DNA of 64,000 nucleotides from an uncultured Ruthenibacterium sp. (GTDB taxonomy: Bacteria; Bacillota; Clostridia; Oscillospirales; Ruminococcaceae). Shown here piece after piece: positions 1 through 64,000 of this stretch. The notes under the pieces were generated by a model. The model saw only the letters and a program-made list of their open reading frames with translations, was not told where the DNA came from and made no database searches. Location: contig CALXBO010000002.1 of assembly GCA_944386565.1 (NCBI GenBank), positions 1 to 64,000 of the forward strand, written 5' to 3'. Made by a program: the position numbers and the translations under genes. How positions within the stretch are numbered: position 1 is the first letter of the stretch; every line of letters starts with the position of its first letter.

Positions 1-6
1 CAAACA

Positions 7-46
7 CCCCCTGTATAGTTACATTTTCCTACACAGGGGGCGTTTT
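7..46. terminator. Inverted repeat with T-run, likely terminator
   Basis: An 8-bp stem CCCCCTGT / ACAGGGGG (7-14 with 33-40) is followed by CGTTTT on the plus strand. It could end a plus-strand gene lying left of the window. It could also help end the minus-strand sulfotransferase transcript, although the U-tract is weaker in that direction. Nothing else is visible between it and the stop codon at 108. Confidence 0.6.
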
Positions 47-107
47 GTCTATTGTCTGTTTTTACTGGTTCGGTTCAGTGATGCGGAGGGCGTTTTATTA
101 TGTCCTG

Positions 108-1877
108 TTATTGAAACCAGAATCCGGTGTAATCGTATTTGAATGTGCGGTAGTTCTGCATCGTGCACTCATACGCGTATTCGCGGATCAGCGTGCCCTC
201 GGCATCGTATTCGCCGAACACCATTGCCACGCCGCTGTTCACCGTCCAGTTCCCGGCATCGCCGCACGCGGAGCCGTTTGAGACGATGCTGGAATACGGC
301 ACGTCGAAGCTGTCGTCCAGCGAGAAGGTGCGCGCATTCTCGTCGATGCGGTAGACATAGACCTGGCTCTTCTCGCTGCCGGTTCCGTAGAGATCGGTTC
401 CGACGCTGTCGTCCACGTCGAGCTCGAAGTCGTCGCGGCTGTTCAGCGACCAGTAATTGTTGTTGTACACGGCGAGGTAATACACGCCGTCCTCTTCACC
501 GGAGCGCAGAAGCTCCACACAGTGCTGTCCGTACTGCGGGACGAAGTCTCCGTCCTGCGTCAGACACAGATCCGCATACGGGGTGTCTTCCCAGAACCGA
601 TCGTCGCCCGCCAGCCAGTCCACTTCCGGCTCGCTGTGGATGTTCTTGACCTTGATGATCGTCGAAGTCTCGCGAGACGAAACGATCAGGCTGTCGTCAG
701 ATTCCATGTACTGCAGGCTGTTCAGATGCATCCAGTCCCACTCACCGGCCTGCCAGAAGAAGTCATCCGTGGGTGTCACGGGGCGCGTCATGTCGAAGTA
801 GGGCTCCATCAGTTCCGTGAAATCGAGCACGTTCGTGACCTCTCCGGTCTCGAGGTTGATGGAAAGCACCTGATCTTCTACGTTTTCGCTGTCGGCGTGC
901 TCAGCCAGAGCGAGCACTTCGCCGTCTGCACCGAATCCGATGTCGTGGTGCAGTTCGTAACCGTCCAGCGAATACACCTGCGTCACACGGCCGAGACCGT
1001 CGATGCGCGCGAGCTTCGAAGAAGAGACGCACGTGATGATTTCATTGCCGTCAAAGAGAACGCGGTCGAGGCCGAAGCCCTCCAGAACCATTTCATAGCG
1101 CATTACGCCGTCGTCGTCGAAGAAAAATCCGTACCCGAGGTGCCCGTTGACGCGCATCATTGTGAACAGACCTTCCGCCTGCGGCTGCTCCGACGTGCCC
1201 TCGGTCACTTCCAGTTGCGTGTCGTATCCGGATTTCGTCTCCGGCATATCCACAGTGAAGCTCACAATCTGGCGGGCGTTGCCCCAGCTTCCGGAGATCG
1301 TCATCGTCACTTCGTTCGTCTCGCCGGGAACGAGGCCGATGATCTGAAACTCATGCGTCTTACCGTACTCCTGCCCGCTCGCGTCCATGGCGTCCGCCGT
1401 GAAGTCGGAAACGCCTTCCTTGTCCACGTGGATCGTGTAGGAGACCTTGGTGTCCATCTCTGTCGTAAAGTACAGATACAGCCCGTTGCTGCCCGTTCCG
1501 TACGGGTTCAGGACGGCGAGCGGCGTCGTGGCTGTCCATGTCATGACGGAATCGTCTTTCAGGCTCTGGAGCGCCCCCGCCAGGCGCTGCTGCACATCGA
1601 GATCATAGTAGGTGAAACCTTCCTCTTCGATGTCGTCCGGGATGAGCTGCATGGCCCGGAGCCCGTCGCCCACCTGCGCTTCGGCGTATTCAATGCCGAA
1701 TTCCTCGTTCGTTCCCACGATGCTGCCCGTTTCAGTCGCCCAGTCCGTCCGAACGACGCTCTCCTGAGCGGTGAACGCCTTGGAAACCGCAAGGACAATG
1801 AGCGGAATGGCCGCAATGAGCACAATGACCGCAATCACGATGCCCAGAATGAGTTTTTTATGCTTGATCCTCTTCAT
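108..1877 (-). CDS. Arylsulfotransferase (ASST family), membrane-anchored
   Basis: Arylsulfate sulfotransferases move a sulfuryl group from a phenolic sulfate donor to a phenolic acceptor through a sulfated histidine, without PAPS. The 589-aa product has a basic N-terminus and one hydrophobic segment (about residues 9-32), so the body should lie outside the membrane. The family's active-site pattern is visible: HHD at 310-312, DWMHLNS with His384, SSR with Arg402 eighteen residues later, and GQH with His452. These match the two histidines, arginine and catalytic histidine described for the E. coli enzyme. It starts 31 bases after the TauE-like permease gene, so the two are probably one operon. 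The natural substrate cannot be read from the sequence; gut bacteria use such enzymes on phenols and xenobiotics. Confidence 0.88.
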   Translation of the reverse strand: MKRIKHKKLILGIVIAVIVLIAAIPLIVLAVSKAFTAQESVVRTDWATETGSIVGTNEEFGIEYAEAQVGDGLRAMQLIPDDIEEEGFTYYDLDVQQRLAGALQSLKDDSVMTWTATTPLAVLNPYGTGSNGLYLYFTTEMDTKVSYTIHVDKEGVSDFTADAMDASGQEYGKTHEFQIIGLVPGETNEVTMTISGSWGNARQIVSFTVDMPETKSGYDTQLEVTEGTSEQPQAEGLFTMMRVNGHLGYGFFFDDDGVMRYEMVLEGFGLDRVLFDGNEIITCVSSSKLARIDGLGRVTQVYSLDGYELHHDIGFGADGEVLALAEHADSENVEDQVLSINLETGEVTNVLDFTELMEPYFDMTRPVTPTDDFFWQAGEWDWMHLNSLQYMESDDSLIVSSRETSTIIKVKNIHSEPEVDWLAGDDRFWEDTPYADLCLTQDGDFVPQYGQHCVELLRSGEEDGVYYLAVYNNNYWSLNSRDDFELDVDDSVGTDLYGTGSEKSQVYVYRIDENARTFSLDDSFDVPYSSIVSNGSACGDAGNWTVNSGVAMVFGEYDAEGTLIREYAYECTMQNYRTFKYDYTGFWFQ

Positions 1878-1908
1878 GTGTCGATCCCTCTTTTTACAGT
1901 GTTCTTTC

Positions 1909-2685
1909 TTAAAGGTAGGTGATCCCCACCAGAACGATACCGAGACCCGTCAGAATGATGCCGATCAGACGGTTGAGAAGAATGGTGCTGGCCTTTGTGG
2001 CGATGCGCGCCGCGATCTGCGCCCAGATCAGAGTGAATACGATGCACAGCGCGAGCAGGTCGAGCCGGGGCATGTTCCCCAGCACAAAATGGCTTGCGGC
2101 GCCCGTGAACGCCGAGAACGTCATGACAAATACGCTGGTTCCGACGGCGGTTTTCACTTCATAGCCGAGCAGGGACGTCAGTACGAACAGCATCATCATG
2201 CCGCCGCCTGCACCGAAGAATCCGCAGATCAATCCGATGCATGCGCCGCCGAGCGCACCCTTGATGATCTGAGCAGAACGGCTCGAGCCACGGATCGTGT
2301 GCTGTGTCGACGTGACGGGCAGCACCAGAAAACGCAGGCCCAGAACAAGCGTCATCACGACCGAAAAACCGCCCAGCGTGTTGTTGGGGAGAAACGAGGA
2401 GAGCCAGCTTCCGACCAGCGTCATGCAGAGAACACCGCACATCATGACAAGTCCGTTCCGGATGTCGATGGAGCCGTTTTTCGCATACGTCCGGGCACTG
2501 ACGGCGCTCGCCAGCACATCGCTCGCCAGCGCGATGCCGATGGCGTCGTAGGCGGGCAGACCGAGGAATGTGATGAGCATCGGGCTGATGACGGTGGCCG
2601 CGCTCATCCCGGCGAAGCCGGTCCCGAGCCCCGCGCCTGCGCCGGCGAGAAAACAAATCAGAATTTCAAATAAGATTTCATTCAA
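1909..2685 (-). CDS. TauE/SafE-family sulfite/sulfonate exporter-like permease
   Basis: This is a polytopic membrane protein of about 258 aa with the glycine-rich repeats typical of TauE/SafE (GAGAGLGTGFAGMSAA near the start and FFGAGGGMMM in the middle). The family exports sulfite, sulfoacetate or related organosulfur anions. I prefer the TTG start at 2685 because GGAAGGTGG lies 10 bases before it; a TTG seven codons upstream is also open. It precedes the arylsulfotransferase gene in the same direction, which suggests a shared sulfur-compound function. The transported compound is unknown. Confidence 0.82.
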   Translation of the reverse strand: MNEILFEILICFLAGAGAGLGTGFAGMSAATVISPMLITFLGLPAYDAIGIALASDVLASAVSARTYAKNGSIDIRNGLVMMCGVLCMTLVGSWLSSFLPNNTLGGFSVVMTLVLGLRFLVLPVTSTQHTIRGSSRSAQIIKGALGGACIGLICGFFGAGGGMMMLFVLTSLLGYEVKTAVGTSVFVMTFSAFTGAASHFVLGNMPRLDLLALCIVFTLIWAQIAARIATKASTILLNRLIGIILTGLGIVLVGITYL

Positions 2686-2812
2686 CCGAAACCATCCACC
2701 TTCCAAAAAGTACCGATTACCATATTACCATGATTCGCGGAGTTGCAAAAGCGCAAAGCGGGGATTTTCTTTGAAACTTTTGTAAAAATCCTCGAACAGT
2801 TCGATATCCGTA

Positions 2813-2846
2813 CAATAAAAATCTCCGAGCGCAATGCCCGGAGATT
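2813..2846 (-). terminator. Rho-independent terminator after the DUF1294 gene
   Basis: Read on the minus strand, ATCTCCG and CGGAGAT form a stem (2839-2845 with 2821-2827) followed by TTTTATTG. It begins just after the TGA of the DUF1294 gene and separates it from the TauE-like gene. The 2686-2812 stretch otherwise shows nothing I can name. Confidence 0.75.
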
Positions 2847-2849
2847 CGA

Positions 2850-3137
2850 TCAGTACATCAGAAACTTCATTGCGGCGAGCGCGAGAAGCGCGCACTGCAC
2901 AATGAAGATCAGGGGGACAAAGAGAACAAAATACCAGTGGCGCGTTTTGTGCCGGAAGGCGTACATCCCGGCCCACAGGCCGCCCGCCCCGCCCGCAAGG
3001 GCCAGGAGAAAGAACGTCTTTTCCGGCACGCGGCGGTGGCCGGCGCGCTTGGCCGCGCGCTTGTCGTAAAAGCAGACCCAAAACGCCGCGAGGGACAGAA
3101 ACAACATCCATCCCGCGGCAATTTCAAACCAGAGCAT
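2850..3137 (-). CDS. DUF1294 small membrane protein
   Basis: A 95-aa protein with the DUF1294 layout: an N-terminal hydrophobic segment, the short conserved stretch FYDKRAAKRAGHRRVPE, a glycine-rich second segment (ALAGGAGGLWAGM), the motif RHKTRH, and a C-terminal hydrophobic helix. No function is established for the family. It starts eight bases after the stop of the larger membrane protein upstream, whose last codons (TGGGGG) could serve as its ribosome binding site, so the two are probably translated together. Confidence 0.85.
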   Translation of the reverse strand: MLWFEIAAGWMLFLSLAAFWVCFYDKRAAKRAGHRRVPEKTFFLLALAGGAGGLWAGMYAFRHKTRHWYFVLFVPLIFIVQCALLALAAMKFLMY

Positions 3138-3145
3138 GCAGATTG

Positions 3146-3997
3146 TTACCCCCAGATCGGAAATTCAAACATGAGCCACACGCCGAGCAGCCAGCTGGCG
3201 AGATTGGCCGTGACGCCGTACAGCGTGCAGCGCGCTTTGCTCCGGCCGGTGAGAAACCGGCGGTACACGACGGTTTCCGCAATCAGAATGATCAGCTCAA
3301 GCACCGGGATCAGAAGCAGATTGGCGATGACGAGCCCTGCGCGCGGCAGCGTATACGAGAGAAACACCGTCAGAACAAGCTGGGTCGCAAGGTTGGTCCA
3401 CAGAAAGCAGAGAAGATTGCGCCGGTTGCGCGCGAGCCCGAACAGCACAAGCAAAAGCCCCTCGATGAGAAGCGTCGGCACGAGCGTGGCAAACAGCTGC
3501 TGTGCAATCTTAGCGAACGGGATGTCGTAATACGGCGTCAGCGTCATGGTGTCGCAGTCGAGCGTCATCGTTTCAAAGAAGCGCGCTCGCTCGTAGACTT
3601 CTTCCGACACGCGCACGCTGCCGTCTTCCGTCACCAGAATGACGCGGTAGCGCTGCGGCGGGATGTAGGAGAATGTGAACTCCCGCCCGCGTTCCGTTTC
3701 CGTTCCCGTGATGTCGCCGAACAGGGGAACGTTCGTTCCCGTGGTGCGCGCGGCGTGCCATGCGCCGTCCTGATATTCGCGCAGCGCAGCCAGCATCGTC
3801 TCATCATAGCCCTCCGGATCGAGCGCGTGGTTGCGGCCCTCGTCCTCCACGAGGAGGTCGACATAATACAGGCCGTCCGGCTCGTTTTCCGCGCGCAGCA
3901 CGATGCGGGGTTTCGGCCCCATGTCGGCGAACGCGGGAGCACACAGGCACAGCACCGTCACAAGCGTCAGAAAGATACAGAAACATCTTTTTTTCAC
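3146..3997 (-). CDS. Exported/membrane protein of unknown function
   Basis: The protein is about 283 aa. The GTG start at 3997 is chosen because GGAGGGAGG lies just upstream and a clear signal peptide follows (KKRCFC then a hydrophobic run ending APAFA). The mature part begins DMGPKP, a motif I associate with Clostridia membrane proteins that have an extracytoplasmic N-terminal domain. About 110 polar residues follow, then four hydrophobic helices in the C-terminal half. I do not recognise a named enzyme family. It forms a likely operon with the DUF1294 gene downstream. Confidence 0.7.
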   Translation of the reverse strand: MKKRCFCIFLTLVTVLCLCAPAFADMGPKPRIVLRAENEPDGLYYVDLLVEDEGRNHALDPEGYDETMLAALREYQDGAWHAARTTGTNVPLFGDITGTETERGREFTFSYIPPQRYRVILVTEDGSVRVSEEVYERARFFETMTLDCDTMTLTPYYDIPFAKIAQQLFATLVPTLLIEGLLLVLFGLARNRRNLLCFLWTNLATQLVLTVFLSYTLPRAGLVIANLLLIPVLELIILIAETVVYRRFLTGRSKARCTLYGVTANLASWLLGVWLMFEFPIWG

Positions 3998-4073
3998 GAG
4001 AAACCGCCTCCCTCCGCTTTCATCATAGCACAGCGGCAGGGAGGCGGCCAGTCTCAAAAGATAACAAAAGGAA

Positions 4074-5834
4074 TTACATGGACTCCGGCACGGTGATCTT
4101 CATCATCGTCAGAACGTTGCGCAGGACGTTGCGCGTGGCCGTGCACAGCGCGGCGCGCGCCGAGCACAGATTCTTGTCGTCGCAGCTCACGCGGCAGGTG
4201 TTGTAGAACTTGTGGTACTGCGTGGCGAGCTCGCTCGCGTAGCGGGTGAGGCGCGCCGGATCATAGTTCTTCGCGGCGGAGACGATCTCGCCCGGGAACG
4301 CGGCGATGCAGCGGATGAGCTCGCGCTCCGACGGTTCGGTCAGGACCGTCAGGTCGGCCTGATCGGGGGCCAGAACTTCCACGCCGTCGGCCGCCAGTTT
4401 TTTCAGGATGCTGCAGATGCGCGCGTGCGCGTACTGCACGTAGTACACCGGGTTGTCGTTGTCCTCGGCGACGGCGAGGTCGAGGTCGAAGTCCATCGCG
4501 CTGCCCGGCTCGCGCAGGTTGAACAGGAAGCGCGCGGAATCGATGGGCACCTCGTCCAGAAGATCCGTCAGCGTGATGGCCTTGCCCGTGCGCTTGGACA
4601 TGCGGACGTGTTCGCCGCCGCGCACCAGACGCACGAACTGCATCAGCACGACGTCCAGCTTCTCGCCGTCGAGGCCAAGAGCGTCCATGGCGCCCTTCAT
4701 GCGTGCGACGTGGCCGTGGTGGTCGGCGCCCCACACGTCGATGGCACGCTCGAAGCCGCGCACGGCAAACTTATTATAATGATAGGCGATGTCGGCCGCG
4801 AAGTACGTCGGCACGCCGTTTGCGCGCACGAGCACTTCGTCCTTTTCCTCTTCGTTCACTTCGCCGCCCAGACCCTTGCGCGCGTTCTTGTTCGCGCCGT
4901 ACTTGGCGCTGTACTGCGTCGAACGGTACCAGATCGCGCCGTCCTTCTCGTAGGTTGCGCCGCGCTCGGCCAGCTTGTCCAGCACATCCTTCACGGCGCC
5001 CGACTCATGCAGCGTCGTCTCGCTGAACCACACGTCGTAGTGCACGCGGTATTTCGCGAGGTCGTCCTTCAGCCCCTGCACGTTCTTCGGCAGGGCATAG
5101 GCGACGATGGCTTTCTGAAGCTCTTCTTCGGGGGCGTCCACATAGCGGTCGCCCACCTCGTCCGCGAACTCTTTCGCGCGCACGCGGATGTCGTCGCCCT
5201 GATAGCCGTCGGCGGGAAACTCCACGGCGTCCTCGCCCTTGAAGATCTGCAGGTAGCGCGCGGCAAGGCTCTTGCCGAACTTCATCACCTGATTGCCCGC
5301 GTCGTTGATGAGAAACTCACGCGTCACGTCATAGCCCGCCCAGTCGAGCGCAGCGGCGAGGCAGTCGCCCAGCGCGGCGCCGCGCGCGTTGCCCAGATGC
5401 ATCGGGCCGGTGGGGTTGGCCGAGACGAATTCCACATTGTACTTATGGCCTTTGCCCGCCTGCGTGCGGCCGTAGTCCTCGACGAGGTTGGCGGCGAGGA
5501 CGGTGTCCGCAAACCAGCTCGCGGACAGGAACAGGTTGATGAAGCCCGGGCCGGCGATCTCAATGCGCTCAAAGTGCGAGCCCTCCAGAGAGACGTGTGC
5601 GGCCACGGCCTCCGCGATCTTGCGGGGCGCCATGCCGAACACGCGGGCCGACGCCATCGCGAGGTTGGAAGCGACGTCGCCGTTCTTCGAATCGTTCGGA
5701 ATTTCAGTAATGAAGTCCGGCAGCTCGCGCTGCGGCAGATCGCCGCATTCCATCGCGGCCGCGGCGGCCGCTCCCAGCAGGGAACGGGCTTCGTCCAGTG
5801 CGGACTGCTTCGGGTCAAAGTAACGATACTCCAT
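4074..5834 (-). CDS. argS: Arginyl-tRNA synthetase
   Basis: Class I aminoacyl-tRNA synthetase that charges tRNA-Arg with arginine. The 586-aa product has an N-terminal additional domain, the HIGH-type signature in SANPTGPMHLGN, the KMSKS-equivalent VRMSKRTGK, and an all-helical anticodon-binding domain ending in the characteristic LTMMKITVPESM. The ATG at 5834 is preferred over one ten codons upstream because AGGAG lies at proper distance before it and MEYRYFDPKQ resembles family N-termini. The DUF1934 gene ends 42 bases upstream, the same pairing as ywiB-argS in Bacillus. Confidence 0.98.
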   Translation of the reverse strand: MEYRYFDPKQSALDEARSLLGAAAAAAMECGDLPQRELPDFITEIPNDSKNGDVASNLAMASARVFGMAPRKIAEAVAAHVSLEGSHFERIEIAGPGFINLFLSASWFADTVLAANLVEDYGRTQAGKGHKYNVEFVSANPTGPMHLGNARGAALGDCLAAALDWAGYDVTREFLINDAGNQVMKFGKSLAARYLQIFKGEDAVEFPADGYQGDDIRVRAKEFADEVGDRYVDAPEEELQKAIVAYALPKNVQGLKDDLAKYRVHYDVWFSETTLHESGAVKDVLDKLAERGATYEKDGAIWYRSTQYSAKYGANKNARKGLGGEVNEEEKDEVLVRANGVPTYFAADIAYHYNKFAVRGFERAIDVWGADHHGHVARMKGAMDALGLDGEKLDVVLMQFVRLVRGGEHVRMSKRTGKAITLTDLLDEVPIDSARFLFNLREPGSAMDFDLDLAVAEDNDNPVYYVQYAHARICSILKKLAADGVEVLAPDQADLTVLTEPSERELIRCIAAFPGEIVSAAKNYDPARLTRYASELATQYHKFYNTCRVSCDDKNLCSARAALCTATRNVLRNVLTMMKITVPESM

Positions 5835-5876
5835 GAGTTTTCTTCTCCTCTTTCTCAGTTTCACTTCATTGACGGT

Positions 5877-6305
5877 TTAATCTGCGGGACGAACGGTGAT
5901 GTGCACCAGATTCCGGCTCAGCTCCTCCGCGTCCACATCAAGCATGTAGCTGAAATCCACGGTTCCGCCCTCATCGTGCAGATTGGACACGATCTCGTCT
6001 GCGGCCACACCCAGAGAGAGCGCGCCGGCGCCCGTGTCGTAATGGCACACGTGGCGGCATCCCTTTTCAATCACCAGGCTGCTGGGCATCGGCCCAAAGC
6101 GCATCATGCTCACCTTGCGGGCATCTTCGGACACCTTGACGGTCGTCACGCAGCCCTTGTAGCCGGTGGCTTCCGTCTCATTGTAGCTGATGAAGAAGCT
6201 GCCGCCGCGGCGCACGAAACTGCCGCGCGTCATCAGCTCCACGCTGTCTTCCTCACCGTTCTGTTCCATCGTGCCGTGGATGGTAATCAGATAATCTTCC
6301 TTCAT
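5877..6305 (-). CDS. DUF1934 / YwiB-like beta-barrel protein
   Basis: A 142-aa protein of the DUF1934 family (calycin-like barrel). Typical features are the opening DYLITIHGTMEQ, the segment RGGSFFISYNET, the GCVTTVKV strand and the MRFGPMPSSLVIEKG stretch. Its role is unknown, but it commonly sits directly before argS in Firmicutes, as here. AGGAG lies eight bases before the ATG. It follows murI by 22 bases, so ddl, murI, this gene and argS read as one transcription unit. Confidence 0.88.
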   Translation of the reverse strand: MKEDYLITIHGTMEQNGEEDSVELMTRGSFVRRGGSFFISYNETEATGYKGCVTTVKVSEDARKVSMMRFGPMPSSLVIEKGCRHVCHYDTGAGALSLGVAADEIVSNLHDEGGTVDFSYMLDVDAEELSRNLVHITVRPAD

Positions 6306-6327
6306 CGTTCACACTCCTGCGGCAGGT

Positions 6328-7152
6328 TCAAACTTCATATTCGTCCACCGAAATGCGGTGCACATCGCTGCCCGCATAGTCTCCCAGAAACCACTCCGAA
6401 AGACGGTGGAAACTCTCCACATCGTCGCTCACATAGTATTCGGCACGGCCGCCCGCGTCGTTCAGCAGGCCGCTTCGCTCCAGCGCCGCCTTGGCGAATT
6501 TGGCCGTCTCGCGGCCCGGATCGATCAGGGCCACATCCGGCCCCATCACGTCGCCGATGATCGGCGCGATGAGCGGATAATGCGTGCAGCCGAGGATCAG
6601 GGTGTCGACGTCCGCCCCGCGGATGGTTTTCAGATAATCCTCCGCGACGAGATGCGTCACCTGATTGCCGCGGTCGAAATATCCGCTCTCGACGAGAGGG
6701 ACAAACAGGGGACAGCCCACCGCGGTGATCTCGGCGTCCGGCTTCAGCATGCGGATCGCTGTTTCGTAGCTCCGGCTCGCCACGGTGGCCGGAGTGCCGA
6801 TCACACCGATGCGCCCCGTGCGCGTGGCCCGCACGGCGGCCTGCGCCGTGGAGGAGACAACGCCCGTGTAGGGGACGGGCAGGGCGTCCGAGTACTCGCG
6901 CGGCAGCGTGCTTGACACCGTGCCGCACGCGGCGATGATGTACTTCACGCCTTTTTCCAGCAGGAACGCGATGTCCTGTTTGGCGTAGCGGATGATCGTG
7001 TCGCGCCCGCGCGTGCCGTACGGCACACGCCCTGTGTCGCCGAAATACACGATGTCCTCGTCCGGGAGAATGCGGCGCAGCTCCCGAACGGCCGTCAGTC
7101 CGCCCAGGCCGGAGTCAAAGACTCCGACGGGTTTTCTGCGCGCGTCAGCCAT
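6328..7152 (-). CDS. murI: Glutamate racemase
   Basis: Converts L- to D-glutamate for peptidoglycan. The 274-aa protein has the substrate loop VFDSGLGGL, the FGDTGRVPYG segment and both catalytic cysteines: Cys76 in AACGTVSS and Cys189 in LGCTHYPL. In most racemases the first motif reads ACNT; here the asparagine is glycine (Gly77). The ATG at 7152 is chosen because GGAGG precedes it by six bases and because it overlaps the ddl stop codon (ATGGCTGA), which indicates translational coupling with ddl. Confidence 0.95.
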   Translation of the reverse strand: MADARRKPVGVFDSGLGGLTAVRELRRILPDEDIVYFGDTGRVPYGTRGRDTIIRYAKQDIAFLLEKGVKYIIAACGTVSSTLPREYSDALPVPYTGVVSSTAQAAVRATRTGRIGVIGTPATVASRSYETAIRMLKPDAEITAVGCPLFVPLVESGYFDRGNQVTHLVAEDYLKTIRGADVDTLILGCTHYPLIAPIIGDVMGPDVALIDPGRETAKFAKAALERSGLLNDAGGRAEYYVSDDVESFHRLSEWFLGDYAGSDVHRISVDEYEV

Positions 7153-8227
7153 GGCGGGCCTCCGCGCGCTCAAACGCCAGCGCGATCAGACTGTCGAGCA
7201 GGGAGGCGTATGTGTCGCCCGCATCCATCATCAGCTTCGGATACATGCTGATGGACGTGAAGCCCGGCAGCGTGTTGATCTCATTCAAAAGGACTTTGCC
7301 CGTGCCTTCCTCGACAAAGAAGTCCACGCGCGCAAGCCCCGTGCAGCACAGCGCGCGGTAGGCGCGCACGGCGGTGTCGCGCACTTCGTCCAGCTTTTCC
7401 GGCGACAGATGCGCAGGGATGGCGGTGCTCGAAGTGCCGGAGACGTATTTGTCGTCGTAGGTGTAGAATTCCGCGCTCGCCAGGATCTCGCCGGGGTGTG
7501 TGCTCGTCACTTCGGTGTTGCCGCGCACGGCGCACTCGACTTCCTGTCCGCGCACAAAGCGCTCGAACACGATGCGGTCGTCATGCTCTGCCGCGAGAAG
7601 GACAGCCTTGTGCAGCTCTTCCTTGTTGTGCGCTTTCGAGATGCCGACACTGGAGCCGGCGTTGGCGGGCTTGACGAAGATCGGGTAGCCGAGCTTCGCG
7701 GCGGCACGGCGCTCGATGGCATCGAACCCGGGCAGTTCGCGCGCCTCCATGTAGTCCCACTCGCAGCGCGCGATGCCGCACGCGTCCATGACGCAGTTCG
7801 CGATGACTTTGTCCATGCACACGGCACTCGACAGCGTGCCGCAGCCGACGTACGGGATGCCCGTCAGGTCGAGAAGACCCTGCACCGTGCCGTCCTCGCC
7901 GTATTTACCGTGCAGAACGGGGAAGACGACATCCACGGGGATGCACTCGGCGCCCGTTTCACGGAATACGACGAGGCCGTCCATACCGCTGCCGGGGCAG
8001 AACGCGGCCGGCGTGCGCGCGGCGTTTTCCCACTCGCCCGAGGCGATCAGGGCCTCGTCGCCCTCATACAGATACCAGCGGCCGTTCTTGGTGATGCCGA
8101 CGGGCAGGACGTTGTATTTTTCCCGGTCGAGGTTTGCCAGCACGCTCGACACGCTCAGCAGGGAGATCTCATGCTCACTGGATGCGCCGCCGAACAGCAC
8201 TGCGACCGTTTTTTTATCAGTACTCAA
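7145..8227 (-). CDS. ddl: D-alanine--D-alanine ligase
   Basis: ATP-grasp ligase making the D-Ala-D-Ala dipeptide of peptidoglycan. The 360-aa product has the N-terminal GGxSxEHEISL signature (GGASSEHEISL), FPVLHGKYGEDGTVQG, the ATP-grasp lysine in FVKPANAGSSVGIS, the omega-loop FYTYDDKY and the metal-binding NEINTLPGFT. The tyrosine in the omega-loop is as expected for a D-Ala-adding enzyme rather than a D-lactate ligase. Translation starts at TTG, preceded by AAGAAGGGTG. A TATAAT lies upstream on the minus strand (8293-8288) without a recognisable -35 box. Confidence 0.96.
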   Translation of the reverse strand: MSTDKKTVAVLFGGASSEHEISLLSVSSVLANLDREKYNVLPVGITKNGRWYLYEGDEALIASGEWENAARTPAAFCPGSGMDGLVVFRETGAECIPVDVVFPVLHGKYGEDGTVQGLLDLTGIPYVGCGTLSSAVCMDKVIANCVMDACGIARCEWDYMEARELPGFDAIERRAAAKLGYPIFVKPANAGSSVGISKAHNKEELHKAVLLAAEHDDRIVFERFVRGQEVECAVRGNTEVTSTHPGEILASAEFYTYDDKYVSGTSSTAIPAHLSPEKLDEVRDTAVRAYRALCCTGLARVDFFVEEGTGKVLLNEINTLPGFTSISMYPKLMMDAGDTYASLLDSLIALAFERAEARHG

Positions 8228-8352
8228 AAAACACCCTTCTTTCGGCAGGACGGGAGCATTCCCGCCTTGCGCCTTTTTACAATAAATATTATAATACCAT
8301 ATGCGTTATGATTTTGAAAGCGGAAAACGGGAATTTTCCGCTGAAAAAATGC

Positions 8353-8381
8353 TTGACGCTCCACAAAGGATGTGCTATGAT
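8353..8381 (+). promoter_or_regulatory. Housekeeping sigma promoter for rpmG-secE-nusG
   Basis: TTGACG (8353-8358), a 17-base spacer and TATGAT (8376-8381). It lies about 125 bases before the rpmG start and faces away from ddl. The leader between it and rpmG (8390-8490) shows no obvious structure. Confidence 0.85.
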
Positions 8382-8505
8382 GAATGTACCTCTTTTGCAG
8401 GTCTATTTTTTTGTGCGCATTTTTGGGAGAGTGCTTCCGTTCGCCGCGCACACGGCCTGCTGCGCGAGGGAGGCTTATTAACCGTTTATTGGAGGTGCCG
8501 AAAAA

Positions 8506-8655
8506 ATGAGAGTGAAGATCACACTTGCCTGCACGGAGTGCAAACAGCGCAACTACAACACCATGAAGAACAAGAAGAACAGCCCGGATCGTCTCGAAAT
8601 GAAGAAGTATTGCCGCTTCTGCAAGAAGCACACTGTTCATCGCGAGACCAAGTAA
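8506..8655 (+). CDS. rpmG: 50S ribosomal protein L33
   Basis: A 49-aa basic protein of the large ribosomal subunit. It carries the zinc-ribbon cysteines CTEC near the N-terminus and CRFC near the C-terminus, and the conserved core [10 protein letters not shown]...[14 protein letters not shown] lies nine bases before the ATG. Its position directly before secE and nusG is the usual Firmicutes arrangement. Confidence 0.97.
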
Positions 8656-8673
8656 GAAAGGCGGACGGACACT

Positions 8674-8931
8674 ATGGCAGATAAGTCTGTGAAGAAGAAA
8701 GGCTTCTTCGCAAAAGTGAAGGGCTTTTTCGTCGGCATCGGCAAATTCTTCCGCGACACCGTCAGTGAGATGAAGAAGGTCGTCTGGCCCGGCAAAAAGC
8801 AGGTCATCAACAACACGCTTGTCGTGCTGGTCGTCGTTCTGATCGCTGCCATCGTCCTCGTTGCGCTCGACGCGCTGTTCGGTTTTGCCATCAGCGGCCT
8901 GTTCCAGCTTCTGGGCGGCGCGGCCGCGTGA
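8674..8931 (+). CDS. secE: Preprotein translocase subunit SecE
   Basis: An 85-aa single-pass membrane protein of the SecYEG channel. It has a lysine-rich cytoplasmic amphipathic region, the family motif FFRDTVSEMKKVVWPGKKQV, and one transmembrane helix (about residues 48-72). GAAAGGCGG supplies the ribosome binding site. It sits between rpmG and nusG as in most bacteria. Confidence 0.96.
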   Translation: MADKSVKKKGFFAKVKGFFVGIGKFFRDTVSEMKKVVWPGKKQVINNTLVVLVVVLIAAIVLVALDALFGFAISGLFQLLGGAAA

Positions 8932-8962
8932 TTGATTCGGGCAGGAAAGCGGGGGTTACGAA

Positions 8963-9493
8963 ATGAGTCAGGAAAATGACGGCAAGGCCCGCTGGTATGT
9001 AGTTCATACCTATTCGGGCTATGAAAACAAAGTCGCGCAGAATCTTGCCACCATCGTGGAGAACCGCCGCCTGCAGGAATGGATCCACGAGATCAAGATC
9101 CCGACCGAGATCGTCAAAGAGGTCAAGGACGGGAAGGAGCGCGAGGTGGAGCGTAAGCTCTTCCCGGGCTATGTGCTCGTCAAGATGGTGATGACGGACG
9201 ACAGCTGGTACATTGTGCGCAACACGCGCGGTGTCACGGGGTTTGTCGGCTCATCCACCAAGCCGGTCCCGCTGAGCGACGAAGAAGTGCTCAGCCTCGG
9301 TGTGGACAAGCGCGAGGCCAGCGTCGATTACGGCGTGGGCGACAATATCCAGATCATCGACGGTCCTCTCGAGGGCTTCATCGGTGTTGTGGAGGAGATC
9401 GATCTTGCTTCGCAGAAAGTCAAGGTCAAGGTCTCGATGTTCGGGCGCGAGACGCCCGCAGAGCTTGGGTTTGCTCAGATCAAACCGCTCTGA
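8963..9493 (+). CDS. nusG: Transcription termination/antitermination factor NusG
   Basis: A 176-aa protein with the NGN domain (WYVVHTYSGYENKVAQNL, then FPGYVLVKMVMTDDSWYIVRNTRGVTGFVG) and a C-terminal KOW domain (VGDNIQIIDGPLEGFIGVVEEID). It binds RNA polymerase and links transcription elongation to Rho or to the ribosome. It lies 31 bases downstream of secE in the usual secE-nusG-rplKA order. Confidence 0.97.
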   Translation: MSQENDGKARWYVVHTYSGYENKVAQNLATIVENRRLQEWIHEIKIPTEIVKEVKDGKEREVERKLFPGYVLVKMVMTDDSWYIVRNTRGVTGFVGSSTKPVPLSDEEVLSLGVDKREASVDYGVGDNIQIIDGPLEGFIGVVEEIDLASQKVKVKVSMFGRETPAELGFAQIKPL

Positions 9494-9508
9494 CATGTTT
9501 TATTGCTG

Positions 9509-9530
9509 AAAACCGCACATTGCGGCTTTT
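9509..9530 (+). terminator. Short hairpin with T-tract after nusG (attenuator-like)
   Basis: AAAACCGCA, a CAT loop, then TGCGGCTTTT. The 5-bp GC stem is flanked by an A-run and a T-run, so it looks like a weak intrinsic terminator or pause site. It separates nusG from the rplK leader and could lower read-through into rplKA. Confidence 0.45.
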
Positions 9531-9534
9531 GGAA

Positions 9535-9563
9535 GAGTATGCGCCGCATACTCGTGGGAGGGC
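9535..9563 (+). promoter_or_regulatory. Probable ribosomal protein L1 binding site before rplK
   Basis: A perfect 8-bp hairpin (GAGTATGC, loop GCC, GCATACTC) is followed at once by GTGGGAGG (9554-9561). GGTGGGAG is part of the L1-binding region of bacterial 23S rRNA, and L1 is known to repress its own L11-L1 operon by binding an rRNA-like site in the mRNA. The assignment as an autoregulatory site is inferred from sequence resemblance and position. Confidence 0.6.
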
Positions 9564-9617
9564 TCCGGCACCCGGCCGGCTGCCCGCAACGAACCACAAT
9601 TTTTGGAGGTGCACAGT

Positions 9618-10043
9618 ATGGCTCAGAAGGTAGTGGGGTATATCAAGCTCCAGATCCCGGCCGGTAAAGCTACCCCGGCTCCCCCTGTTGGCCCGGCGCT
9701 CGGCCAGCACGGCGTGAACATCATGGCGTTCACGAAGGAATTCAACGAGCGTACGCAGAAGGACATCGGTTATCTTATCCCCGTTGTGATCACGGTTTAT
9801 GCTGACCGTTCGTTCAGCTTCATCACGAAGACGCCGCCTGCGGCTGTCCTCATCAAGAAGACGCTGGGCATTGAGAGCGGTTCCGGCGTTCCCAACAAGA
9901 CGAAAGTGGCGTCGATCACGCGCGCTCAGCTCGAGGAGATCGCCAAGACGAAAATGCCCGACCTGAACGCGGCCAGCCTTGACGCTGCCGTCAGCATGGT
10001 TGCGGGTACCTGCCGCAGCATGGGCGTTACGGTCACTGACTGA
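9618..10043 (+). CDS. rplK: 50S ribosomal protein L11
   Basis: A 141-aa ribosomal protein of the GTPase-associated centre. It has the N-terminal domain QVVGYIKLQ-like strand ([20 protein letters not shown]), [19 protein letters not shown], and a C-terminal rRNA-binding domain ending [10 protein letters not shown]. The ATG at 9618 follows GGAGGT by seven bases; five further codons are open upstream but lack a binding site. It is followed by rplA. Confidence 0.97.
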
Positions 10044-10055
10044 TCGCCCGCATTC

Positions 10056-10063
10056 GTGGGAGG
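10056..10063 (+). promoter_or_regulatory. Second GTGGGAGG motif, before rplA (possible L1 site)
   Basis: The octamer found before rplK recurs in the 53-base gap between rplK and rplA, about 33 bases before the rplA start codon. The surrounding hairpin is less clear than in the first copy. A second L1 contact or a pseudo-site are both possible. Confidence 0.4.
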
Positions 10064-10096
10064 AACTTTCCGATTTTACCACACAGGGAGGATACT

Positions 10097-10792
10097 ATGA
10101 AACAGGGTAAAAAATATGTCGACAGCAAGAAGCTGGTCGACCGTTCGAAACTGTACGACAGCAGCGAAGCCCTCGATCTGTGCTGCAAAACCGCCAAGGC
10201 GAAATTCGACGAGACGGTTGAGCTGCACGTTCGTCTGGGTGTCGACAGCCGTCACGCCGACCAGCAGGTCCGCGGCGCTGTTGTCCTGCCCAACGGCACC
10301 GGTAAGGACGTCCGCGTCGTTGCCATCGCCAAGGGCGATGCCGCCAAGGCGGCCGAGGCTGCCGGCGCTATGCTCGTCGGTGACGCCGATATCGTTGCGA
10401 AGATCCAGAACGAAGGCTTCATTGACTTCGATGTGCTCGTTACCACGCCTGACATGATGGGCATGGTCGGCCGTCTGGGTAAAATCCTTGGCCCGCGCGG
10501 CCTGATGCCGAACCCCAAGGCCGGTACGGTTACCCCCGACATCGGTCGTGCCGTTACCGAGGCGAAGGCCGGTAAGATCGAGTACCGTCTCGACAAGGCC
10601 AACATCATCCATGTGCCCATCGGCAAGGCTTCCTTCGGCGCTGAGAAGCTCGAAGAGAACCTGAAGACGGTCATGGAAGCCATCGTCAAGGCGAAGCCCG
10701 CCGCGGCGAAGGGCCAGTATATCAAGAGCGTTGTCGTGGCTTCCACGATGGGCCCTGGTATCAAGGTCTCCAGCCAGAAGTTCGGCGGCTGA
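10097..10792 (+). CDS. rplA: 50S ribosomal protein L1
   Basis: The 231-aa L1 protein of the ribosomal stalk. Conserved stretches include [27 protein letters not shown], the domain-II core [26 protein letters not shown] and the C-terminal [15 protein letters not shown] lies eight bases before the ATG. In many bacteria L1 also represses the rplK-rplA mRNA. The last 40 bases of this gene region are partly duplicated downstream. Confidence 0.97.
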
Positions 10793-10943
10793 GTTTTTGA
10801 ACACTGAGACGCAGCAGGAACGGAGACGTTCCTCACGCAGCGAAAGCGCTGCGTGGCATGCTCCGCTGGTGTTTTGCCCGAGGCAAAACACCGGACGCTG
10901 CGCTATCAAGGTCTCCAGCCGGAAGCTCGGCGGACGAGTTTTT
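10759..10943 (+). repeat. Duplicated rplA 3' end flanking a cluster of perfect hairpins
   Basis: Bases 10759-10798, the last codons and stop of rplA plus its T-run, recur at 10904-10943 with 36 of 40 positions identical. In the copy the TGA has become CGA, and the distance (145) is not a multiple of three, so it is not translated as L1. Between the copies lie three perfect hairpins: GGAACG/CGTTCC (10817-10832), a 9-bp stem CACGCAGCG/CGCTGCGTG (10834-10855) and an 11-bp stem GGTGTTTTGCC/GGCAAAACACC (10868-10892). The block looks like a small palindromic intergenic element, possibly acquired with a duplication of the gene end. Confidence 0.75.
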
Positions 10944-10963
10944 TCTGAATCATCAGAAGATAC

Positions 10964-10993
10964 TTGACAAACGCACGTTTCACGTGCTATACT
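10964..10993 (+). promoter_or_regulatory. Strong promoter for rplJ-rplL
   Basis: TTGACA (10964-10969), an 18-base spacer and TATACT (10988-10993). It lies just after the duplicated rplA end and starts the L10 leader transcript. Confidence 0.85.
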
Positions 10994-10999
10994 TTATAA

Positions 11000-11129
11000 G
11001 CTGTTTTAAAGACAGCAGGTGCTATGCGTAAGGGCTTTGTCCCGCCTGCCGAGAAACGTGCAAAAGAACCTGAAGGAACCTTTGGTTTTTTGAGCCTCTT
11101 TCTCGCGGGAGAAAGAGGCTTTTCGTTTT
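11000..11129 (+). ncRNA. Ribosomal protein L10 leader with terminator
   Basis: The 5' leader before rplJ contains the structured core typical of L10 leaders (around ACAGCAGGTGCTATGCGTAAG and GTCCCGCCTGCC). It ends in a strong intrinsic terminator with an 11-bp stem GCCTCTTTCTC/GAGAAAGAGGC (11094-11104 with 11109-11119) followed by TTTTCGTTTTG. L10, alone or as the L10(L12)4 complex, binds such leaders to repress its own operon; here the terminator suggests control by attenuation. Confidence 0.82.
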
Positions 11130-11176
11130 GCGCCTTTGTCTTGAAGCAAGTTTACAAGCAAACGAGGTGAAACAAA

Positions 11177-11686
11177 TTGCCCAGTCAGAAGATTTTGAGC
11201 GAGAAGCAGGCTTATGTTGCTGCTCTGCATGAGAAGATCAAGGCGTCCGTTGCGGGCGTGGTGGTCGACTACAAGGGCATCAATGTGGCTGACGACACGA
11301 AGCTCCGCAAGGAACTGCGTGAGGCCGGCGTTGAGTACGCCGTCGTCAAGAACACGATGCTGCGTCTGGCTCTGAAGGACACGGGTCTGGAGGATATGAG
11401 CAGCGTGCTCGAGGGCGCTACGGCGCTCGCCATCTCCACGGACGACCCCATCGCTCCTGCGCGCATCCTCAACAAGTATGCTGAGGCCTCCAAAGGCAAG
11501 TTCTCCCTGAAGAGCGGCTATATGGACGGCAGCGTGCTGGACGAGGCCAGCCTGAATGCTATCGCGAAACTGCCCGACTACAAGGGTATGCTGTCCATGT
11601 TCGCCGGCGCGCTCACCAGCACGCTCAGCGGCCTGGCCGTTGCGATGCAGGCTTACGTCGACAAGCAGGAAGAGCCTGCCGCGTAA
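11177..11686 (+). CDS. rplJ: 50S ribosomal protein L10
   Basis: The 169-aa stalk base protein that binds L7/L12 dimers through its C-terminal helix. Family stretches are SEKQAYVAALHEKIKASVAGVVVDYKGI, the KNTMLRLAL segment and PARILNKYAE. Translation starts at TTG (PSQKILSEK follows), with GAGGTG at eight bases; no ATG in frame fits. It forms the L10 operon with rplL 54 bases downstream. Confidence 0.96.
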   Translation: MPSQKILSEKQAYVAALHEKIKASVAGVVVDYKGINVADDTKLRKELREAGVEYAVVKNTMLRLALKDTGLEDMSSVLEGATALAISTDDPIAPARILNKYAEASKGKFSLKSGYMDGSVLDEASLNAIAKLPDYKGMLSMFAGALTSTLSGLAVAMQAYVDKQEEPAA

Positions 11687-11740
11687 TCCCCGTCTTATCA
11701 TTCTTTCAACAACAATCAACCAATATTGGAGGTATTTATC

Positions 11741-12109
11741 ATGGCTTCTGAGAAGATCACTGCCATCCTTGACGAGATCAAGGGTCTGTCCATCCTCGAG
11801 CTGAAAGAGCTCATCGACACCTACTGCGAAGAGTTCGGCGTTTCCGCTGTTGCGGCTGCCGCTCCCGCCGCTGCCGCTGCTCCCGCTGCGGAAGAGAAGA
11901 CCGAGTTTGACGTTGTGCTGGCTGACGTCGGCGCCAACAAGATGGCCGTCATCAAGGCTGTCAAGGAAGTCACCGGTCTGGGCCTGAAGGAAGCGAAAGC
12001 TCTCGTCGACGGCGCTCCCAAGACGCTGAAAGAGGCTGCTTCCAAGGCGGACGCCGAGGACATGAAGAAGAAGCTGGAAGAAGTCGGCGCGAAGATCGAG
12101 CTGAAGTAA
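11741..12109 (+). CDS. rplL: 50S ribosomal protein L7/L12
   Basis: A 122-aa stalk protein that contacts translation factors. It has the N-terminal dimerisation helix ([21 protein letters not shown]), the alanine-rich hinge ([14 protein letters not shown]), and the C-terminal domain ([32 protein letters not shown]). The ATG at 11741 follows GGAGG by eight bases. A terminator follows directly. Confidence 0.98.
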
Positions 12110-12122
12110 TTTCTGCTTTTCC

Positions 12123-12157
12123 AAAAAGCCGGAGGATTTTCCTCCGGCTTTTTCTTT
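12123..12157 (+). terminator. Terminator of the rplJL operon
   Basis: AAAAAGCCGGAGG, an ATTTT loop and CCTCCGGCTTTTTCTTTTT. An 8-bp GC-rich stem with flanking A and T runs. Confidence 0.95.
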
Positions 12158-12182
12158 TTGTCCGCCGCGTCCGTATTGGAAT

Positions 12183-12211
12183 TTGACGCAATTTGTGATA
12201 TAGTTTATCTG
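12183..12211 (+). promoter_or_regulatory. Possible promoter of the GGDEF/EAL-like gene
   Basis: TTGACG (12183-12188), a 17-base spacer and TATCTG (12206-12211), ending about 30 bases before the gene's GTG start. The -10 box is a weak match. Confidence 0.5.
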
Positions 12212-12242
12212 TATCAGTTTGCGGACAGAGAGGAGATGCACC

Positions 12243-14207
12243 GTGTTGTCACAATTTTGGTTTGGCTTTGCGGCCGCGGCGGTGCTCATTTGCGTGTGTG
12301 TAGGAGCGCTGTTCCAAAAGGGACTGCGTACAATAAAAGGATTTTGGATGCGGGGAGCGCTCTGGTCGGCGCTTGTCTTTTGTGTTGCGCAGACGGCTGC
12401 CGCCTGGGTGGTCGAATCCGGAGCGGCGGCCGGCTGGGTCGTTCCGGTGCTGTCGGCGTGTTCTTTCGCCCTGGCGCCGTTCCCGGCTGTCTGCCTGGTG
12501 ATGAGCGATGCAAGCCGTGTGCGTGATACATGGTGGAAGGAGAGAAAACTCTCGCTGTTCCTGCCGGTTCCGGCACTTGTGTCCGCGCTTGCCTGTGCAG
12601 GCTGTCTGATCTGGAGCCTGACAGGTGCGGAAAGCGAGTTCCCGGCTGAGATCCTGCGCATCGTCAGCACCGCAGTCACGATTTTATACGCTGCGGCGGC
12701 GCTTGTGACGTCGGCGCCGGTGCTTCGCGAGCACTTTCTCCGTGTACCGCGGAAGGAAGAGGCAGCGGGCATCCTGTGCGCTGTCTGCGTGATCGCGGGC
12801 GCAGTGTTTGCCCTTTGCACTCCGGCCGGAACGGCAGCACTTGCGCTCGGAACTGTCTGTGGCGCGGCGATCCTGTTCGGTGTCGGAGCGCCGCCGACGT
12901 TGTATGACGACCGCGTGACGAGAATCTATTCCCGCGCGGCGTTTGAGCAGGTCGTCCGTACTTATTTTGAGGAAAATCGTCCGTTCACCTGCACGGCTGT
13001 CGTGATCCCGCAGCTTGCACTGCTGGAATCGGCGAGCGGAGAGAAGCGGGGCGGCGAGCTTCTGCGGGATGTGAGTTCCTGCCTCCGCAAGGCTGCACGG
13101 CGCAGCGCGGTCTACCGCGTGGATGACGCGGTGTTCGTGATTGTTGACAAGGGCTTTGAACGCCGTGAGCAGATGATGGCCCAGCTGGAGACGCGGTTTG
13201 AGCAACCGTGGAAAACGTTCGGGCGGATGGAGATCCGCTTCGTCAAGCTGTACGCACCGCAGGACTGCACGGATGCGGCGGGGCTTCTCCGCGTGCTGAA
13301 GGAGCTGTCCGGGCGTGCGGCAAAGGCGGGAAGCCCGATGCTTCTGTCGTGCGACGACGCCATGCAGGCTGTCACAGCGCGGCGCAAGGCAGTTGCGGCG
13401 GCGTTTGCCGCGGCGGTGGCCGACGATTCGTTTGAAGTCGTGTTTCAGCCGGTGTATACCCCGCGTGTGCATCAGGTGACGGCAGCCAAAGCATATGCGC
13501 GCCTGACGCACGACGAGCTCGGAGAGATCACAGACGAAGAACTCCGGTTTGCCGCGCGGGAACTGCACGAGGAACTCCGGTTCGGCACGATGATGTTCGA
13601 GCGGGCCTGCGGAGCGCTCCGGAGTGAAAATGTATTTTCAACCTGTGTAGAGGAAATCTGTTTTGCACTGACGCCGCGCCAGTGGATGCGCAGCGGACTG
13701 GCCGATGAGTTGGCCGCGATCGCCCGAAAGTACGAACTCGATCTGAAGCGCTTTGTCTTTGAAGCGCCGGAAGAATGCATCCGCGAGGAGGGCAGCGAGT
13801 TCTTTGTCAATACCGACCGCCTGTTTGCGTTCGGTTCGCGCTATGCGCTCGGTGGTTTCGGAACGTCGGAGTGCAATCTGGTCCGTCTTTTGTCGCTGGA
13901 TGTCAGAACGATCAAGCTGGACAAAGAGCTCGTCTGGGCATACTGCCGCGGAGAAACAACGGTTCCCGATTATCTCGCGCCGCTGTTTGCCTCCAAGGGC
14001 AAACGTCTGATCGCGGAGGGCATTGAGACGAAGCGCCATGCGGACGCGATGACCAAGCTGGGCTGCACGAGCCTTCAGGGCTATTATTATGCGAGACCCA
14101 TGCCGGCGTCCGATCTCGTCGCTTATGTTTCGTCCGCCACCAGCGCGTGGGAGCACTTTGTGCGTGAACACGAAGAACATTCCGAGTCCGAACCGGACGG
14201 TAAATAA
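12243..14207 (+). CDS. Membrane protein with degenerate GGDEF and EAL domains
   Basis: A 654-aa protein with about seven hydrophobic segments (residues 1-225), a GGDEF-like region and a C-terminal EAL-like domain. The GGDEF signature position reads RVDDAVF, so cyclase activity is unlikely. In the EAL domain the catalytic EAL is replaced by AKAYARL (Lys416 where the metal-binding Glu is expected) and DDFGTG by GGFGTS, whereas IKLDK, AEGIET and LGCTSLQGYYYARPMP are kept. The fold is clear but the metal site is not, so it may be a c-di-GMP receptor or a nucleotide-independent regulator rather than a phosphodiesterase. GTG at 12243 is chosen because GAGGAG precedes it by seven bases. Confidence 0.85.
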   Translation: MLSQFWFGFAAAAVLICVCVGALFQKGLRTIKGFWMRGALWSALVFCVAQTAAAWVVESGAAAGWVVPVLSACSFALAPFPAVCLVMSDASRVRDTWWKERKLSLFLPVPALVSALACAGCLIWSLTGAESEFPAEILRIVSTAVTILYAAAALVTSAPVLREHFLRVPRKEEAAGILCAVCVIAGAVFALCTPAGTAALALGTVCGAAILFGVGAPPTLYDDRVTRIYSRAAFEQVVRTYFEENRPFTCTAVVIPQLALLESASGEKRGGELLRDVSSCLRKAARRSAVYRVDDAVFVIVDKGFERREQMMAQLETRFEQPWKTFGRMEIRFVKLYAPQDCTDAAGLLRVLKELSGRAAKAGSPMLLSCDDAMQAVTARRKAVAAAFAAAVADDSFEVVFQPVYTPRVHQVTAAKAYARLTHDELGEITDEELRFAARELHEELRFGTMMFERACGALRSENVFSTCVEEICFALTPRQWMRSGLADELAAIARKYELDLKRFVFEAPEECIREEGSEFFVNTDRLFAFGSRYALGGFGTSECNLVRLLSLDVRTIKLDKELVWAYCRGETTVPDYLAPLFASKGKRLIAEGIETKRHADAMTKLGCTSLQGYYYARPMPASDLVAYVSSATSAWEHFVREHEEHSESEPDGK

Positions 14208-14216
14208 ACACGATGA

Positions 14217-14247
14217 AGCACACCTGTTGCGACGGGTGTGCTTTTTT
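14217..14247 (+). terminator. Terminator of the GGDEF/EAL-like gene
   Basis: AGCACACC and GGTGTGCT (14217-14224 with 14235-14242) form a stem followed by TTTTTTATT. The repressor's operator region begins directly after it. Confidence 0.88.
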
Positions 14248-14300
14248 ATTGACAAATGTAGATGAATTTCATTGACAAATGTAAATGAATGGCGTATGAT
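14248..14300 (+). promoter_or_regulatory. Promoter with tandem operator-like repeats before the BlaI-like gene
   Basis: Two 20-base direct repeats (14248-14267 and 14271-14290) differ at one base and share ATTGACAAATGTA; they are spaced 23 bases start to start. The second supplies the -35 box TTGACA (14272-14277), which has a 17-base spacer to TATGAT (14295-14300). BlaI/MecI/CopY repressors bind TACA/TGTA-type sites, and TGTA is present in each copy. The repeats are therefore the natural candidates for autoregulation. Confidence 0.75.
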
Positions 14301-14329
14301 ATAAATGTCGACAAAAGGGGGATTCGTTT

Positions 14330-14728
14330 ATGACCATTCAGGAAAAACTGCCGGAGGCTGAGCTCGACGTCATGCTCAGTCTGTGGAAGGATACGCAGCC
14401 GGTGCGCACGGCGCGTATCTGGGAAGATCTCCGGCAGGATCACGACTGGACGTTGTCCACCGTAAAAGCTCTGCTCACGAGGCTGGCGGACAAGGGGTGG
14501 GTGGATGTGACGCGGGAGGGCCGCTTTACATTGTACCGTGCAGCGGTTTCCGAAGAGGAGTACCGCAGGCGCGAGACGGGCGGTCTGCTGCGGCGCTATT
14601 TCGACAATTCACCCAAGAAACTCATTGCGGCGCTGGTGCAGGAGAGCGAGCTGTCCGGTGAGGATATCGCCGAGTTGGAAGAACTGATCCGAAAGGCGAG
14701 GGAAGAAAATGGTGATCCGAAACTTTGA
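14330..14728 (+). CDS. BlaI/MecI/CopY-family transcriptional repressor
   Basis: A 132-aa repressor with the N-terminal winged helix of the BlaI family (LPEAELDVMLSLWKD, then TLSTVKALLTRLADKGWVDVTREGRFTLY) and a helical C-terminal dimerisation part. In known systems a membrane M56 protease, BlaR1 or MecR1, causes loss of the repressor when it senses antibiotic. The same order is seen here: the repressor overlaps an M56 gene by 20 bases. GGGGG lies eight bases before the ATG. No beta-lactamase gene is nearby, so the regulon is probably the locus itself and the EnvC-like gene. Confidence 0.92.
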   Translation: MTIQEKLPEAELDVMLSLWKDTQPVRTARIWEDLRQDHDWTLSTVKALLTRLADKGWVDVTREGRFTLYRAAVSEEEYRRRETGGLLRRYFDNSPKKLIAALVQESELSGEDIAELEELIRKAREENGDPKL

Positions 14729-16148
14729 AGCGGTCTTGGCTGTTACCCCGTGGCTGTGTGCGCTGATCGCCGTGTTGTTTGCAGTCCGGCGGATGTGCGA
14801 CGGCCGCGTTCGAGCCCGGACGTTCCGGGTAATCTGGTTCGTTGTTGCCGTGCGTGCGGCGCTGCCGGTGCAGTTCACACTGCCTCAGGCGCCCGCATCG
14901 TTCGACCTCCCCGAATGGGGGGACAAACCGGTCACGGTATTCCGCACGGCGTCCGGCGCTGCCGGTGAGGTGCTGCCGGTGACCGAAACGGCCGCGCCGG
15001 TTTCGCTCCACGCGGTGCTGGCGTTTGTGTGGGCGGCGGTCGCGGCCGGGTTGGCGCTTGTGTACGCGGTGCGCTGGCTGATGTTTGTCATCCGCCTGTA
15101 CCGCACCCGGTCGCCGATGCCGGGATATGTGAAAGTCTACACATCCCCGAAAGCAGATGTTCCGTTTGCATTCGGTTTGCTGCATCCGGCGGTATATCTG
15201 CCGGAAACTGCGGAACCGGACGACGTGCCGTATATTCTGGAACATGAGATGCGTCATATCCGCGCGGGAGACCTGTGGCTTCAGGCGGTGTTGCTCGCGG
15301 CGCAGTGTGTGCAGTGGTTCAATCCGCTCGTGCACATCATGGCACGAATGGCGCGCCGGGACATGGAACTGGCCTGTGACGAGGCCGTGCTGGAACACCG
15401 CGCGATGGCATACCGCATCCGCTACGCACAGACCGTTCTCAACGCAATGCGCACAGCAAGGCGGAAAACTCTTCTGGCCGCGCCCTTGTGCGGGCACAGG
15501 GCAAACAAAGTGCGCTGGAGAGAGATGTTCAATCTGAGCCGAAAGAAAAAGGCGGGCGCACTGGTTGCCGCGGCCTGCACGACCGTGCTTCTGGCGAGCC
15601 TGCTCATGGGATGCAATACGGCATCGGGGACAGAGCGGAGTGTGAGTGAGTCCGGGAGCGTTTCGCCGTACAGCGCACCGCTCGAGTTGGGCGCGCAGGA
15701 GGAAACGGAAGAATCTCCGCAATCGGCGCAGGCGGAGCAGATCACGGTTTCTGAGGAAACAAACGGTGAGGCAGCGGACGAGGTCTACTGGCCTGTACCG
15801 GATTACACTTATCTCGCGACGAGATTTATGCAAGGCGGTCACCGCGGTATCGAGATCTGCGCTCCGAGCGGTACAGCTATTTTTGCCGTTCAAGGTGGAA
15901 CGGTCACGTTCAGCGGCTATAACGATTCATTTGGAAACCACGTGGAGATTGACTGCGGGGATGGACTCGCGATGCTCTATGCACATTGCAGCGAATTGTA
16001 TGTGACGGAAGGACAGAGTGTCGCAACAGGAGATCTGATTGCCGCGGTGGGCGCTACGGGAATGGCTTCAGGGAATCAGTGCCATTTGGAGATGACTCGA
16101 GACGGAATACTGTTTGACCCGGGGGCGATCCTGACGCTCCCCGATTGA
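14709..16148 (+). CDS. BlaR1-like M56 membrane protease fused to a degenerate M23 domain
   Basis: A 479-aa protein with BlaR1-type topology: two helices in the first 50 residues, a third near 105-130, a zinc-protease loop with HEMRH (179-183) and ELACDEA, and a fourth helix at about 281-302 ending in the lipobox-like LLMGC. Instead of the penicillin-binding sensor of BlaR1, the external part is a LytM/M23 endopeptidase-like domain (about 360-479). Its zinc and catalytic residues are incomplete: His378 and His459 are present and YAH (His426) is kept, but the expected Asp is Glu382 and the first His of HLH is Gln457. I infer a sensor that binds wall peptides rather than an active hydrolase. GAGGGAAG precedes the ATG. 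Confidence 0.85.
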   Translation: MVIRNFEAVLAVTPWLCALIAVLFAVRRMCDGRVRARTFRVIWFVVAVRAALPVQFTLPQAPASFDLPEWGDKPVTVFRTASGAAGEVLPVTETAAPVSLHAVLAFVWAAVAAGLALVYAVRWLMFVIRLYRTRSPMPGYVKVYTSPKADVPFAFGLLHPAVYLPETAEPDDVPYILEHEMRHIRAGDLWLQAVLLAAQCVQWFNPLVHIMARMARRDMELACDEAVLEHRAMAYRIRYAQTVLNAMRTARRKTLLAAPLCGHRANKVRWREMFNLSRKKKAGALVAAACTTVLLASLLMGCNTASGTERSVSESGSVSPYSAPLELGAQEETEESPQSAQAEQITVSEETNGEAADEVYWPVPDYTYLATRFMQGGHRGIEICAPSGTAIFAVQGGTVTFSGYNDSFGNHVEIDCGDGLAMLYAHCSELYVTEGQSVATGDLIAAVGATGMASGNQCHLEMTRDGILFDPGAILTLPD

Positions 16149-16152
16149 GACG

Positions 16153-16181
16153 TTGATACACCTTTGATACAATTCTATGTT
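16153..16181 (+). promoter_or_regulatory. Possible internal promoter for the EnvC-like gene
   Basis: TTGATA (16153-16158), a 17-base spacer and TATGTT (16176-16181), just after the M56::M23 stop codon. It would let the EnvC-like gene be expressed apart from the repressor and sensor. Confidence 0.45.
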
Positions 16182-16211
16182 ATGATACTCCGCAAAAGCG
16201 GAGGGACGAGG

Positions 16212-17342
16212 ATGAAGCGGAAACGAATCGCCGCCGCACTGTGTGCGGCGGCTCTTTGCATCGGTATGTTCAGCGCGTCGTTTGCCGAGACGCCGGCGGA
16301 AAAGGTGGAGCGGCTGCGGCAGGAGAGCGCGGCGGCGGAAGAGAATGTTGAGGCACATGAGGCGGCCGTTCAGACGGCGGCAAACCAGAAAGAAGCGTAC
16401 ACCCAGAAAGTGCAGGCGATCCAGCAGCAGATCGAGATCCAGAAGCAGCTCGTGACGGCGCAGAAGGAGGTGCTGGACGAAGCCTGCCGGGCCACGGCGG
16501 ACAAACTGCTGGAGACGGAGCGCACGCGCGCGCTGTTCGAGGACCGGCTCGTTGCCATGTACATCCGCCACAACAATTCGGATCTGGCGACGCTTCTCTC
16601 GGTCTCTACATTTGCGGAAGCTGTGAGGTATATCGACAATCTCCGGGCAATCGCGCAGTCGGACACGGAGCTTCTGGAGACGCTGCGAAAACAGAGCGAA
16701 GAACTGGCGGCGCGGCAGGCGGAGGAAGAGGCGGCGTATCAGCAGCTTCAGGCCGATCAGGCTGCACTGGAACAGCAGGGCGCGGAGCTGGCCGACGCGC
16801 TGCAGAAAGCCGAGGCGGCGTACTCCAAGGAGCAGGCGGATCTCGCCGCAGCGCAGGCGACCGCGACGCAGACCGGGGAAGAGCTGAAAAAAGCGGAAGA
16901 GGAATATGCGGCGTGGGTGGCGCAGAACGACAACAGTTCACCGGAATTTACAGACGGCGTGTTTCAGTGGCCCCTGCCGGGTTATACAAGAGTCTCGTCA
17001 CCATTCGGATGGCGCACTCTCAACGGAAAGCAGGATTTTCACCGGGGCATTGATCTTCCCGCACCGCAGGGAACGCGCATTTATGCGGCCGCGAGCGGCG
17101 TTGTCTCGTTCAACGCCCATTCGAGTTACGGCAACTGCGTGAAAATCAGCCACGGCGGCGGCCTTGTGACGATCTACGCGCATATGACTGCACATGCGGA
17201 ATCTTTGTACGAGGGATGCACGGTTCAGGCGGGCGACCTGGTCGGGTACGTCGGCAACACAGGCAATTCCTACGGAAACCACCTTCATTTTGAAGCGGAT
17301 CTCAACGGTCAACCGGTGAGTGTTTATAATTATCTGGGATAA
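16212..17342 (+). CDS. EnvC-like secreted coiled-coil M23 peptidase
   Basis: A 376-aa exported protein. The signal peptide (KRKRIAAALCAAALCIGMFSASFA) is followed by about 200 residues of alanine-, glutamate- and glutamine-rich coiled coil and a C-terminal M23/LytM domain. The metal and catalytic residues are complete: HRGID (His277, Asp281), YAH (His324) and HLH (His357, His359). Proteins of this design cleave peptidoglycan cross-bridges or activate amidases during cell separation. The ATG at 16212 follows GGAGGGACGAGG; sixteen further codons are open upstream without a binding site. It lies 63 bases downstream of the M56::M23 sensor gene. Confidence 0.9.
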   Translation: MKRKRIAAALCAAALCIGMFSASFAETPAEKVERLRQESAAAEENVEAHEAAVQTAANQKEAYTQKVQAIQQQIEIQKQLVTAQKEVLDEACRATADKLLETERTRALFEDRLVAMYIRHNNSDLATLLSVSTFAEAVRYIDNLRAIAQSDTELLETLRKQSEELAARQAEEEAAYQQLQADQAALEQQGAELADALQKAEAAYSKEQADLAAAQATATQTGEELKKAEEEYAAWVAQNDNSSPEFTDGVFQWPLPGYTRVSSPFGWRTLNGKQDFHRGIDLPAPQGTRIYAAASGVVSFNAHSSYGNCVKISHGGGLVTIYAHMTAHAESLYEGCTVQAGDLVGYVGNTGNSYGNHLHFEADLNGQPVSVYNYLG

Positions 17343-17345
17343 AGA

Positions 17346-17379
17346 AAGGGACTGCCCACGCGGGCAGTCCCTTTTTCTT
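17346..17379. terminator. Bidirectional terminator between the EnvC-like gene and potD
   Basis: AAAGGGACTGCCC, an ACGC loop and GGGCAGTCCCTTTTTCTT. The perfect 13-bp stem has A and T runs on both sides and serves the two convergent genes. Confidence 0.93.
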
Positions 17380-17387
17380 CGAAAAAA

Positions 17388-18467
17388 TTATTCGCACGCG
17401 GCCTTGAATTCCGTCCAGACCTGCATGTGCATCTCTTCGGCTTCCGGCGTGATGTTTTCAATCATTTCCATCTCGGTGTTGAACCCTTCGGGGAGCGTCA
17501 GGAACGACTTGTACTCCTCTTCGATGAGATCGTCGGCCGCCTGGTTCGTGCAGTAGTAGCCAAGCCACTCGAAGCACTGTTTCGCGACTTCGGGGCGCAG
17601 GATGTAGTCGATGAACGCATACGCGGCATCCTTGTTCGGCGCCTGCGAGGGGATGAACTGGGCCATGATGCCGAAGCCGACGCCCTCTTCCGGATAGACG
17701 ACTTCGAGCTCGGGATTTGCAAGGCATGCCAGAGTCACCTGGCTGGTGTACATCACGGCGGCGGCCACCTCGCCGGAGATCAGGTCATCCTGCACGTTGT
17801 CGTTTTTGATCAGACGGATGTTCGGAGCGAGCTCCAGAAGTTTGTCACCGGCGTTACGGATGACTTGTGTATCCGCGACGTTGTAGCTCTCACCCAGAAC
17901 TTTCAGCGCCATGCCGTTGATGACGCGGTAGTTGTCCACAACGGCGATGTTGTCCGCGAGAGCCGGGTCCCACAGATCAGCGTAGCTCGTGATCTCCACG
18001 TCCGTCAGGGTCGGGTCATACACAAGCGTCATCACGCCGGCGCCGTAGGGAACGGTGTATGCGTCTTCGGGGTCATAGAACTGGCCCTGATACAGCGGAT
18101 TGACGTTCCCGAGGTTTTCCAGCTTGGTTTTGTCCAGTTCGCTGACGAGCCCTTCAGCGATCGCCGTTTCAATGATGTAATCGTCAGCGATCACAAGGTC
18201 GTAATCTCCGCCTTCGGCTGCCTCGAGCTTTGCGAGCATCGTCTCGTCGGTGTCGAAGCTCGAATAGCTGATCTCGTACCCTGTCTCGGCGGTGAAACCG
18301 TCCAGAACTTCCTGCGGGAACATGCCTTCCCATGTATACAGATTCAGAGTGCCTTTTTTCTCGGCGGGAGCGGAACCGGACGCGCCTGCCTGCGAGGAAG
18401 CACCGCAGCCGGCCAGCAGACCCAAGCAAAGCGCAGCGCAGAGCGCCAGAGAAATGCCTTTTTTCAT
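17388..18467 (-). CDS. potD: Spermidine/putrescine ABC transporter, substrate-binding lipoprotein
   Basis: A 359-aa lipoprotein (lipobox LLAGC, Cys21) of the PotD/PotF family: LNLYTWEGMFPQEVLDGFTAETG, YDLVIADDYII, VPYGAGVMTLVYDP and YADLWDP are typical. It binds polyamines outside the cell and delivers them to PotBC. Its ATG overlaps the potC stop (ATGA), with AGGAGG upstream. It is the last gene of the potABCD operon. Fine specificity for spermidine or putrescine cannot be read from the sequence. Confidence 0.93.
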   Translation of the reverse strand: MKKGISLALCAALCLGLLAGCGASSQAGASGSAPAEKKGTLNLYTWEGMFPQEVLDGFTAETGYEISYSSFDTDETMLAKLEAAEGGDYDLVIADDYIIETAIAEGLVSELDKTKLENLGNVNPLYQGQFYDPEDAYTVPYGAGVMTLVYDPTLTDVEITSYADLWDPALADNIAVVDNYRVINGMALKVLGESYNVADTQVIRNAGDKLLELAPNIRLIKNDNVQDDLISGEVAAAVMYTSQVTLACLANPELEVVYPEEGVGFGIMAQFIPSQAPNKDAAYAFIDYILRPEVAKQCFEWLGYYCTNQAADDLIEEEYKSFLTLPEGFNTEMEMIENITPEAEEMHMQVWTEFKAACE

Positions 18468-19267
18468 TGTTTACCCTCCTGTGTTTGCTGTGCGCCGCCG
18501 CGCATGCGGCCGACGGCGCCGGATATCACAACGAGCAGGATCGTGACGGCCAGCATCAGGGTGCACAGCGCGTTGATCTCGGGCGTCACGCCCGTTTTCA
18601 GCGCCGTATAGACCTTGATGGGCAGCGTGTTCACGCCCACGCCCGTTACGAACAGAGAAATGATGACGTCGTCGAAACTCATTGCAAAGCTCAGAAGCAT
18701 GCCCGACGCAATGGCGGGAGCAATGAGGGGAAGCGTGATGTCAAAGAACACACGGATCTCTCCGGCGCCCAGATCCCGGGCCGCTTCCGCAAGGCTGGGA
18801 TCCAGCCCGACAAGGCGGGCCTTGACGAGCATGTAAATGTAAGGGACACAGAATGCCGTATGCGCGATGATGAGCGTCGTCATGCCGAACGGCAGGCCGA
18901 GAAGGGAGAAGAACGCCATGAACACCATGGCGAGAATGATCTCCGGCGTCATCATCGGCAGCATCGACAGATATTCCATCACGCCTTTGGTGCGCGTCTT
19001 GACGCGCGTGAAACCGACAGCGCCCAGCGTACCGATCACAGCGGCTGCGCACGAGGAGGCCACGCCCAGCACGATGCTGTTCCACAGCGCCTCGAAGAGC
19101 GCGGCGTCGGCAAACAGTTCCTCATACCATTTGAGGGAGAATCCGTCCCACACACTCGAGATCTTGCTCTCGTTGAATGAGTAAACGACCACGAGGACGA
19201 TCGGCAGGTAGATCAGGAACAGCACGAGCGCGAGGTAGACCGAAGAAAAACGGAATTTACGTTTCAC
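18464..19267 (-). CDS. potC: Spermidine/putrescine ABC transporter permease PotC
   Basis: A 267-aa inner-membrane permease with six hydrophobic segments. The EAA-type coupling loop that contacts the ATPase reads EAARDLGAGEIRVFFDITLPLI. It starts at GTG within the potB stop (GTGA), with GGAGGG upstream, and overlaps potD by four bases, so the genes are translationally coupled. Confidence 0.93.
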   Translation of the reverse strand: MKRKFRFSSVYLALVLFLIYLPIVLVVVYSFNESKISSVWDGFSLKWYEELFADAALFEALWNSIVLGVASSCAAAVIGTLGAVGFTRVKTRTKGVMEYLSMLPMMTPEIILAMVFMAFFSLLGLPFGMTTLIIAHTAFCVPYIYMLVKARLVGLDPSLAEAARDLGAGEIRVFFDITLPLIAPAIASGMLLSFAMSFDDVIISLFVTGVGVNTLPIKVYTALKTGVTPEINALCTLMLAVTILLVVISGAVGRMRGGAQQTQEGKQ

Positions 19268-20115
19268 AGCAGTCCCTCCAGTTCGCTCGAATGTGTGACG
19301 CGCTTGTACAGCGAGATCATGAGCGTAGTCAGCAGCATGAGCACGACGGCCAGCGCCGCGGCAAACGGCTGATTGTGCGCTTTCAGAAGCTGATCCTGGA
19401 TCAGACTGCCCACGAGCACGATCTTGTTTCCGCCGAGGATGTCGGCGATGAAGAACAGACCCATCGAGGGGATGAACGTCAGGATGATGCCGGACAGAAG
19501 GCCGGGCATCGTCAGCTTGAGCGTCACGGTGAAGAAGGCCTTGGCGGGGGAAGCGCCGAGATCACGGGCCGCTTCGATCAGGCTGCGGTCCAGCTTTTCG
19601 CAGCTTGAGTACACCGCAAGGATCATGAACTGCAGCAATGCGTACACCATTCCGACCACGACCGCCGGGTAGGTGTACAGGAGTTTCAGCGGCGTGTCGA
19701 TGACGCCCAGCGCCATGAGAAGTTTATCCAGCACGCCGTTGGCGCGAAAAACGATCATCCAGCCGTACAGGCGGATCAGAGAGTTCGTCCAGAACGGGAT
19801 CATCAGGAGAAGCATCAGGCGCTTCTTCCAGGCATCCGAAAGTTTTGCCATGAAATACCCGAACGGATATCCGATCAGCGTGATGAGAATGGTGCTTGTG
19901 ATCGCAAGCCGGAACGATTCCGCAAAGGTCTGCAGATAAACGGGCTGGAAAATGTTCTTGTAGTTGTCCAGCGTGAACTCCTGCACGACGCCCCACGTTT
20001 CGGCGCGCGTCTCGAAGCTCAGAATGAACATGTACACGAGGGGGCCCGCGACGAACACCAGCGTGAATACATACAGGGGGACAAGCATCAGCCAGAGGCT
20101 GCGGCGCTGCTTCAT
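19264..20115 (-). CDS. potB: Spermidine/putrescine ABC transporter permease PotB
   Basis: A 283-aa permease partner of PotC with six hydrophobic segments and the EAA loop EAARDLGASPAKAFFTVTL. The ATG at 20115 overlaps the potA stop (ATGA) and follows GGAGG; a longer reading frame upstream lacks a binding site. Confidence 0.93.
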   Translation of the reverse strand: MKQRRSLWLMLVPLYVFTLVFVAGPLVYMFILSFETRAETWGVVQEFTLDNYKNIFQPVYLQTFAESFRLAITSTILITLIGYPFGYFMAKLSDAWKKRLMLLLMIPFWTNSLIRLYGWMIVFRANGVLDKLLMALGVIDTPLKLLYTYPAVVVGMVYALLQFMILAVYSSCEKLDRSLIEAARDLGASPAKAFFTVTLKLTMPGLLSGIILTFIPSMGLFFIADILGGNKIVLVGSLIQDQLLKAHNQPFAAALAVVLMLLTTLMISLYKRVTHSSELEGLL

Positions 20116-21179
20116 TCGCTCGCCTCCTCCACGGGGACGGCGCACTCAGCGCGCCATGTAATCCGCACCGGCTGCCCGGGTTCCAGATCAATGTCGATGC
20201 CGTGGCGGCTCGCCACCAGCTCGGAGCCGTCGCCGAGCGTCAGCGCGATGCGGAGCATGCCCCCGGCGAAACTCTTCTCGCGGACAACGGCGGGGATGCC
20301 GCCTTCCTCGCAGAATTCGATGTGTTCGCTGCGCACGGCGAGCGTCACGGAATCGCCGGGCTGTTTGCCGCAGCCGCAGCACAGGGACGGGACGCACCCG
20401 CCCTCGGCGCGCACCTGCAGGACATGGTTCTCCGCGCTTTCGATGACGCCGTGCAGGATGTTGGCCGTGCCGACAAAACGGGCGACGTAATCGGTTTTCG
20501 GGCGGTCGTATACTTCCGCGGGCGTGCCGATCTGTTCAAACTGCCCGCCGCGCATCACGGCGATGCGGTCGGACATGTTCAGGGCTTCTTCCTGATCGTG
20601 CGTGATGTAGATGAATGTGATGCCCAGCTTTTTCTGAAGCCGCTTCAGTTCGACCTGCATCTGGCGGCGCAGCTGCAGATCAAGCGCGCCGAGAGGTTCG
20701 TCGAGCAGAAGGACGCGCGGGCGGTTGACGATGGCCCGTGCGATCGCAACGCGCTGGCGCTGACCGCCCGACAGCTCGGAGGGCATCCGGTCGCCGTATC
20801 CCTCCAGCTGGACGAGGTGGAGCGCCTCCTCCACGGCCTGCGCGATCTCCGCCTTCGGCCGGCGGCGGATCTTCAGGCTGTATCCGATGTTCGCCGCAAC
20901 GGTCATGTGAGGAAACAGCGCGTAGCTCTGAAATACGGTGTTGACGTCCCGCTTTTCGGGCGGCACGTTCGTCATATCGCGCCCCTCGAGCACAACACGC
21001 CCGGAATCCGGTGTTTCCAGCCCCGCAATAATGCGGAGCGTCGTCGTTTTTCCGCATCCGGACGAACCCAGAAGCGTGATGAATTCTCCCGGCTGCACTT
21101 CGAGGTCAATGCCGCACAGCACAGGGGTGTTGTCAAATGATTTGGTCACATGCTCCAAACGTAAAATCGGTTCTGCCAT
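20112..21179 (-). CDS. potA: Spermidine/putrescine ABC transporter ATPase PotA
   Basis: A 355-aa ATPase that powers polyamine uptake: Walker A GSSGCGKTT, Q-loop QSYALFPHMTV, signature LSGGQRQRVAIARA, Walker B LLLDEPLGALD and H-loop THDQEEA, followed by a C-terminal TOBE-type domain. An unusual cysteine cluster (CVPSLCCGCG) interrupts the TOBE region. The ATG at 21179 is chosen because GGAG lies nine bases before it; an in-frame TTG five codons earlier overlaps that site. It is the first gene of potABCD. Confidence 0.95.
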   Translation of the reverse strand: MAEPILRLEHVTKSFDNTPVLCGIDLEVQPGEFITLLGSSGCGKTTTLRIIAGLETPDSGRVVLEGRDMTNVPPEKRDVNTVFQSYALFPHMTVAANIGYSLKIRRRPKAEIAQAVEEALHLVQLEGYGDRMPSELSGGQRQRVAIARAIVNRPRVLLLDEPLGALDLQLRRQMQVELKRLQKKLGITFIYITHDQEEALNMSDRIAVMRGGQFEQIGTPAEVYDRPKTDYVARFVGTANILHGVIESAENHVLQVRAEGGCVPSLCCGCGKQPGDSVTLAVRSEHIEFCEEGGIPAVVREKSFAGGMLRIALTLGDGSELVASRHGIDIDLEPGQPVRITWRAECAVPVEEASE

Positions 21180-21230
21180 ATGTTTTATCTCCAATACGTT
21201 TGCTTCTGAAAGATGATTCGAATTATTCTA

Positions 21231-21240
21231 ATTATACCAT
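21231..21240 (-). promoter_or_regulatory. Extended -10 promoter for potABCD
   Basis: On the minus strand TGGTATAAT forms an extended -10 element about 50 bases before potA. No convincing -35 box is seen. Confidence 0.5.
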
Positions 21241-21377
21241 AAAAGTATGAAAAAGAAGTACGCTTTTTTGCTGTTCCGCGCGCTGAATTTTTAGTTCGGC
21301 GGCCGGACTTTCTGGTGAATTCGCACAAAAAGGAAAATGTGTGACACAAAATGCACGCAAGGGCGGAATTCCCGGCC

Positions 21378-21406
21378 TTTGCATGCGGGGGATTTTGTGA
21401 TACACT
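21378..21406 (+). promoter_or_regulatory. Promoter of the NeuD-like operon
   Basis: TTTGCA (21378-21383), a 17-base spacer containing a TGA extension, and TACACT (21401-21406), 26 bases before the first gene. The region back to the potA promoter shows nothing else. Confidence 0.55.
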
Positions 21407-21432
21407 AATAGAAAAGTCTGGGAGGAAGACAT

Positions 21433-21933
21433 ATGGACCGTCTGCTGATCCTCGGTGCGGGAGGATACGGAAAAACTGTCGCGGAAGCTGCAGAGCAAAG
21501 CGGTGCGTTCGGGGAAATTGCCTTTCTGGATGACGCCGCGCCCGGTGTGCTGGGAAAGTGCGAGGAGTACGCAGCGTTTGCCGGACGTTTTTCGCATGCC
21601 TACGCCGCGTTCGGGAACAATGCGCTGCGGGCGGTTTGGCTTGACCGGCTGGAACAGGCTGGTTTTGCGCTTCCGGTGATCGTGCATCCTCGCGCTTATG
21701 TCAGTCCCTCTGCGCAGATGAGCCCGGGGGCCGTTGTTCTGGCACTTGCCGCGGTCGGTGCGTCCGCCGTTCTGGAGCGGGGCGTGATCGTCAACATGGG
21801 CGCGATCGTCGACCACGACGCACGCGTTGAGGCGTGCGCACACATTGCGCCGGGCGCGATCGTGAAAGCATCCGTGCATGTGGACCCGCAGATCAAACTG
21901 GAGAGCGGAACGGTCGCTGTGCGGCCGGAATAA
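21433..21933 (+). CDS. NeuD/PglD-like sugar acyltransferase, short
   Basis: A 166-aa protein with the two-part NeuD/PglD design: a Rossmann-like N-terminal domain (LLILGAGGYGKTVAEAA, AFLDD) and a left-handed beta-helix (HPRAYVSPSAQ...). The active-site histidine expected in this family is present in VDHDARV. The beta-helix is shorter than usual and ends soon after it. Family members O- or N-acetylate sialic acids or amino sugars. It is clearly paralogous to the N-terminal domain of the next gene, 28 bases downstream. GGGAGG precedes the ATG. Confidence 0.72.
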   Translation: MDRLLILGAGGYGKTVAEAAEQSGAFGEIAFLDDAAPGVLGKCEEYAAFAGRFSHAYAAFGNNALRAVWLDRLEQAGFALPVIVHPRAYVSPSAQMSPGAVVLALAAVGASAVLERGVIVNMGAIVDHDARVEACAHIAPGAIVKASVHVDPQIKLESGTVAVRPE

Positions 21934-21961
21934 CAGGAATCATACGAAAAGAGGCACAAAT

Positions 21962-23593
21962 ATGGAAACTTTGCTGGTTCTCGGAGCAGGCGGGCTGGGG
22001 CGCGTCGTGGGAGAAATTGCGCTGGAAACCGGTCTGTACGACAGGACCGTCTATCTGGATGACGCTGTGAGAGGCGGGGAAGTCATCGGCAAATGCGGTG
22101 ATTACCGGAGCCTTGTAAATACATTCCCTTCCGCCATTGCGGCGTTCGGCGACAACCGCCTGCGCCTGTTCTGGACGCAGAAGCTGCAGGACGCCGGTTT
22201 TTCCGTCCCGACGCTCGTGCATCCCCGCGCGTACGTGAGCCCGTCGGCAAGCCTCGGTGCGGGAACGATCATCCAGCCGGGCGCTGTGGTGAGCACCCAT
22301 GCGAAGCTCGGCCGCGCCTGTCTGGTGAACGCGAACGCGGTGGTCGATCACGACAACATCCTTGAGGACGGTGTGCACGTCAATCTGAATGCGACGGTCA
22401 AAGCGTGGTGCCATCTGGAACCGTGCCGCCGCACGGAGGCCAACGAGCTGATCTATGCCACGCGCCGCGCCATCGACGGAGTGGAAGACCCCAATCTGGA
22501 AGACGCGCTGTTTGCGTTCAAGCTCGGAGAGAAGGCCAGTTTTGTCAAACCGTTCGGCTCCGGTCACATCAACGACACGTATGCCGTGTATCTCACGGTC
22601 GACGGGCACGATGAACTGCGCTATGTCATCCAGCGCATCAACACCGCGGTGTTCAAGAAACCGCAGGATGTCATGGAGAACATCTTCGGCGTGACGGAAT
22701 ACCTGCGCCAGCGCATCCTTGCGCGCGGGGGCGACGCCGACCGCGAAACGCTCAGCTATCTGAAAACAAAAACGGGCGCGTATTATTTTGAGGACGCAGC
22801 CGGGAGCCCGTGGCGCTGCTATCACTACATCGACAACTCCGTGTGCATCGAAGCGGCGCGCGACGCGCGTGACTTCTACAATTCCGCGCGCAGTTTCGGC
22901 TCTTTTTTGCGCGAACTGGAGGATTATCCCGCCGACACGCTCCACGAGACGATCGAGAAATTCCACGACACCCGCAGCCGGTACGCGGATTTTGAACGCG
23001 CGGTGCGCCGCGACGTGAAGAACCGCGCCAAGCTGTGCCGCGAGGAGATCGCGTTCATCACGGCCCGCAAGGCGGACTGCTCGTTTATGATGGACCTTCT
23101 GGAGGCAGGAGAACTGCCGCTGCGCGTGACGCACAACGACACCAAACTCAACAATATTCTGTTTGATGCCAAGACGGGCGAGGGGCTGTGCGTCATTGAC
23201 CTCGACACCATCATGCCCGGTCTTGCGGCGAATGATTACGGCGATTCCATCCGCTTCGGCGCTTCCACGGCGGCGGAGGACGAGCCGAATCTGGACAAAG
23301 TGCATTTTGACTATCATCTGTTCGAAGCGTATACCAAGGGATACCTCGAGACGGCAGGTCCGGCTCTGACGGAAAAAGAAAAGGAGACGCTGCCCTGGGG
23401 CGCCAAGCTGATGACGCTGGAGTGCGGGATGCGATTCCTGACGGATTTTTTGCAGGGCGATACCTATTTCAAAGTGACCCACCCGACGCACAACCTCGAG
23501 CGCTGCCGCACGCAGCTGAGACTGGTGGCGGAGATGGAAGAGCATTTTGACGAAATGCAGTGCACGGTCAGAGAACTGTCCGAACACTGCTGA
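21962..23593 (+). CDS. Fusion of NeuD-like domain and NahK-like N-acetylhexosamine 1-kinase
   Basis: A 543-aa two-domain protein. Residues 1-165 repeat the NeuD-like fold of the preceding gene (LLVLGAGGLGRVVGEIA, HPRAYVSPSAS, His130 in VVDHDN). Residues from about 180 to the end form an APH-fold kinase that closely follows N-acetylhexosamine 1-kinase: FGSGHINDTY (198-207), the catalytic loop HNDTKLNNIL with Asp393, DLDTIMPG with Asp413/Asp415, YGDSIRFGAST and ECGMRFL. NahK phosphorylates GlcNAc and GalNAc at C1 in host-glycan salvage. The fusion suggests that sensing or acylation of an amino sugar is tied to its phosphorylation; this is inference. The ATG at 21962 follows GAGG. Confidence 0.85.
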   Translation: METLLVLGAGGLGRVVGEIALETGLYDRTVYLDDAVRGGEVIGKCGDYRSLVNTFPSAIAAFGDNRLRLFWTQKLQDAGFSVPTLVHPRAYVSPSASLGAGTIIQPGAVVSTHAKLGRACLVNANAVVDHDNILEDGVHVNLNATVKAWCHLEPCRRTEANELIYATRRAIDGVEDPNLEDALFAFKLGEKASFVKPFGSGHINDTYAVYLTVDGHDELRYVIQRINTAVFKKPQDVMENIFGVTEYLRQRILARGGDADRETLSYLKTKTGAYYFEDAAGSPWRCYHYIDNSVCIEAARDARDFYNSARSFGSFLRELEDYPADTLHETIEKFHDTRSRYADFERAVRRDVKNRAKLCREEIAFITARKADCSFMMDLLEAGELPLRVTHNDTKLNNILFDAKTGEGLCVIDLDTIMPGLAANDYGDSIRFGASTAAEDEPNLDKVHFDYHLFEAYTKGYLETAGPALTEKEKETLPWGAKLMTLECGMRFLTDFLQGDTYFKVTHPTHNLERCRTQLRLVAEMEEHFDEMQCTVRELSEHC

Positions 23594-23620
23594 ACAATAA
23601 CGGTGAAGAAGGGATTTTCC

Positions 23621-24199
23621 ATGTCGGTTCCGACAAGAGAAGAAGCATGGTGCGTGCTGTGCGAACACAACAAGGAGGCGTTCCACCTGCACCATGCGCG
23701 CACGGTGGAGGCTGTGATGCGCTGGTTTGCCAATGATCTCGGCTATTCCGAAGAGGCGGATTTCTGGGCGACGGTCGGCCTGCTGCACGATCTGGATTTT
23801 GAAGAATTCCCCGGGCAGCACTGCGAGAAAACGCAGGAAATGATGCGCGCCGAGGGCTGGGACGAGCGGCTCATCCACGCTGCGGCCAGCCACGGCTACG
23901 GCCTGTGCCCGTCGAGCCCCGAGCCCGGGCATGAGATGGAAAAAGTGCTTTTTGCGTGTGACGAGCTCACGGGACTGATCGGCGCGGCTGCGCTGATGCG
24001 CCCGTCGAAAAGTGTATCGGACATGGAGCTGTCCAGCCTGAAAAAGAAGTTCAAGGACAAGAAGTTTGCCGCCGGATGCTCGCGCGACGTGATTCGCGCG
24101 GGCGCCCAGCACCTCGGCTGGGAACTGGACACACTGCTGCAAAAAACGCTCGATGCGATGAAAGCGTGCGAAGCGCAGATCGCCGCGGGCGAAGCATAA
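23621..24199 (+). CDS. HD-domain protein
   Basis: A 192-aa HD-superfamily protein: the metal-binding histidines appear in LHHARTVEAV, the HD pair in LLHDLDFE, and a later histidine in AASHGYG. HD proteins of this size are usually metal-dependent phosphohydrolases, but the substrate is not apparent. The ATG at 23621 follows GAAGAAGGG by seven bases, and the gene lies 27 bases after the kinase fusion, so it belongs to the same operon. Confidence 0.82.
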   Translation: MSVPTREEAWCVLCEHNKEAFHLHHARTVEAVMRWFANDLGYSEEADFWATVGLLHDLDFEEFPGQHCEKTQEMMRAEGWDERLIHAAASHGYGLCPSSPEPGHEMEKVLFACDELTGLIGAAALMRPSKSVSDMELSSLKKKFKDKKFAAGCSRDVIRAGAQHLGWELDTLLQKTLDAMKACEAQIAAGEA

Positions 24200-24214
24200 G
24201 AGGGGAGAAAGACC

Positions 24215-25480
24215 ATGCATATTGAAACACAATGCCTGCACGAAGGGTACAAGCCCAAGAACGGCGACCCGAAAGCTCTGCCGATCTATCAGAGCACCAC
24301 GTACACGTATGACTCCACCGACCACATCGGCCAGCTGTTCGATCTGACGGCGGACGGACATATGTATTCGCGCATCTCGAACCCCACGGTCGCGGCCGTG
24401 GAGGAGAAGATCGCCGCTCTGGAGGGCGGCGTCGGCGCGCTGTGCACCACGAGCGGCCAGGCGGCAACGCTCATCTCGGTGCTGAACATCTGTGTGGCCG
24501 GAGACCATCTCGTGGCCGCTTCCACGATCTACGGCGGCACCGTGAATCTGTTTGCTGTCACGCTGAAGAAATTCGGCATCGAGTGCACGTTCGTGAATGC
24601 CGACGACGATGAAGAGACCATTCAGAAGGCGTTCCGCCCGAACACGAAGCTGCTGTTCGGTGAGACGATCGCGAACCCCGCCATCGCGGTGCTCGACATT
24701 GAGAAATTTGCGCGCATCGCCCACAGCAACGGCGTGCCGCTCATTGTGGACAACACGTTCGCGACGCCGGTTCTGTGCCGCCCGTTTGAATGGGGCGCGG
24801 ACATCGTCATCCACTCCACCACGAAGTACATGGACGGCCACGCCGTTCAGGTCGGCGGCGTTGTGGTTGACTCCGGCAACTTTGACTGGACAAACGGCAA
24901 GTTCCCCGAGCTGTGTGAGCCGGACGAGAGCTATCACGGCGTGACCTATACCAAGCAGTTCGGCCGCGCGGCGTATATCACGAAGGCGCGCGTGCAGCTG
25001 ATGCGTGATTTCGGCATGTATCCTCCCGCGACGGCGGCGTTCATCCTCAACCTCGGCCTTGAGACGCTGGCCGTGCGCATGGAGCGCTACTGCCGCAACG
25101 CCGAGGCGGTGGCCGACTTCCTCGCCGCGAGCGACAAGGTCGAGTTCGTCAACTATCCCACGGTCAAGGGCAATCCCTATGCCGCGCTGCGGGAAAAATA
25201 TCTGCCGAAGGGTGCGTCCGGCGTCATTTCGTTCTCCGTCAAGGGCGGGCGCGACGATGCCGTGCGCTTTATGGACAGCCTGTCGCTGGCCAACAACGTG
25301 GTCCACGTTGCGGACATCTGCACCTGCGTGCTGCATCCCGCGTCGTCCACGCACCGCCAGCTCACCGACGAGCAGCTGGTGGCCGCGGGCATCACGCCGG
25401 GCCTCATCCGTCTGTCGGTCGGTCTCGAGCACATCGACGACATCCTCGCCGACATTCAGAAAGGCCTTGACGCGATCTGA
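24215..25480 (+). CDS. metY: O-acetylhomoserine sulfhydrylase (O-acetyl-L-homoserine aminocarboxypropyltransferase)
   Basis: A 421-aa PLP enzyme of the Cys/Met metabolism family. It makes homocysteine from O-acetylhomoserine and sulfide. Typical parts are HEGYKPKNGDPKALPIYQSTTYTYDST, SRISNPTVAAVEEKIAALEGG, GETIANP, the PLP lysine in HSTTKYMDGH (Lys204) and HPASSTHRQL. Length and the long central region (TWTNGKF-like segment) fit MetY rather than cystathionine gamma-synthase. It is the last gene before a strong terminator. Confidence 0.93.
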   Translation: MHIETQCLHEGYKPKNGDPKALPIYQSTTYTYDSTDHIGQLFDLTADGHMYSRISNPTVAAVEEKIAALEGGVGALCTTSGQAATLISVLNICVAGDHLVAASTIYGGTVNLFAVTLKKFGIECTFVNADDDEETIQKAFRPNTKLLFGETIANPAIAVLDIEKFARIAHSNGVPLIVDNTFATPVLCRPFEWGADIVIHSTTKYMDGHAVQVGGVVVDSGNFDWTNGKFPELCEPDESYHGVTYTKQFGRAAYITKARVQLMRDFGMYPPATAAFILNLGLETLAVRMERYCRNAEAVADFLAASDKVEFVNYPTVKGNPYAALREKYLPKGASGVISFSVKGGRDDAVRFMDSLSLANNVVHVADICTCVLHPASSTHRQLTDEQLVAAGITPGLIRLSVGLEHIDDILADIQKGLDAI

Positions 25481-25490
25481 TGCTTTTTGA

Positions 25491-25528
25491 AAATCCCGCC
25501 GGACAAAAAAGTCCGGCGGGATTTTTTT
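25491..25528 (+). terminator. Terminator after metY
   Basis: AAATCCCGCCGGAC, an A6 loop, then GTCCGGCGGGATTTTTTT. A perfect 13-14-bp stem. Confidence 0.95.
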
Positions 25529-25535
25529 GATGCGG

Positions 25536-25563
25536 TGCAACAAATGCGCGCGCAGCACGTCTT
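25536..25563 (+). promoter_or_regulatory. ECF-type promoter before the sigma factor gene
   Basis: TGCAAC (25536-25541), exactly 16 bases, then CGTCTT (25558-25563). This matches the -35 AAC and -10 CGTC pattern of ECF sigma factors and lies 31 bases before an ECF sigma gene, so autoregulation is likely. Confidence 0.7.
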
Positions 25564-25594
25564 ATGAACAGGAAACCGGAAAGGAGGGACGGAG

Positions 25595-26101
25595 ATGGAC
25601 GGAGTCGATGAGCTGTACCGGATGTACAGCGCGGATGTGTACCGGTATCTTTGCAGCATCACGCGCGATGCATCCCTGTCGGAAGATCTTCTCAGCGAGA
25701 CGTTTGTGCGGGCCATCCGCGGCATCGGCGGGTTCCGCGGCGATGCGAACGTCAAAACGTGGCTGTGCACCATCGCGCGGCACGCGTGGCTCGACGAAAT
25801 GCGCCGGCGCCGTCCGCAGCTGTCCTACGACGATCTCCTCGCCGGCTATGTGGAGGACGCCGCGCCGGACGACACAGCAAAAAGCGCTCTGAACGCGGCC
25901 GTTGCCGCGCGGGCCAAAGAGCTTCTGCACACGCGGCGGCCTGTGGCGGAGAAAGTGTTCCTGCTCCGCTCGCAGGGGTACTCCTTCGCGGAGATCGCCC
26001 AGAAGTGCGGCATCTCCGAATCGTCCGCCCGCACGGTGGAATTCCGCACGCGCCGCTGGCTGCGTGAAACTTTGCAACAGGAGGGTTTTTGTGATGACTG
26101 A
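25595..26101 (+). CDS. ECF-family RNA polymerase sigma factor
   Basis: A 168-aa sigma factor with region 2 (LYRMYSADVYRYLCSITRDASLSEDLLSETFVRA, VKTWLCTIARH) and region 4 (VFLLRSQGYSFAEIAQKCGISESSARTVEFRTRRWLR), and no region 3, as expected for ECF sigma factors. GGAGG precedes the ATG. The stop codon overlaps the start of the zinc-finger anti-sigma gene, and an ECF-type promoter lies upstream. Confidence 0.93.
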   Translation: MDGVDELYRMYSADVYRYLCSITRDASLSEDLLSETFVRAIRGIGGFRGDANVKTWLCTIARHAWLDEMRRRRPQLSYDDLLAGYVEDAAPDDTAKSALNAAVAARAKELLHTRRPVAEKVFLLRSQGYSFAEIAQKCGISESSARTVEFRTRRWLRETLQQEGFCDD

Positions 26102-26588
26102 ATTGACCTGCGACATCTGCCGCGACCTCATCCCTCTCGTCGTGGACGGCGTTGCGTCCGAAGAAAGCGAAGCGGCCGTGAAAGAACACGTCGCAGTATG
26201 CGCGGAATGCCGGGACATGTACCAGAACGAGCTGGAGCGCGGCATCGCCTCGCTGCGCGAGAAAACGGCCGATGAAAAAGTGCTGCGCCGGGTGCGCATC
26301 CGTCTGGCGTGGCAGGGGATGCTGCTGACGTTCGCGGCGCTGGCTGTGACGACGCTGACCGTGCGCACGGTGTTTCTTCTGTGGATGCTTCCCGCCGTGG
26401 GCGCGGCATCGTATGTGCTGATGCGCCGGTACAGCCTTGCCGTTCCGGTCCTTGCGGGAGCGGCGGTGCTCGTGTGGGATCGTTCGCTCCTGTCGGGCGT
26501 TGTGATGGGCGGCCTGCTCTGCATGGGCATCGTCATTGCCGCGCTTCTGATTTTCGCATTCGGAAAGGAGAAACAACATGATCTCTGA
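26094..26588 (+). CDS. Zinc-finger (ZAS-type) anti-sigma factor
   Basis: A 164-aa membrane protein. The N-terminal cytoplasmic part has the zinc-binding anti-sigma signature: CDIC near the start, then His and CAEC in KEHVAVCAECRDMY. Four hydrophobic segments fill the rest. It should hold the ECF sigma factor inactive until a stress releases it. The ATG lies eight bases after GGAGGG within the sigma gene's last codons; a GTG one codon upstream is also possible. Confidence 0.88.
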   Translation: MTELTCDICRDLIPLVVDGVASEESEAAVKEHVAVCAECRDMYQNELERGIASLREKTADEKVLRRVRIRLAWQGMLLTFAALAVTTLTVRTVFLLWMLPAVGAASYVLMRRYSLAVPVLAGAAVLVWDRSLLSGVVMGGLLCMGIVIAALLIFAFGKEKQHDL

Positions 26589-27483
26589 ACAAATGACGGG
26601 AAAATTTCCGTTCCGGCCGGTGCTGCCGCACATCCGGATTCCGCGCAACCGGCTCACGCGCACCGTGGCCGCGCTGCTGGCCGTGGCGATGATCGGAGGG
26701 CTCGGCTTTCTGATCGACCGGCAGACGGGCAATCCCATCTCCCTGCGCCTTGCCCAGCATGCCGTCGTGCAGCACTTCGAGACGCAGCATGAAGGCGAAG
26801 GGTATGTGGTTGCACCAATGCGGTTTTTGGGTTGGACGGTGGAAGGCCACTCGGCCCGCTATTACTGCAAAGTGTACAAGACCGGGAGTGTGGACACCGG
26901 ATTTTCCGCATTCGTGGAGAACGGCACGGTCTATACGACGGAGGAGTGCGAAACGCTCAGCGGCAGCAACACATACAACCGCTTTATCAATGAGCTCTCC
27001 GCCGCGTTTTTCACGGAGGATACCGAGAGCGCACTGCGCGAGGCCGGTATGGGGGATTACGGAAAACTTGTGGATTTTCTCTCGTTCGGAGAGGATGTGT
27101 TTGACGCGGAGAATCCCGTGTTTGTGCCGGACTCGGAATTCCGCCTGAACGATCTGCCTCTCCCCACAGCCGTGTGTGTTGAATTTCAGACGGATGATAT
27201 TTCCGACGAGGCACTGGCCGAGCGGCTGACGCTGCTCTATGAGCTGGCGCAGAAACGCGGTGTGCCGTTCGATTACTATTCCGCAGTTGTGCGGGACGGA
27301 ACGAGTTATGCCATGAATCCGGTTTACGATGTGCCCGCCGATGTGGTCAAGGACGCCGACGCGCTGGCGCAGTATCTTGCCGACGAACCCCGCATCTCGA
27401 TGGAACAGGCGCAGGCAAATGCCGCGTGGAACGGAAAACTGAATAATTTTTATTCTGATGATGCATGGAAACCCTGCGATTGA
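26578..27483 (+). CDS. Membrane-anchored protein of unknown function, ECF operon
   Basis: A 301-aa protein with a short basic N-terminus (about 30 residues), one transmembrane helix (TVAALLAVAMIGGLGFLI) and a large external domain rich in acidic residues. I recognise no family domain. It overlaps the anti-sigma gene by eleven bases and has AAGGAG before the ATG, so it is co-translated and probably functions with the sigma/anti-sigma pair. A role as co-sensor of the envelope signal is a guess. Confidence 0.75.
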   Translation: MISEQMTGKFPFRPVLPHIRIPRNRLTRTVAALLAVAMIGGLGFLIDRQTGNPISLRLAQHAVVQHFETQHEGEGYVVAPMRFLGWTVEGHSARYYCKVYKTGSVDTGFSAFVENGTVYTTEECETLSGSNTYNRFINELSAAFFTEDTESALREAGMGDYGKLVDFLSFGEDVFDAENPVFVPDSEFRLNDLPLPTAVCVEFQTDDISDEALAERLTLLYELAQKRGVPFDYYSAVVRDGTSYAMNPVYDVPADVVKDADALAQYLADEPRISMEQAQANAAWNGKLNNFYSDDAWKPCD

Positions 27484-27498
27484 TGCAGTGCAGAAAAG

Positions 27499-27537
27499 AA
27501 AGAGGCCGCGAAGCGTTCAGCTTCGCGGCCTCTTTTG
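27499..27537. terminator. Bidirectional terminator
   Basis: AAAGAGGCCGCGAAGC, a GTTCA loop, then GCTTCGCGGCCTCTTTTGA. A perfect 16-bp stem between the convergent ECF operon and the foldase gene. Confidence 0.95.
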
Positions 27538-27550
27538 ACTGGCAGTGAAA

Positions 27551-28708
27551 TTATGCGATCACGGCGTTTTCGATCAGGAACGTGCCGACGTAGTAGTTCA
27601 GCGCATTCATGGCCATATAGGGAGCGCCGAAGAAATCCTCATAGTTTGCGATTTCCTCTTCGGTCGCACCGTCCACCTCGGTGAGGTAATCGGCAACCTT
27701 TTCGCTCGTCATCTCCATGGCTTCCTTCTCGGCGATGGCCTGTGTGATGAGCATCTGCTTGGCATAGCTCTCCAGCGCAGCGGCAGAGTTCTCCAGCAGC
27801 GCGTCGGTGCTCTCAAGGCCCATCGCGGTGACGAAGTCCTCCAGCTCCATGCCGTACATCGAAGCATAGGAGCGGTACTGGTTCAGCATGGATTCCTTCT
27901 GATACTCCGACACCGCCTCGGGAACCTCGGTGATCTCGCAGTTTTCCATCAGATAATCCCATACGCCGGTGTAGATGTTGTTCTCACGCAGGTTGGCGCG
28001 GATGCCGTCTTTCATCTCGGTGACCGTGTTCCAGCCGTTCGTCTCGGAGAGGTTCTCTTTGACGAAATCGTCCGTCAGCTCGGGAACTTCCTGCTCCACG
28101 ATGTGGTTGATGGTCGTGGAGAACACGGCGTCCTTGCCGGCCAGATCGGGGTTGCTCTCGTACGGGTCGGGGAACGTCACGTTCACGTCAAAGGTTTCGC
28201 CGGGCGTATGGCCGATGATCTGATCCAGAAAATCGTCAATGTAACCGGTGCCGCCGGCCGTCACGATCGTGCCGGCGCCCTCCGTGCTGCCGCCTTCGAA
28301 CTCGACGCCGTCCACGCTGCCGACATAGTCGATGTTGACGGAGTCACCCTCGGCCACCGCGCGGTCGGTCACTTCAATGCTCGTCGCGTAGCTCTGCAGG
28401 ATGCTGTCCACGCTGCTGTCGACCGTTTCATCGGAGACGGCAACGTCCGTCTCGGCGAGCGGGATGGCATTGTAATCGGCGGGCAGGGTGACGTAATCCA
28501 GAGCCGTCACGCCCTCCACAAAACCCTGTTCCGTAAGGCCTGCGCTGTAATCCACCGCAGTGGCCTCCGCCGACGAAGACGAAGAGCTCGACGATGCGGC
28601 GTCAGAGCCGGATGCGGACGCAGAACCGGAAGAGGAACTGCTATTGCAGCCTGCCAGCAGGGCGGCGCACAGAGAGCCTGCCAGCAGAACGGAAATCCAT
28701 TTTTTCAT
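27551..28708 (-). CDS. Trigger-factor-like lipoprotein with FKBP domain
   Basis: A 385-aa lipoprotein: signal peptide with lipobox LLAGC (Cys21), a serine/alanine linker of about 30 residues, an FKBP-type peptidyl-prolyl isomerase domain (GDSVNIDYVGSVDGVEFEGG, DQIIGHTPGE, VTFPDPY) and a helical C-terminal part resembling that of trigger factor. It therefore looks like an exported foldase acting at the membrane surface rather than on the ribosome. AGGGAG precedes the ATG. It is alone in its unit. Confidence 0.88.
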   Translation of the reverse strand: MKKWISVLLAGSLCAALLAGCNSSSSSGSASASGSDAASSSSSSSSAEATAVDYSAGLTEQGFVEGVTALDYVTLPADYNAIPLAETDVAVSDETVDSSVDSILQSYATSIEVTDRAVAEGDSVNIDYVGSVDGVEFEGGSTEGAGTIVTAGGTGYIDDFLDQIIGHTPGETFDVNVTFPDPYESNPDLAGKDAVFSTTINHIVEQEVPELTDDFVKENLSETNGWNTVTEMKDGIRANLRENNIYTGVWDYLMENCEITEVPEAVSEYQKESMLNQYRSYASMYGMELEDFVTAMGLESTDALLENSAAALESYAKQMLITQAIAEKEAMEMTSEKVADYLTEVDGATEEEIANYEDFFGAPYMAMNALNYYVGTFLIENAVIA

Positions 28709-28812
28709 GTTTCAATCTCCCTCAATTTCGAATTACACACACGTGTGAAATCTATTATACACCAAAACAATGGAAAAAAGATAGTCTCTTCCGGTGATTT
28801 TGTGTGAAATCA

Positions 28813-28841
28813 TTGGAAAAAAGCCGGGAATGCGCTATACT
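28813..28841 (+). promoter_or_regulatory. Promoter of the malic enzyme/fumarase operon
   Basis: TTGGAA (28813-28818), a 17-base spacer and TATACT (28836-28841), 36 bases before the start codon. Confidence 0.65.
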
Positions 28842-28877
28842 GAAAACAAACCATTCGAAAAAAGAGGGATGAAACGC

Positions 28878-30053
28878 ATGGATTATTATCAGAGAGCTCT
28901 GGATCTGCACGCACAGCACCACGGAAAGATCGAGGTTTGCAGCAAGGTCCCCGTCAAGACGAGGGACGATCTTTCCACGGCGTATACTCCGGGCGTTGCC
29001 CAGCCGTGCCGTGAGATCGCGGCCGACCCCGCCGCCGCTTATACATATACCGCCAAGGGCAATCTGGTCGCAGTCGTCACGAACGGCACGGCCGTGCTCG
29101 GCCTCGGCGACATCGGCGCGGCCGCGTCCATGCCGGTCATGGAGGGCAAGGCGGTTCTGTTCAAGGAGTTCGGCGGCGTAGATGCATTCCCGATCTGTCT
29201 GGATACAAAAGACCCCGAAAAAGTCATCGAGGCGGTCCGTCTGCTCGCGCCGACGTTCGGCGGCGTGAATCTGGAGGACATCTCTTCCCCGAACTGCTTC
29301 TATATCGAGGAGACGCTCGAGCGCGAGCTGGACATCCCCGTGTTTCACGACGACCAGCACGGCACGGCCATCGTCGTCACGGCCGCGCTCATCGGCGCGC
29401 TGCGCGTTGTGGGCAAAGAGCTGTCTGATATCCGCGTCGTGGTCAACGGCCCGGGCGCGGCGGGTACGGCCATCATCAAGATGCTGCTGGCCGCCGGCGT
29501 GCGCGACGTGATCGCGTGCGACGAGAACGGAATCCTCTATAAAGACCGCGGCGTGGGCATCGCCGATCACAAGGCCATGCTGTGCGAGATCACGAACCTC
29601 GGCGATCTGCGCGGCACGCTTGCGGACGCCGTACGCGGTGCGGATGTGTTCATCGGCGTGTCGGTGGGCGGCGCACTGAAGCCGGAAATGGTCCGCACCA
29701 TGGCAAAGGACGCGGTCATTTTTGCCATGGCGAACCCCACGCCCGAAATCACGCCCGACGAGGCGAAAGCCGCTGGCGCGCGCGTCGTCGGCACGGGCCG
29801 CAGCGACTACGCGAACCAGATCAACAACGTGCTCGCGTTCCCGGGTGTGTTCAAGGGTGCGCTGTCCGTGCGCGCGCGCGACATCAACAGCGCCATGAAA
29901 GTGGCCGCTGCGCACGCCATTGCCGACCTCGTCAGCGACGAGGAGCGCAGCGAGGATTACATCATCCCCGGCGCGTTTGACCCGCGCGTGGCCGAAGCCG
30001 TGGCCGCGGCCGTGGCCAAAGCGGCGCGTGAGACGGGGGTGGCGCGCGCATGA
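28878..30053 (+). CDS. NAD(P)-dependent malic enzyme (short form)
   Basis: A 391-aa oxidative decarboxylase converting malate to pyruvate and CO2. Family signatures are SKVPVKTRDDLSTAYTPGVA, the nucleotide fold VVNGPGAAGTA, VFHDDQHGTA with metal ligands, and FAMANPTPEI. The length is that of the short bacterial form without the phosphotransacetylase-like extension of MaeB. The ATG at 28878 follows GAGGG by nine bases. Its last codon overlaps the start of the fumarase alpha gene (ATGA), so malate decarboxylation and malate dehydration are co-expressed. Confidence 0.93.
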   Translation: MDYYQRALDLHAQHHGKIEVCSKVPVKTRDDLSTAYTPGVAQPCREIAADPAAAYTYTAKGNLVAVVTNGTAVLGLGDIGAAASMPVMEGKAVLFKEFGGVDAFPICLDTKDPEKVIEAVRLLAPTFGGVNLEDISSPNCFYIEETLERELDIPVFHDDQHGTAIVVTAALIGALRVVGKELSDIRVVVNGPGAAGTAIIKMLLAAGVRDVIACDENGILYKDRGVGIADHKAMLCEITNLGDLRGTLADAVRGADVFIGVSVGGALKPEMVRTMAKDAVIFAMANPTPEITPDEAKAAGARVVGTGRSDYANQINNVLAFPGVFKGALSVRARDINSAMKVAAAHAIADLVSDEERSEDYIIPGAFDPRVAEAVAAAVAKAARETGVARA

Positions 30054-30889
30054 GAACGGTCTGTGCCGCTGAGATCCGGGATGCCGTCGCGCGTCTGTGC
30101 GTGGAGGCCAACCGGAAACTGCCCTGTGATATGGAGTGCGCGCTGCGCTCCGCGCGCGAATCGGAACCGTGGCCGCTGGCCAAAGAGACGCTCGGCACAT
30201 TGTGCGAGAACCTCGAAGCTGCGGCCCGCACGGGTCTGCCCATCTGTCAGGATACCGGCATGGCCTGCGTGTTCACCGAGATCGGTCAGGACGTGCACAT
30301 TGAGGGCGATTTCGAGTCCGCCGTCAACGAGGGCGTGGCGAAAGGCTATACGGAGGGGCTGCTGCGCAAGTCGGTCGTGCGTGACCCCATCCGCCGGGGA
30401 AACACAGGCGACAACACGCCCGCGGTGCTGAACGTGCGCCTTGTCCCGGGTGACCGGGTGCGCATCGTGGTCGCGCCCAAGGGTTTCGGTTCGGAGAATA
30501 TGAGCCGGATCGCCATGCTCAAGCCTTCGCAGGGGGAGGACGGCGTGAAGGACTTCGTCGTCGAGACCGTGTGCCTTGCCGGGCCGAACCCGTGTCCGCC
30601 CGTCGTGGTCGGCGTCGGCGTGGGCGGTACGTTCGAGCGCGCGGCGCTGCTTGCAAAGCAGGCCCTGCTGCGCCCGGTCGGAAGCCATCACCCTGACCCG
30701 TATTATGCGGCGATGGAAGAGGAACTTCTCGCGCGCATCAATGCCCTCGGCACGGGGCCGCAGGGGTTTGGCGGGCAGACGACCGCCCTCGGCGTGCAGA
30801 TCGAAACGTTCCCCACTCACATCGCGGGCATGCCCGTGGCCGTCAACATCGGCTGCCATGTCACGCGCCACGCGGAGGTGATCGTATGA
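30050..30889 (+). CDS. Class I fumarate hydratase, alpha subunit
   Basis: A 279-aa subunit of an iron-sulfur hydro-lyase interconverting malate and fumarate. The three cluster cysteines are visible in QDTGMACVF-like context (CQDTG), NPCPP and NIGCHVTRH. Other family stretches are GNTGDNTPAVL and FGSENMSRIAML. The class I two-subunit form carries an oxygen-labile [4Fe-4S] cluster and suits an anaerobe. A tartrate dehydratase cannot be excluded by sequence alone, but the malic enzyme neighbour favours fumarase. Confidence 0.9.
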   Translation: MRTVCAAEIRDAVARLCVEANRKLPCDMECALRSARESEPWPLAKETLGTLCENLEAAARTGLPICQDTGMACVFTEIGQDVHIEGDFESAVNEGVAKGYTEGLLRKSVVRDPIRRGNTGDNTPAVLNVRLVPGDRVRIVVAPKGFGSENMSRIAMLKPSQGEDGVKDFVVETVCLAGPNPCPPVVVGVGVGGTFERAALLAKQALLRPVGSHHPDPYYAAMEEELLARINALGTGPQGFGGQTTALGVQIETFPTHIAGMPVAVNIGCHVTRHAEVIV

Positions 30890-31449
30890 CGCAGCACAGG
30901 ATCACTTGTCCCGTCACGCGCGAGCAGTTCGAGCCGCTCCGTGCGGGCGATACCGTGCTTTTGTCCGGTACGATCTACACGGCGCGCGATGCGGCGCACA
31001 AGCGCCTGTTCGCTCTTCTGCGGGAGGGAAAGCCGCTGCCGTTCGACGTGCGCGGCGCTGCGGTGTATTACGCCGGGCCGACGCCCGCGCCCGAGGGAAT
31101 GCCCATCGGCGCATGCGGACCCACGACCTCCGGCCGCATGGACGCATATGCGCCTGCACTGATGCGCGAAGGACTGATCGTGATGATCGGCAAGGGTGCG
31201 CGCAGCGCGGAAGTGGAAGCTGCCGTTCGCGAGACGGGAGCGGTGTACCTCGCGGCCATCGGCGGCGCGGGAGCGCTTGCCGCCGACTGCGTGCAGAGCG
31301 CCGAACTCGTCTGCTACGAGGATCTCGGCAGTGAGGCCATCCGCCGTCTGACGGTGCGTGACATGCCGCTGACCGTTGTTCTCGACGCGCACGGCGGAAA
31401 CCTCTACCGGGAGGGTCCGGCGGCGTATCTGGCGTCCAGAAACGCGTGA
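30886..31449 (+). CDS. Class I fumarate hydratase, beta subunit
   Basis: A 187-aa partner of the alpha subunit, corresponding to the C-terminal part of single-chain class I fumarases. Typical parts are LRAGDTVLLSGTIYTARDAAHKR, YYAGPTPA, GPTTSGRMD, MIGKG and AIGGAGAL. It overlaps the alpha gene by four bases (ATGA), so the subunits are made in equal amounts. Confidence 0.92.
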   Translation: MTQHRITCPVTREQFEPLRAGDTVLLSGTIYTARDAAHKRLFALLREGKPLPFDVRGAAVYYAGPTPAPEGMPIGACGPTTSGRMDAYAPALMREGLIVMIGKGARSAEVEAAVRETGAVYLAAIGGAGALAADCVQSAELVCYEDLGSEAIRRLTVRDMPLTVVLDAHGGNLYREGPAAYLASRNA

Positions 31450-31474
31450 GGGCACCGTTTTTCCCAAAAAGCAC

Positions 31475-31503
31475 TTGACAAATCCGGACGGATATTGTTT
31501 AAT
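31475..31503 (+). promoter_or_regulatory. Promoter of the trpXYZ T-box leader
   Basis: TTGACA (31475-31480), a 17-base spacer and TTTAAT (31498-31503), upstream of the T-box. Confidence 0.8.
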
Positions 31504-31554
31504 AAGGTCAATCACTTCAAACCGTTGAAGCGGAAGTAAAACCGTCGGCGCACG

Positions 31555-31792
31555 CACAGAGATCCCCGGCAGCTGGAAAGGGGACGGAAGCGGGGCGGAT
31601 CAATGGACCGCTGAGGGCGGGGGGAAAGGCCGCACGGCCGAGTATCTTCCGACGCATTGCCCGCGTTACAGGGCAGGGGATGTGTTTGCATCCCGCAGAG
31701 AGGCCGCTTGTACGGGCGGCAATCAAGGTGGTACCGCAGGCTGATTCACGCGCCTGTCCTTGCATGAGCATGGACAGGCGCGTTTTGTTTTT
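31555..31792 (+). ncRNA. T-box leader with tryptophan (UGG) specifier
   Basis: The leader starts with AGAGA-type stem I, contains the conserved T-box AAGGTGGTACCGC (31725-31737) and ends in an 11-bp terminator stem CGCGCCTGTCC/GGACAGGCGCG (31749-31759 with 31772-31782) followed by TTTTG. The specifier position reads CAA-TGG-ACC, giving UGG for tryptophan at 31604-31606. Uncharged tRNA-Trp should prevent termination and turn on the downstream ABC transporter. The 31793-31914 stretch after it holds only the ribosome binding site AAAGGAGAG. Confidence 0.9.
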
Positions 31793-31914
31793 TGAAGAGG
31801 GGAGGCGGATGGTTTGAAACAGACCGGAAGACGATGGCGATGGCGGATGATGACTGTCCGCGCCGCCGGGAGAGCGGCATCTGATGAAAACCGACTGTTA
31901 AAGGAGAGAATCTT

Positions 31915-32874
31915 ATGAAAAAGCTGTTTGCTCTGGCGCTCTGCGCTGTGTTCGCCCTCATGATGTTCGCCGGGTGCTCCGGCTCGGCCGGCGCGTCCGA
32001 CGGCGCCGTCAAGATCGGCATTATCAAGTACATGGATCACACATCTCTCGATGAGATCACCGCCGCCGTGGAGAACACGCTTTCCTCCGAACTCGACGAG
32101 CAGGGTGTGGAATATTCCATCGACACGAAGAGCGCCAACGGCGACCCGTCCACCATCAACGCCATCTGCACGCAGTTCGTCGCCGACGGCGTCGACCTTG
32201 TAGTCGCGATCGCCACGCCCGCTGCGCAGGGCGCGGCCACTGTGCTGGAAGGCACGGGCATCCCGCTCGTGTTCAGCGCCGTGACCGATCCCGTGGATGC
32301 GGGTCTTGTGGATTCGCTGGACGCCCCCGGCGGCAGCATCACCGGCACGTCGGACGCCATCCCCGTCAGCCAGATCATGGATCTTGCGGCAGAGCTCACC
32401 CCCGACGCAAAGAACTTCGGCATCCTGTACTGCACCAGCGAGCCCAGCAGCGTTCCCGTTGTGACCGAGGCGAAAGAATTCTTTGATGCGAACGGATACA
32501 CCTGCGAAGAGGGCGCCGTGGCGGACGAGACGGATGTCCAGACGGTCGTCCAGAATCTTCTGAAGGACTGCGACGCCATCTTCATCCCCATCGACAACAC
32601 GGTCGCCAATGCAATGGCCATCGTGTCTGAGGAGTGCATCGCGGCCAAGAAGCCCGTCTACGTTGCGGCGGACTCGATGGTGCGCGACGGCGGCCTCGCC
32701 AGCGTGGGCGTCAACTACACGAACCTCGGCAATCTGACGGCTGAGATGGCTGTGGATATCCTGAACGGTTCCGATCCCGCCACGATGGCGGTGCAGGTCC
32801 TGACGGACAACAACATCGTCGTCAACGAAGAGACGGCCGCCGCCATCGGCGTGGACGTTTCGCAATACGCATAA
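31915..32874 (+). CDS. trpX: ABC transporter substrate-binding lipoprotein, predicted tryptophan transporter TrpX
   Basis: A 319-aa lipoprotein (lipobox FAGC) of the PF04392-type substrate-binding family: VKIGIIKYMDHTSLDEI, QFVADGVDLVVAIATPAAQ, GTSDAIPVSQIMDLA and CDAIFIPIDNTVANAM are characteristic. Family members next to a tryptophan T-box have been predicted by comparative genomics to take up tryptophan (trpXYZ). The UGG T-box upstream supports that reading here. Direct binding data are lacking. Confidence 0.87.
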   Translation: MKKLFALALCAVFALMMFAGCSGSAGASDGAVKIGIIKYMDHTSLDEITAAVENTLSSELDEQGVEYSIDTKSANGDPSTINAICTQFVADGVDLVVAIATPAAQGAATVLEGTGIPLVFSAVTDPVDAGLVDSLDAPGGSITGTSDAIPVSQIMDLAAELTPDAKNFGILYCTSEPSSVPVVTEAKEFFDANGYTCEEGAVADETDVQTVVQNLLKDCDAIFIPIDNTVANAMAIVSEECIAAKKPVYVAADSMVRDGGLASVGVNYTNLGNLTAEMAVDILNGSDPATMAVQVLTDNNIVVNEETAAAIGVDVSQYA

Positions 32875-32898
32875 TTCACAACGAAAGGACTCCTTCGT

Positions 32899-33801
32899 AT
32901 GCTGCTTGTTTTGAGAAGCGCCGCCGAGCAGGGCTTCATCTATTCGCTCGTGGCACTGGCGCTGTATCTGTCGTACCGCACGCTGGACATTGCCGATCTG
33001 ACAACGGACGGCACGTTCACGCTCGGGTGTGCCATCAGCGCCACAATGACGCTGGCGGGGCATCCGCTGCTCGGCCTTGTGCTTGCCATCGCGGCGGGCG
33101 CCGCGGCCGGCGGCGTCACGGCCGTGCTTCAGACGAAGCTCGGCGTGCCGTCCATTCTGGCGGGCATCATCACCATGACGGGATTGTATTCCGTCAACCT
33201 TGCGGCGATGGGCAGCAAGTCCAATCTGCCGATGCTGAAGGAAGAAAACGTGTTCAGCATGGCGCAGGCTCTGTTCGGCAGCGCGTACAAACTGGTCGTC
33301 GCGGGTGTGTTCGCGGCGGTGTGCGCGGTGCTTCTCGGATTGTTCCTGCGCACGCGTCTCGGCCTTTCCATCCGGGCGACAGGCGACAACCGCGACATGG
33401 TTTCCGCGTCGAGCATCAACCCCGCGCTGATGACCACGGTCGGCCTGTGCGTCGCCAATGCGCTCACGGGCCTGTCCGGAGCGCTTCTGGCGCAGTATCA
33501 GAAATTTTCCGACATCGGCCTCGGGACCGGTATGGTCGTCATCGGCCTTGCCAGCCTCATCATCGGTGAGGTCGTCGTCGGCCGCGGCGGCATCCTTCGC
33601 GGCGTTCTGGCGGCGGTCATCGGCGCGGTCGTGTACCGCATCATCATTGCGCTGGCGCTCTCGTCCAGCGTGGACGCAAACTGGATCAAATTTTTCTCCG
33701 CCGTCATCGTGGCGATCGCCATTGCGTACCCCACGGTGAAGGAGAAGGTGCTGTTCTATCAGAAACGTCGCAGGGAGGCGAAGAAATATGCTCAGCATTG
33801 A
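32899..33801 (+). CDS. trpY: ABC transporter permease, predicted tryptophan transporter TrpY
   Basis: A 300-aa permease of the branched-chain amino acid (LivH-like) type with about nine hydrophobic segments. The opening LALYLSYRTLDIADLTTDGTF, GLFLRTRLGLSIRATGDN and GEVVVGRGGILRGVLAAVIGA are typical of the permeases paired with PF04392 binding proteins. GAAAGGA precedes the ATG; its end overlaps the ATPase gene by 14 bases. Confidence 0.88.
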   Translation: MLLVLRSAAEQGFIYSLVALALYLSYRTLDIADLTTDGTFTLGCAISATMTLAGHPLLGLVLAIAAGAAAGGVTAVLQTKLGVPSILAGIITMTGLYSVNLAAMGSKSNLPMLKEENVFSMAQALFGSAYKLVVAGVFAAVCAVLLGLFLRTRLGLSIRATGDNRDMVSASSINPALMTTVGLCVANALTGLSGALLAQYQKFSDIGLGTGMVVIGLASLIIGEVVVGRGGILRGVLAAVIGAVVYRIIIALALSSSVDANWIKFFSAVIVAIAIAYPTVKEKVLFYQKRRREAKKYAQH

Positions 33802-34594
33802 ACACGTCTCCAAGACGTTCAACCCGGGCACGGTCAATGAGAAAAAGGCGCTCGAGGATGTGTCGCTGCATCTCGAGCGCGGGGATTTCGTCACGCTGAT
33901 CGGCTCGAACGGCGCGGGAAAATCCACGCTGTTCACCGCCATCGCCGGAGGGTTCGTGCCGGATTCCGGCCGTATCGTTCTGGATGGCAGGGACATCACG
34001 TTCCTTCCGGACTACCGCCGCTCGCGCGAGATCGGCCGCCTGTTTCAGGACCCGCTCAAGGGCACGGCTCCGCGCATGACGATCGAGGAAAATCTCGCGC
34101 TGGCGTATCTCAGAGCCTCGAAAGGCGGCGGTGGGATTTTCTCCACCATCAAGGCGAAAGACCGTGATTTCTTCCGCGAAAAACTCGCGACGCTCGGCCT
34201 CGGCCTTGAGAACCGGCTGACACAGCCGGTCGGCCTTCTGTCCGGCGGACAGCGTCAGGCGCTGACGCTCTTGATGGCAACGCTCGTCACGCCGAAGCTG
34301 CTTTTACTCGACGAGCACACCGCGGCCCTCGATCCGGCGACGGCGGAGAAAGTTCTGGAGCTGACGAAGAAGATCGTGACGCAGCAGAACATCACCTGCA
34401 TGATGGTCACGCACAACATCTCGTCTGCGCTGGAACTCGGCAACCGGACCATCATGATGGACGGCGGCCGCATCGTGTTTGAGCTCTCGGGCGAAGAGCG
34501 CCGGAACATGACGGTGGAAGAGCTTCTGCGCCGCTTCAAGCAGCAGACAAACCGCCAGCTCGACAACGACCGTATGCTTCTGACAAGAGAATAA
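33788..34594 (+). CDS. trpZ: ABC transporter ATPase, predicted tryptophan transporter TrpZ
   Basis: A 268-aa ATPase with Walker A GSNGAGKST, signature LSGGQRQAL, Walker B LLLLDEHTAALDP and the switch histidine in MVTHN. The glutamate-histidine step in DEHTAALDP is typical of ATPases paired with this permease family. It ends the T-box-controlled operon and is followed by a terminator. Confidence 0.88.
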   Translation: MLSIEHVSKTFNPGTVNEKKALEDVSLHLERGDFVTLIGSNGAGKSTLFTAIAGGFVPDSGRIVLDGRDITFLPDYRRSREIGRLFQDPLKGTAPRMTIEENLALAYLRASKGGGGIFSTIKAKDRDFFREKLATLGLGLENRLTQPVGLLSGGQRQALTLLMATLVTPKLLLLDEHTAALDPATAEKVLELTKKIVTQQNITCMMVTHNISSALELGNRTIMMDGGRIVFELSGEERRNMTVEELLRRFKQQTNRQLDNDRMLLTRE

Positions 34595-34600
34595 AAAAGA

Positions 34601-34634
34601 GCGCCCGCCGCGGATTTCCGCGGCGGGCGCTTTT
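34601..34634. terminator. Terminator between trpZ and the Bax1-I-like gene
   Basis: GCGCCCGCCGCGG, an ATTT loop and CCGCGGCGGGCGC followed by TTTT, with an A-run on the other side. A 13-bp stem serving convergent genes. Confidence 0.92.
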
Positions 34635-34650
34635 GCGTTCAGGATGACGC

Positions 34651-35379
34651 TCAGTCGGAACGGCGGCCGAGCAGACGCAGGATATACAGGAACAGGTTGA
34701 TGAAATCGAGGTACAGCTGCAGCGCGCACAGGATGCTCGCCTTGCCGGCCAGCTCCGGGTTGCCGCCGTACATCTGATGGAACTGCTTGATCTTCTGCGT
34801 GTCATACGCCGTGTAGCCCATGAAGATGGCCACGCCGATGAAGCACACCAGTTTTTCAAATCCGCTCAGCGGCAGGAAAATGGAGAGGACCCAGAAAATG
34901 ACGAGGAAGATCAGGCCGGAGGTGAGGATCGGAGCGAGGTTCGAAAGATCGCGTTTGGTCACATATCCGTACGCGGCCAGAACGCCGAAGTACAGCGCCG
35001 TCATGCCGAAGGCGATGATCAGAGAGGCCACGTCGTACAGAACGAAGAAGCTGGAGAACGTCAGACCGTTGAGAACGGCATACAGGAAGAACATGCCGCG
35101 CGCCGTGCCGATGCTCATGTTCTTGATCCGTGCGCTGAGGAAAAACACGACGGCGATTTCGGCGATCGCCAGCAGGAAGGGAATCATCGGCATCTGGACG
35201 AGGACGGTCAGCCAGAGCCCGCTGGCCCACGTCGCAAAGGCGACGGCGAAGGTCGCAAGCAGGCCCAGTGCCATCCAGCCGAACGTTTTTGCGGTGTAGA
35301 CACCGATGGGTTCCACAGAGCGGTCGTCGCTCCAGTAAAGGCCGTTATCCACTTGAGGCTCGTAATTGTTGTAAGTCAT
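34651..35379 (-). CDS. Bax inhibitor-1/YccA-family membrane protein
   Basis: A 242-aa protein with seven hydrophobic segments and the UPF0005/BI-1 pattern: TFGWMALGLLATFAVAF, GLTFSSFF, the AAYGYVTKRDLS loop, GYTAYDTQKIKQ and the C-terminal LYLDFINLFLYILRLLGRR. Bacterial members are pH-sensitive calcium leak channels or FtsH-associated proteins; the role here is unproven. The ATG at 35379 follows AAAGGA. Confidence 0.93.
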   Translation of the reverse strand: MTYNNYEPQVDNGLYWSDDRSVEPIGVYTAKTFGWMALGLLATFAVAFATWASGLWLTVLVQMPMIPFLLAIAEIAVVFFLSARIKNMSIGTARGMFFLYAVLNGLTFSSFFVLYDVASLIIAFGMTALYFGVLAAYGYVTKRDLSNLAPILTSGLIFLVIFWVLSIFLPLSGFEKLVCFIGVAIFMGYTAYDTQKIKQFHQMYGGNPELAGKASILCALQLYLDFINLFLYILRLLGRRSD

Positions 35380-35437
35380 GATGAGTTCCTTTCTTCCGGG
35401 AAAATAAGCCGGATTGTTCAGGTTGTGGAACAGTATA

Positions 35438-36277
35438 TCACATGCGCGATTCGTTTTCAAGGAAGATCGCGCACAGATCGGACAAAATATCCTGCGGCAG
35501 CATCCCCTGCATGGAGATCCTTCCGGCGCACCGGTCGGCCGCGCTTCCGTGCAGCCACACGCCGCACGCAGCAGCGTCGGCAGGTGCGAGCCCCTGTGCC
35601 AGCAGGGAGGCGATCATGCCCGCGAGCAGATCGCCCGACCCGCCGCGCGCAAGCCCCGCGTTTCCCGTGCGGTTCTCGTACAGCGCGCCGTCCGCGGAGG
35701 CGATCACCGTGCGGTGCCCTTTCAGAACGACGACCGCGCCGGTCCGCCGTGCGAACGCCAGCGCTGTCTCGGCGGGATGCGCTGTGATCTGTGCGATCTC
35801 CTCGCCGCACAGCCGGGACATCTCGCCGGGATGCGGAGTGAGAACGACAGGGCACGATGCGTGTTCCAGAAGAACCGGGTCGTGAGACAGCGCGGACAGC
35901 GCACCTGCGTCGAGCACGAGGGCTTTCGCGTGCGTCATCCCGTCGCGGACGATGCGCGCGGTATCTTCGCTGGCGGGAAGGCCGCAGCCGATCAGGCAGG
36001 CCGTCTGTTTTGCCATCTCCTGCGGCAGCCCCGCGTCGGGGAGAGGAAGGTACATGGCCTCCGCGGCATGAGCGGCGACGGCCGGGATGACGCATTCCGG
36101 AGCGGCCAGCGTGTACAGGCCGACGCCCGTCCGCAGCGCGCCGAGCGTGGACAGGACCGCCGCGCCGCGGTAGCGCGGAGAACCGCACACGGCCAGCAGC
36201 TTTCCGTAGTTCCCCTTGTGGCTTTCCGGGGCACGGCGGGGCAGGCGGGAAAAGACATATTCGCGATTCAGAACCAT
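35438..36277 (-). CDS. nnrD: ADP/ATP-dependent NAD(P)H-hydrate dehydratase
   Basis: A 279-aa ribokinase-fold repair enzyme that dehydrates damaged NAD(P)H hydrates. Typical parts are HKGNYGKLLAVCGSPRYRGAAVLS, VLTPHPGEMSRL, VVLKGHRTVIA, GNAGLARGGSGDLLAGMIASLLAQG and CGVWLHG. It lacks the NnrE epimerase domain found in fused forms. The ATG at 36277 is chosen because GGAGG lies eight bases before it. It lies 37 bases after the MATE exporter gene. Confidence 0.92.
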   Translation of the reverse strand: MVLNREYVFSRLPRRAPESHKGNYGKLLAVCGSPRYRGAAVLSTLGALRTGVGLYTLAAPECVIPAVAAHAAEAMYLPLPDAGLPQEMAKQTACLIGCGLPASEDTARIVRDGMTHAKALVLDAGALSALSHDPVLLEHASCPVVLTPHPGEMSRLCGEEIAQITAHPAETALAFARRTGAVVVLKGHRTVIASADGALYENRTGNAGLARGGSGDLLAGMIASLLAQGLAPADAAACGVWLHGSAADRCAGRISMQGMLPQDILSDLCAIFLENESRM

Positions 36278-36314
36278 CTGCAGCACCTCCTCTCTGATTT
36301 TATCGTATAGTATA

Positions 36315-37625
36315 TCACGCATTTGTGAATTTTCTTCGTTTTTCGGCAAAGAAAATGAAGAGAACCAGCAGACATTCCGCCGTCCCCAGAGCAGCCCACA
36401 CGCCGTCCAGCTGCCAGAAAACGGGGAGCAGGAACAGAAGGGCGGGCGTCAGAACCAGCGGTTCGCCGTAAATGAGAAGATTTGCCAGCCTCACTTCCGT
36501 GACGGCATAATAATAGGAGGCATAGAGATGAACGATCCCCCACGGGATCAGCGACAGTACGGACAGGAACAGAGCGCTCCGGCACAGGTCGGCCACGTGT
36601 TCCGACGCGCCGAAAGCGGCGGGAAGTATGCCGCGCGCCGCCGTCATTCCCGCAAACAGAACCACGCTGACGATGAGGACGGTGCGGCGCGCCATGTGAA
36701 GCAGTTTCTGCTCCGCGCCGCGGTCGCCCGAACCGCGGAAAAAGCTCATCAGGGGCTGAACCCCCTCCGCAACACCGGTCAGAAGCGGCTGGGCCGCGCC
36801 CAGCGCGTAGCTGACGACGGCGTATGCCGCAACGCCGGATGCGCCGCCCCACGCCATGGACTGCCAGTTGTGGAACATGATGAGGATGCTGGCGGACATC
36901 GAGAGCCCGAACGGAGAGACACCGATGCGAAGAATCTGGATAAATGTGCGTCGGGATAGATGAGACCGGCCGCTCCGGAACGGGAGAACGCGCTGGCGGA
37001 ACAGAAAGAACGCCGCCATGGCCGCGGAGAGAAACTGCGCCGCAACGGTGGCTCCCGCCGCGCCCGCCATGCCCCAGTCAAGCCGCATGATGAACAGCCA
37101 GTCGAGAAAAATGTTGCAGAACAGCCCGGCGACCGTGGCCGCCATGGCCTGGACCGTGCACCCGTGTGCGCGGAGAAGGGGATTCAGCCCGCCGTTGAAG
37201 ATCTGCATACCGCACAGGGAGATCGCGATGCGGCAGTACGCGGCAGCGGGCTCATAGAGTTCACCGGTCGCGCCGAATGCACGCAGCAGAAACGGGTACG
37301 CGGCCCAGAGCGTGCAGGCCAAAACGACGGTCGCCGCCGCGAGAAGCACAAGCGCCGCTGTGCGGGCAGTGCGGGCGCGCGCTTCATCCTGAGCGCCGTG
37401 CGCGGCGGAAAACAGGACGCTTCCGCCTGTTCCGATCCCGAGCCCGGTCGCAAGGATCACGGCGGAGATCGGCCAGAGCAGGTTGATGGCCGCAAGTCCG
37501 GTGTCGCCGAGACAGCGGCCGATGAAAAAGCCGTCGACAATGATAAAAAAGCCCATCAGAAGCTGCGATGCCATCGCGGGCAGCACATACCGGAAAAAGG
37601 TTCCGGTATCCGCACGGTGATGCAT
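36315..37625 (-). CDS. MATE-family efflux transporter
   Basis: A 436-aa protein with twelve hydrophobic segments in two halves, typical of MATE proteins: the opening RYVLPAMASQLLMGFFIIVDGFFIGRCLG, then GLGIGTGGSVLFS and, in the second half, GVAEGVQPLMSFFRGSG. MATE proteins exchange Na+ or H+ for cationic drugs or metabolites; the substrate here is unknown. GAGAGGG precedes the ATG. Confidence 0.92.
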   Translation of the reverse strand: MHHRADTGTFFRYVLPAMASQLLMGFFIIVDGFFIGRCLGDTGLAAINLLWPISAVILATGLGIGTGGSVLFSAAHGAQDEARARTARTAALVLLAAATVVLACTLWAAYPFLLRAFGATGELYEPAAAYCRIAISLCGMQIFNGGLNPLLRAHGCTVQAMAATVAGLFCNIFLDWLFIMRLDWGMAGAAGATVAAQFLSAAMAAFFLFRQRVLPFRSGRSHLSRRTFIQILRIGVSPFGLSMSASILIMFHNWQSMAWGGASGVAAYAVVSYALGAAQPLLTGVAEGVQPLMSFFRGSGDRGAEQKLLHMARRTVLIVSVVLFAGMTAARGILPAAFGASEHVADLCRSALFLSVLSLIPWGIVHLYASYYYAVTEVRLANLLIYGEPLVLTPALLFLLPVFWQLDGVWAALGTAECLLVLFIFFAEKRRKFTNA

Positions 37626-37794
37626 GGTGGAATCCCTCTCTTTCTGTGGCTATGATACCACGGCGCCGGCTTTTGTGACAAGACGAGCGGGCCGACAGAA
37701 TTGAAACATTTTCAACACATGCCTCGTTTATAATAAATGAAACTCGTTTTAGGGTCAGTGCGCCTGTGCGCGGGACTGGAAAGGATTTGTGACA

Positions 37795-37920
37795 ATGCAC
37801 GAAAAATCAGGGGTGGTAAATGTGAAACTTGATGAGGCAGCGGTTGTCAATCCGGGTAAAACAGAGTATAATACTTTTATATTGGCTAACTGTCGGCTGA
37901 TGCCGGCAGGCGGCTGTTAA
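37795..37920 (+). CDS. Possible small protein or leader peptide (41 codons)
   Basis: An ATG preceded by GGAAAGGATT opens 41 codons ending TAA at 37920, 21 bases before the SGNH hydrolase gene. A good TATAAT lies upstream (37729-37734), although the -35 is poor. The peptide (MHEKSGVVNVKLDEAAVVN at its start) resembles nothing I know. The promoter of the hydrolase lies inside it, so it could be a chance frame. Confidence 0.3.
   Translation: MHEKSGVVNVKLDEAAVVNPGKTEYNTFILANCRLMPAGGC
37844..37872 (+). promoter_or_regulatory. Promoter of the SGNH hydrolase pair
   Basis: TTGTCA (37844-37849), a 17-base spacer and TATAAT (37867-37872), 69 bases before the first hydrolase gene. Confidence 0.75.
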
Positions 37921-37941
37921 GAGGAAGGGAGGAGCTTGCAG

Positions 37942-39018
37942 ATGCAGGGAAAGCACACAAAAGACGGCGCGCAGCAGCGCCCGCAGCCATCTTCGGGCGC
38001 TCCCCGGCGCCCCCGAACCCCGGCAGAAGCACGGGCCATGCGCCTGGCGCGTCAGAAGGCGCGCCGCCGTGCACAGATGATCTTTTTCAGCGCCTCCTTT
38101 GCGTTCATCCTTCTGGTCTCATGGCCGATTTCCGCAGCGATCGATCACTTCTCCGGAAAGACGTCCGGCGATTCTTCCTCGCCCGCGCAGTCCGCATCGG
38201 AACCTGCCTCGCAGGCGGATTCCGCAGCTGCTTCCGGCGCGGACTCCGGCGCACAGAGCACCGCTCAGGAGCCGTCTGTGCCGGACGGCACACAGACGTC
38301 GGCCGTCTATGGGCCGGTGAAGAGCGATGAGATGACGTATACCGTCCCCACGGCTGCGATGCTGGCGCTGCCGGAGAACGGGCGTGTGGATATGGCATAT
38401 TTTGACGATGCGCTGTTTATCGGCGATTCGCTGACGCAGGGCATCCTCACGTATCAGGCTGCGACGTTCGAGAATGCATCGTACGCAGCGTATATCGGCG
38501 TCGGCCCGAAAGAACTCATCAGCGGAACCGTGACGAATGTCAAGGGGGAAAGCGTGACGGCGATGGACGAGATCCGCGCGGCCAACGCATCGAAAGTCTA
38601 TGTTCTTCTCGGCATGAACTCGCTTTCTTCTTATGACGACGAGACGCTCATCCATTATTACGACGAATTCATGAAGCTGTTGGAGACGGAGCTCCCCGCG
38701 GGGACGACGTATTACATCCAGGCGATCCCGCCGCTCTCCGCGGAGAAAGCGGCCACGGACGAAAGCTATTCAAAAACGCGCATTCAGAATCTGAACGAGC
38801 AGCTGGCACAGCTGGCCTATTCGCACGGATGGTATTATCTGGACCTGTACAGTGCGCTCGCGGATGAAAACGGGGATCTGCGCGCGGATTATAACGCCGG
38901 CGACGGAATCCATCTCAATGAGACGGGTTATACCGCGTGGCGTGAATTTCTGATTACGCATACCGCTTACGATAAAGACAGCCCGTACATTGCAGGCTCG
39001 CCGTATCTCTTGTCTTAA
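37942..39018 (+). CDS. Membrane-anchored SGNH/GDSL hydrolase, first paralogue
   Basis: A 358-aa protein: a basic, proline-rich cytoplasmic tail of about 45 residues, one transmembrane helix (MIFFSASFAFILLVSWPI), a serine/alanine linker of about 60 residues and an external SGNH hydrolase domain. The nucleophile is Ser163 in FIGDSLTQG, the block III position is GMNSL, and the catalytic pair is DGIH (Asp321, His324). Such enzymes often remove acyl groups from surface polysaccharide or peptidoglycan. The ATG at 37942 follows GGAGG by nine bases. A close paralogue follows 21 bases downstream. Confidence 0.88.
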   Translation: MQGKHTKDGAQQRPQPSSGAPRRPRTPAEARAMRLARQKARRRAQMIFFSASFAFILLVSWPISAAIDHFSGKTSGDSSSPAQSASEPASQADSAAASGADSGAQSTAQEPSVPDGTQTSAVYGPVKSDEMTYTVPTAAMLALPENGRVDMAYFDDALFIGDSLTQGILTYQAATFENASYAAYIGVGPKELISGTVTNVKGESVTAMDEIRAANASKVYVLLGMNSLSSYDDETLIHYYDEFMKLLETELPAGTTYYIQAIPPLSAEKAATDESYSKTRIQNLNEQLAQLAYSHGWYYLDLYSALADENGDLRADYNAGDGIHLNETGYTAWREFLITHTAYDKDSPYIAGSPYLLS

Positions 39019-39039
39019 GCGGATCCGGAAGGTGATTTT

Positions 39040-40008
39040 TTGGCAGGATACAAAGATTTCAAGCAGCGGGCCCGCCGGCGCCGCAAGCGGCAGGCAGTCG
39101 CGACGGTAGCGCTTTCGGCGCTGATCGTTGTGCAGTGCGCCGGGCTCGTTTATATCACGGGGCGCATGATCGGCGGAAAACCACTCTTTGATGTGCGCCC
39201 CGAAACCTCTCAGGCGCAGTCGGAACCGTCCGGAGAGACGGATGCGGAGCAGGGGACGAGCTATGACAACAGCGCTTGGAATACGCTCACGCCGGTTGCC
39301 AAGACTGTGAACTACGATACGACCACAGACGACACAAGAATGTACGCGCTGCCGGAAAACGGCCGTGTGAATCTGGAATATTTCCGGGGTGCGCTGTTCA
39401 TCGGCGATTCGCTGACGCAGGGCTTCGGCATCTATGAACCGCTCAAGAGTATCGCGACCGTGTGCGCGTACATCGGAATCACCCCCAAACAGATTCTGGA
39501 GAACAGCGCGGGCTACCGGCAGGATATGAACCGGAGTACGGACCAGCCTGTTCCGATGCTGGACGACATCCTTTCGCACACAGCGCCGACGAGCATTTAC
39601 ATCGGAATGGGCACGAACGCGTTGAACTCTTCTCAGGACGATGAAGCCATCATTTATTACTACGGCCAGCTTCTGGATGTGCTGAAAGCGGCCTATCCCA
39701 ACATCCCCATCTATGTGCAGGGCATTACGCCCGTCACGGCAGAGAAAGCCGCGTCCGATCCGCGTTTTTCCAACGACCGCATCCGTTCACTGAACGATTC
39801 GCTGGCTCGCATGGCGGTGGAAAAGGGAATGTATTATATCAACACGCATGAGGCTCTGGCGGATAATGCCGGAAACCTCCGGGAAGACCTCGCGGGCGGT
39901 GACGGTTACCACCTGCGCGGCGCGGCGGAGTATCAGGTGTGGGTCGACTACCTCTGCACCCACACGGCGTACAATCCGATGAACCTGCCGTACTGGACAG
40001 CAACATAA
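39040..40008 (+). CDS. Membrane-anchored SGNH/GDSL hydrolase, second paralogue
   Basis: A 322-aa protein with the same plan as its neighbour but shorter: a basic N-terminus, one transmembrane helix (about residues 20-43), a short polar linker and an SGNH domain. Ser124 lies in FIGDSLTQG, block III reads GMGTNAL, and DGYH gives Asp288 and His291. The phrase LPENGRV just before the catalytic serine is shared with the first paralogue. It starts at TTG behind GGAAGGTG. Tandem duplication followed by divergence is likely. Confidence 0.87.
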   Translation: MAGYKDFKQRARRRRKRQAVATVALSALIVVQCAGLVYITGRMIGGKPLFDVRPETSQAQSEPSGETDAEQGTSYDNSAWNTLTPVAKTVNYDTTTDDTRMYALPENGRVNLEYFRGALFIGDSLTQGFGIYEPLKSIATVCAYIGITPKQILENSAGYRQDMNRSTDQPVPMLDDILSHTAPTSIYIGMGTNALNSSQDDEAIIYYYGQLLDVLKAAYPNIPIYVQGITPVTAEKAASDPRFSNDRIRSLNDSLARMAVEKGMYYINTHEALADNAGNLREDLAGGDGYHLRGAAEYQVWVDYLCTHTAYNPMNLPYWTAT

Positions 40009-40042
40009 AAAATCCCGCATCCGTGAGGATGCGGGATTTTTT
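40009..40042. terminator. Bidirectional terminator
   Basis: AAAATCCCGCATCC, a GTGA loop, then GGATGCGGGATTTTTT. A perfect 11-bp core stem between the hydrolase pair and the hydrogenase gene. Confidence 0.94.
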
Positions 40043-40046
40043 ATTC

Positions 40047-41555
40047 TCAGTCATGCAGAAGATTCAGCGTGATCTCGTATTTGGAGTCAACAGCGTTCTT
40101 CGAAGGAGCAGCCGCTTTGTATTTGTTGATCGCGGCGGTCGACTTGACGGGGTTGGCGAGCGTTCCGGCGCCGGCAACGCAGCCGCCCGGGCAGGCCATG
40201 CCCTCGAGCAGATAGCCGTTGAGCTTGCCTGCTTTGGCGAGCATCAGCATCTTCTTGCATTCCGCCAGACCCTGTGCAGCCATGACTTTGACTTCGCGGT
40301 CGGGGTCCATGCGCTTGATGGCCTCAACGACGGCGTTGGCCACGCCGCCCGAAACGGCGAATCCGCGTCCGGCGGCCGTCGCCTCGGCGGGTTCCTCACC
40401 CTCGGCAACTTCCGCAAACTTGATCGCCTTGGCTTCGAACATGCCCATGACTTCTTCGAACGTCAGAACAAAGTCCACGTCGCTGCGAATGGTGCGGCGG
40501 CTGGCCTCGAGCTTCTTTGCGGCGCACGGGCCGATGAACACAACTTTGCAGTTCTTGTGCTCTTTCTTGAGCAGGCGGGCCGTCAGGACCATCGGAGTCA
40601 TGGCCATCGAGATATACGGCGCGAAATCCGGGAACAGCTTCTTGGCCATGACGCTCCACGCAGGGCAGCAGGACGTCGCCATGAACGGCTGTTCGGCGGG
40701 CACTTCGCGCATAAAGTCCTTTGCTTCCTCGATGGTGCACAGGTCGGCGCCGATGGCGACTTCGACAACGTCGTCAAAGCCGAGCAGCTTCATGCTGTTC
40801 TTCAGCTTGGCGGTCGTCATCTCCGGGCCGAACTGGCCGACGAATGCGGGCGCAACGGCAGCGATGACGCGGTCGCCCTTCTTGATGGACTGAATGACCT
40901 GGAAGATCTGGCCCTTGTCGGCGATTGCGCCGAACGGGCAGTTGACAAGGCACATACCGCAGGAGACGCACTTGTCATAGTCAATTTTGGCGCGGCCCAG
41001 TTCGTCCGAGCCGATGGCGTCCATGCCGCAGGCCTTGGCGCAGGGGCGCTCCATCTTGTTGATCGCGCCGTACGGGCAGGCGTTGGCGCACATGCCGCAC
41101 TTGACGCACTTGGACTGGTCGATCACGCTGCGGCCGTGCACGATCGAAATGGCGCCCTTCGGGCAGACCTCCGTGCAGGGATGGGCCAGACAGCCCTGGC
41201 ACATGTCGGTGACATGATAGGACTTCTCCGGGCAGGCGTTGCAGGCGAACGAAATGACGTTGATCAGGGGAGGATCGTAGTACTTTTCGGCAATCGCGCT
41301 TTCCTCAATGCCGTTGGAGAGCGGCGCATGCTCGTCAACAGGGCGCAGGGGAAGACCGATGGACAGGCGCAGGCGCTCGCCGACGATGGCGCGCTCCAGA
41401 AAGATACTGTCGCGGTACTTACCCACTTCTCCGGGGAGGATCTTGTAGGGCAGTTCCTCGATGCGGTGATAGTCGCCGCCTTCATATGCCATGCGGGCCA
41501 CTTCCGTGAAGACCTTCCGGCGGATGTCGGTGACGGACGAATAGATTCCTCTCAT
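40047..41555 (-). CDS. Monomeric [FeFe] hydrogenase-like protein (group B type)
   Basis: A 502-aa iron-sulfur enzyme. After about 90 residues it has two cysteine-rich ferredoxin-like regions (CNACPEK...CQGCLAHPCTEVCP, CVKCGMCANACP, CAKACG, CVSCGMCLVNCP), then the H-cluster domain. The H-cluster ligands are present: TSCCPAW (Cys296/Cys297), GPCAAKK (Cys344) and GMACPGGC (Cys455/Cys459). The GPC form of the second motif and the extra N-terminal cysteines fit the poorly studied group B enzymes rather than the CpI type. It probably passes electrons between ferredoxin and protons. The ATG at 41555 follows AAGGAG. Confidence 0.9.
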   Translation of the reverse strand: MRGIYSSVTDIRRKVFTEVARMAYEGGDYHRIEELPYKILPGEVGKYRDSIFLERAIVGERLRLSIGLPLRPVDEHAPLSNGIEESAIAEKYYDPPLINVISFACNACPEKSYHVTDMCQGCLAHPCTEVCPKGAISIVHGRSVIDQSKCVKCGMCANACPYGAINKMERPCAKACGMDAIGSDELGRAKIDYDKCVSCGMCLVNCPFGAIADKGQIFQVIQSIKKGDRVIAAVAPAFVGQFGPEMTTAKLKNSMKLLGFDDVVEVAIGADLCTIEEAKDFMREVPAEQPFMATSCCPAWSVMAKKLFPDFAPYISMAMTPMVLTARLLKKEHKNCKVVFIGPCAAKKLEASRRTIRSDVDFVLTFEEVMGMFEAKAIKFAEVAEGEEPAEATAAGRGFAVSGGVANAVVEAIKRMDPDREVKVMAAQGLAECKKMLMLAKAGKLNGYLLEGMACPGGCVAGAGTLANPVKSTAAINKYKAAAPSKNAVDSKYEITLNLLHD

Positions 41556-41654
41556 TGTGTACCAAGCTCCTTGTTCCTCAAAATGACAGATACAGACGAA
41601 AAATCGCCGGAGACGGGCATGCCGCTCCGTGAGGTTCGTGATTTTTTCATCAAT

Positions 41655-41706
41655 ATCATACCATATGAAAACGCTGTTTGTAAACAGATGCAATGGGTGG
41701 TATAAT
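41655..41706. promoter_or_regulatory. Overlapping divergent promoters with a central palindrome
   Basis: Plus strand: TTGTAA (41678-41683), 17 bases, TATAAT (41701-41706) for the transporter. Minus strand: TTTACA (41684-41679), 18 bases, TATGAT (41660-41655) for the hydrogenase. Both -35 boxes lie within the inverted repeat CTGTTT-GT-AAACAG (41674-41687), so one regulator could control both genes. Confidence 0.7.
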
Positions 41707-41739
41707 AAGAAATATTCGAAAAAAATATGGGAGAATTTT

Positions 41740-42606
41740 ATGCAGGAATTATTATTGCACGCCTCAAAACACGCTGCGGAGGACAGTGTCCGGATGCTGC
41801 CGTTTCTGTTTGCGGCGTACTGGTTTATTGAATACATTGAACACCGTCATTCGGCGGGGCTTGAGCGCGTGCTCGCGGGAGGCGGCCGGTTCGGATTTGT
41901 TCCCGCCGCGGCGCTCGGGCTTGTGCCCCAGTGCGGTTTTTCGGCGATGGCCGCAAACCTGTACGGCTCCAAGGTTATCACGCTGGGAACTCTGCTGGCG
42001 GTGTTCATCGCAACGTCCGATGAGGCGATCCCGATTCTGATCGCCATGCCGGACAAGTGGGACTCCATGTTCCTTCTGATCGGCTGGAAGCTCATTGTGG
42101 CGCTCGCCGCGGGTGTTTGCATCGACGTGCTGTTCAAGCGCTTCATCCCGGCTTCGGTCCGCGGCGGTTACGCGGGCAGCATGAATGAAGTGGATTGCCA
42201 CGACCACGAAGAACAGGACAGCATTCTGGTCGCGGCCGTCAAGCACACGCTCCACATTTTCCTTTACATCCTGATCTTCAACTTTGTGATGGGGCTTGCG
42301 GTCGAGTGGATCGGTGAAGACGCCATTTCCGCGCTGCTTGCGCAGGCCGGAATGTTCCAGCCGGTGGCGGCGGGTCTGCTCGGTCTCGTGCCGAACTGTG
42401 CGGCGAGCGTTCTCATCACGCAGCTCTATGCGGCCGGTTCGCTGTCTCTCGGCGGTGCGGTGGCAGGCCTGTCCACTTCGGCGGGCGTGGGCCTTGCCGT
42501 TCTGTTCCGCACCAACCGCAGCGCCAAGCAGAACGTGTTCATCACGGCTTTGCTGTACATGATCGGAACGGTGGCCGGGCTCTTCATCCAGCTGCTCGGA
42601 TTCTGA
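41740..42606 (+). CDS. Putative manganese/arsenic-efflux-like transporter (ArsP_2 family)
   Basis: A 288-aa membrane protein in two similar halves, each with a PxC or PNC motif: GLVPQCGFSAM in the first and GLVPNCAASVLI in the second, with about eight hydrophobic segments and a histidine/acid-rich loop (CHDHEEQD) between them. This is the family annotated as putative manganese transporters, related to ArsP permeases. The metal carried is not proven. GGGAG precedes the ATG at 41740. It diverges from the hydrogenase gene. Confidence 0.82.
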   Translation: MQELLLHASKHAAEDSVRMLPFLFAAYWFIEYIEHRHSAGLERVLAGGGRFGFVPAAALGLVPQCGFSAMAANLYGSKVITLGTLLAVFIATSDEAIPILIAMPDKWDSMFLLIGWKLIVALAAGVCIDVLFKRFIPASVRGGYAGSMNEVDCHDHEEQDSILVAAVKHTLHIFLYILIFNFVMGLAVEWIGEDAISALLAQAGMFQPVAAGLLGLVPNCAASVLITQLYAAGSLSLGGAVAGLSTSAGVGLAVLFRTNRSAKQNVFITALLYMIGTVAGLFIQLLGF

Positions 42607-42616
42607 GCGGCGGGGA

Positions 42617-42645
42617 TTGACAGTTTTGCGCGCAGGGATTATAGT
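42617..42645 (+). promoter_or_regulatory. Promoter of the YhfC-family gene
   Basis: TTGACA (42617-42622), a 17-base spacer and TATAGT (42640-42645). A 7-bp hairpin GGAACGC/GCGTTCC (42657-42674) lies in the leader immediately before the ribosome binding site AAGGAGG. Confidence 0.82.
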
Positions 42646-42690
42646 GAGACAAAACAGGAACGCCTGAGCGTTCCGCAAGGAGGCGTTGTT

Positions 42691-43494
42691 ATGTCTGCGG
42701 TATCTCTTGTTTCCTCTTCTGCGATCGGGGCCATTGCGGGAGGTCTGTTCTTCCTCGGGGTCATTCCCATTTTGCTTCTGATCGTGCTCGGCATCCGCAG
42801 AAAGATCAGCGGTGCGGCGCTCGCCGTCGGTTTTGCGTCGTTCTTCTTCAGCCAGATCGTGCTGAGAATTCCCCTTCTCAGCGCTTTGTCCGCCGTTCCC
42901 GCGTTTGCGTCGTTTGCATCCGGGCATCCGTATCTGTATGCACTTGTGGTGGGCGGACTTTCGGCTGGCCTGTTCGAAGAGACGGCGCGGGTCATCGGCG
43001 CTCTGTGCCTGAAAAAACACCGCTCGTACCGGGATGTGGTCAGCTTTGGGCTCGGCCACGGAATCTGTGAAGTGCTCTCGGTCGCGGGGCTCAGCTATAT
43101 CAGCCTTCTCAGTGTGGCGCTGGCGCTCAATACCGATCCGGCGGTCCTCTCCTCCGCTCTCGGAGAAGAGCAGATGACGCTCATTCTTCAGCAGGTGCAG
43201 TCCATTACGCCGGTCATCGTCTTCTGGGCGGTGATCGAGCGCGTCAGCGCCGTGCTGCTGCACATGTTCAATACGGCGCTGGTCTTCCGTGCGGTCACGC
43301 AGAAGAAAACGCTGTTTTATGTGCTCGCCGTCGCGCTGCACACGGTCTTCAACTTTGCGGCGGTTTTGCTGCTTCCGCTCGGTGTTGCCGTGTGCGAACT
43401 CGTGCTTCTGGCCGGAGGCCTTGCGTGCGGTTGGGGTCTGCTCCGCGCACGTTCGTGGTTTGAACCGAAAGAAGTGCCCGCTGCCGCAGAATAA
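42691..43494 (+). CDS. YhfC-family intramembrane protease-like protein
   Basis: A 267-aa polytopic protein with seven or eight hydrophobic segments. It carries the YhfC pattern: FEETARVIG on one helix, FGLGHGICEVL on another and HTVFN near the C-terminus. The conserved glutamates and histidines resemble those of the CAAX-type and related glutamic intramembrane proteases, so a proteolytic role is often inferred but not proven. It is monocistronic and followed by a terminator. Confidence 0.85.
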   Translation: MSAVSLVSSSAIGAIAGGLFFLGVIPILLLIVLGIRRKISGAALAVGFASFFFSQIVLRIPLLSALSAVPAFASFASGHPYLYALVVGGLSAGLFEETARVIGALCLKKHRSYRDVVSFGLGHGICEVLSVAGLSYISLLSVALALNTDPAVLSSALGEEQMTLILQQVQSITPVIVFWAVIERVSAVLLHMFNTALVFRAVTQKKTLFYVLAVALHTVFNFAAVLLLPLGVAVCELVLLAGGLACGWGLLRARSWFEPKEVPAAAE

Positions 43495-43500
43495 CAGAAT

Positions 43501-43532
43501 AAAAAAACACCCGGGAGATCCCGGGTGTTTTT
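43501..43532. terminator. Bidirectional terminator
   Basis: AAAACACCCGGG, an AGAT loop, then CCCGGGTGTTTTTATTT. It separates the YhfC-family gene from the convergent small membrane protein. Confidence 0.93.
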
Positions 43533-43534
43533 AT

Positions 43535-44053
43535 TTACAGGTGCTGTTTCAGCTTCCGGAAGACGATAACGGTGCTCACGACGTCTGCGCAGAAAACAAA
43601 CTGAAGCACTGTGTGGACGATCCACTCGGTATGATTCAAACAGCCGGCGCAATAGTTCTTTCGGAGAAATACTGCTCCCACCGCACCGCTGAGTATGATT
43701 GTGACAACGTCCCAAAAAACGATGAACAATGTGAACGGAATGGTGAAAATCGTTGCGAGGAACAAAGCGCCGAGTACGAACAGTGCCGCATAGGCCGGGA
43801 TCTGAATCAGTTTGATTCCCATAACGAGAAGTGCGCGGCGGTCGGGCGGAACACTTGCGCGGCATCCGAGAATGCACAGTGCGATAACGGAAACGAGTGC
43901 GATCAGGAAGCAGACAGCCAGAGCGGCCAAACAGAACAGTGCGTTGTTCTGAAACACTGTGTCCATCAGAAACCCGCTGAACAGACAATGGAATATTGCC
44001 AGAAGTGAATACGGAAACAAGGCGGTAAGCAAAGCCGGAAGATACAATTTCAA
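43535..44053 (-). CDS. Hypothetical membrane protein
   Basis: A 172-aa protein with five hydrophobic segments and no motif I can assign. It starts at TTG behind a strong GGAGGTG site. It lies 31 bases after the AAA ATPase gene in the same direction, so it may be the last gene of the enzyme I-like operon. Lower GC than the neighbours hints at recent acquisition, but this is a weak signal. Confidence 0.65.
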   Translation of the reverse strand: MKLYLPALLTALFPYSLLAIFHCLFSGFLMDTVFQNNALFCLAALAVCFLIALVSVIALCILGCRASVPPDRRALLVMGIKLIQIPAYAALFVLGALFLATIFTIPFTLFIVFWDVVTIILSGAVGAVFLRKNYCAGCLNHTEWIVHTVLQFVFCADVVSTVIVFRKLKQHL

Positions 44054-44084
44054 GTAATCTCACCTCCGCAAACAGACCGTATTT

Positions 44085-46154
44085 TCAGGAGGGCAGCGTC
44101 AGATCAAAGTCCTCGGGGACGAGCAGCGAGAGATCGGCGTGTTCATCGGACGCACAGCGGCGCGCCTGCGCCAGCACGGCCTCCTCCAGCTTGTTGCGCA
44201 CCAGACGCCCGTTGCCCGCGTCGCGCGCGTGCAGCGACTGCACGGCACCGAAGTAAGCGCGCAGCGGTTCGCGGCAGCGCTCGTCCAGACGATAGCCGCG
44301 CGATTTGGTCTGAAGCTCCAGAATGGCAAGCAGTTCATCCGCAGTGTAGTCCGGGAACTCGATGATGTTCGGGAACCGGCTCTTCAATCCGCTGTTGGAG
44401 GTGAGGAATTCCTCCATCTCGCGCGTGTAGCCCGCGAGGATCACCACGAGGTCGTCGCGGTAATCCTCCATGCCCTTGACGAGCGTGTCGATGGCCTCGA
44501 GCCCGAAGTTGTCGTCCCGCCCGCGGTACAGGCTGTACGCTTCGTCGATGAACAGCACACCGCCCAGAGCGCTCTTGATCACCTGCGTCGTCAGCGGCGC
44601 GGTGTGGCCGACGTACCGGCCGACGAGATCGGCACGCGTCACCTCAACAAGCTGGCCGCCCGAGAGCGCGCCGAGCGCCTTGAGATACTGACTCACGAGA
44701 CGGGCGACGGTCGTTTTGCCCGTGCCGGGGTTTCCGGTGAAGATCATGTGCATGGAGACGTCGGATGTTTTCAGCCCTTCGGCGCTGCGGCGCTGCTGCA
44801 TCCGCAGGTTGTCCTCGAGCCCCAGCACATATTGCTTGACCTCCGAAAGACCGATCAGCTGTTCCAGCTCGGCTTTGACCGACGCGAGGCTCTGATCCGC
44901 GCCGTCCGGCAGCAGGGAAGTGAGCGAGAGCTCCTTCGCGCCGAACGCGGCGCGTCCACCGCCGAGGAACGTGACGGAAAACGGCGCAGGACAGTCGTTT
45001 TCCAGTTTGTACTGTGCCAGAGCGCGGTAGACGGTTTCAAAGAAATCCAAGAAAGCCCGGCAGCTTCCGGTCTTTCCGCAGGAGGCCACGGCCTCGGAAA
45101 TCAGGAGTGAAGTCTCTTTCAGCTCGAACGCGAGCGACCGCCTGGCGCGCGCGCAAAGAGCTTCTTCCTGAGAAGACGCAATGCGTCGCAGGGCCTCTTC
45201 GCCGAGGGGCTGTGTTTCGCACACGTCGCCGAGAGCCTGAACAAACGGGCGGCCGAAGCGTCCGGCCAGCGCCTGCGCTCCGCGCTCGGAGAAGAAGACG
45301 AGGTATTTTCCGCGCGGCGTCAGGGCGCTCACCGCGTCCGAGACCAGCGCGCCGCCCGCGTCGATCAGACGGCCGTTCTGCAGAACATACCGGCTTTGCA
45401 GCGGGCTTTTTCCCTCGGTGACAAGCTCGGATAGAACATTCAGAAAACCGCTGTGGCAGGCTTCGTAATGATCAAAGACGACGACCTCCGCATCTCCGGC
45501 GAGCGCAGCGTAGAGATCCTGCAAAAACAGCTTTTCCTGCGAGGGGGAGGGGTAGAGCGCAAGGTCGACCCATGCGGTGTCCGCACTGGCGAACACGCCG
45601 CTGTCCTTGAGAAAACGCACGGTCTCGCGCAGGGCAAGGCGGCGGCCGGTGCACGGCGCGCCGCACACGAGCATGGCGTTGCGCGCCCGCTCGCCCTCAT
45701 GCCCCATGACATACGGGCGCTTGAACGCGATGACGAGCGATTTCAGAAATGCCTCCTGGCCGAACACTTTCTGCTCCAGCGCCTGAACCGCACCCGAAAA
45801 TCCCTCCGCGCCGCGCCCGGCGGCCATCGGCTTCGGGGCTTCCCTGGCGGCGGACGTACCGGTTGCGAGATTCTGAACGGCGGGGGACTGCAGTTCACGG
45901 CTGATGCGCTCAATGTCCGCGATGGCGCTTTCGTTGAGAGCGGCAATGTCGCGTGACTGCTGTCTGGCCTTTTCAGTCAGAATGCGCTGATTTTCCGCCA
46001 CGGCGCGCTGAATGGCGTCCATGCTGTCTTCGGCGGATGCCGCAGGACGGGCGGATTTTGCTTTCTTCGGAGTTTCGGCCTTCGGTTTCGGCGCGGAGAA
46101 TGTGCGGCGGGAACCGAATACGGAATTGAGAAGGTCGTCCATGTCGTTTTTCAC
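44085..46154 (-). CDS. Two-AAA-domain ATPase, CbxX/SpoVK-like C-terminal domain
   Basis: A 689-aa protein: a lysine/proline-rich N-terminus, a coiled-coil stretch (about 45-90), an N-terminal AAA-like domain with degraded Walker A (GAPCTGRR at 165-172) and a C-terminal AAA domain of the CbxX/CfqX/SpoVK type with intact Walker A (GNPGTGKTT, Lys480), Walker B (VLFIDEAY) and pore-region motif (GYTREMEEFL, SRFPNIIEFPDY). CbxX-type proteins remodel other proteins, as Rubisco activases do. The GTG start follows the enzyme I-like stop codon directly (TAAGTG), with AAGGAGG placed correctly, so the two are tightly coupled. Confidence 0.85.
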   Translation of the reverse strand: MKNDMDDLLNSVFGSRRTFSAPKPKAETPKKAKSARPAASAEDSMDAIQRAVAENQRILTEKARQQSRDIAALNESAIADIERISRELQSPAVQNLATGTSAAREAPKPMAAGRGAEGFSGAVQALEQKVFGQEAFLKSLVIAFKRPYVMGHEGERARNAMLVCGAPCTGRRLALRETVRFLKDSGVFASADTAWVDLALYPSPSQEKLFLQDLYAALAGDAEVVVFDHYEACHSGFLNVLSELVTEGKSPLQSRYVLQNGRLIDAGGALVSDAVSALTPRGKYLVFFSERGAQALAGRFGRPFVQALGDVCETQPLGEEALRRIASSQEEALCARARRSLAFELKETSLLISEAVASCGKTGSCRAFLDFFETVYRALAQYKLENDCPAPFSVTFLGGGRAAFGAKELSLTSLLPDGADQSLASVKAELEQLIGLSEVKQYVLGLEDNLRMQQRRSAEGLKTSDVSMHMIFTGNPGTGKTTVARLVSQYLKALGALSGGQLVEVTRADLVGRYVGHTAPLTTQVIKSALGGVLFIDEAYSLYRGRDDNFGLEAIDTLVKGMEDYRDDLVVILAGYTREMEEFLTSNSGLKSRFPNIIEFPDYTADELLAILELQTKSRGYRLDERCREPLRAYFGAVQSLHARDAGNGRLVRNKLEEAVLAQARRCASDEHADLSLLVPEDFDLTLPS

Positions 46155-47867
46155 TTAGGCATCCTCCTTGTTCTCCAGAACCGGAAATTCCGGCGCTTCG
46201 GCCAGATCGAGGGCGCGTTCCAGAGCATTGCGGCAGTCCTGCGCAGACAGCGCGCGGACGGCCTGTTTCATCTTCAGGATTTCCGACGGCGTCATCGACA
46301 ATTCGTCGGCGCCGATCCCGGCGAAGAATCCGGCGAGGGAAATATCGCAGGCGCACTCGCCGCAGATGCACACCGGAACGTTCTCCGCGTGAGCCGACCG
46401 GACTGCCTGCGCGATGGCACGCAGCACCGCGGGATGGCGCTGTACCGAGGTTGCGCGCGCTGTCTGCGTGCGGTCGCACACGAGCAGATACTGGGCGAGG
46501 TCGTTTGTCCCGATGCACAGAAAATCCGCTTCGCGGGCCAGAATATCGGCCGTCATCACGGCGGCGGGCGTTTCGATCATCACACCGAGCTCGATCTTCT
46601 GAGCCACGTTGCGCCCTTCGTCGATCAGCCCGCGGCGCACTTCCTCCAGACGCTCCCGGACTTCGCGCACTTCCTGCGGGTCCACGACCATCGGCAGCAG
46701 CACGGCCAGATTCCCGTAGATGGACGCGCGCACGAGTGCGCGCAGCTGCGTGTTCAGCATGTCGGGATGGGCCAGAAGAAGAGAGAGAGGCCGCATGCCC
46801 AGCGCGGGGTTGGCCTCTGAGGAGACCTCCGGGAAATACGACGCTTTTTCGGTGGAGAAATCGGGAAGGCGGACCGCGACGCGGCGCGTGCCCATCGCGA
46901 GAAGCACCTCCTGATAGGCGGTGAAGAGATAGTCCTCCGTCGGCTTTCCGCCGCGCTCCATGTACAGGAATTCCGTGCGGAACAGGCCGATGCCCTCCGC
47001 ATCGTGAACCAGCGCGCGCTTGGCCTCCGCGGGCATGGCGATGTTTGCGGTCAGGCGGATGCGCACGCCGTGTTTGGAGATGCAGGGCTTTCCGCGCAGC
47101 GTCTGCAGGCTGTGATCTTCCCGTACGCGGCGCACCAGTTTCTGCGCCAGCAGTGCCATCGTGCCCTGATCGGGGCACTGGACCACAAGCCCCGTCTCAC
47201 CGTCCACCATCGTGCGGACGCCGTCCTCCAGTTTGTCGAACTCGTCGCCGAGCGCCGTGACAGTGGGGATGCCCAGGCTGCGCGCCAGAATGGACGCGTG
47301 GCTCTCCGGGCTGCCGCCGCGCATCAGAAAGGCGCAGACCTTGCTCTTGTCGAGCCCGAGCGCTTCGGACGGTGTGAGCGTTTCCGCCGCGAGCACCGCG
47401 CGGGCGGGCAGATCGCGGAAACTGGCTCCCGGCTGGTCACACAACACGGCAACGACGCGTTTGGCGGCGTCCGTGAGGTCGTCCGCACGTGCGGCGAGAT
47501 AAGGATCGCCGAGCCCGCGCAGCGTATCGGCAAACGCTTCGCCCGTCGTATCCACAACGCGCTCGGCGCACAGTTTTGTCTCCTGAATGTTGTCGCGCAC
47601 GGCCGCCAGAAAATCCTCGTCTTCCAGCATGGCGGTCTGTGATTCAAAAATCTTGGCGTCGCCGGGATTCATCCCGGCTTCCAGCGCACGGTCGCGCAGG
47701 GCTCCGAGCTCTGTTTTGACAGCAGCGATCGCAGCGTCCAGACGCGCCAGTTCGGCGGGAATGTCCGATACGGTGCGGCGGCGCGGTTTGGTTCGTTTGG
47801 GCCTGTAACGGAACAACGGCCCGTCCGCGACACCGGCGCATGCCCCGATTCCATGCAGCTCCAGCAT
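46155..47867 (-). CDS. Divergent PTS enzyme I (phosphoenolpyruvate-protein phosphotransferase)
   Basis: A 570-aa protein of enzyme I length and order. The phosphorylated histidine (His190 in GGSPESHASILAR), the PEP-site arginines (Arg297 in LFRTEFLY, Arg333, Arg358 in NPALGMR) and the catalytic cysteine (Cys502 in CGECACD) are all present. The usual RTxDIGGDK loop, however, reads RLPDFSTEK, and GRTSH reads SPESH. It may still take phosphate from PEP, but for a specialised partner; no HPr or sugar permease is near. It is coupled to the AAA ATPase. The ATG at 47867 follows GGGAGG. Confidence 0.85.
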   Translation of the reverse strand: MLELHGIGACAGVADGPLFRYRPKRTKPRRRTVSDIPAELARLDAAIAAVKTELGALRDRALEAGMNPGDAKIFESQTAMLEDEDFLAAVRDNIQETKLCAERVVDTTGEAFADTLRGLGDPYLAARADDLTDAAKRVVAVLCDQPGASFRDLPARAVLAAETLTPSEALGLDKSKVCAFLMRGGSPESHASILARSLGIPTVTALGDEFDKLEDGVRTMVDGETGLVVQCPDQGTMALLAQKLVRRVREDHSLQTLRGKPCISKHGVRIRLTANIAMPAEAKRALVHDAEGIGLFRTEFLYMERGGKPTEDYLFTAYQEVLLAMGTRRVAVRLPDFSTEKASYFPEVSSEANPALGMRPLSLLLAHPDMLNTQLRALVRASIYGNLAVLLPMVVDPQEVREVRERLEEVRRGLIDEGRNVAQKIELGVMIETPAAVMTADILAREADFLCIGTNDLAQYLLVCDRTQTARATSVQRHPAVLRAIAQAVRSAHAENVPVCICGECACDISLAGFFAGIGADELSMTPSEILKMKQAVRALSAQDCRNALERALDLAEAPEFPVLENKEDA

Positions 47868-47956
47868 GAAAACGCCTCCCATTGTGATGATTACCTACAA
47901 AGTTGGCACAAAAATCCGTTTTTTCCAAAACGAAATGTGCAATCAGAAAAACATTG

Positions 47957-47962
47957 TATAAT
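47957..47962 (+). promoter_or_regulatory. Probable -10 box before nagA
   Basis: TATAAT in an AT-rich stretch about 80 bases before nagA. The -35 is not clear. The remaining gap back to the enzyme I-like gene shows nothing else. Confidence 0.4.
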
Positions 47963-48039
47963 AAAACTATGCTATTACTATAACACGAATTTGCAGACAG
48001 CACAATCCGACATTCTTTTTCAAAAAGGAGAGTTGCAGT

Positions 48040-49170
48040 ATGATCATCAAAAACGGTTCTGTCTTTACTGCCCGCGCGCGCTTCGAGAAACTCGACCTCG
48101 AGATCGAGAACGGCCGCATCGTCCGTCTGGCTCCGGCCGGCACGCTGGAAGGCGAGGACGTCATCGACGCGGAAGGCAAGTATGTCACGCCGGGTTTTGT
48201 CGATATCCATATTCACGGTTCCAAGGGTTCCGATTTCTGCGACGCAGGTGCGGAGCACGTTGAGACGATGTGCGCTTACCTCGGCTCGATGGGCGTTACG
48301 AGCTTCCTCGGCACGACGATGGCATTCGACGAGCCGATCCTGTCGAATATCTTTGACGTGGCCAAGCCCTACTTCGGCAAAGACGGTTACGGCGCGGTGC
48401 TCCGCGGCGTGAACATGGAAGGCCCCTTCTTCTCCAAGGCGAAGAAGGGCGCGCAGGCGGAGAAATACATCGTCGATCCCGACATCGGCATGTTCGAGCG
48501 CCTGTTTGAGCGTGCGGAAGGCAACATCCGTCTGGTGGACGTCGCCCCGGAACTTGACGGCGCGGTGGAGTTCATCGCCGAGGCCAGCAAGAAGTGCACG
48601 GTGTCCATCGCCCACACGACGGCCAACTTCGATCAGGCGAAAGCCGCGTTTGCCGCGGGCGCGAGCCACGTGACGCACCTGTTCAACGCGATGCCCGCCT
48701 TTGCGCACCGCGATCCCGGCGTCGTGGGCGCGGCGTCCGACGATGCGGCGCACATCGAGATGATCTCCGACGGCATCCATCTGCACCCGGCGGTCGTGCG
48801 CAGCGTGTTCCAGTGGTTCGGCGACGACCGTGTGTGCCTGATCAGCGACGCGATGCGCGCCACGGGCATGCCCAACGGCGTGTACTCTCTGGGCGGCCAG
48901 ACGGTGTATATGACGGACGGCCTTGCCACGCTGGAAGACGGAACCATCGCCGGCAGCGCGACTTGCCTTGCCGATTGCTTCCGCCGCGCGGTTTCGTTCG
49001 GCGTTCCCCTCGAGAAGGCTCTCAAGGCCGCTACGATCAACCCGGCCAAGGCGGTCGGCCTGTATGATGAAGTGGGCAGCCTCGAGAAAGGCAAGCGTGC
49101 CGACGTTCTGATCCTCGGCAAGGATCTCTCGCTCGAGCACGTCTTCATCGGCGGCAAGGAACTGAAATAA
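48040..49170 (+). CDS. nagA: N-acetylglucosamine-6-phosphate deacetylase
   Basis: A 376-aa amidohydrolase that removes acetate from GlcNAc-6-P, feeding amino sugars to glycolysis or back to the wall. Motifs include VDIHIHG, the metal-binding NMEGPF, VSIAHTTA, THLFNAMPAFAHRDPG and the catalytic aspartate in LISDAM. AAGGAGAG precedes the ATG. It stands alone, without nagB, between an enzyme I-like gene and the leu operon. Confidence 0.95.
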   Translation: MIIKNGSVFTARARFEKLDLEIENGRIVRLAPAGTLEGEDVIDAEGKYVTPGFVDIHIHGSKGSDFCDAGAEHVETMCAYLGSMGVTSFLGTTMAFDEPILSNIFDVAKPYFGKDGYGAVLRGVNMEGPFFSKAKKGAQAEKYIVDPDIGMFERLFERAEGNIRLVDVAPELDGAVEFIAEASKKCTVSIAHTTANFDQAKAAFAAGASHVTHLFNAMPAFAHRDPGVVGAASDDAAHIEMISDGIHLHPAVVRSVFQWFGDDRVCLISDAMRATGMPNGVYSLGGQTVYMTDGLATLEDGTIAGSATCLADCFRRAVSFGVPLEKALKAATINPAKAVGLYDEVGSLEKGKRADVLILGKDLSLEHVFIGGKELK

Positions 49171-49200
49171 TTGCGGCCTTATATAATAAGGTAATAAAAA

Positions 49201-49243
49201 GAAGCGGAGGCGCTTCCCTCGGGAAACGCCTCCGCTTTCTATT
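49201..49243. terminator. Bidirectional terminator between nagA and leuB
   Basis: GAAGCGGAGGCG and CGCCTCCGCTTTC pair around a 14-base loop that can itself form CCC/GGG pairs, followed by TATTTCTT. Confidence 0.9.
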
Positions 49244-49254
49244 TCTTGTTGAAC

Positions 49255-50325
49255 TCAGAGCAGCGCCGCCACGGCATCGCCCATGGCCTCGCAGCCGCAC
49301 AGCGTGCAGCCCTCGGCCATCATGTCGGCCGTGCGCAGACCGGAGTCCAGTGCTTTCGTCACGGCGTCCTCGATGTTCTGCGCCTCGGCGTCCATGCCGA
49401 AGCTGTATTTCAGCATCATCGCGGCGGACAGGATCGTTCCGATCGGGTTCGCCTTGTCCTGGCCGGCGATGTCGGGCGCGGAGCCGTGGATGGGCTCGTA
49501 CATGCCGCGTGTGCCGTCGCCGAGCGAGGAGGAGGGGATCATGCCGATGCTGCCGGTGATCATGCTAGCCTCGTCGGACAGAATGTCGCCGAACATGTTT
49601 TCCGTCACGATCACGTCGAACTGGCTCGGGTCCTTGACGATCTGCATCGCCGCGTTGTCGACGAACATCTCGGAGTACTCCACCTCCGGATACTCGGCCT
49701 GAAGGCGGTGCATCACGGAGCGCCACAGGCGGCTGGTGTCCAGCACGTTCGCCTTGTCCACACACGTCAGTTTTTTGCGGCGCTTCATCGCCGTTTCAAA
49801 GCCGATGCGGCCGATGCGCTCGATCTCGTGTTCGGCGTAATACATCTCGTCGGTGGCAACCTTCTCGCCGTCTTGTTCCACCGTCTTGTGCTCGCCGAAG
49901 TACACGCCGCTGATGAGCTCGCGCACGACCATGAAGTCGATGCCTTTTTCCACGATCGAGGGCTTCAGCGGGCTCGCGGCCGCGAGCTGCGGCCAGAGCT
50001 TCGCCGGGCGCAGGTTCGAGTAGAGCCCCATGCCGGAGCGCAGGCGCAGCAGGCCCTTTTCCGGGCGCTGCGGGCCGGGAAGGCCCTCCCACTTCGGGCC
50101 GCCCACCGCGCCCAGCAGCACGCTGTCGGATGCGAGGCATTTGTCCAGCATTTCCTGCGGCAGCGGGTCGCCCCATTTGTCGATGGCGCAGCCGCCCATG
50201 TCCACTTCTTCATAGGTGAACGTGTGGCCGTATTTCTCCGCCACGGCGTCCAGAACTTTGACGGCCTGCGCGACGATCTCCGGCCCGATGCCGTCGCCGC
50301 GGATCAGCGCGATGTGCTTGTTCAT
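49255..50325 (-). CDS. leuB: 3-Isopropylmalate dehydrogenase
   Basis: A 356-aa NAD-dependent oxidative decarboxylase of leucine synthesis. Typical parts are [22 protein letters not shown], the arginine-rich substrate site [15 protein letters not shown], the lysine/aspartate region [24 protein letters not shown] and HGSAPDIAG. It overlaps the leuD stop by four bases (ATGA), with GGAGG upstream, and ends the leuACDB operon. Confidence 0.97.
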
Positions 50326-50819
50326 ACGTTGCCCTCCTTCGCGCGGATGCTGTTCATCAGGCCGCCCGCGCGGATGATGTCCTGAATGAACGGGGGGAAG
50401 GGCTCCGCCTGATACGTCTCGCCCTTCGTCACGTTCGTGATGACGCCGGTGTCGAAGTCAATGCTCACCTCGTCGCCGTTTTCAATGGCATCGCTCGCGG
50501 CCTCGCACTCGAGGATCGGCATGCCGATGTTGATGGAGTTGCGGTAGAAGATGCGCGCGAAGCTCTTCGCGATGACGCACGACACGCCGCATGTCTTGAT
50601 GACGAGGGGGGCGTGCTCACGCGATGAGCCGCAGCCGAAGTTCCAGCCGCCCACGATGATGTCGCCCTCGTGCACGTTGTGCACGAACTCGGGGTCGATG
50701 TCCTCCATGCAGTGTTTGGCGAGCTCTTTCGCGTCCTGGCTGTTCAGGTAGCGCGCCGGGATGATGACGTCGGTGTCGACGTTGTCGGGATATTTGAAAA
50801 CTTTTCCGTTTGCATTCAT
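50322..50819 (-). CDS. leuD: 3-Isopropylmalate dehydratase, small subunit
   Basis: A 165-aa swivel-domain subunit of isopropylmalate isomerase, of the short type found in Clostridia and archaea. Signatures are [18 protein letters not shown] and [15 protein letters not shown]. The ATG follows the leuC stop by one base, with AGAGGTG upstream. Confidence 0.96.
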
Positions 50820-50820
50820 G

Positions 50821-52083
50821 TTACTGCACCTCTCTCGGATCGGTGATGTGTCCCGTCAGCGCGCTGGCGGCGGCCACGGCCGGGCTGGCCAGATAGATCT
50901 CGCTCGTCACATGGCCCATGCGGCCCACGAAGTTGCGGTTCGTCGTGGACACGCAGCGCTCGTGGTCGGCGAGGATGCCCATGTATCCGCCGAGGCACGG
51001 GCCGCACGTCGGCGTTGAGACGACGCAGCCCGCGTCGATGAACGCCTCGGTCCAGCCGTTCTGGATACACGCCTTGTACACGGCCATCGTGCCGGGGATG
51101 ATGATGACTCGCACGCCGTCGGCGACGTGTTTGCCTTTCAGGATCTCATAGGCGGCCTGCATGTCCTCAAGACGGCCGTTCGTGCAGCTTCCGATGACGA
51201 CCTGATCGATCGCGATGTGCTCGGATTCCTTCGCAGTGTGCGTGTTCTCCGGCAAATGCGGCCACGACACCGTCGGCTCGACAGAGGACAGGTCGATCTC
51301 GATCGTCTCGTCGTACACGGCGTCCTCGTCTGCCTCGTACACCTTCCACGGGCGCTGGCTGCGGCCGGTCAGATACTGCACGGTCACGTCGTCGACGGGG
51401 AAGATGCCGTTTTTCGCGCCGGCCTCAATGGCCATGTTGCAGATGCACAGGCGGTCGTCCATCGACAGGGACGCAACACCCGGGCCGGTGAACTCCATGC
51501 TCTTGTAGAGAGCGCCGTCCACGCCGATCTTTCCGATGATGTGCAGGATGACATCCTTGCCGCTCACGCGCGGCTGCAGCTTGCCGGTCAGCACAAAGCG
51601 GATGGCGGCGGGAACCTTGAACCACAGCGAACCGGTCGCCATCGCGGCGGCCATGTCCGTCGAGCCGCCGCCCGTCGAGAACGCGCCCAGCGCGCCGTAG
51701 GTGCAGGTGTGGCTGTCGGCGCCGATGATGGCGTCGCCCGCCGTCACGATGCCCTGCTCGGGAAGCAGCGCGTGCTCGATGCCCATTTTGCCCACATCGA
51801 AGAAATTCACGATGCCGTGCTCGCGCGCGAAATCGCGGCACTGTTTCGACTGCTGCGCGCTCTTGACGTCCTTGTTCGGCACAAAGTGGTCGAGGACGAT
51901 GTTGATGCGCGTCTTGTCAAAGACGGACGTGAATCCGGCCTTGTTGAACTCGTTGATGGCCACGGGCGTCGTGATGTCGTTGCCCAGAACCTCGTCCAGC
52001 CGCGCGTTGATCAGCTGTCCCGCGCGCACTTCCTCGAGACCCGCATGTGCGGCGAGGATCTTCTGCGTCATGGTCATGCCCAT
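50821..52083 (-). CDS. leuC: 3-Isopropylmalate dehydratase, large subunit
   Basis: A 420-aa iron-sulfur subunit of the isomerase. Conserved parts are [32 protein letters not shown], the cluster cysteines in VIGSCTNGR and TCGPCLGG, and [10 protein letters not shown]. Length and motifs fit the 420-aa LeuC type that pairs with the short LeuD. AGGAGGGG precedes the ATG. Confidence 0.97.
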
Positions 52084-52117
52084 TGTTTTGCCCCTCCTGT
52101 CGCGGTGTGTCCGCGTG

Positions 52118-53770
52118 TTATTTGTTGTTGATGGCGCTCACCAGCGCCTTGATGCTCGCGACGATGATGTCGTTGTCCGTGCCGGCGCCCCATGTGATCG
52201 TGCCGTCAGCCCACTTCAGGCCGACGTATGTGGCCGCCTGGCTCGTGCTGCCCGTCGTCAGGCTGTGCTCGGTGTACGCCTCAATGGAGAAGTCCATCCC
52301 CGTTCCGGCCTTGATGGCGTTGCTCACCGCGTCCAGACGTCCGTTGCCCATCGCAGACAGCTCACGCTGCTGGCCGTCCTTTTCGATGGTTACGACGGCG
52401 AAAATGCCGCTCTTCTGGATGTAGTGCGCCTCGGTGACGTTCAGCGGATGCGTCTTGTTCAGATAGCACTGCTGGAACATCTGGAACACTTCCGGCGGTG
52501 TGAGCTCCTTGTGCTCGTGGTCGGACAGGTCCTTCACCGCATAGCCGAAGTGCTCGCGCATCTTCGGCGGCAGGTTGTAGCCGTAGCGCTGTTCCAGCAG
52601 ATACCCGATGCCGCCCTTGCCGCTCTGGCTGTTGATGCGGATGACGTCCGCGTCGTACGTGCGGCCGACGTCCGTCGGATCGACGGGGATGTACGGCACC
52701 GTCCACTCGTGCAGATTGTGCTCCGTGCGCCAGTGCATGCCCTTGGCGATGGCGTCCTGATGGCTCCCGGAGAAGGCCGCGAACACCAGTGCGCCCGCGT
52801 ACGGCGTGCGCTCATAGACGTGCATACGCGTCACGCGCTCATACAGTTCCACGATGGCGGGCATGTCGGAGAAGTCCAGCTTCGGGTCGACGCCGTGCGA
52901 ATACATATTCATCGCAAGAGTGATGATGTCCACGTTGCCCGTGCGCTCGCCGTTGCCGAACAGCGTGCCCTCCACGCGGTCCGCGCCCGCCAGCAGCGCC
53001 AGCTCGGTGTCGGCCACGGCGCATCCGCGGTCGTTGTGCGGATGCAGGCTCAGCACCACGCTGTCGCGGTATTTCAGGCTGTCGCTCATATATTCGATCT
53101 GGTTGGCGTAGATGTGGCTCATGCTCATCGCCACGGTGACGGGCAGGTTGATGATCATGGGCTTGTCGGGCGTGGGCTGCATCACGTCCAGAACGGCGTT
53201 GCACACCTCCAGCGCGTATTCCGGCTCCGTGCCCGTGAAGCTCTCGGGACTGTACTCAAAGCGGAAGTTGCCCTCGTATTCGTCGGCCAGCTGCTTGACG
53301 AGTTTCGCGCCGTCGACGGCAATCTGCTTGATCTCCTCCTTGCTCTTCTTGAACACCTGCTCGCGCTGCGCCACGGACGTGGAGTTGTAGAAGTGGATTA
53401 CCGCACTGGGCGCGCCCTTGACGGCTTCGAACGTCTTGCGGATGATGTGATCGCGGCACTGCGTGAGCACCTGGACGGTCACGTCGTCGGGGATCATCTC
53501 GCGCTCGATCAGCGTGCGCAGGAAGCGGAACTCCGTCTCGCTCGCGGCCGGGAAGCCCACTTCGATCTCCTTGAAGCCGATCTTCACCAGCAGGTTGAAG
53601 AACTCCAGCTTCTCCTCGAGGCTCATCGGAATGATGAGGCTCTGGTTGCCGTCGCGCAGGTCGACGCTGCACCACGCAGGCGCTTTCTCGATGTGGTCTT
53701 TTTTGACCCAGCGGTATTCCGTCTTGGGCGGATTGTAATATCCGATGTGATACTTGGTGACGTCCATCAT
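52118..53770 (-). CDS. leuA: 2-Isopropylmalate synthase (long class)
   Basis: A 550-aa enzyme condensing acetyl-CoA with 2-oxoisovalerate, the first step to leucine. [16 protein letters not shown] marks the metal-binding start of the TIM barrel, HPHNDRG holds the metal histidines, and the C-terminal region carries the leucine-sensing domain. The sequence follows the class common in actinobacteria and yeast rather than the E. coli form. The first of two adjacent ATGs is preferred (AGGAG at ten bases). It is headed by a CUC T-box. Confidence 0.95.
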
Positions 53771-53828
53771 AGTACATTCTCTCCTTTTCCTGATTGCTGC
53801 GGCGCACGTCCGGGGGGAGGGAAGACGT

Positions 53829-54080
53829 CAAAAAGCCCCCGTCTCCCGAAGAACGTATCGTCTTCGAGAGACGAGGGCTTTCAAAGTTCAAAAGCACCCG
53901 CGGTACCACTCTCGTTGCCCCTTCAAAGAAAAGGGCCTCTCAGCATGGTCGGCCTTCCGGCGAACCATTCTCCCTGTAACGGTGGAGCTCCGTCTCCGCC
54001 TACTGCTGTTTCAGCGAAGCTGCTCGGGAGCGAGTGAACAGACACTGCATCGCCGCCTCTCACCAACCGGCAGCTCTCTG
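53829..54080 (-). ncRNA. T-box leader with leucine (CUC) specifier, before leuA
   Basis: Minus-strand leader: stem I begins AGAGAGCTG (54079-54071), the T-box GTGGTACCGCG lies at 53909-53899, and the terminator is a long stem AGCCCTCGTCTC.../...GAGACGGGGGCT followed by TTTTTGA (53879-53829). The specifier aligns as CUC (54034-54032), preceded by UCA and followed by G, which differs slightly from the more usual GAA-codon-A. Uncharged tRNA-Leu should allow read-through into leuACDB. Confidence 0.9.
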
Positions 54081-54135
54081 AAGGTGCGCGTTGTCTGTTG
54101 TTTCTCCGTCTGCGCATTTTTCTGTTAATGTCGCT

Positions 54136-54164
54136 ATTTTACAAAATCGAATGCGGATTGTCAA
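54136..54164 (-). promoter_or_regulatory. Promoter of the leuACDB operon
   Basis: On the minus strand TTGACA (54164-54159), a 17-base spacer and TAAAAT (54141-54136), about 60 bases before T-box stem I. Confidence 0.88.
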
Positions 54165-54224
54165 GTACCCGTGCGACGCTTTTTTCATTTATCACGAATA
54201 TTTAGTCATGGGTTTGTGCAGGTT

Positions 54225-55436
54225 TTACATGCACACGCGCTCGTTGACCAGCGTGAAGCCCGCTTTCGTCAGTTCGCTGCGGATCTCGTCGATCTGCGCC
54301 TGGTCGCGCGTCTCGAGCCCGATCTTAAGGAAGCAGCTCGTGACGGACATGCTCGTGTCGCCGCGGTCGTGGTGGACGCTGACGACATTGCCGCCGCAGC
54401 GGCTCACGATCTCGCTCACGCCCTGCAGCTGACCGGGCTTGTCCTCGAGTGCGATCATCAGGTTCGCGTTGCGCCCGCTCATCACGAGGCCGCGCGTGAT
54501 GACGCGGCTGAGGATGTTCACGTCGATGTTACCGCCCGAGATCAGGCACACGACCTTCTTTCCTTCGAGGGGCAGTTTGTGGAACATCGCCGCGGCGACG
54601 CTCACCGCGCCAGCGCCCTCGGCGATCAGCTTCTGCTTTTCGATCAGCGCCAGGATGGCTGCGGCGATCTCGTCCTCCGAAACTGTCACCACGTCGTCCA
54701 CGTACTTCTCCACCATCTGGTACGTTGTGTCGCCGGGATGCTTCACGGCGATGCCGTCGGCAAACGTGGAGACCGTATCGAGCGTGATCTGGTGGTGTTC
54801 GTGCAGGCTGTTCGCCATGCTCGGCGCGCCCGCTGCCTGAACGCCGTACACCTTGCACGTCGGCTTGAGCGACTTGATGGCAAACGCCACGCCGCTGATG
54901 AGCCCGCCGCCGCCGACGGGGACGATCACCGCGTCCACATCCTCGAGCTGATCGAGGATCTCAAGGCCGATCGTGCCCTGTCCGGCGATGACTTCGTCGT
55001 CGTCAAACGGGTGGATGAACGTCGCGCCCGTCTCCTGCTGGAGCTTCAGAGCGTACTCGTATGCGTCGTCGTAAGCGCCCTTCACAAGGCACACTTTTGC
55101 GCCCAGCTTCTTGGTGTTTTCCACTTTGCTGATCGGCGCGCCGTCCGGCATGCAGATCGTGCTGGGAATGCCGTTTTTGGTGGCGGCCAGCGCCACGCCC
55201 TGCGCATGGTTGCCCGCGCTGCACGCGATGATGCCGCGCGCCTTGTCCTCCTCGGACAGCTGGCTGATTTTGTAATAGGCGCCGCGCAGCTTGAAACTGC
55301 CCGTCACCTGAAGGTTCTCGGTTTTCAGATATACGTTCGTGCCGGGGCACAGGTCGGGCGCCGCAATCAGGTCGGTTTTGCGGGCCGCCTCTTTCAGTGC
55401 GAACGCTGCGTGATAGACTTTATCCAGTGTTACCAT
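54225..55436 (-). CDS. ilvA: Threonine ammonia-lyase (threonine dehydratase)
   Basis: A 403-aa PLP enzyme producing 2-oxobutanoate from threonine, the entry to isoleucine. The PLP lysine is in TGSFKLRGA (Lys49); others are SAGNHAQGVALAA, the phosphate loop PVGGGGLISG and SGGNID. The C-terminus is a single ACT-type domain (MIALEDKPGQLQGVSEIV), so it is the shorter, TdcB/IlvA-type form. ATG at 55436 follows GGAGG by ten bases. It lies upstream of the leu T-box promoter and is transcribed separately. Confidence 0.94.
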   Translation of the reverse strand: MVTLDKVYHAAFALKEAARKTDLIAAPDLCPGTNVYLKTENLQVTGSFKLRGAYYKISQLSEEDKARGIIACSAGNHAQGVALAATKNGIPSTICMPDGAPISKVENTKKLGAKVCLVKGAYDDAYEYALKLQQETGATFIHPFDDDEVIAGQGTIGLEILDQLEDVDAVIVPVGGGGLISGVAFAIKSLKPTCKVYGVQAAGAPSMANSLHEHHQITLDTVSTFADGIAVKHPGDTTYQMVEKYVDDVVTVSEDEIAAAILALIEKQKLIAEGAGAVSVAAAMFHKLPLEGKKVVCLISGGNIDVNILSRVITRGLVMSGRNANLMIALEDKPGQLQGVSEIVSRCGGNVVSVHHDRGDTSMSVTSCFLKIGLETRDQAQIDEIRSELTKAGFTLVNERVCM

Positions 55437-55483
55437 TTCCACACTTCCTCCAGTGATTCAGACGATGTGCCGCGCGCGGCGGC

Positions 55484-55512
55484 TTGAAGCGGCGGAAAAG
55501 CCGCGCTATAAT
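55484..55512 (+). promoter_or_regulatory. Promoter of the DUF815 ATPase gene
   Basis: TTGAAG (55484-55489), a 17-base spacer and TATAAT (55507-55512), about 55 bases before the start codon and divergent from ilvA. Confidence 0.75.
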
Positions 55513-55567
55513 AAGGGGAAAAGAGCCGGGCAGTCAGGTCCGGCCGGACAGGGGAGGGAAAACCCAA

Positions 55568-56755
55568 ATGGAAAAACAAAACTGTGCGCTGCGCCTGCGG
55601 GGGCTGGTCGTGTTCCGCGGCCTGCTCCGCGATGAGACGGTCAGCGCAATGCTCCATCTTCTCGAGACGGACGCGCACGACCGAGCCGCGTTTGCCGATG
55701 CCTACGGCGCGTTCTGCACGCTTCTCTTTGCAAAGACGGACGACTGGTCGTCCTATCTTTCCAAATGCGTGCTGGAACATGAAGATCTCTACGTCGTGCG
55801 CCTGTGCGCGGAGGGAAACGTGCCGGATGCGCTCGCCCGTGCACTGGACGAGGAGCTCGCGTTCCTCGGCGGCCTGTGCGGCCTGAGCGCGGCCGACGTG
55901 AAGGGGGAGGATGCGGCGCTCGCGTTCCTTCCCGAGTGGCGCGCATCGGAAACCGATCTCGCCGCCGCGTACCGGGAGCGCATTGCCAACGTCCACAAGA
56001 CGGGATACGGCATGTTCGCACGCTGGCATGTGTTCACCGTCAAGGACGGCGCGCTCATTCCGGTGGAGCACCCCGATCCTCAGACGCTGGACGAGCTGCC
56101 CGGCTATGAGGCGGAGCGCGAGAAGATCGTCGCCAACACGCAGGCGCTGCTGGACGGCCGCCCCGCGAACAATGTGCTGCTCTACGGCGATGCGGGAACC
56201 GGAAAATCGAGCGCGGTCAAGGCCATCGCGAACCGCTTCGCGCCGGACGGCCTGCGCCTCGTCGAGGTGAAAAAACACCAGCTGTATCAGATCCCGAAAC
56301 TGATGGATTCCCTTGCGGCGAACCCGCTCAAATTCATCCTGTTCATCGACGATCTGAGCTTCACGGCCAACGACGACAATTTCGCGGCGCTCAAGGCCAT
56401 CCTCGAGGGCAGCGTCGGAGGGCGCAGCGCCAACATCGCCGTGTACGCGACCAGCAACCGCCGCCATCTCATCAAGGAGACGCTGTCGGACCGAGGGGGA
56501 GACGACATCCACCACGCCGACACGATGCAGGAGCTGATGAGCCTGTCGGCGCGCTTTGGCCTGACGGTGACGTTCCTGCGCCCGGACAAGGACCGTTTTG
56601 TGCACATCGTCACGGAGCTTGCCGAGCGCTACGGCGTCGACGTTCCTCACGACGAACTCATCGTGCGCGCGGAGGCGTTTGCCATCCGCTCCGGCGGGCG
56701 CAGCCCGCGCGTGGCACGTCAGTTCATCGAACTGTGCCGCTCCGGCGTTCTGTAA
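55568..56755 (+). CDS. DUF815-family AAA ATPase
   Basis: A 395-aa protein with a helical N-terminal half and a C-terminal AAA module of the DUF815 type: Walker A LYGDAGTGKSS, the family-typical VEVKKHQLYQIPKLMDSL, Walker B FILFIDDLSF, ATSNRRHL and LSARFGLTVTFLRP. The function is not established. It is monocistronic and sits between the divergent and convergent branched-chain genes. AGGGAG precedes the ATG at 55568. Confidence 0.88.
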   Translation: MEKQNCALRLRGLVVFRGLLRDETVSAMLHLLETDAHDRAAFADAYGAFCTLLFAKTDDWSSYLSKCVLEHEDLYVVRLCAEGNVPDALARALDEELAFLGGLCGLSAADVKGEDAALAFLPEWRASETDLAAAYRERIANVHKTGYGMFARWHVFTVKDGALIPVEHPDPQTLDELPGYEAEREKIVANTQALLDGRPANNVLLYGDAGTGKSSAVKAIANRFAPDGLRLVEVKKHQLYQIPKLMDSLAANPLKFILFIDDLSFTANDDNFAALKAILEGSVGGRSANIAVYATSNRRHLIKETLSDRGGDDIHHADTMQELMSLSARFGLTVTFLRPDKDRFVHIVTELAERYGVDVPHDELIVRAEAFAIRSGGRSPRVARQFIELCRSGVL

Positions 56756-56774
56756 TCATCGGGTCTATGAGATT

Positions 56775-56807
56775 TCCGCCCCGCCTGACGCGGGGCGGAT
56801 TTTTTTG
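56775..56807. terminator. Terminator between the DUF815 gene and ilvD
   Basis: TCCGCCCCG, a short loop and CGGGGCGGATTTTTTT. The T-run favours the plus-strand gene; the stem may also stop ilv transcripts. Confidence 0.9.
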
Positions 56808-56819
56808 CAATCGAACCGG

Positions 56820-58478
56820 TCAGGGCATGACCGCGCCCTGATTGGCGCCGCTGACCATCTTGGCGTAGCGGGCCAGCCAGCCGGATTTGACGTTGGGTTC
56901 GGGCGCGACGTACGCGGCCTTGCGGGCCGCCAGCACCTCGTCACTCACCTCGAGCGTGATCTTCGCGTTCGGAATGTCGATCGTGATCGTGTCGCCCTCT
57001 TCGACCAGACCAATCGGGCCGCCGCTGGCGGCTTCGGGCGCAACGTGGCCGATGGACGCGCCGCGGGACGCGCCGGAGAAGCGGCCGTCCGTGATGAGCG
57101 CGACGGTCTTGTCGAGCTTCATACCCGCGAGCGCGCTCGTCGGATTCAGCATCTCGCGCATGCCGGGGCCGCCGCGCGGGCCCTCGTAGCGGATGACGAC
57201 GACGTCGCCGTCCTTGATCTTGCCCGCGTAGATGGACTCGATGGCTTCGTCCTCGCTGTTGAACACGCGCGCCGGGCCGGAGTGGCACAGCATCTCGGGT
57301 GCGACGGCGCTGCGCTTGACGACACAGCCGTCGGGGGCGAGGTTGCCCCACAGGATCTGGATGCCGCCCGTCGGGCTGTACGGATCGTCGATGGGACGGA
57401 TGGCGCTTGTGTTCTTGATGTGCGCGCCCTCGATGTTTTCGCCGAGCGTCTTGCCCGTGGCGGTCAGGACGTTGAGGTCGAGCAGGTTCTTTTTCGCCAG
57501 TTCGGCCTGCACGGCGGGGATGCCGCCCGCGGCCCAAAGATCCGGCATGTGCGTCGGGCCTGCCGGAGCCAGATGGCACAGGTTCGGAACTTTCGCGCTC
57601 ATCTCATTGAACATCGCGAGGTCGAGGTCAACGCCTGCCTCCTTGGCGATGGCCAGCAGGTGCAGAACGCTGTTGCTCGAGCAGCCGAGCGCCATGTCGC
57701 AAGCCAGAGCATTGCGCAGGGAAGTCTCGTTCACAATGTCGCGGGACTTGATGTCGCGGCGGACGAGCTCCATGATGGCCATGCCCGCTTTTTTGGCGAG
57801 CGCCGTGCGCGCCGCGTGGACGGCCGGGATCGTGCCGTTGCCGGGCAGGGCGATGCCCACGGCCTCGCACAGGCAGTTCATGCTGTTGGCGGTGTACATG
57901 CCGCTGCAGCTGCCGCAGCCCGGGCAGCAGCCGTGCTCGCACTCGTCGAGCTGTTCGGCGGTGATCATGCCCGCCTTGTACGCGCCGACGGCCTCGAACA
58001 TCTTCGAAAGGCTGACTTCCTCGCCGCCGTACGTGCCGGCCATCATCGGTCCGCCGCTGCAGACGACGGTCGGGATGTTCAGACGCAGCGCGCCCATCAG
58101 CATGCCGGGGACGATCTTGTCACAGTTCGGCACGAGCACAAGGCCGTCCAGCTGGTGGGCCATTGCCATCGTCTCCACGCTGTCCGCGATCAGCTCACGG
58201 CTCGCGAGAGAATATTTCATGCCGATGTGGCCCATGGCGATGCCGTCGCACACGCCGATGGACGGAATGAGCACCGGCGTGCCGCCCGCCATGTAGACGC
58301 CCGCCTTGACGGCCTCGGCCAGTTTGTCCAGATGGATGTGGCCGGGGACGATCTCGCTGTGGGCGCTCACGACGCCGATCAGCGGGCGGGAAAGTTCTTC
58401 TTCGGTGTAGCCCATCGCGTAAAACAGGCTGCGGTTGGGTGCGCGCTCGGAACCTTTTGTCACGTTATCGCTGCGCAT
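56820..58478 (-). CDS. ilvD: Dihydroxy-acid dehydratase
   Basis: A 552-aa iron-sulfur dehydratase common to valine, leucine and isoleucine synthesis. Cluster and substrate motifs are [36 protein letters not shown] and [13 protein letters not shown]. It is the last gene of the ilvBNCD operon. GAGGGAG precedes the ATG. Confidence 0.97.
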
Positions 58479-58511
58479 GATAGTTCACTCCCTCTTTCTG
58501 TTGAGAACAGG

Positions 58512-58549
58512 ACACCGGCGGGCGCGGGCAGCCCCGCACCCGCCGGTGT
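58512..58549 (-). other. Stable hairpin between ilvC and ilvD
   Basis: An 11-bp perfect stem ACACCGGCGGG/CCCGCCGGTGT (58512-58522 with 58539-58549) with more pairing inside. On the ilv transcript the T-run precedes the hairpin, so it is not an intrinsic terminator; mRNA processing or stabilisation is more likely. Confidence 0.6.
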
Positions 58550-58563
58550 AAAAAACGTATGGA

Positions 58564-59574
<1,011 letters not shown>

Positions 59575-59658
59575 GGGAAAACAACTCCTTTTTCATGAAA
59601 TCCAGATAATTCAATCGTCCCGTTCGGCAAAGGACGGACGGGCGGTTTGCAGAGACAA

Positions 59659-60156
59659 TCAGCTGAGATGTTCGCTCAGCCCGCCGCGCTCGATGGCTGT
59701 GATGCCCGTGCGGCACATTTCGAGGATCTCAAAATCCTCCATCATTTTCAGGAATGCGTCGATCTTGTCCGGTTCACCCGTCAGCTCGAACACCATGCTG
59801 CCGGGGGACAGGTCGATGATCTTCGCCTTGTAGATGCCGCCGATCTCCCGCAGTTCGCTGCGGTTTGACTTGTCCGCGGCCACTTTCAGAAGCAGCAGCT
59901 CGCGGTACAGGCTGTTGGCGGGGTTCAGAACAAAAATGTTGCGCGTCTCTTCCAGACGGGCCGTCTGCAGGATGATCTGCTTGAGAACCTTTTCGTCGTC
60001 GTTGACCACGATGGTGATGCGCGAGACCTCGGGTTTGTCGGTGGTCGACACCGTCAGGCTGTCGATGTTGAAGCCGCGGCGGCCGAACAGGCTCGAGATC
60101 CGCGTCAGAACGCCGGAGTGGTTGTCGACGAGAATGCTGATTACTTCTTTTGCCAT
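59659..60156 (-). CDS. ilvN: Acetolactate synthase, small regulatory subunit
   Basis: A 165-aa regulatory subunit with an N-terminal ACT domain (ISILVDNHSGVLTRISSLFGRRGFNIDSLTV) and the C-terminal ALS small-subunit domain (ELTGEPDKIDAFLKMM). It activates IlvB and gives feedback inhibition, usually by valine. It lies 18 bases after ilvB, with AGGAG before the ATG. Confidence 0.96.
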   Translation of the reverse strand: MAKEVISILVDNHSGVLTRISSLFGRRGFNIDSLTVSTTDKPEVSRITIVVNDDEKVLKQIILQTARLEETRNIFVLNPANSLYRELLLLKVAADKSNRSELREIGGIYKAKIIDLSPGSMVFELTGEPDKIDAFLKMMEDFEILEMCRTGITAIERGGLSEHLS

Positions 60157-60174
60157 TGCGTCCGCGCTCCTTTC

Positions 60175-61839
60175 TCACGACATCATGATGTCTTCCACGT
60201 TGCCCGCGGCCGGGATCATCGGAAGCACTTTTTCGTCTTTGTCGATCACGCACTCGATCCACGCGGGCTTTTTCGAAGCCATCGCCTCGGCGAACGCGGC
60301 GCGGAACTCGTCGAGGGTCTCGCAGTGATAGCCCTTCAGCCCGAAGCCCTCGGCCACCTTGACGTAATCGGTCTTGCGGTGGGGGTCTGTGCTCGAGTAG
60401 CGCTTGCCGTAGAAGGCCGTCTGCCACTGGCGCACCATGCCGAGCACCTGATTGTTGAAGATAATGGTGATGACCGGCAGATCATAGCTCACGGCGGTGC
60501 AGGCCTCGTTCATATTCATATGGAACGAGCCGTCGCCCGTCATCATCACGACGGTCTGGTCGCGGCCGAGCGCCGCCTGTGCGCCGAGCGCCGCGCCGTA
60601 GCCGAAGCCCATCGTGCCGAGTCCGCCGCTCGTGAGGAACTTGCGGTCCTTGACATGGCGGATGTACTGGCAGGCCCACATCTGGTGCTGGCCGACGTCC
60701 GTCACATACACGGCGTCCGGCCCCGCCAGTTCGCAGCACGAGCCGATGACCTGATGCGGCATCAGGCGGTCGCTGTGATCCTTCGGGCGGTAGTCGATGG
60801 ACTGCCAGCTCTGGAGCTGGCGCATCCACTCGGGATGCGTGGCAGGCTGGATGTGGGGCAAAAGCGCTTTGAGCACCACCGCGGCGTCGCCGACGACGCT
60901 GCAGTCGACGTCCACGTTCTTGCCGATCTCGGATGCGTCGATGTCAAACTGGATGCGCACGGCATTCTTCGCAAACGAAGCCGGATCGAGCGCCACGCGG
61001 TCGGAGAAGCGTGTGCCGATGGCGATCAGCACGTCGGCCTGGCTCGCGGCCTTGTTCGTGGTGTAGCTCCCGTGCATGCCGAGCAATCCGAGGTTCAGCG
61101 GATCGCCGTAGCCCATGACGCCGGCGGCCATCAGGGTGTAGGTGGCCGGGATCTGCGCCTTTTGCGTCAGTTCGCGGAGAAGCTCGCCCGCGCCGGACGC
61201 GCACACGCCGCCGCCGAAATAGATGAGCGGGCGGGAGGCGCTGTTGATGAGCTGCGCGGCGTGCAGGACGGCCGCCTGATCGTAGCTCGTCACCGGCTCC
61301 ACCTGAACGGGGGGTTCGGGCACGTATTCCGTGATGGCGCCCGTGACGTCCTTGGGGATGTCGACGAGCACCGGACCCTTGCGGCCGGTCTGCGCGATGC
61401 GGAACGCCTCGCGCAGCGTGTGCGCGAGATCTTCCACGCGGCGCACAACGAAATTGTGTTTGGTGATGGGCATCGTGATGCCCGTGATGTACACTTCCTG
61501 GAAGCTGTCGCGGCCGATCAGACCCGTGCCGACGTTGCCCGTGATGGCGACCATCGGGACGCTGTCCATGTACGCCGTGGCAATGCCCGTGACGAGGTTC
61601 GTTGCGCCCGGGCCGCTGGTGGCCAGAACAACGCCCGTCTTTCCGGTGGCGCGCGCATAGCCGTCCGCCGCGTGCGCAGCGCCCTGCTCGTGGGCCGTCA
61701 TGATATGCGTGATCTTGTCGCTGGCCTTGTACAGCGCGTCGTACAGATTCAGAACCGCGCCGCCGGGATAGCCAAACATCGTGTCCACGCCCTGCTCGAT
61801 CAGGACCTGAACAAAAATATCCGCACCGGTCAGTTTCAT
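60175..61839 (-). CDS. ilvB: Acetolactate synthase, large catalytic subunit
   Basis: A 554-aa thiamine-diphosphate enzyme making acetolactate and acetohydroxybutyrate. Motifs include the opening ADIFVQVLIEQGVDTMFGYPGGAV, the catalytic glutamate in AHEQGAAHAADGYARATG, GPGATN and the ThDP motif GDGSFHMNMNE...NNQVLGMV. The ATG at 61839 follows GAGGAGG by nine bases. It is the first gene after the CUC T-box. Confidence 0.97.
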   Translation of the reverse strand: MKLTGADIFVQVLIEQGVDTMFGYPGGAVLNLYDALYKASDKITHIMTAHEQGAAHAADGYARATGKTGVVLATSGPGATNLVTGIATAYMDSVPMVAITGNVGTGLIGRDSFQEVYITGITMPITKHNFVVRRVEDLAHTLREAFRIAQTGRKGPVLVDIPKDVTGAITEYVPEPPVQVEPVTSYDQAAVLHAAQLINSASRPLIYFGGGVCASGAGELLRELTQKAQIPATYTLMAAGVMGYGDPLNLGLLGMHGSYTTNKAASQADVLIAIGTRFSDRVALDPASFAKNAVRIQFDIDASEIGKNVDVDCSVVGDAAVVLKALLPHIQPATHPEWMRQLQSWQSIDYRPKDHSDRLMPHQVIGSCCELAGPDAVYVTDVGQHQMWACQYIRHVKDRKFLTSGGLGTMGFGYGAALGAQAALGRDQTVVMMTGDGSFHMNMNEACTAVSYDLPVITIIFNNQVLGMVRQWQTAFYGKRYSSTDPHRKTDYVKVAEGFGLKGYHCETLDEFRAAFAEAMASKKPAWIECVIDKDEKVLPMIPAAGNVEDIMMS

Positions 61840-61881
61840 AGCTCTCTTCCTCCTCGTTCCGGCATCGCAGGTGCAATGTAT

Positions 61882-62114
61882 AAAAAAACAGCCTTCGTCT
61901 CTTTGAACAAGAGACAAAGGCTGTGAAAAGCACTCTGCGGTACCACTCTTATTGCCGCTGGAAAGCGGCCTCTCCGCGGGGCCGGTGACCCCCTGCACGC
62001 TAACGGGTGCTCCGTCCGTACCTACTGCGCCAACGGCGGTTCAGCCGGCCGCTCCGGGATGAGTTCACCCGAGCGCGTGACTTACCGCCGTTTCACCAAA
62101 AGGGCGGCTCTCTG
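61882..62114 (-). ncRNA. T-box leader with leucine (CUC) specifier, before ilvB
   Basis: Minus-strand leader with AGAGAG (62113-62108), the specifier phrase GAA-CTC-A giving CUC (62063-62061), the T-box GTGGTACCGC (61946-61937) and a terminator stem ACAGCCTTTGTCTCTT/AAAGAGACGAAGGCTGT followed by TTTTTTT (about 61923-61882). Uncharged tRNA-Leu should induce ilvBNCD. Confidence 0.92.
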
Positions 62115-62177
62115 AAAGCAGAGGCGTCGGACTACTTGTTCCCATCAATGCGTTTGGTTGTTGATGATTTATCCCCA

Positions 62178-62206
62178 ATTATACTAAAGCGGTCCCCGGA
62201 AGTCAA
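62178..62206 (-). promoter_or_regulatory. Promoter of the ilvBNCD operon
   Basis: On the minus strand TTGACT (62206-62201), a 17-base spacer and a perfect TATAAT (62183-62178). Confidence 0.9.
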
Positions 62207-62445
62207 GAGAGAATAATCCGGGATAATTGCCTATTTTGAGACGCACTTTCGATATAATTTTATGAATGTTTCACGAGAAAACACAAAAAGTGTCCGCCGG
62301 TGGCGGAATGATGCTTTTGCGGCGCGGGCGGGGCGCCTCCGGAGAAACATGATATGTGCTGAAATTTTATGCACCGGACTCTCCGGTGCGGGAGTGCCTG
62401 ACGGTCGGGTTTCCTGCCGTGCGCCTATGCATCAGGCGGGAAATG

Positions 62446-62454
62446 TGGTATACT
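62446..62454 (+). promoter_or_regulatory. Extended -10 promoter before the GH13 gene
   Basis: TGGTATACT, about 50 bases before the start codon, with no clear -35. Between it and the ilv promoter (62207-62445) I see only a perfect 8-bp hairpin GCACCGGA/TCCGGTGC at 62371-62389 and no convincing gene. Confidence 0.55.
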
Positions 62455-62506
62455 AACGGCAAGTGAAATCCGCCCATCCGGCGGAACGTTAAGGAGGAGC
62501 TTTCCC

Positions 62507-63814
62507 ATGTGGTATGATGAAAGCGTATTGTATCAGATCTATCCTCTCGGACTGTGCGGCGCGCCGCACGACAACGACGGCGTGTGCGTTCCCCGTGTGC
62601 GCGTCCTGACGGACTGGATGCCGCACATCGCGAAGCTCGGCGCGACGGCCGTGCTGTTCAACCCGGTGTTCGAGTCCGACCGCCACGGCTATGACACGCG
62701 CGATTATCAGAAGATCGACTGCCGGCTCGGCTCAAACGAGGACTTCGCCGCCGTGTGCAGCGCCGCACATGAAAACGGCCTGCGCATTCTGCTCGACGGC
62801 GTGTTCAATCATGTGGGGCGCGGCTTCTGGGCGTTCCAGGATGTGCTGCAGCGCCGCGAAGCGAGCCCCTACCGCGACTGGTTCCACATCAATTTCGGCG
62901 GCAATTCCAACTACAACGACGGCCTTTGGTACGAGGGCTGGGAAGGCCACTATGAACTGGTCAAGCTGAACCTGCGCAACAACGACGTGGTGGAGTATCT
63001 GTTCGACTGCACCCGCAAGTGGGTGGAATGGTTTGACATCGACGGTCTGCGGCTCGACGTCGCCTATTGTCTGGATGAGGAGTTCCTGCGCCGCCTGCGC
63101 GCTTTTACCGCTTCGATGAAACCGGATTTCGTGCTCGTCGGCGAGATGCTGCACGGCGACTACAACCGCCTTGTCAACGATTCCATGCTGCATTCGTGCA
63201 CGAATTATGAGTGCTACAAAGGCCTGTACTCGGCGTTCAACAGCATGAATCTGTTCGAGATCGGCCACAGCCTGCAGCGCCAGTTCGGCCCGGAGCAGTG
63301 GACGCTCTACAAAGGAAAGCATCTGATGTGCTTTGCCGATAACCACGACGTGACGCGTCTTGCGACGATTTTGACGAACAGGGAGCACATCCGTCCGCTG
63401 TACGGCCTGATGTTCGGCATGCCGGGCGTGCCGTGCATGTATTACGGAAGCGAGTGGGGAGCGCAGGGCGACAAACACAGCGGCGACGACGCGCTGCGTC
63501 CGGCCTTCGAGACCCCCGTGGAGAACGATCTGACGGCGTGGATCACCGCGCTCGCCAAGGCGCATACGCAGAGCAAGGCACTGTGCTACGGGTCGTACCG
63601 TACGGTCGTTCTCACGAACCATCAGTTCATTTTCGAGCGCGAGTTTGAGGGCGAGCGCGTGCTGGTGGCGATCAACGCCGCGGCCGAGCCCTACACCGCG
63701 CACTTCAACGCCAACGCCGGCCGCGCGACCGATCTCATCACCGGAAATCTGCATGACTTCGGCGGCGGCAGCGAGCTGGCGCCGTACTCCGCCGCATTCT
63801 GGCGCACGGAGTGA
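62507..63814 (+). CDS. GH13 alpha-amylase-family glycoside hydrolase
   Basis: A 435-aa intracellular enzyme (no signal peptide) with the GH13 conserved regions: LLDGVFNHVG, the nucleophile Asp184 in GLRLDVA, the acid/base Glu213 in LVGEML and the transition-state Asp281 in FADNHD. MWYDESVLYQIYPL at the start and GMPGVPCMYYGSEWG are typical of neopullulanase/cyclomaltodextrinase-related members. The exact alpha-glucan substrate cannot be told. AAGGAGGAG precedes the ATG. Confidence 0.92.
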   Translation: MWYDESVLYQIYPLGLCGAPHDNDGVCVPRVRVLTDWMPHIAKLGATAVLFNPVFESDRHGYDTRDYQKIDCRLGSNEDFAAVCSAAHENGLRILLDGVFNHVGRGFWAFQDVLQRREASPYRDWFHINFGGNSNYNDGLWYEGWEGHYELVKLNLRNNDVVEYLFDCTRKWVEWFDIDGLRLDVAYCLDEEFLRRLRAFTASMKPDFVLVGEMLHGDYNRLVNDSMLHSCTNYECYKGLYSAFNSMNLFEIGHSLQRQFGPEQWTLYKGKHLMCFADNHDVTRLATILTNREHIRPLYGLMFGMPGVPCMYYGSEWGAQGDKHSGDDALRPAFETPVENDLTAWITALAKAHTQSKALCYGSYRTVVLTNHQFIFEREFEGERVLVAINAAAEPYTAHFNANAGRATDLITGNLHDFGGGSELAPYSAAFWRTE

Positions 63815-63841
63815 GTTTGCGCACATGCGCGGGAGATACGT

Positions 63842-64000
63842 ATGTATATCATTAAAAAGCTGTTCAGCGGACGAATTTTCATCACGATCGTCCTGCTGCT
63901 GGTGCAAATCGTCTGGACGACGCTGTTCTTTCTGCGCCTGACGAAATATTCCGTCGCGCTCAGCATTCTGTTCGGCATTCTCAGCGTGCTGATCGTGCTT
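63842..64000 (+). CDS. Probable cardiolipin synthase, N-terminal part (cut by window end)
   Basis: The first 53 codons of a gene running off the window. Two hydrophobic helices (TIVLLLVQIVWTTLFFL and a second after TKYSVALSILFG) match the N-terminus of Firmicutes cardiolipin synthases, where a membrane hairpin precedes the two HKD phospholipase-D domains. The catalytic part is not in view, so this rests on the opening alone. GGGAGA precedes the ATG, and the gene starts 27 bases after the GH13 stop. Confidence 0.55.
   Translation, partial: MYIIKKLFSGRIFITIVLLLVQIVWTTLFFLRLTKYSVALSILFGILSVLIVL

Follow-up and report, generated by a model that had tools for sequence, protein, structure and literature searches.

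When the outer part of a BlaR1-type receptor is a peptidoglycan endopeptidase fold instead of a penicillin-binding domain, the question arises of what such a receptor responds to and which genes it controls. A receptor of this kind is encoded, between a BlaI-type repressor and a secreted wall hydrolase, in the stretch of 64,000 nucleotides from a gut bacterium analysed here (hereafter, the window), and the original prediction took its outer domain to be a dead or altered endopeptidase serving as a sensor of wall damage.

Layout and control of the locus

The module and its immediate borders comprise the following features:

14215..14244, + strand: terminator-like hairpin with a T tail, 3' of the upstream GGDEF/EAL-like gene (consensus scan)
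14251..14260, + strand: predicted BlaI-type operator 1, GACAAATGTA (exact-copy pattern search)
14272..14300, + strand: predicted promoter of the blaI-receptor operon, TTGACA-17-TATGAT (11/12 consensus matches)
14274..14283, + strand: predicted BlaI-type operator 2, GACAAATGTA, overlapping the -35 box (exact-copy pattern search)
14330..14728, + strand: BlaI/MecI-type repressor P0003, 132 aa (Pfam PF03965, E 4.6e-30)
14709..16148, + strand: M56-M23 receptor P0001, 479 aa (PF05569 and PF01551; AF2 model; BlaR1 and LytM fold matches)
16145..16173, + strand: candidate separate promoter for the downstream gene, TTGAGA-17-TACAAT with an extended -10 (10/12 consensus)
16212..17342, + strand: secreted coiled-coil M23 peptidoglycan hydrolase-like protein P0002, 376 aa (PF01551, E 9.9e-29)

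The hairpin parts the GGDEF/EAL-like gene from the blaI-receptor module. Within the latter, a BlaI-type repressor gene does overlap a BlaR1-type gene with an HEMRH site, as originally described, the two reading frames sharing 20 nt. The stated absence of a nearby beta-lactamase was likewise borne out, since a profile search for the class A beta-lactamase/PBP-like family PF13354 gave no match on the window contig and two on other contigs. A chance origin of the repressor-receptor-hydrolase layout is excluded by the E-values, by the AF2 model and by relatives of 36% to 59% identity with the same layout. Relatives in genome contigs were retrieved with an alignment query, a single-sequence query having retrieved no close ones, and the plasmid collection holds a single near-full-length relative, in a Subdoligranulum variabile record without annotation of function. 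The genome of the window encodes four M56 receptors.

P0003 is a member of the BlaI/MecI repressor family PF03965 and is predicted to bind DNA, with paired GACAAATGTA at the -35 region. The two operators are the sole exact copies in the window, a mean of 0.08 being expected for ACAAATGTA; a third genomic copy of GACAAATGTA sits at another blaI promoter, and a genome-wide pattern search places operator pairs at only two positions, both blaI-M56 promoters (the present locus and a second one). The 23-bp spacing of the paired ACANNTGT is common to five relatives (L035, L036, L168, L169 and L170), 30 operator sites were observed upstream of the relatives' blaI genes against 4.5 expected, and blaI stands directly upstream of the receptor gene in 56/59 fusions. 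The repressor and receptor genes are, as read from the sequence, co-transcribed, with paired putative BlaI-type operators in their own promoter.

The downstream gene probably starts at 16212, the longer open reading frame from 16164 being a mechanical one, and its product retains all five M23 active-site residues (HDHHH). It had been called EnvC-like; the M23 assignment and the intact residues stand, whereas the likeness to EnvC is one of layout, with scores below the cut-offs of EnvC NF008644 (29.1 vs 270 bits), PcsB NF046104 (15.9 vs 450 bits) and every named family tried. What P0002 shares with EnvC and PcsB is just the coiled coil and the wall-hydrolase arrangement. An orthologue at the same place in the sister genome is 77% identical, and a paralogue elsewhere in the same genome 44%. 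Control of this gene by an operator of its own was considered and rejected: 16145..16173 holds no operator and no ACANNTGT pair, such pairs being confined to the two genomic places given above. Because an own operator is absent, read-through is the remaining route of control, and no terminator is predicted ahead of the gene on its strand.

Protease and outer domain of the receptor

Three parts of P0001 bear on its function:

15243..15257, + strand: HEMRH gluzincin motif, residues 179-183 (motif; kept in fusions)
15549..15614, + strand: fourth transmembrane helix ending in lipobox-like LLMGC, residues 281-302 (pattern match)
15837..16121, + strand: M23/LytM domain with E382 and Q457, residues 377-471, the proposed sensor (profile match; active-site column alignment)

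Residues 17-252 match PF05569 Peptidase_M56 (E 3.9e-36). Each catalytic-site residue of BlaR1, taken from PMC9834060, has a counterpart in P0001 (H179/E180/H183, D188, E220, D224, Y239 and R269), at exact spacing except for the Arg, and H179, E180, H183, E220, D224, Y239 and R269 are invariant across 34 fusions; to judge by these residues, the M56 protease site is complete. In the AF2 model (pLDDT 83), residues 5-267 match the BlaR1 cryo-EM structures (8exs_A, Z 18.2; 8exr_A, Z 14.6). The profile, the HExxH...ExxxD site and the BlaR1-type membrane fold place P0001 in MEROPS M56 / PF05569. It does not reach the BlaR1/MecR1 equivalog scores (NF000326, 75 bits with a cut-off of 400; NF033109, 42.5 with a cut-off of 1200), and in place of a penicillin-binding sensor domain with SxxK it has M23. 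The fourth helix spans residues 283-307 in the model. A lipobox at its end is found in 41/148 non-redundant M56 proteins, against 6.8 expected, and processing there, if it occurs, would sever the sensor from the protease. A literature search found nothing on point for non-beta-lactam M56 receptors or for lipobox-bearing M56 proteins, an absence that is no proof.

The outer domain had been described as M23/LytM-like, with Glu and Gln at two active-site positions, and both statements agree with what was found. Residues 377-471 match PF01551 Peptidase_M23 (E 9.2e-25), and residues ~355-477 of the model match LytM-type enzymes at Z 19-21 (2b13 LytM, 19.6; 6muk, 21.4; EnvC, 20.3), the M23 fold being predicted at pLDDT ~97. 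Aligned to the active-site columns, the zinc Asp is replaced by Glu382 (codon GAG, 15852-15854) and the catalytic first His of HxH by Gln457 (codon CAG, 16077-16079), while H378, H426 and H459 are retained; the residue set of an active M23 peptidase (HxxxD, YxH, HxH) is thus incomplete. The QCH motif apparently derives from HCH. Glu382 could still coordinate zinc alongside H378 and H459, although the D382E change leaves zinc binding uncertain. In the orthologue from the sister genome, 59% identical to P0001, the second His has become Cys (HCC). Between these two, dN/dS of the M23 domain is 0.13 (with dS near-saturated) and lower than that of the M56 part, which argues that the domain is not decaying; pairs in which both M23 domains lack the His or more give 0.12 (L043/L208), 0.15 (L182/L190) and 0.26 (L180/L184). 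By alignment and model, then, the domain is folded and conserved and lacks the residue that would activate the attacking water.

Fused M23 domains among the relatives

Metal residues and gene neighbours were tabulated, as the original prediction had proposed, for about 60 related M56-M23 fusions comprising 74 fused M23 domains, with 57 free M23 domains for comparison. Degenerate sites occur in 38/74 fused and 5/57 free domains (Fisher 2e-7), or in 33/63 and 5/43 when cluster representatives are counted (1e-5). The first His of HxH is lost in 30/74 fused domains as opposed to 1/57 free ones, it is the residue affected in 18 of the 24 fused domains with a single change, and the tree requires at least 19 changes at this position, the zinc ligands being usually retained. 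Such repeated disabling at the catalytic residue suggests that in these relatives the domain is used to feel the wall and not to cut it.

A degenerate site is nevertheless rejected as a general rule of M56-M23 fusions. Homologues with sites intact in sequence, which had been named as a case against the idea if they cleave peptidoglycan, do occur: 36 of the 74 fused domains have all five residues. An order-wide search added about ten further fusions, mostly from other families, of which seven are intact, three are wholly degenerate and none has lost the catalytic His alone. The idea of a dead or altered endopeptidase as sensor therefore keeps the recurrent His loss and the Pgp3 precedent described below on its side, but not generality. 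Many fusions carry two or three M23 copies, some of them dead. Where the receptor in this position is a non-fused M56 protein, its outer domain is quite different, and among relatives sensor cassettes have been exchanged, not deleted; a DNA search of six genomes did not find the donor of the exchanged L168 cassette, the best matches being orthologous receptors only.

As regards the neighbours, an intact secreted M23 gene lies downstream in 8/53 fusions and 0/74 other M56 loci, separated from the receptor gene in Gemmiger-type loci by 4-5 nt or overlapping it by 4 nt. Among the relatives, the nearest ones have kept this adjoining hydrolase gene, and most fusion loci lack it.

What the receptor may sense

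With some reserve, we regard P0001 as probably a BlaR1-type receptor whose sensor is a LytM-fold pseudo-endopeptidase, controlling the operon that encodes it and, via read-through, the hydrolase gene that follows. The groove of the M23 domain would hold peptidoglycan peptides, cross-links or a partner wall hydrolase uncut; the occupied sensor would shift relative to the membrane and switch on the cytoplasmic M56 protease, which would cleave the BlaI-type repressor and so induce the operon together with the adjoining secreted M23 hydrolase. This would be the same trick as that of BlaR1, a wall enzyme binding without turnover, in another enzyme fold. This reading is supported by the domains and fold, the BlaR1 residues, the blaI gene upstream, the operators, the degeneracy bias, the dN/dS values and the linkage to M23 genes. 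A structural precedent for binding without cutting is the Campylobacter jejuni Pgp3 variant H247A, crystals of which contain a stem pentapeptide and a cross-linked tetra-tri peptide, bound but not turned over (PMC6978369). In Pgp3 it is the homologous His (HxH249) that is changed, but as an engineered mutation of a free enzyme, whereas the change in the fusions is natural and recurrent. Against the sensor reading weigh the 36/74 intact domains and the lack of selective His loss in other families, the downstream M23 gene being mostly absent and here having a predicted operator-less promoter of its own, the zinc uncertainty from D382E, and the lipobox of the fourth helix.

The BlaR1/MecR1-BlaI/MecI systems of Staphylococcus aureus and Bacillus licheniformis share with this locus the repressor-receptor operon, the four-helix M56 protease with identical catalytic residues, a wall-enzyme fold as outer sensor and operators of the ACA..TGT type in the promoter of the repressor gene. 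Their sensor, however, is penicillin-binding and transpeptidase-like, the window receptor lies below the NCBIfam BlaR1/MecR1 cut-offs, and the neighbouring gene here is a wall hydrolase, with no beta-lactamase or PBP2a gene nearby. The M56-M23 architecture itself is already known: an InterPro survey lists M23 + M56 among the combinations of M23 with another catalytic domain, which make up less than 1% of M23 proteins (PMC9662197), noting the domain pair without function, catalytic-residue analysis or gene context.

Non-catalytic LytM folds that serve binding are found in EnvC, NlpD, ActS, SpoIIQ and Csd2, which are activators, partners or structural proteins and are not fused to a signalling protease. 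The degenerate domains of EnvC and NlpD bind amidases via the dead groove (PMC9662197), and the M23 domain of P0001 might similarly dock a wall amidase or hydrolase, perhaps P0002, so that the receptor would sense the state of the hydrolase and not the wall. The model matches EnvC (Z 20.3) about as well as LytM (19.6), and the hydrolase gene adjoins in the nearest relatives. Yet most fusion loci have no such neighbour, and, unlike those proteins, the fused domains usually keep the zinc site and mainly lose the catalytic His, alone in 18 single-change domains, and a domain serving for docking only would have no need of zinc ligands; we consider this reading rather unlikely. It is more doubtful still that M23 is in many fusions the effector, a membrane-tethered endopeptidase under control of the protease, with M56 sensing by other means or regulating M23 release and the window copy secondarily inactive. 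The intact half of the domains would fit, and the lipobox could free the M23 part as a lipoprotein, but catalytic residues are lost far oftener in fused than in free domains, repeatedly and under purifying selection, some of the multiple M23 copies are dead, and non-fused M56 receptors differ in their outer domains as sensors would. As for functionless, relaxed decay of an outer domain that an autonomous autoregulator could do without, the loss of different residues in orthologues of 59% identity is what it would lead one to expect; low dN/dS in this domain and in the His-less pairs, the confidently predicted fold and the swapping instead of deletion of cassettes make it very improbable.

Returning to the pseudo-endopeptidase sensor, a broader version can be put forward only tentatively, namely that BlaR1's trick arose a second time independently: in this bacterial family, M56 receptors may repeatedly have recruited M23 endopeptidases, dropped the turnover residue, kept the metal site to trap wall peptides, and swapped sensor cassettes through recombination, leaving the signalling half and the flanks nearly identical. 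If so, these proteins would be a widespread family of receptors, with swappable sensors, that recognise peptidoglycan peptides directly and regulate wall hydrolases.

The locus bears on the use that bacteria without beta-lactam challenge make of the very common BlaI-M56 pairs, and the fusion set offers a ligand class open to test, peptidoglycan peptides, together with a defined promoter with predicted operators. The repeated loss of one catalytic His, nearly confined to receptor-fused domains, amounts to a natural experiment. If the sensor reading is true, P0001 would represent a new type of sensor, in which one protein detects wall peptides directly, and its relatives would exemplify a general rule for converting a hydrolase into a receptor.

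Anatomy of the three-gene locus

The locus lies at 14330-17342 on contig C2 of a 2.43 Mb genome and encodes, in order:

First gene, plus strand: BlaI/MecI-type repressor, 132 aa (PF03965, E 4.6e-30)
Second gene, plus strand: M56-M23 receptor, 479 aa (PF05569, E 3.9e-36, residues 17-252; PF01551, E 9.2e-25, residues 377-471)
Third gene, plus strand: secreted coiled-coil M23 protein, 376 aa (PF01551, E 9.9e-29)

The first two genes overlap by 20 nt, in agreement with the original prediction of a BlaI-type repressor overlapping a BlaR1-like gene. An AlphaFold2 model of the receptor (alignment of 34 sequences; mean pLDDT 83, about 97 in the M23 part) matches the Staphylococcus aureus BlaR1 cryo-EM structures over residues 5-267 (8exs_A, Z 18.2, 237 residues). 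The critical residues of BlaR1, His201-Glu-x-x-His205, Asp210, Glu242, Asp246, Tyr261 and Arg294 (PMC9834060), all have counterparts (H179/E180/H183, D188, E220, D224, Y239 and R269), which bears out the proposed intact protease site; H179, E180, H183, E220, D224, Y239 and R269 are unchanged across 34 fusions. In the same model, the outer domain (about residues 355-477) resembles LytM-type enzymes, including LytM itself, as had been anticipated (6muk, Z 21.4; EnvC 4bh5, Z 20.3; LytM 2b13, Z 19.6). Architecture and protease site are shown or strongly predicted. Nevertheless, the receptor scores below the NCBIfam BlaR1 and MecR1 models and its sensor is not penicillin-binding, so that it is BlaR1-like by anatomy, yet not a BlaR1. 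The architecture is not new, since a review already lists the M23+M56 combination, without a function (PMC9662197); our literature search found no paper on the features described below, namely the pattern of catalytic loss, the operators and the exchange of the sensor cassette.

The upstream gene (12219-14207) encodes a membrane protein with, by eye, GGDEF/EAL-like (cyclic-di-GMP) sequence; it closes with a terminator-like hairpin and is probably unrelated to the module.

Catalytic residues in fused and free M23 domains

The five scored active-site residues (the HxxxD pair, the YxH His and both His of HxH) read H378, E382, H426, Q457 and H459 in the window receptor, confirming Glu382 in place of the zinc Asp and Gln457 in place of the first HxH His; catalytic loss is strongly predicted, and D382E may alter metal affinity. 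The nearest orthologue, 59% identical, has lost another residue (HCH to HCC) while keeping the three-gene layout, with a downstream M23 protein 77% identical to that of the window.

Tabulation of about 60 distinct M56-M23 proteins from the host's family and order, as the original prediction had proposed, yielded 74 fused M23 domains, of which 38 are degenerate and 36 retain all five residues, whereas 52 of the 57 free M23 domains taken from these genomes, some through a four-genome census, are intact and five degenerate. The first HxH His alone is lost in 18/74 fused domains (replaced by Q, A, C, F, V, N or L) and in 0/57 free ones; the other losses in fused domains comprise the YxH His alone (four), the second HxH His alone (two) and more than one residue (14). 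This family-wide enrichment is statistically well supported (Fisher 2e-7 for degeneracy and 4e-8 for any loss of the first His, 30/74 against 1/57; 1e-5 and 5e-6 when only cluster representatives are counted), and single changes concentrate on the first His (18/24, binomial 1e-8; representatives 14/20, 2e-6). On a poorly resolved domain tree this residue needs at least 19 changes; fused and free domains are mixed on it, at a cost of 15 changes, only two of them forced by the starred branches. About ten further fusions from the wider order, mostly of other families, are either intact (seven) or wholly degenerate (three), with no His-only loss among them; selective His loss is therefore a recurrent habit of the host's family, not a law.

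Among relatives, some receptors carry two or three M23 domains in tandem, some copies usually being dead (L039 3470-5509, L188 4009-6498, L207 2991-5366, L065 5551-7476). Adjoining gene pairs with strongly degenerate M23 that are not M56 fusions occur at L276 1035-4292 and L279 995-3867, and in an M56 receptor fragment (L041 2668-4185) SGNH-hydrolase-like sequence, recognised by eye, separates the protease from a degenerate M23 domain.

Substitution rates indicate that the M23 domain is maintained: between window and sister, M23 has a dN/dS of 0.13, with dS near saturation, against 0.21 for M56, and pairs sharing the lost His or more give 0.12-0.26 for M23. In the related loci L036 and L168, blaI, the M56 part and most downstream sequence are 97-100% identical, while the M23 part is 67-95% identical and only L168 has the first HxH His changed to Asn; L174 and L179 show a like pattern (M23 part about 55-75%, receptor and flanks nearly identical). 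As identity is regained on both sides of the diverged M23 part, it looks like sensor cassette exchange by recombination; a DNA search of six genomes found no donor for the L168 cassette.

Operators, promoters and adjoining genes

The predicted control elements are:

14251-14260 and 14274-14283: two GACAAATGTA boxes, predicted operators, flanking and overlapping the -35 box
14272-14300, plus strand: near-consensus promoter TTGACA-17-TATGAT, downstream of the terminator-like hairpin
16145-16173, plus strand: predicted extended -10 promoter of the hydrolase gene

These boxes are the only ACAAATGTA matches in the window (0.08 expected), and relatives' fusion loci carry 30 ACANNTGT sites 5' of blaI (4.5 expected), with pairs often 23 bp apart; the operators are strongly predicted. 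Elsewhere in the genome, GACAAATGTA recurs exactly only once, before another blaI (C1:42768). Since operator pairs occur genome-wide only at these two blaI promoters (14251-14283; C1:42768), the direct regulon is probably the operon itself, possibly with cross-talk with the C1 system. That second blaI-M56 system (L209, 4768-4808 and 5222-9109) has the same operator pair and a receptor of 1295 aa that contains BNR-like repeats besides a very weak trace of M23 in which every scored residue is degenerate; the two systems may regulate each other.

The sole additional candidate target is the downstream hydrolase gene; on that gene's strand, the stretch separating it from the receptor gene has no predicted terminator. 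The proposed tabulation of neighbours found blaI immediately 5' of 56/59 fusion genes and an intact secreted M23 gene directly 3' of 8/53 fusions with enough sequence, against 0/74 M56 genes without M23 (Fisher 7e-4). In Gemmiger-type loci, the two genes lie 4-5 nt apart or overlap by 4 nt, an operonic arrangement. An adjoining intact secreted M23 gene supports wall hydrolysis as the output at such loci.

Proposed input and transmission of the signal

What the M23 groove binds can be read in two ways. In Campylobacter jejuni Pgp3, H168, D172 and H249 of HxH are the zinc ligands, H216 and H247 are non-ligand histidines positioned for water activation, and H247A is the form crystallisable with stem pentapeptide and cross-linked tetra-tri peptide (PMC6978369). 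Because H247 occupies the first His position of HxH, that of Gln457 here, its loss would by homology leave a non-cutting, peptide-binding groove. In the main rival reading, the dead groove docks a wall hydrolase or amidase rather than wall peptide, as the dead grooves of EnvC and NlpD do (PMC9662197). If peptide is bound, it would be trapped by the non-cutting groove, an activation signal would cross the membrane to the M56 protease, which would cut the BlaI-type repressor, and transcription would read through into the adjoining hydrolase gene. A second possible input is BlaI itself, which in Bacillus licheniformis is directly bound by a peptidoglycan-derived dipeptide (PMC3305447).

TM4 of the receptor (residues 281-302, window 15549-15614) has a lipobox-like end, as is often seen in M56 receptors. 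Among 148 non-redundant M56 proteins, a Gram-positive lipobox (K-hydrophobic-LxGC type) ends TM4 in 41, against 6.8 expected from shuffling, and TM1 or TM3 in none. Lipobox processing might turn the sensor into a separate lipoprotein, in which case the signal would cross the membrane in a different way.

Follow-up and report, generated by a model that had tools for sequence, protein, structure and literature searches.

A shortened NeuD-like domain joined to a NahK-type N-acetylhexosamine kinase in gut Firmicutes: architecture, spread and candidate functions

Proteins of the PglD, PglB, PerB and VioB type (3bsy, 4m99, 4ea7, 7txp) combine a Rossmann-like domain with a left-handed beta-helix, and PglD-type proteins trimerise through these helices according to the accessible part of PMC8040287. 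The same part of that paper describes how, in Pcryo_0637, Asp41 and Asp40 hold the uracil and the ribose, His142 probably acts as the base and Gly160 provides the oxyanion hole, and CoA binding switches Pro213, near the C-terminus, to cis; PglD-type sites do not hold a free sugar. A second reference point is the CapE-CapF-CapG route, which converts UDP-GlcNAc to UDP-L-FucNAc by dehydration, epimerisations and reduction, with no amine uncovered in the chemistry set out in the accessible part of PMC3699295.

NahK/LnpB of Bifidobacterium longum (4ocu/4wh1) aligns with the kinase half described here along its entire length, at 44% identity and Z 45 and with every motif shared; its solved chains lack an N-terminal domain of the NeuD kind. 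NahK serves widely in the preparation of UDP-GlcNAc and UDP-GalNAc analogues. Joining a sugar kinase to a nucleotide-sugar domain has precedents in the fucokinase/GDP-fucose pyrophosphorylase FKP of Bacteroides and in animal GNE, which differ from the present protein in belonging to other kinase families and having other partner enzymes.

The locus analysed here lies in a window of 64,000 nucleotides from an uncultured Ruthenibacterium sp. and encodes a short NeuD-like domain and a NahK-type kinase in one chain, next to a stand-alone NeuD-like gene. The short NeuD subfamily is called mini-NeuD, a label coined here, as a published name was not found in the literature searched. Both halves of the fusion are known families, and no described enzyme with the NeuD-NahK architecture, nor any built-in control of NahK, was found in the open-licence papers searched. 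A mini-NeuD subfamily placed within CapEFG operons was likewise absent from that literature.

The fused gene and its spread

The features of the locus are collected in Table 1. The best start of the fusion gene is the ATG that follows a 'gagg' ribosome-binding-type stretch, while the alternative start in the list of open reading frames, at 21878, would overlap the upstream NeuD gene. The initial annotation, made from the sequence without database searches, described a NeuD-like domain and a NahK-like kinase in one open reading frame. This is borne out by PDB matches to both halves and by Pfam, which places PglD_N at residues 4-75 (E 1.1e-8), Hexapep at 84-111 and APH at 195-445 (E 1.2e-16) of the 543-residue product. 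The motifs quoted at that stage are exact, with HNDTKLNNIL starting from H391, DLDTIMPG from D413 and YGDSIRFGAST from Y426, and H130 is present. The AF2 model of the fusion, computed as a monomer, has a pLDDT of 87.7 and a pTM of 0.68, with the mutual placement of the domains unsure.

Table 1. Coordinates of the fusion gene, its parts and its neighbours in the window
Feature	Position	Strand	Basis
Stand-alone mini-NeuD P0002, 166 aa, paralogue of the fusion N-domain	21433..21933	+	Uninterrupted ORF, Pfam, TIGR03570, AF2
Fusion gene P0001 (mini-NeuD + predicted N-acetylhexosamine 1-kinase, 543 aa)	21962..23593	+	Uninterrupted ORF, Pfam, AF2, relatives
PglD_N Rossmann-like domain of fusion, residues ~1-78, with predicted UDP-binding Asp33-Asp34	21962..22195	+	Pfam; Asp roles from the accessible part of PMC8040287
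Shortened left-handed beta-helix of fusion, residues ~79-165, with His130	22196..22456	+	Pfam, alignment, AF2 model
Conserved joint of fusion, residues 166-176 (..RR.IDGV..)	22457..22489	+	Alignments
NahK-type kinase domain of fusion, residues 177-543	22490..23590	+	PDB sequence match; Z 45 to 4wh2, 354 residues
HDIG-like protein, 9 bases after fusion	23603..24199	+	TIGR00277 domain below its cut-off; synteny with closest relative G009
O-acetylhomoserine sulfhydrylase family gene	24215..25480	+	TIGR01326 above cut-off; genus synteny

For an assembly or annotation artefact no evidence was found; the genome that holds the window is a draft in 87 contigs. Against it, full-length fused ORFs recur in 13 of 61 related genomes, namely nine of the 11 genus members (absent from G002 and G007) and four of the 50 others, and in 28 of the 396 genomes of the family sample, spread over ten genera. 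A scan of named genomes adds single-ORF fusions in at least 49 loci (49 of 79 among the matches listed); the three sets overlap in part and their counts are not additive. The same joint is seen in genomes assembled independently, among them those of isolates such as Blautia hansenii and a complete chromosome, that of Claveliimonas bilis. A frameshift or artefact origin is rejected on this recurrence, leaving it a practically negligible probability.

The fusion covers Oscillospiraceae and Lachnospiraceae. Carriers listed in the named-genome scan include Ruthenibacterium, Anaerofilum, Fournierella, Gemmiger and Onthovicinus, and those of a Lachnospiraceae clade include Blautia, Claveliimonas, Sellimonas, Mediterraneibacter, Dorea, Parablautia and others. 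Separate trees were built for the NeuD half (95 rows) and the kinase half (72 rows); length filters removed none of the rows and one locus (L122) was not placed. The 50 fused rows make up one side of a well-supported branch in each tree (99/93 for the NeuD half, 100/99 for the kinase half). As they form one clade in both, the fusion, judged by these phylogenies, arose once. Estimates of dN/dS lie between 0.01 and 0.11 for the NeuD half and between 0.01 and 0.12 for the kinase half in 12 of 12 close pairs, values that indicate strong purifying selection on both halves.

The kinase half and its relatives

The kinase half matches NahK 4ocu in a PDB sequence search with E 3e-91, and residues 8-365 of this 367-residue half match solved NahK with E 1.8e-91. 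Its predicted fold superimposes on 4wh2 with Z 45.2 and an rmsd of 2.3 over 354 residues. The active-site motifs HNDTKLNN, DLDT.MPG and GDSIRFGA are all present. Forty-six positions are invariant in all 72 kinase rows, including H391, N392, D393, T394, K395, N397, N398, D413, D425 and R431. On these grounds the kinase half is taken to be an active HexNAc 1-kinase, and the C1 phosphorylation of GlcNAc or GalNAc first proposed for it is likely, as predicted from the complete NahK motifs and fold.

A change of specificity upon fusion was also considered. A comparison of 50 fused with 22 stand-alone rows, the latter counting one gene twice (L016 and L045), gave a single fixed difference, the conservative I417 versus V, and the idea was dropped. 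The fused kinases form a paralogous group of their own, which in the source genome coexists with a stand-alone NahK; this one further kinase is 60% identical to the fused one.

Stand-alone NahK relatives occur together with GalE and a nucleotidyltransferase, several of them also with a GH112 lacto-N-biose phosphorylase, and the stand-alone kinase nearest to the fused clade (G197) sits in a GalE-nucleotidyltransferase-NahK arrangement. Because of these settings, a catabolic-type NahK of lacto-N-biose-type operons was probably duplicated and then joined once to a short NeuD. A different join may exist at a contig edge in a related genome (G036:C133), where one ORF (L046:10280-11917) contains a stand-alone-type NahK and the C-terminal part of an NTP_transferase-like protein, the latter 47% identical to the protein beside NahK in the source genome. 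This is a possible HexNAc kinase and nucleotidyltransferase fusion.

The shortened NeuD half and its ligand site

The N-terminal domain of the fusion matches PglB 4m98 in a PDB sequence search (E 4e-22), and its fold gives Z 24-26 to CoA-bound PerB and PglB structures. It shares with PglD, PglB, PerB and VioB the Rossmann-like domain and beta-helix, the Asp pair and the His base. It differs from them in a helix whose CoA end is cut back by about 33 residues, or two coils, in Phe, Leu or Met in place of the histidine of the canonical GGHG loop (mostly Tyr in the stand-alone mini-NeuDs), and in the attached kinase. The beta-helices of the fusion and its neighbour had been noted as shorter than usual, and this holds. 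Matches to TIGR03570 stop at model position 157 of 202 in the fusion (111.1 bits) and at 164 of 202 in the neighbour (115 bits), both below the curated cut-off of 160.8, and the predicted structure of the neighbour ends about 33-38 residues short of the 4m98, PerB and PglD ends. By structure alignment, neighbour residue 165-166 corresponds to 4m99 370, PerB 178, PglD 162 and Pcryo_0637 180. The fused model aligns as far as Pcryo_0637 182 and meets 4m99 402 only loosely, through fusion residue 180. Fused and stand-alone mini-NeuDs are about two helix coils shorter than PglD-type proteins, and the Pro213 region of Pcryo_0637, the helix end that closes on CoA, has no counterpart in the fusion or the neighbour.

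The ligand site is strongly conserved. In the fusion rows D33, D34, H130 and D131 are each found in 50 of 50, N123 in 49 of 50 and K147 in 48 of 50. D131 is better conserved here than in the stand-alone proteins, whose column holds 24 D, 2 E, 14 G and 3 other residues (n=43). The oxyanion Gly column is Ala in 45 of 50 fusions, in an alignment uncertain by one residue. Stand-alone mini-NeuDs of CapE-CapF-CapG operons equal the fused half in length and have the C-terminal motif K..N..K.EAG.V in common with it; they differ in being unfused and in often having DHG where fusions have DHD after the His.

A UDP-sugar pocket kept without a full CoA site fits a kinase with a UDP-sugar-binding module. 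The preferred reading, adopted tentatively, is that the fusion is an N-acetylhexosamine 1-kinase carrying a trimerising, UDP-sugar-binding mini-NeuD module, most plausibly for feedback control. Three chains would assemble through the beta-helix, and the kinase would phosphorylate recycled GlcNAc or GalNAc at C1, feeding UDP-HexNAc for capsule and wall precursors. The mini-NeuD module may hold a UDP-HexNAc where PglD-type proteins bind their substrate, and the bound nucleotide sugar would then adjust kinase output. The fusion persists where the CapG/FucNAc route seems absent, which favours a common ligand such as UDP-GlcNAc; a common UDP-HexNAc is thus more likely than a FucNAc intermediate. 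The initial annotation had the pair either acylating or sensing a sugar, and sequence and context together lean towards UDP-sugar binding. Its further proposal, that the sugar is channelled to phosphorylation, appears unlikely, since the substrates expected from the two families are nucleotide-activated for PglD-type proteins and free HexNAc for the kinase.

Such a gated kinase may let the cell tune the activation of recycled amino sugar for its surface coat. If a UDP-sugar-binding domain is indeed fused to NahK, it would suggest how gut bacteria divide amino sugars between energy supply and capsule synthesis, and a UDP-sugar-gated NahK would give a controllable enzyme.

Two points count against a pure sensor. 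It would not need the invariant H130 and D131, and the AF2 model is that of a monomer in which the placement of the domains is unsure. Conservation of His130 and Asp131, along with Asn123 and the uridine Asp pair, keeps an acetyltransferase role of the NeuD half in play. The protein would then be bifunctional, with the mini-NeuD half still acting as an acetyl-CoA-dependent O- or N-acetyltransferase on a surface-polysaccharide UDP-sugar and the kinase feeding the same pathway. The fold similarity to CoA-bound PerB and PglB is consistent with this, and acetyltransferases of other families can make do with five beta-helix coils. Counting against acetylation are the missing CoA-closing helix end, the Ala in the oxyanion Gly column and the lack of an amine in the CapEFG route as far as PMC3699295 describes it. 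A bifunctional enzyme is accordingly regarded as possible and somewhat doubtful. A missing 4-amino-sugar pathway was also considered as an argument against acetylation and proved uninformative, with DegT and Polysacc_synt_2 matches in 31 of 31 fusion genomes.

A third explanation is that the NeuD half serves only as a scaffold for oligomerisation, through which the kinase becomes trimeric or more stable, its site being disused. The trimerisation of PglD-type beta-helices is in keeping with it, as is the greater divergence of the NeuD half between the window fusion and its closest relative (dN 0.18, against 0.05 in the kinase half). Ligand-site residues invariant in 50 of 50 rows across two bacterial families are unexpected for a mere scaffold, however, and this explanation is considered improbable.

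The stand-alone neighbour and the capsule context

The neighbour lies 28 bases upstream of the fusion on the same strand. It matches PglD_N with E 3.5e-12, and its AF2 model (pLDDT 97.2, pTM 0.91) gives Z 25.9 to 4m98 over 165 residues. It had been described as a second copy of the acyltransferase half. The two are indeed paralogous, but the neighbour is an old paralogue and no tandem duplicate, being 45% identical to the fusion N-domain and clustering in the NeuD tree with its genus counterparts, apart from the fused clade; a recent tandem duplication is rejected on this placement.

The suggestion that both proteins form a mixed oligomer is favoured by their adjacency and by the pairing, which is seen in nine of the nine fusion genomes of the genus. 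In the family sample an adjacent stand-alone gene accompanies seven of 28 fusions, six of them in the genus and one in G079, leaving 21 of 28 without such a neighbour. G002 has a stand-alone mini-NeuD at the equivalent place and has no fusion. Because the pairing hardly extends beyond one genus and the neighbour did not arise by recent duplication, an obligatory mixed oligomer is unsupported, and a fusion acting in such an oligomer is thought very improbable.

Downstream, the HDIG-like gene is present in the window and in the closest relative, and the sulfhydrylase gene is a usual neighbour of the NeuD or fusion gene in the genus, with no evident link to sugar metabolism.

Mini-NeuDs without a kinase occur mainly with Cap genes. 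Among the matches listed, 22 of 30 fusion-less loci have a CapE, CapF or CapG homologue in the flank examined, and in 17 of 30 the mini-NeuD is directly flanked by CapF on one side and CapG on the other. In the family sample, 19 of the 21 genomes (of 396) with a mini-NeuD (E<=1e-30) and no fusion are CapG-positive. The CapF-mini-NeuD-CapG order (L118-L140, e.g. L125:4700-5212) is found in Faecalibacterium, Flavonifractor, Treponema, Elusimicrobium and others, a setting in which an N-acetyltransferase substrate is not obvious. The subfamily thereby sits inside the well-known UDP-L-FucNAc pathway, where the chemistry in the accessible part of PMC3699295 leaves it no job.

A broader proposal, rather unlikely as it stands, is that a capsule-sugar acetyltransferase shortened at its CoA end, with its UDP-sugar pocket kept, was joined once to a salvage kinase and became an allosteric, UDP-HexNAc-gated trimeric HexNAc 1-kinase in gut Firmicutes; by the same logic the stand-alone CapEFG mini-NeuDs would be UDP-sugar-binding regulators or partners and not acetyltransferases.

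Fusion loci themselves show fewer Cap homologues in the flank examined (5/49 among the matches listed; L094, L107, L112, L113 and L115). At the genome level, CapG is found in 24 of 28 fusion genomes versus 57 of 368 others in the family sample, where the Fisher test ignores phylogeny. By genus within the window's family, the figures are 7/10 fusion genera versus 31/116 others (p 0.008). In the Lachnospiraceae clade, a close CapG is present in 10 of 28 fusion genomes versus 34 of 248 background genomes (p 0.006, Fisher, phylogeny ignored). Two shared fusion genomes were removed from that background, in which further ones may remain, and the 28 include four (L088, L096, L107, L136) with other family labels, assigned to the clade by the NeuD tree.

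This context bears on both leading readings. The fusions of Dorea and Parablautia lie within capsule operons with CapG, Wzz, CpsB and Wzc homologues, and some Cap-less loci (L132, L141, L142, L148) pair a mini-NeuD with a PglF-type dehydratase and a sugar transferase, a setting that would presumably supply an amine substrate; both favour the bifunctional enzyme. The absence of a close CapG from 18 of the 28 fusion genomes of the Lachnospiraceae clade tells against it, and the weak CapG link in this clade likewise counts against the capsule context of the preferred UDP-sugar-sensing kinase.

Whether the fused domain substitutes for a mini-NeuD lost from the CapEFG cassette was also considered. 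Eleven of the 12 CapE regions examined in fusion genomes are cassettes without a mini-NeuD, the twelfth (L159) being the second cassette of G336. Substitution is rejected, since 38 of 81 CapG-positive genomes have no mini-NeuD in either form (E<=1e-30) and its absence is therefore not compensated in general.

Further arrangements were seen around these loci. In the source genome (C12, L149:7036-9238) CapE adjoins CapG without CapF, and the nearest CapF homologue, 55% identical to that of G004, is on contig C27. In Candidatus Pullichristensenella a CapE-CapF-miniNeuD-CapG cassette is followed, about 0.95 kb downstream, by an unfused, distant NahK (40%; L125:7335-8462). None of the three Rfam matches in the window is a regulatory RNA near the operon; they are two T-box leaders (53864-54121 and 61907-62157, both on the minus strand) and an L10 leader (10988-11134, plus strand), all far from the fusion. 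Finally, a multi-spanning membrane protein, possibly a polymerase or ligase, lies downstream of the fusion in Gemmiger and Fournierella relatives and of a stand-alone mini-NeuD in Fournierella massiliensis (copies at L043:10741-12237, L044:7854-9191 and L049:9583-10893, the L043 copy having no Pfam match).
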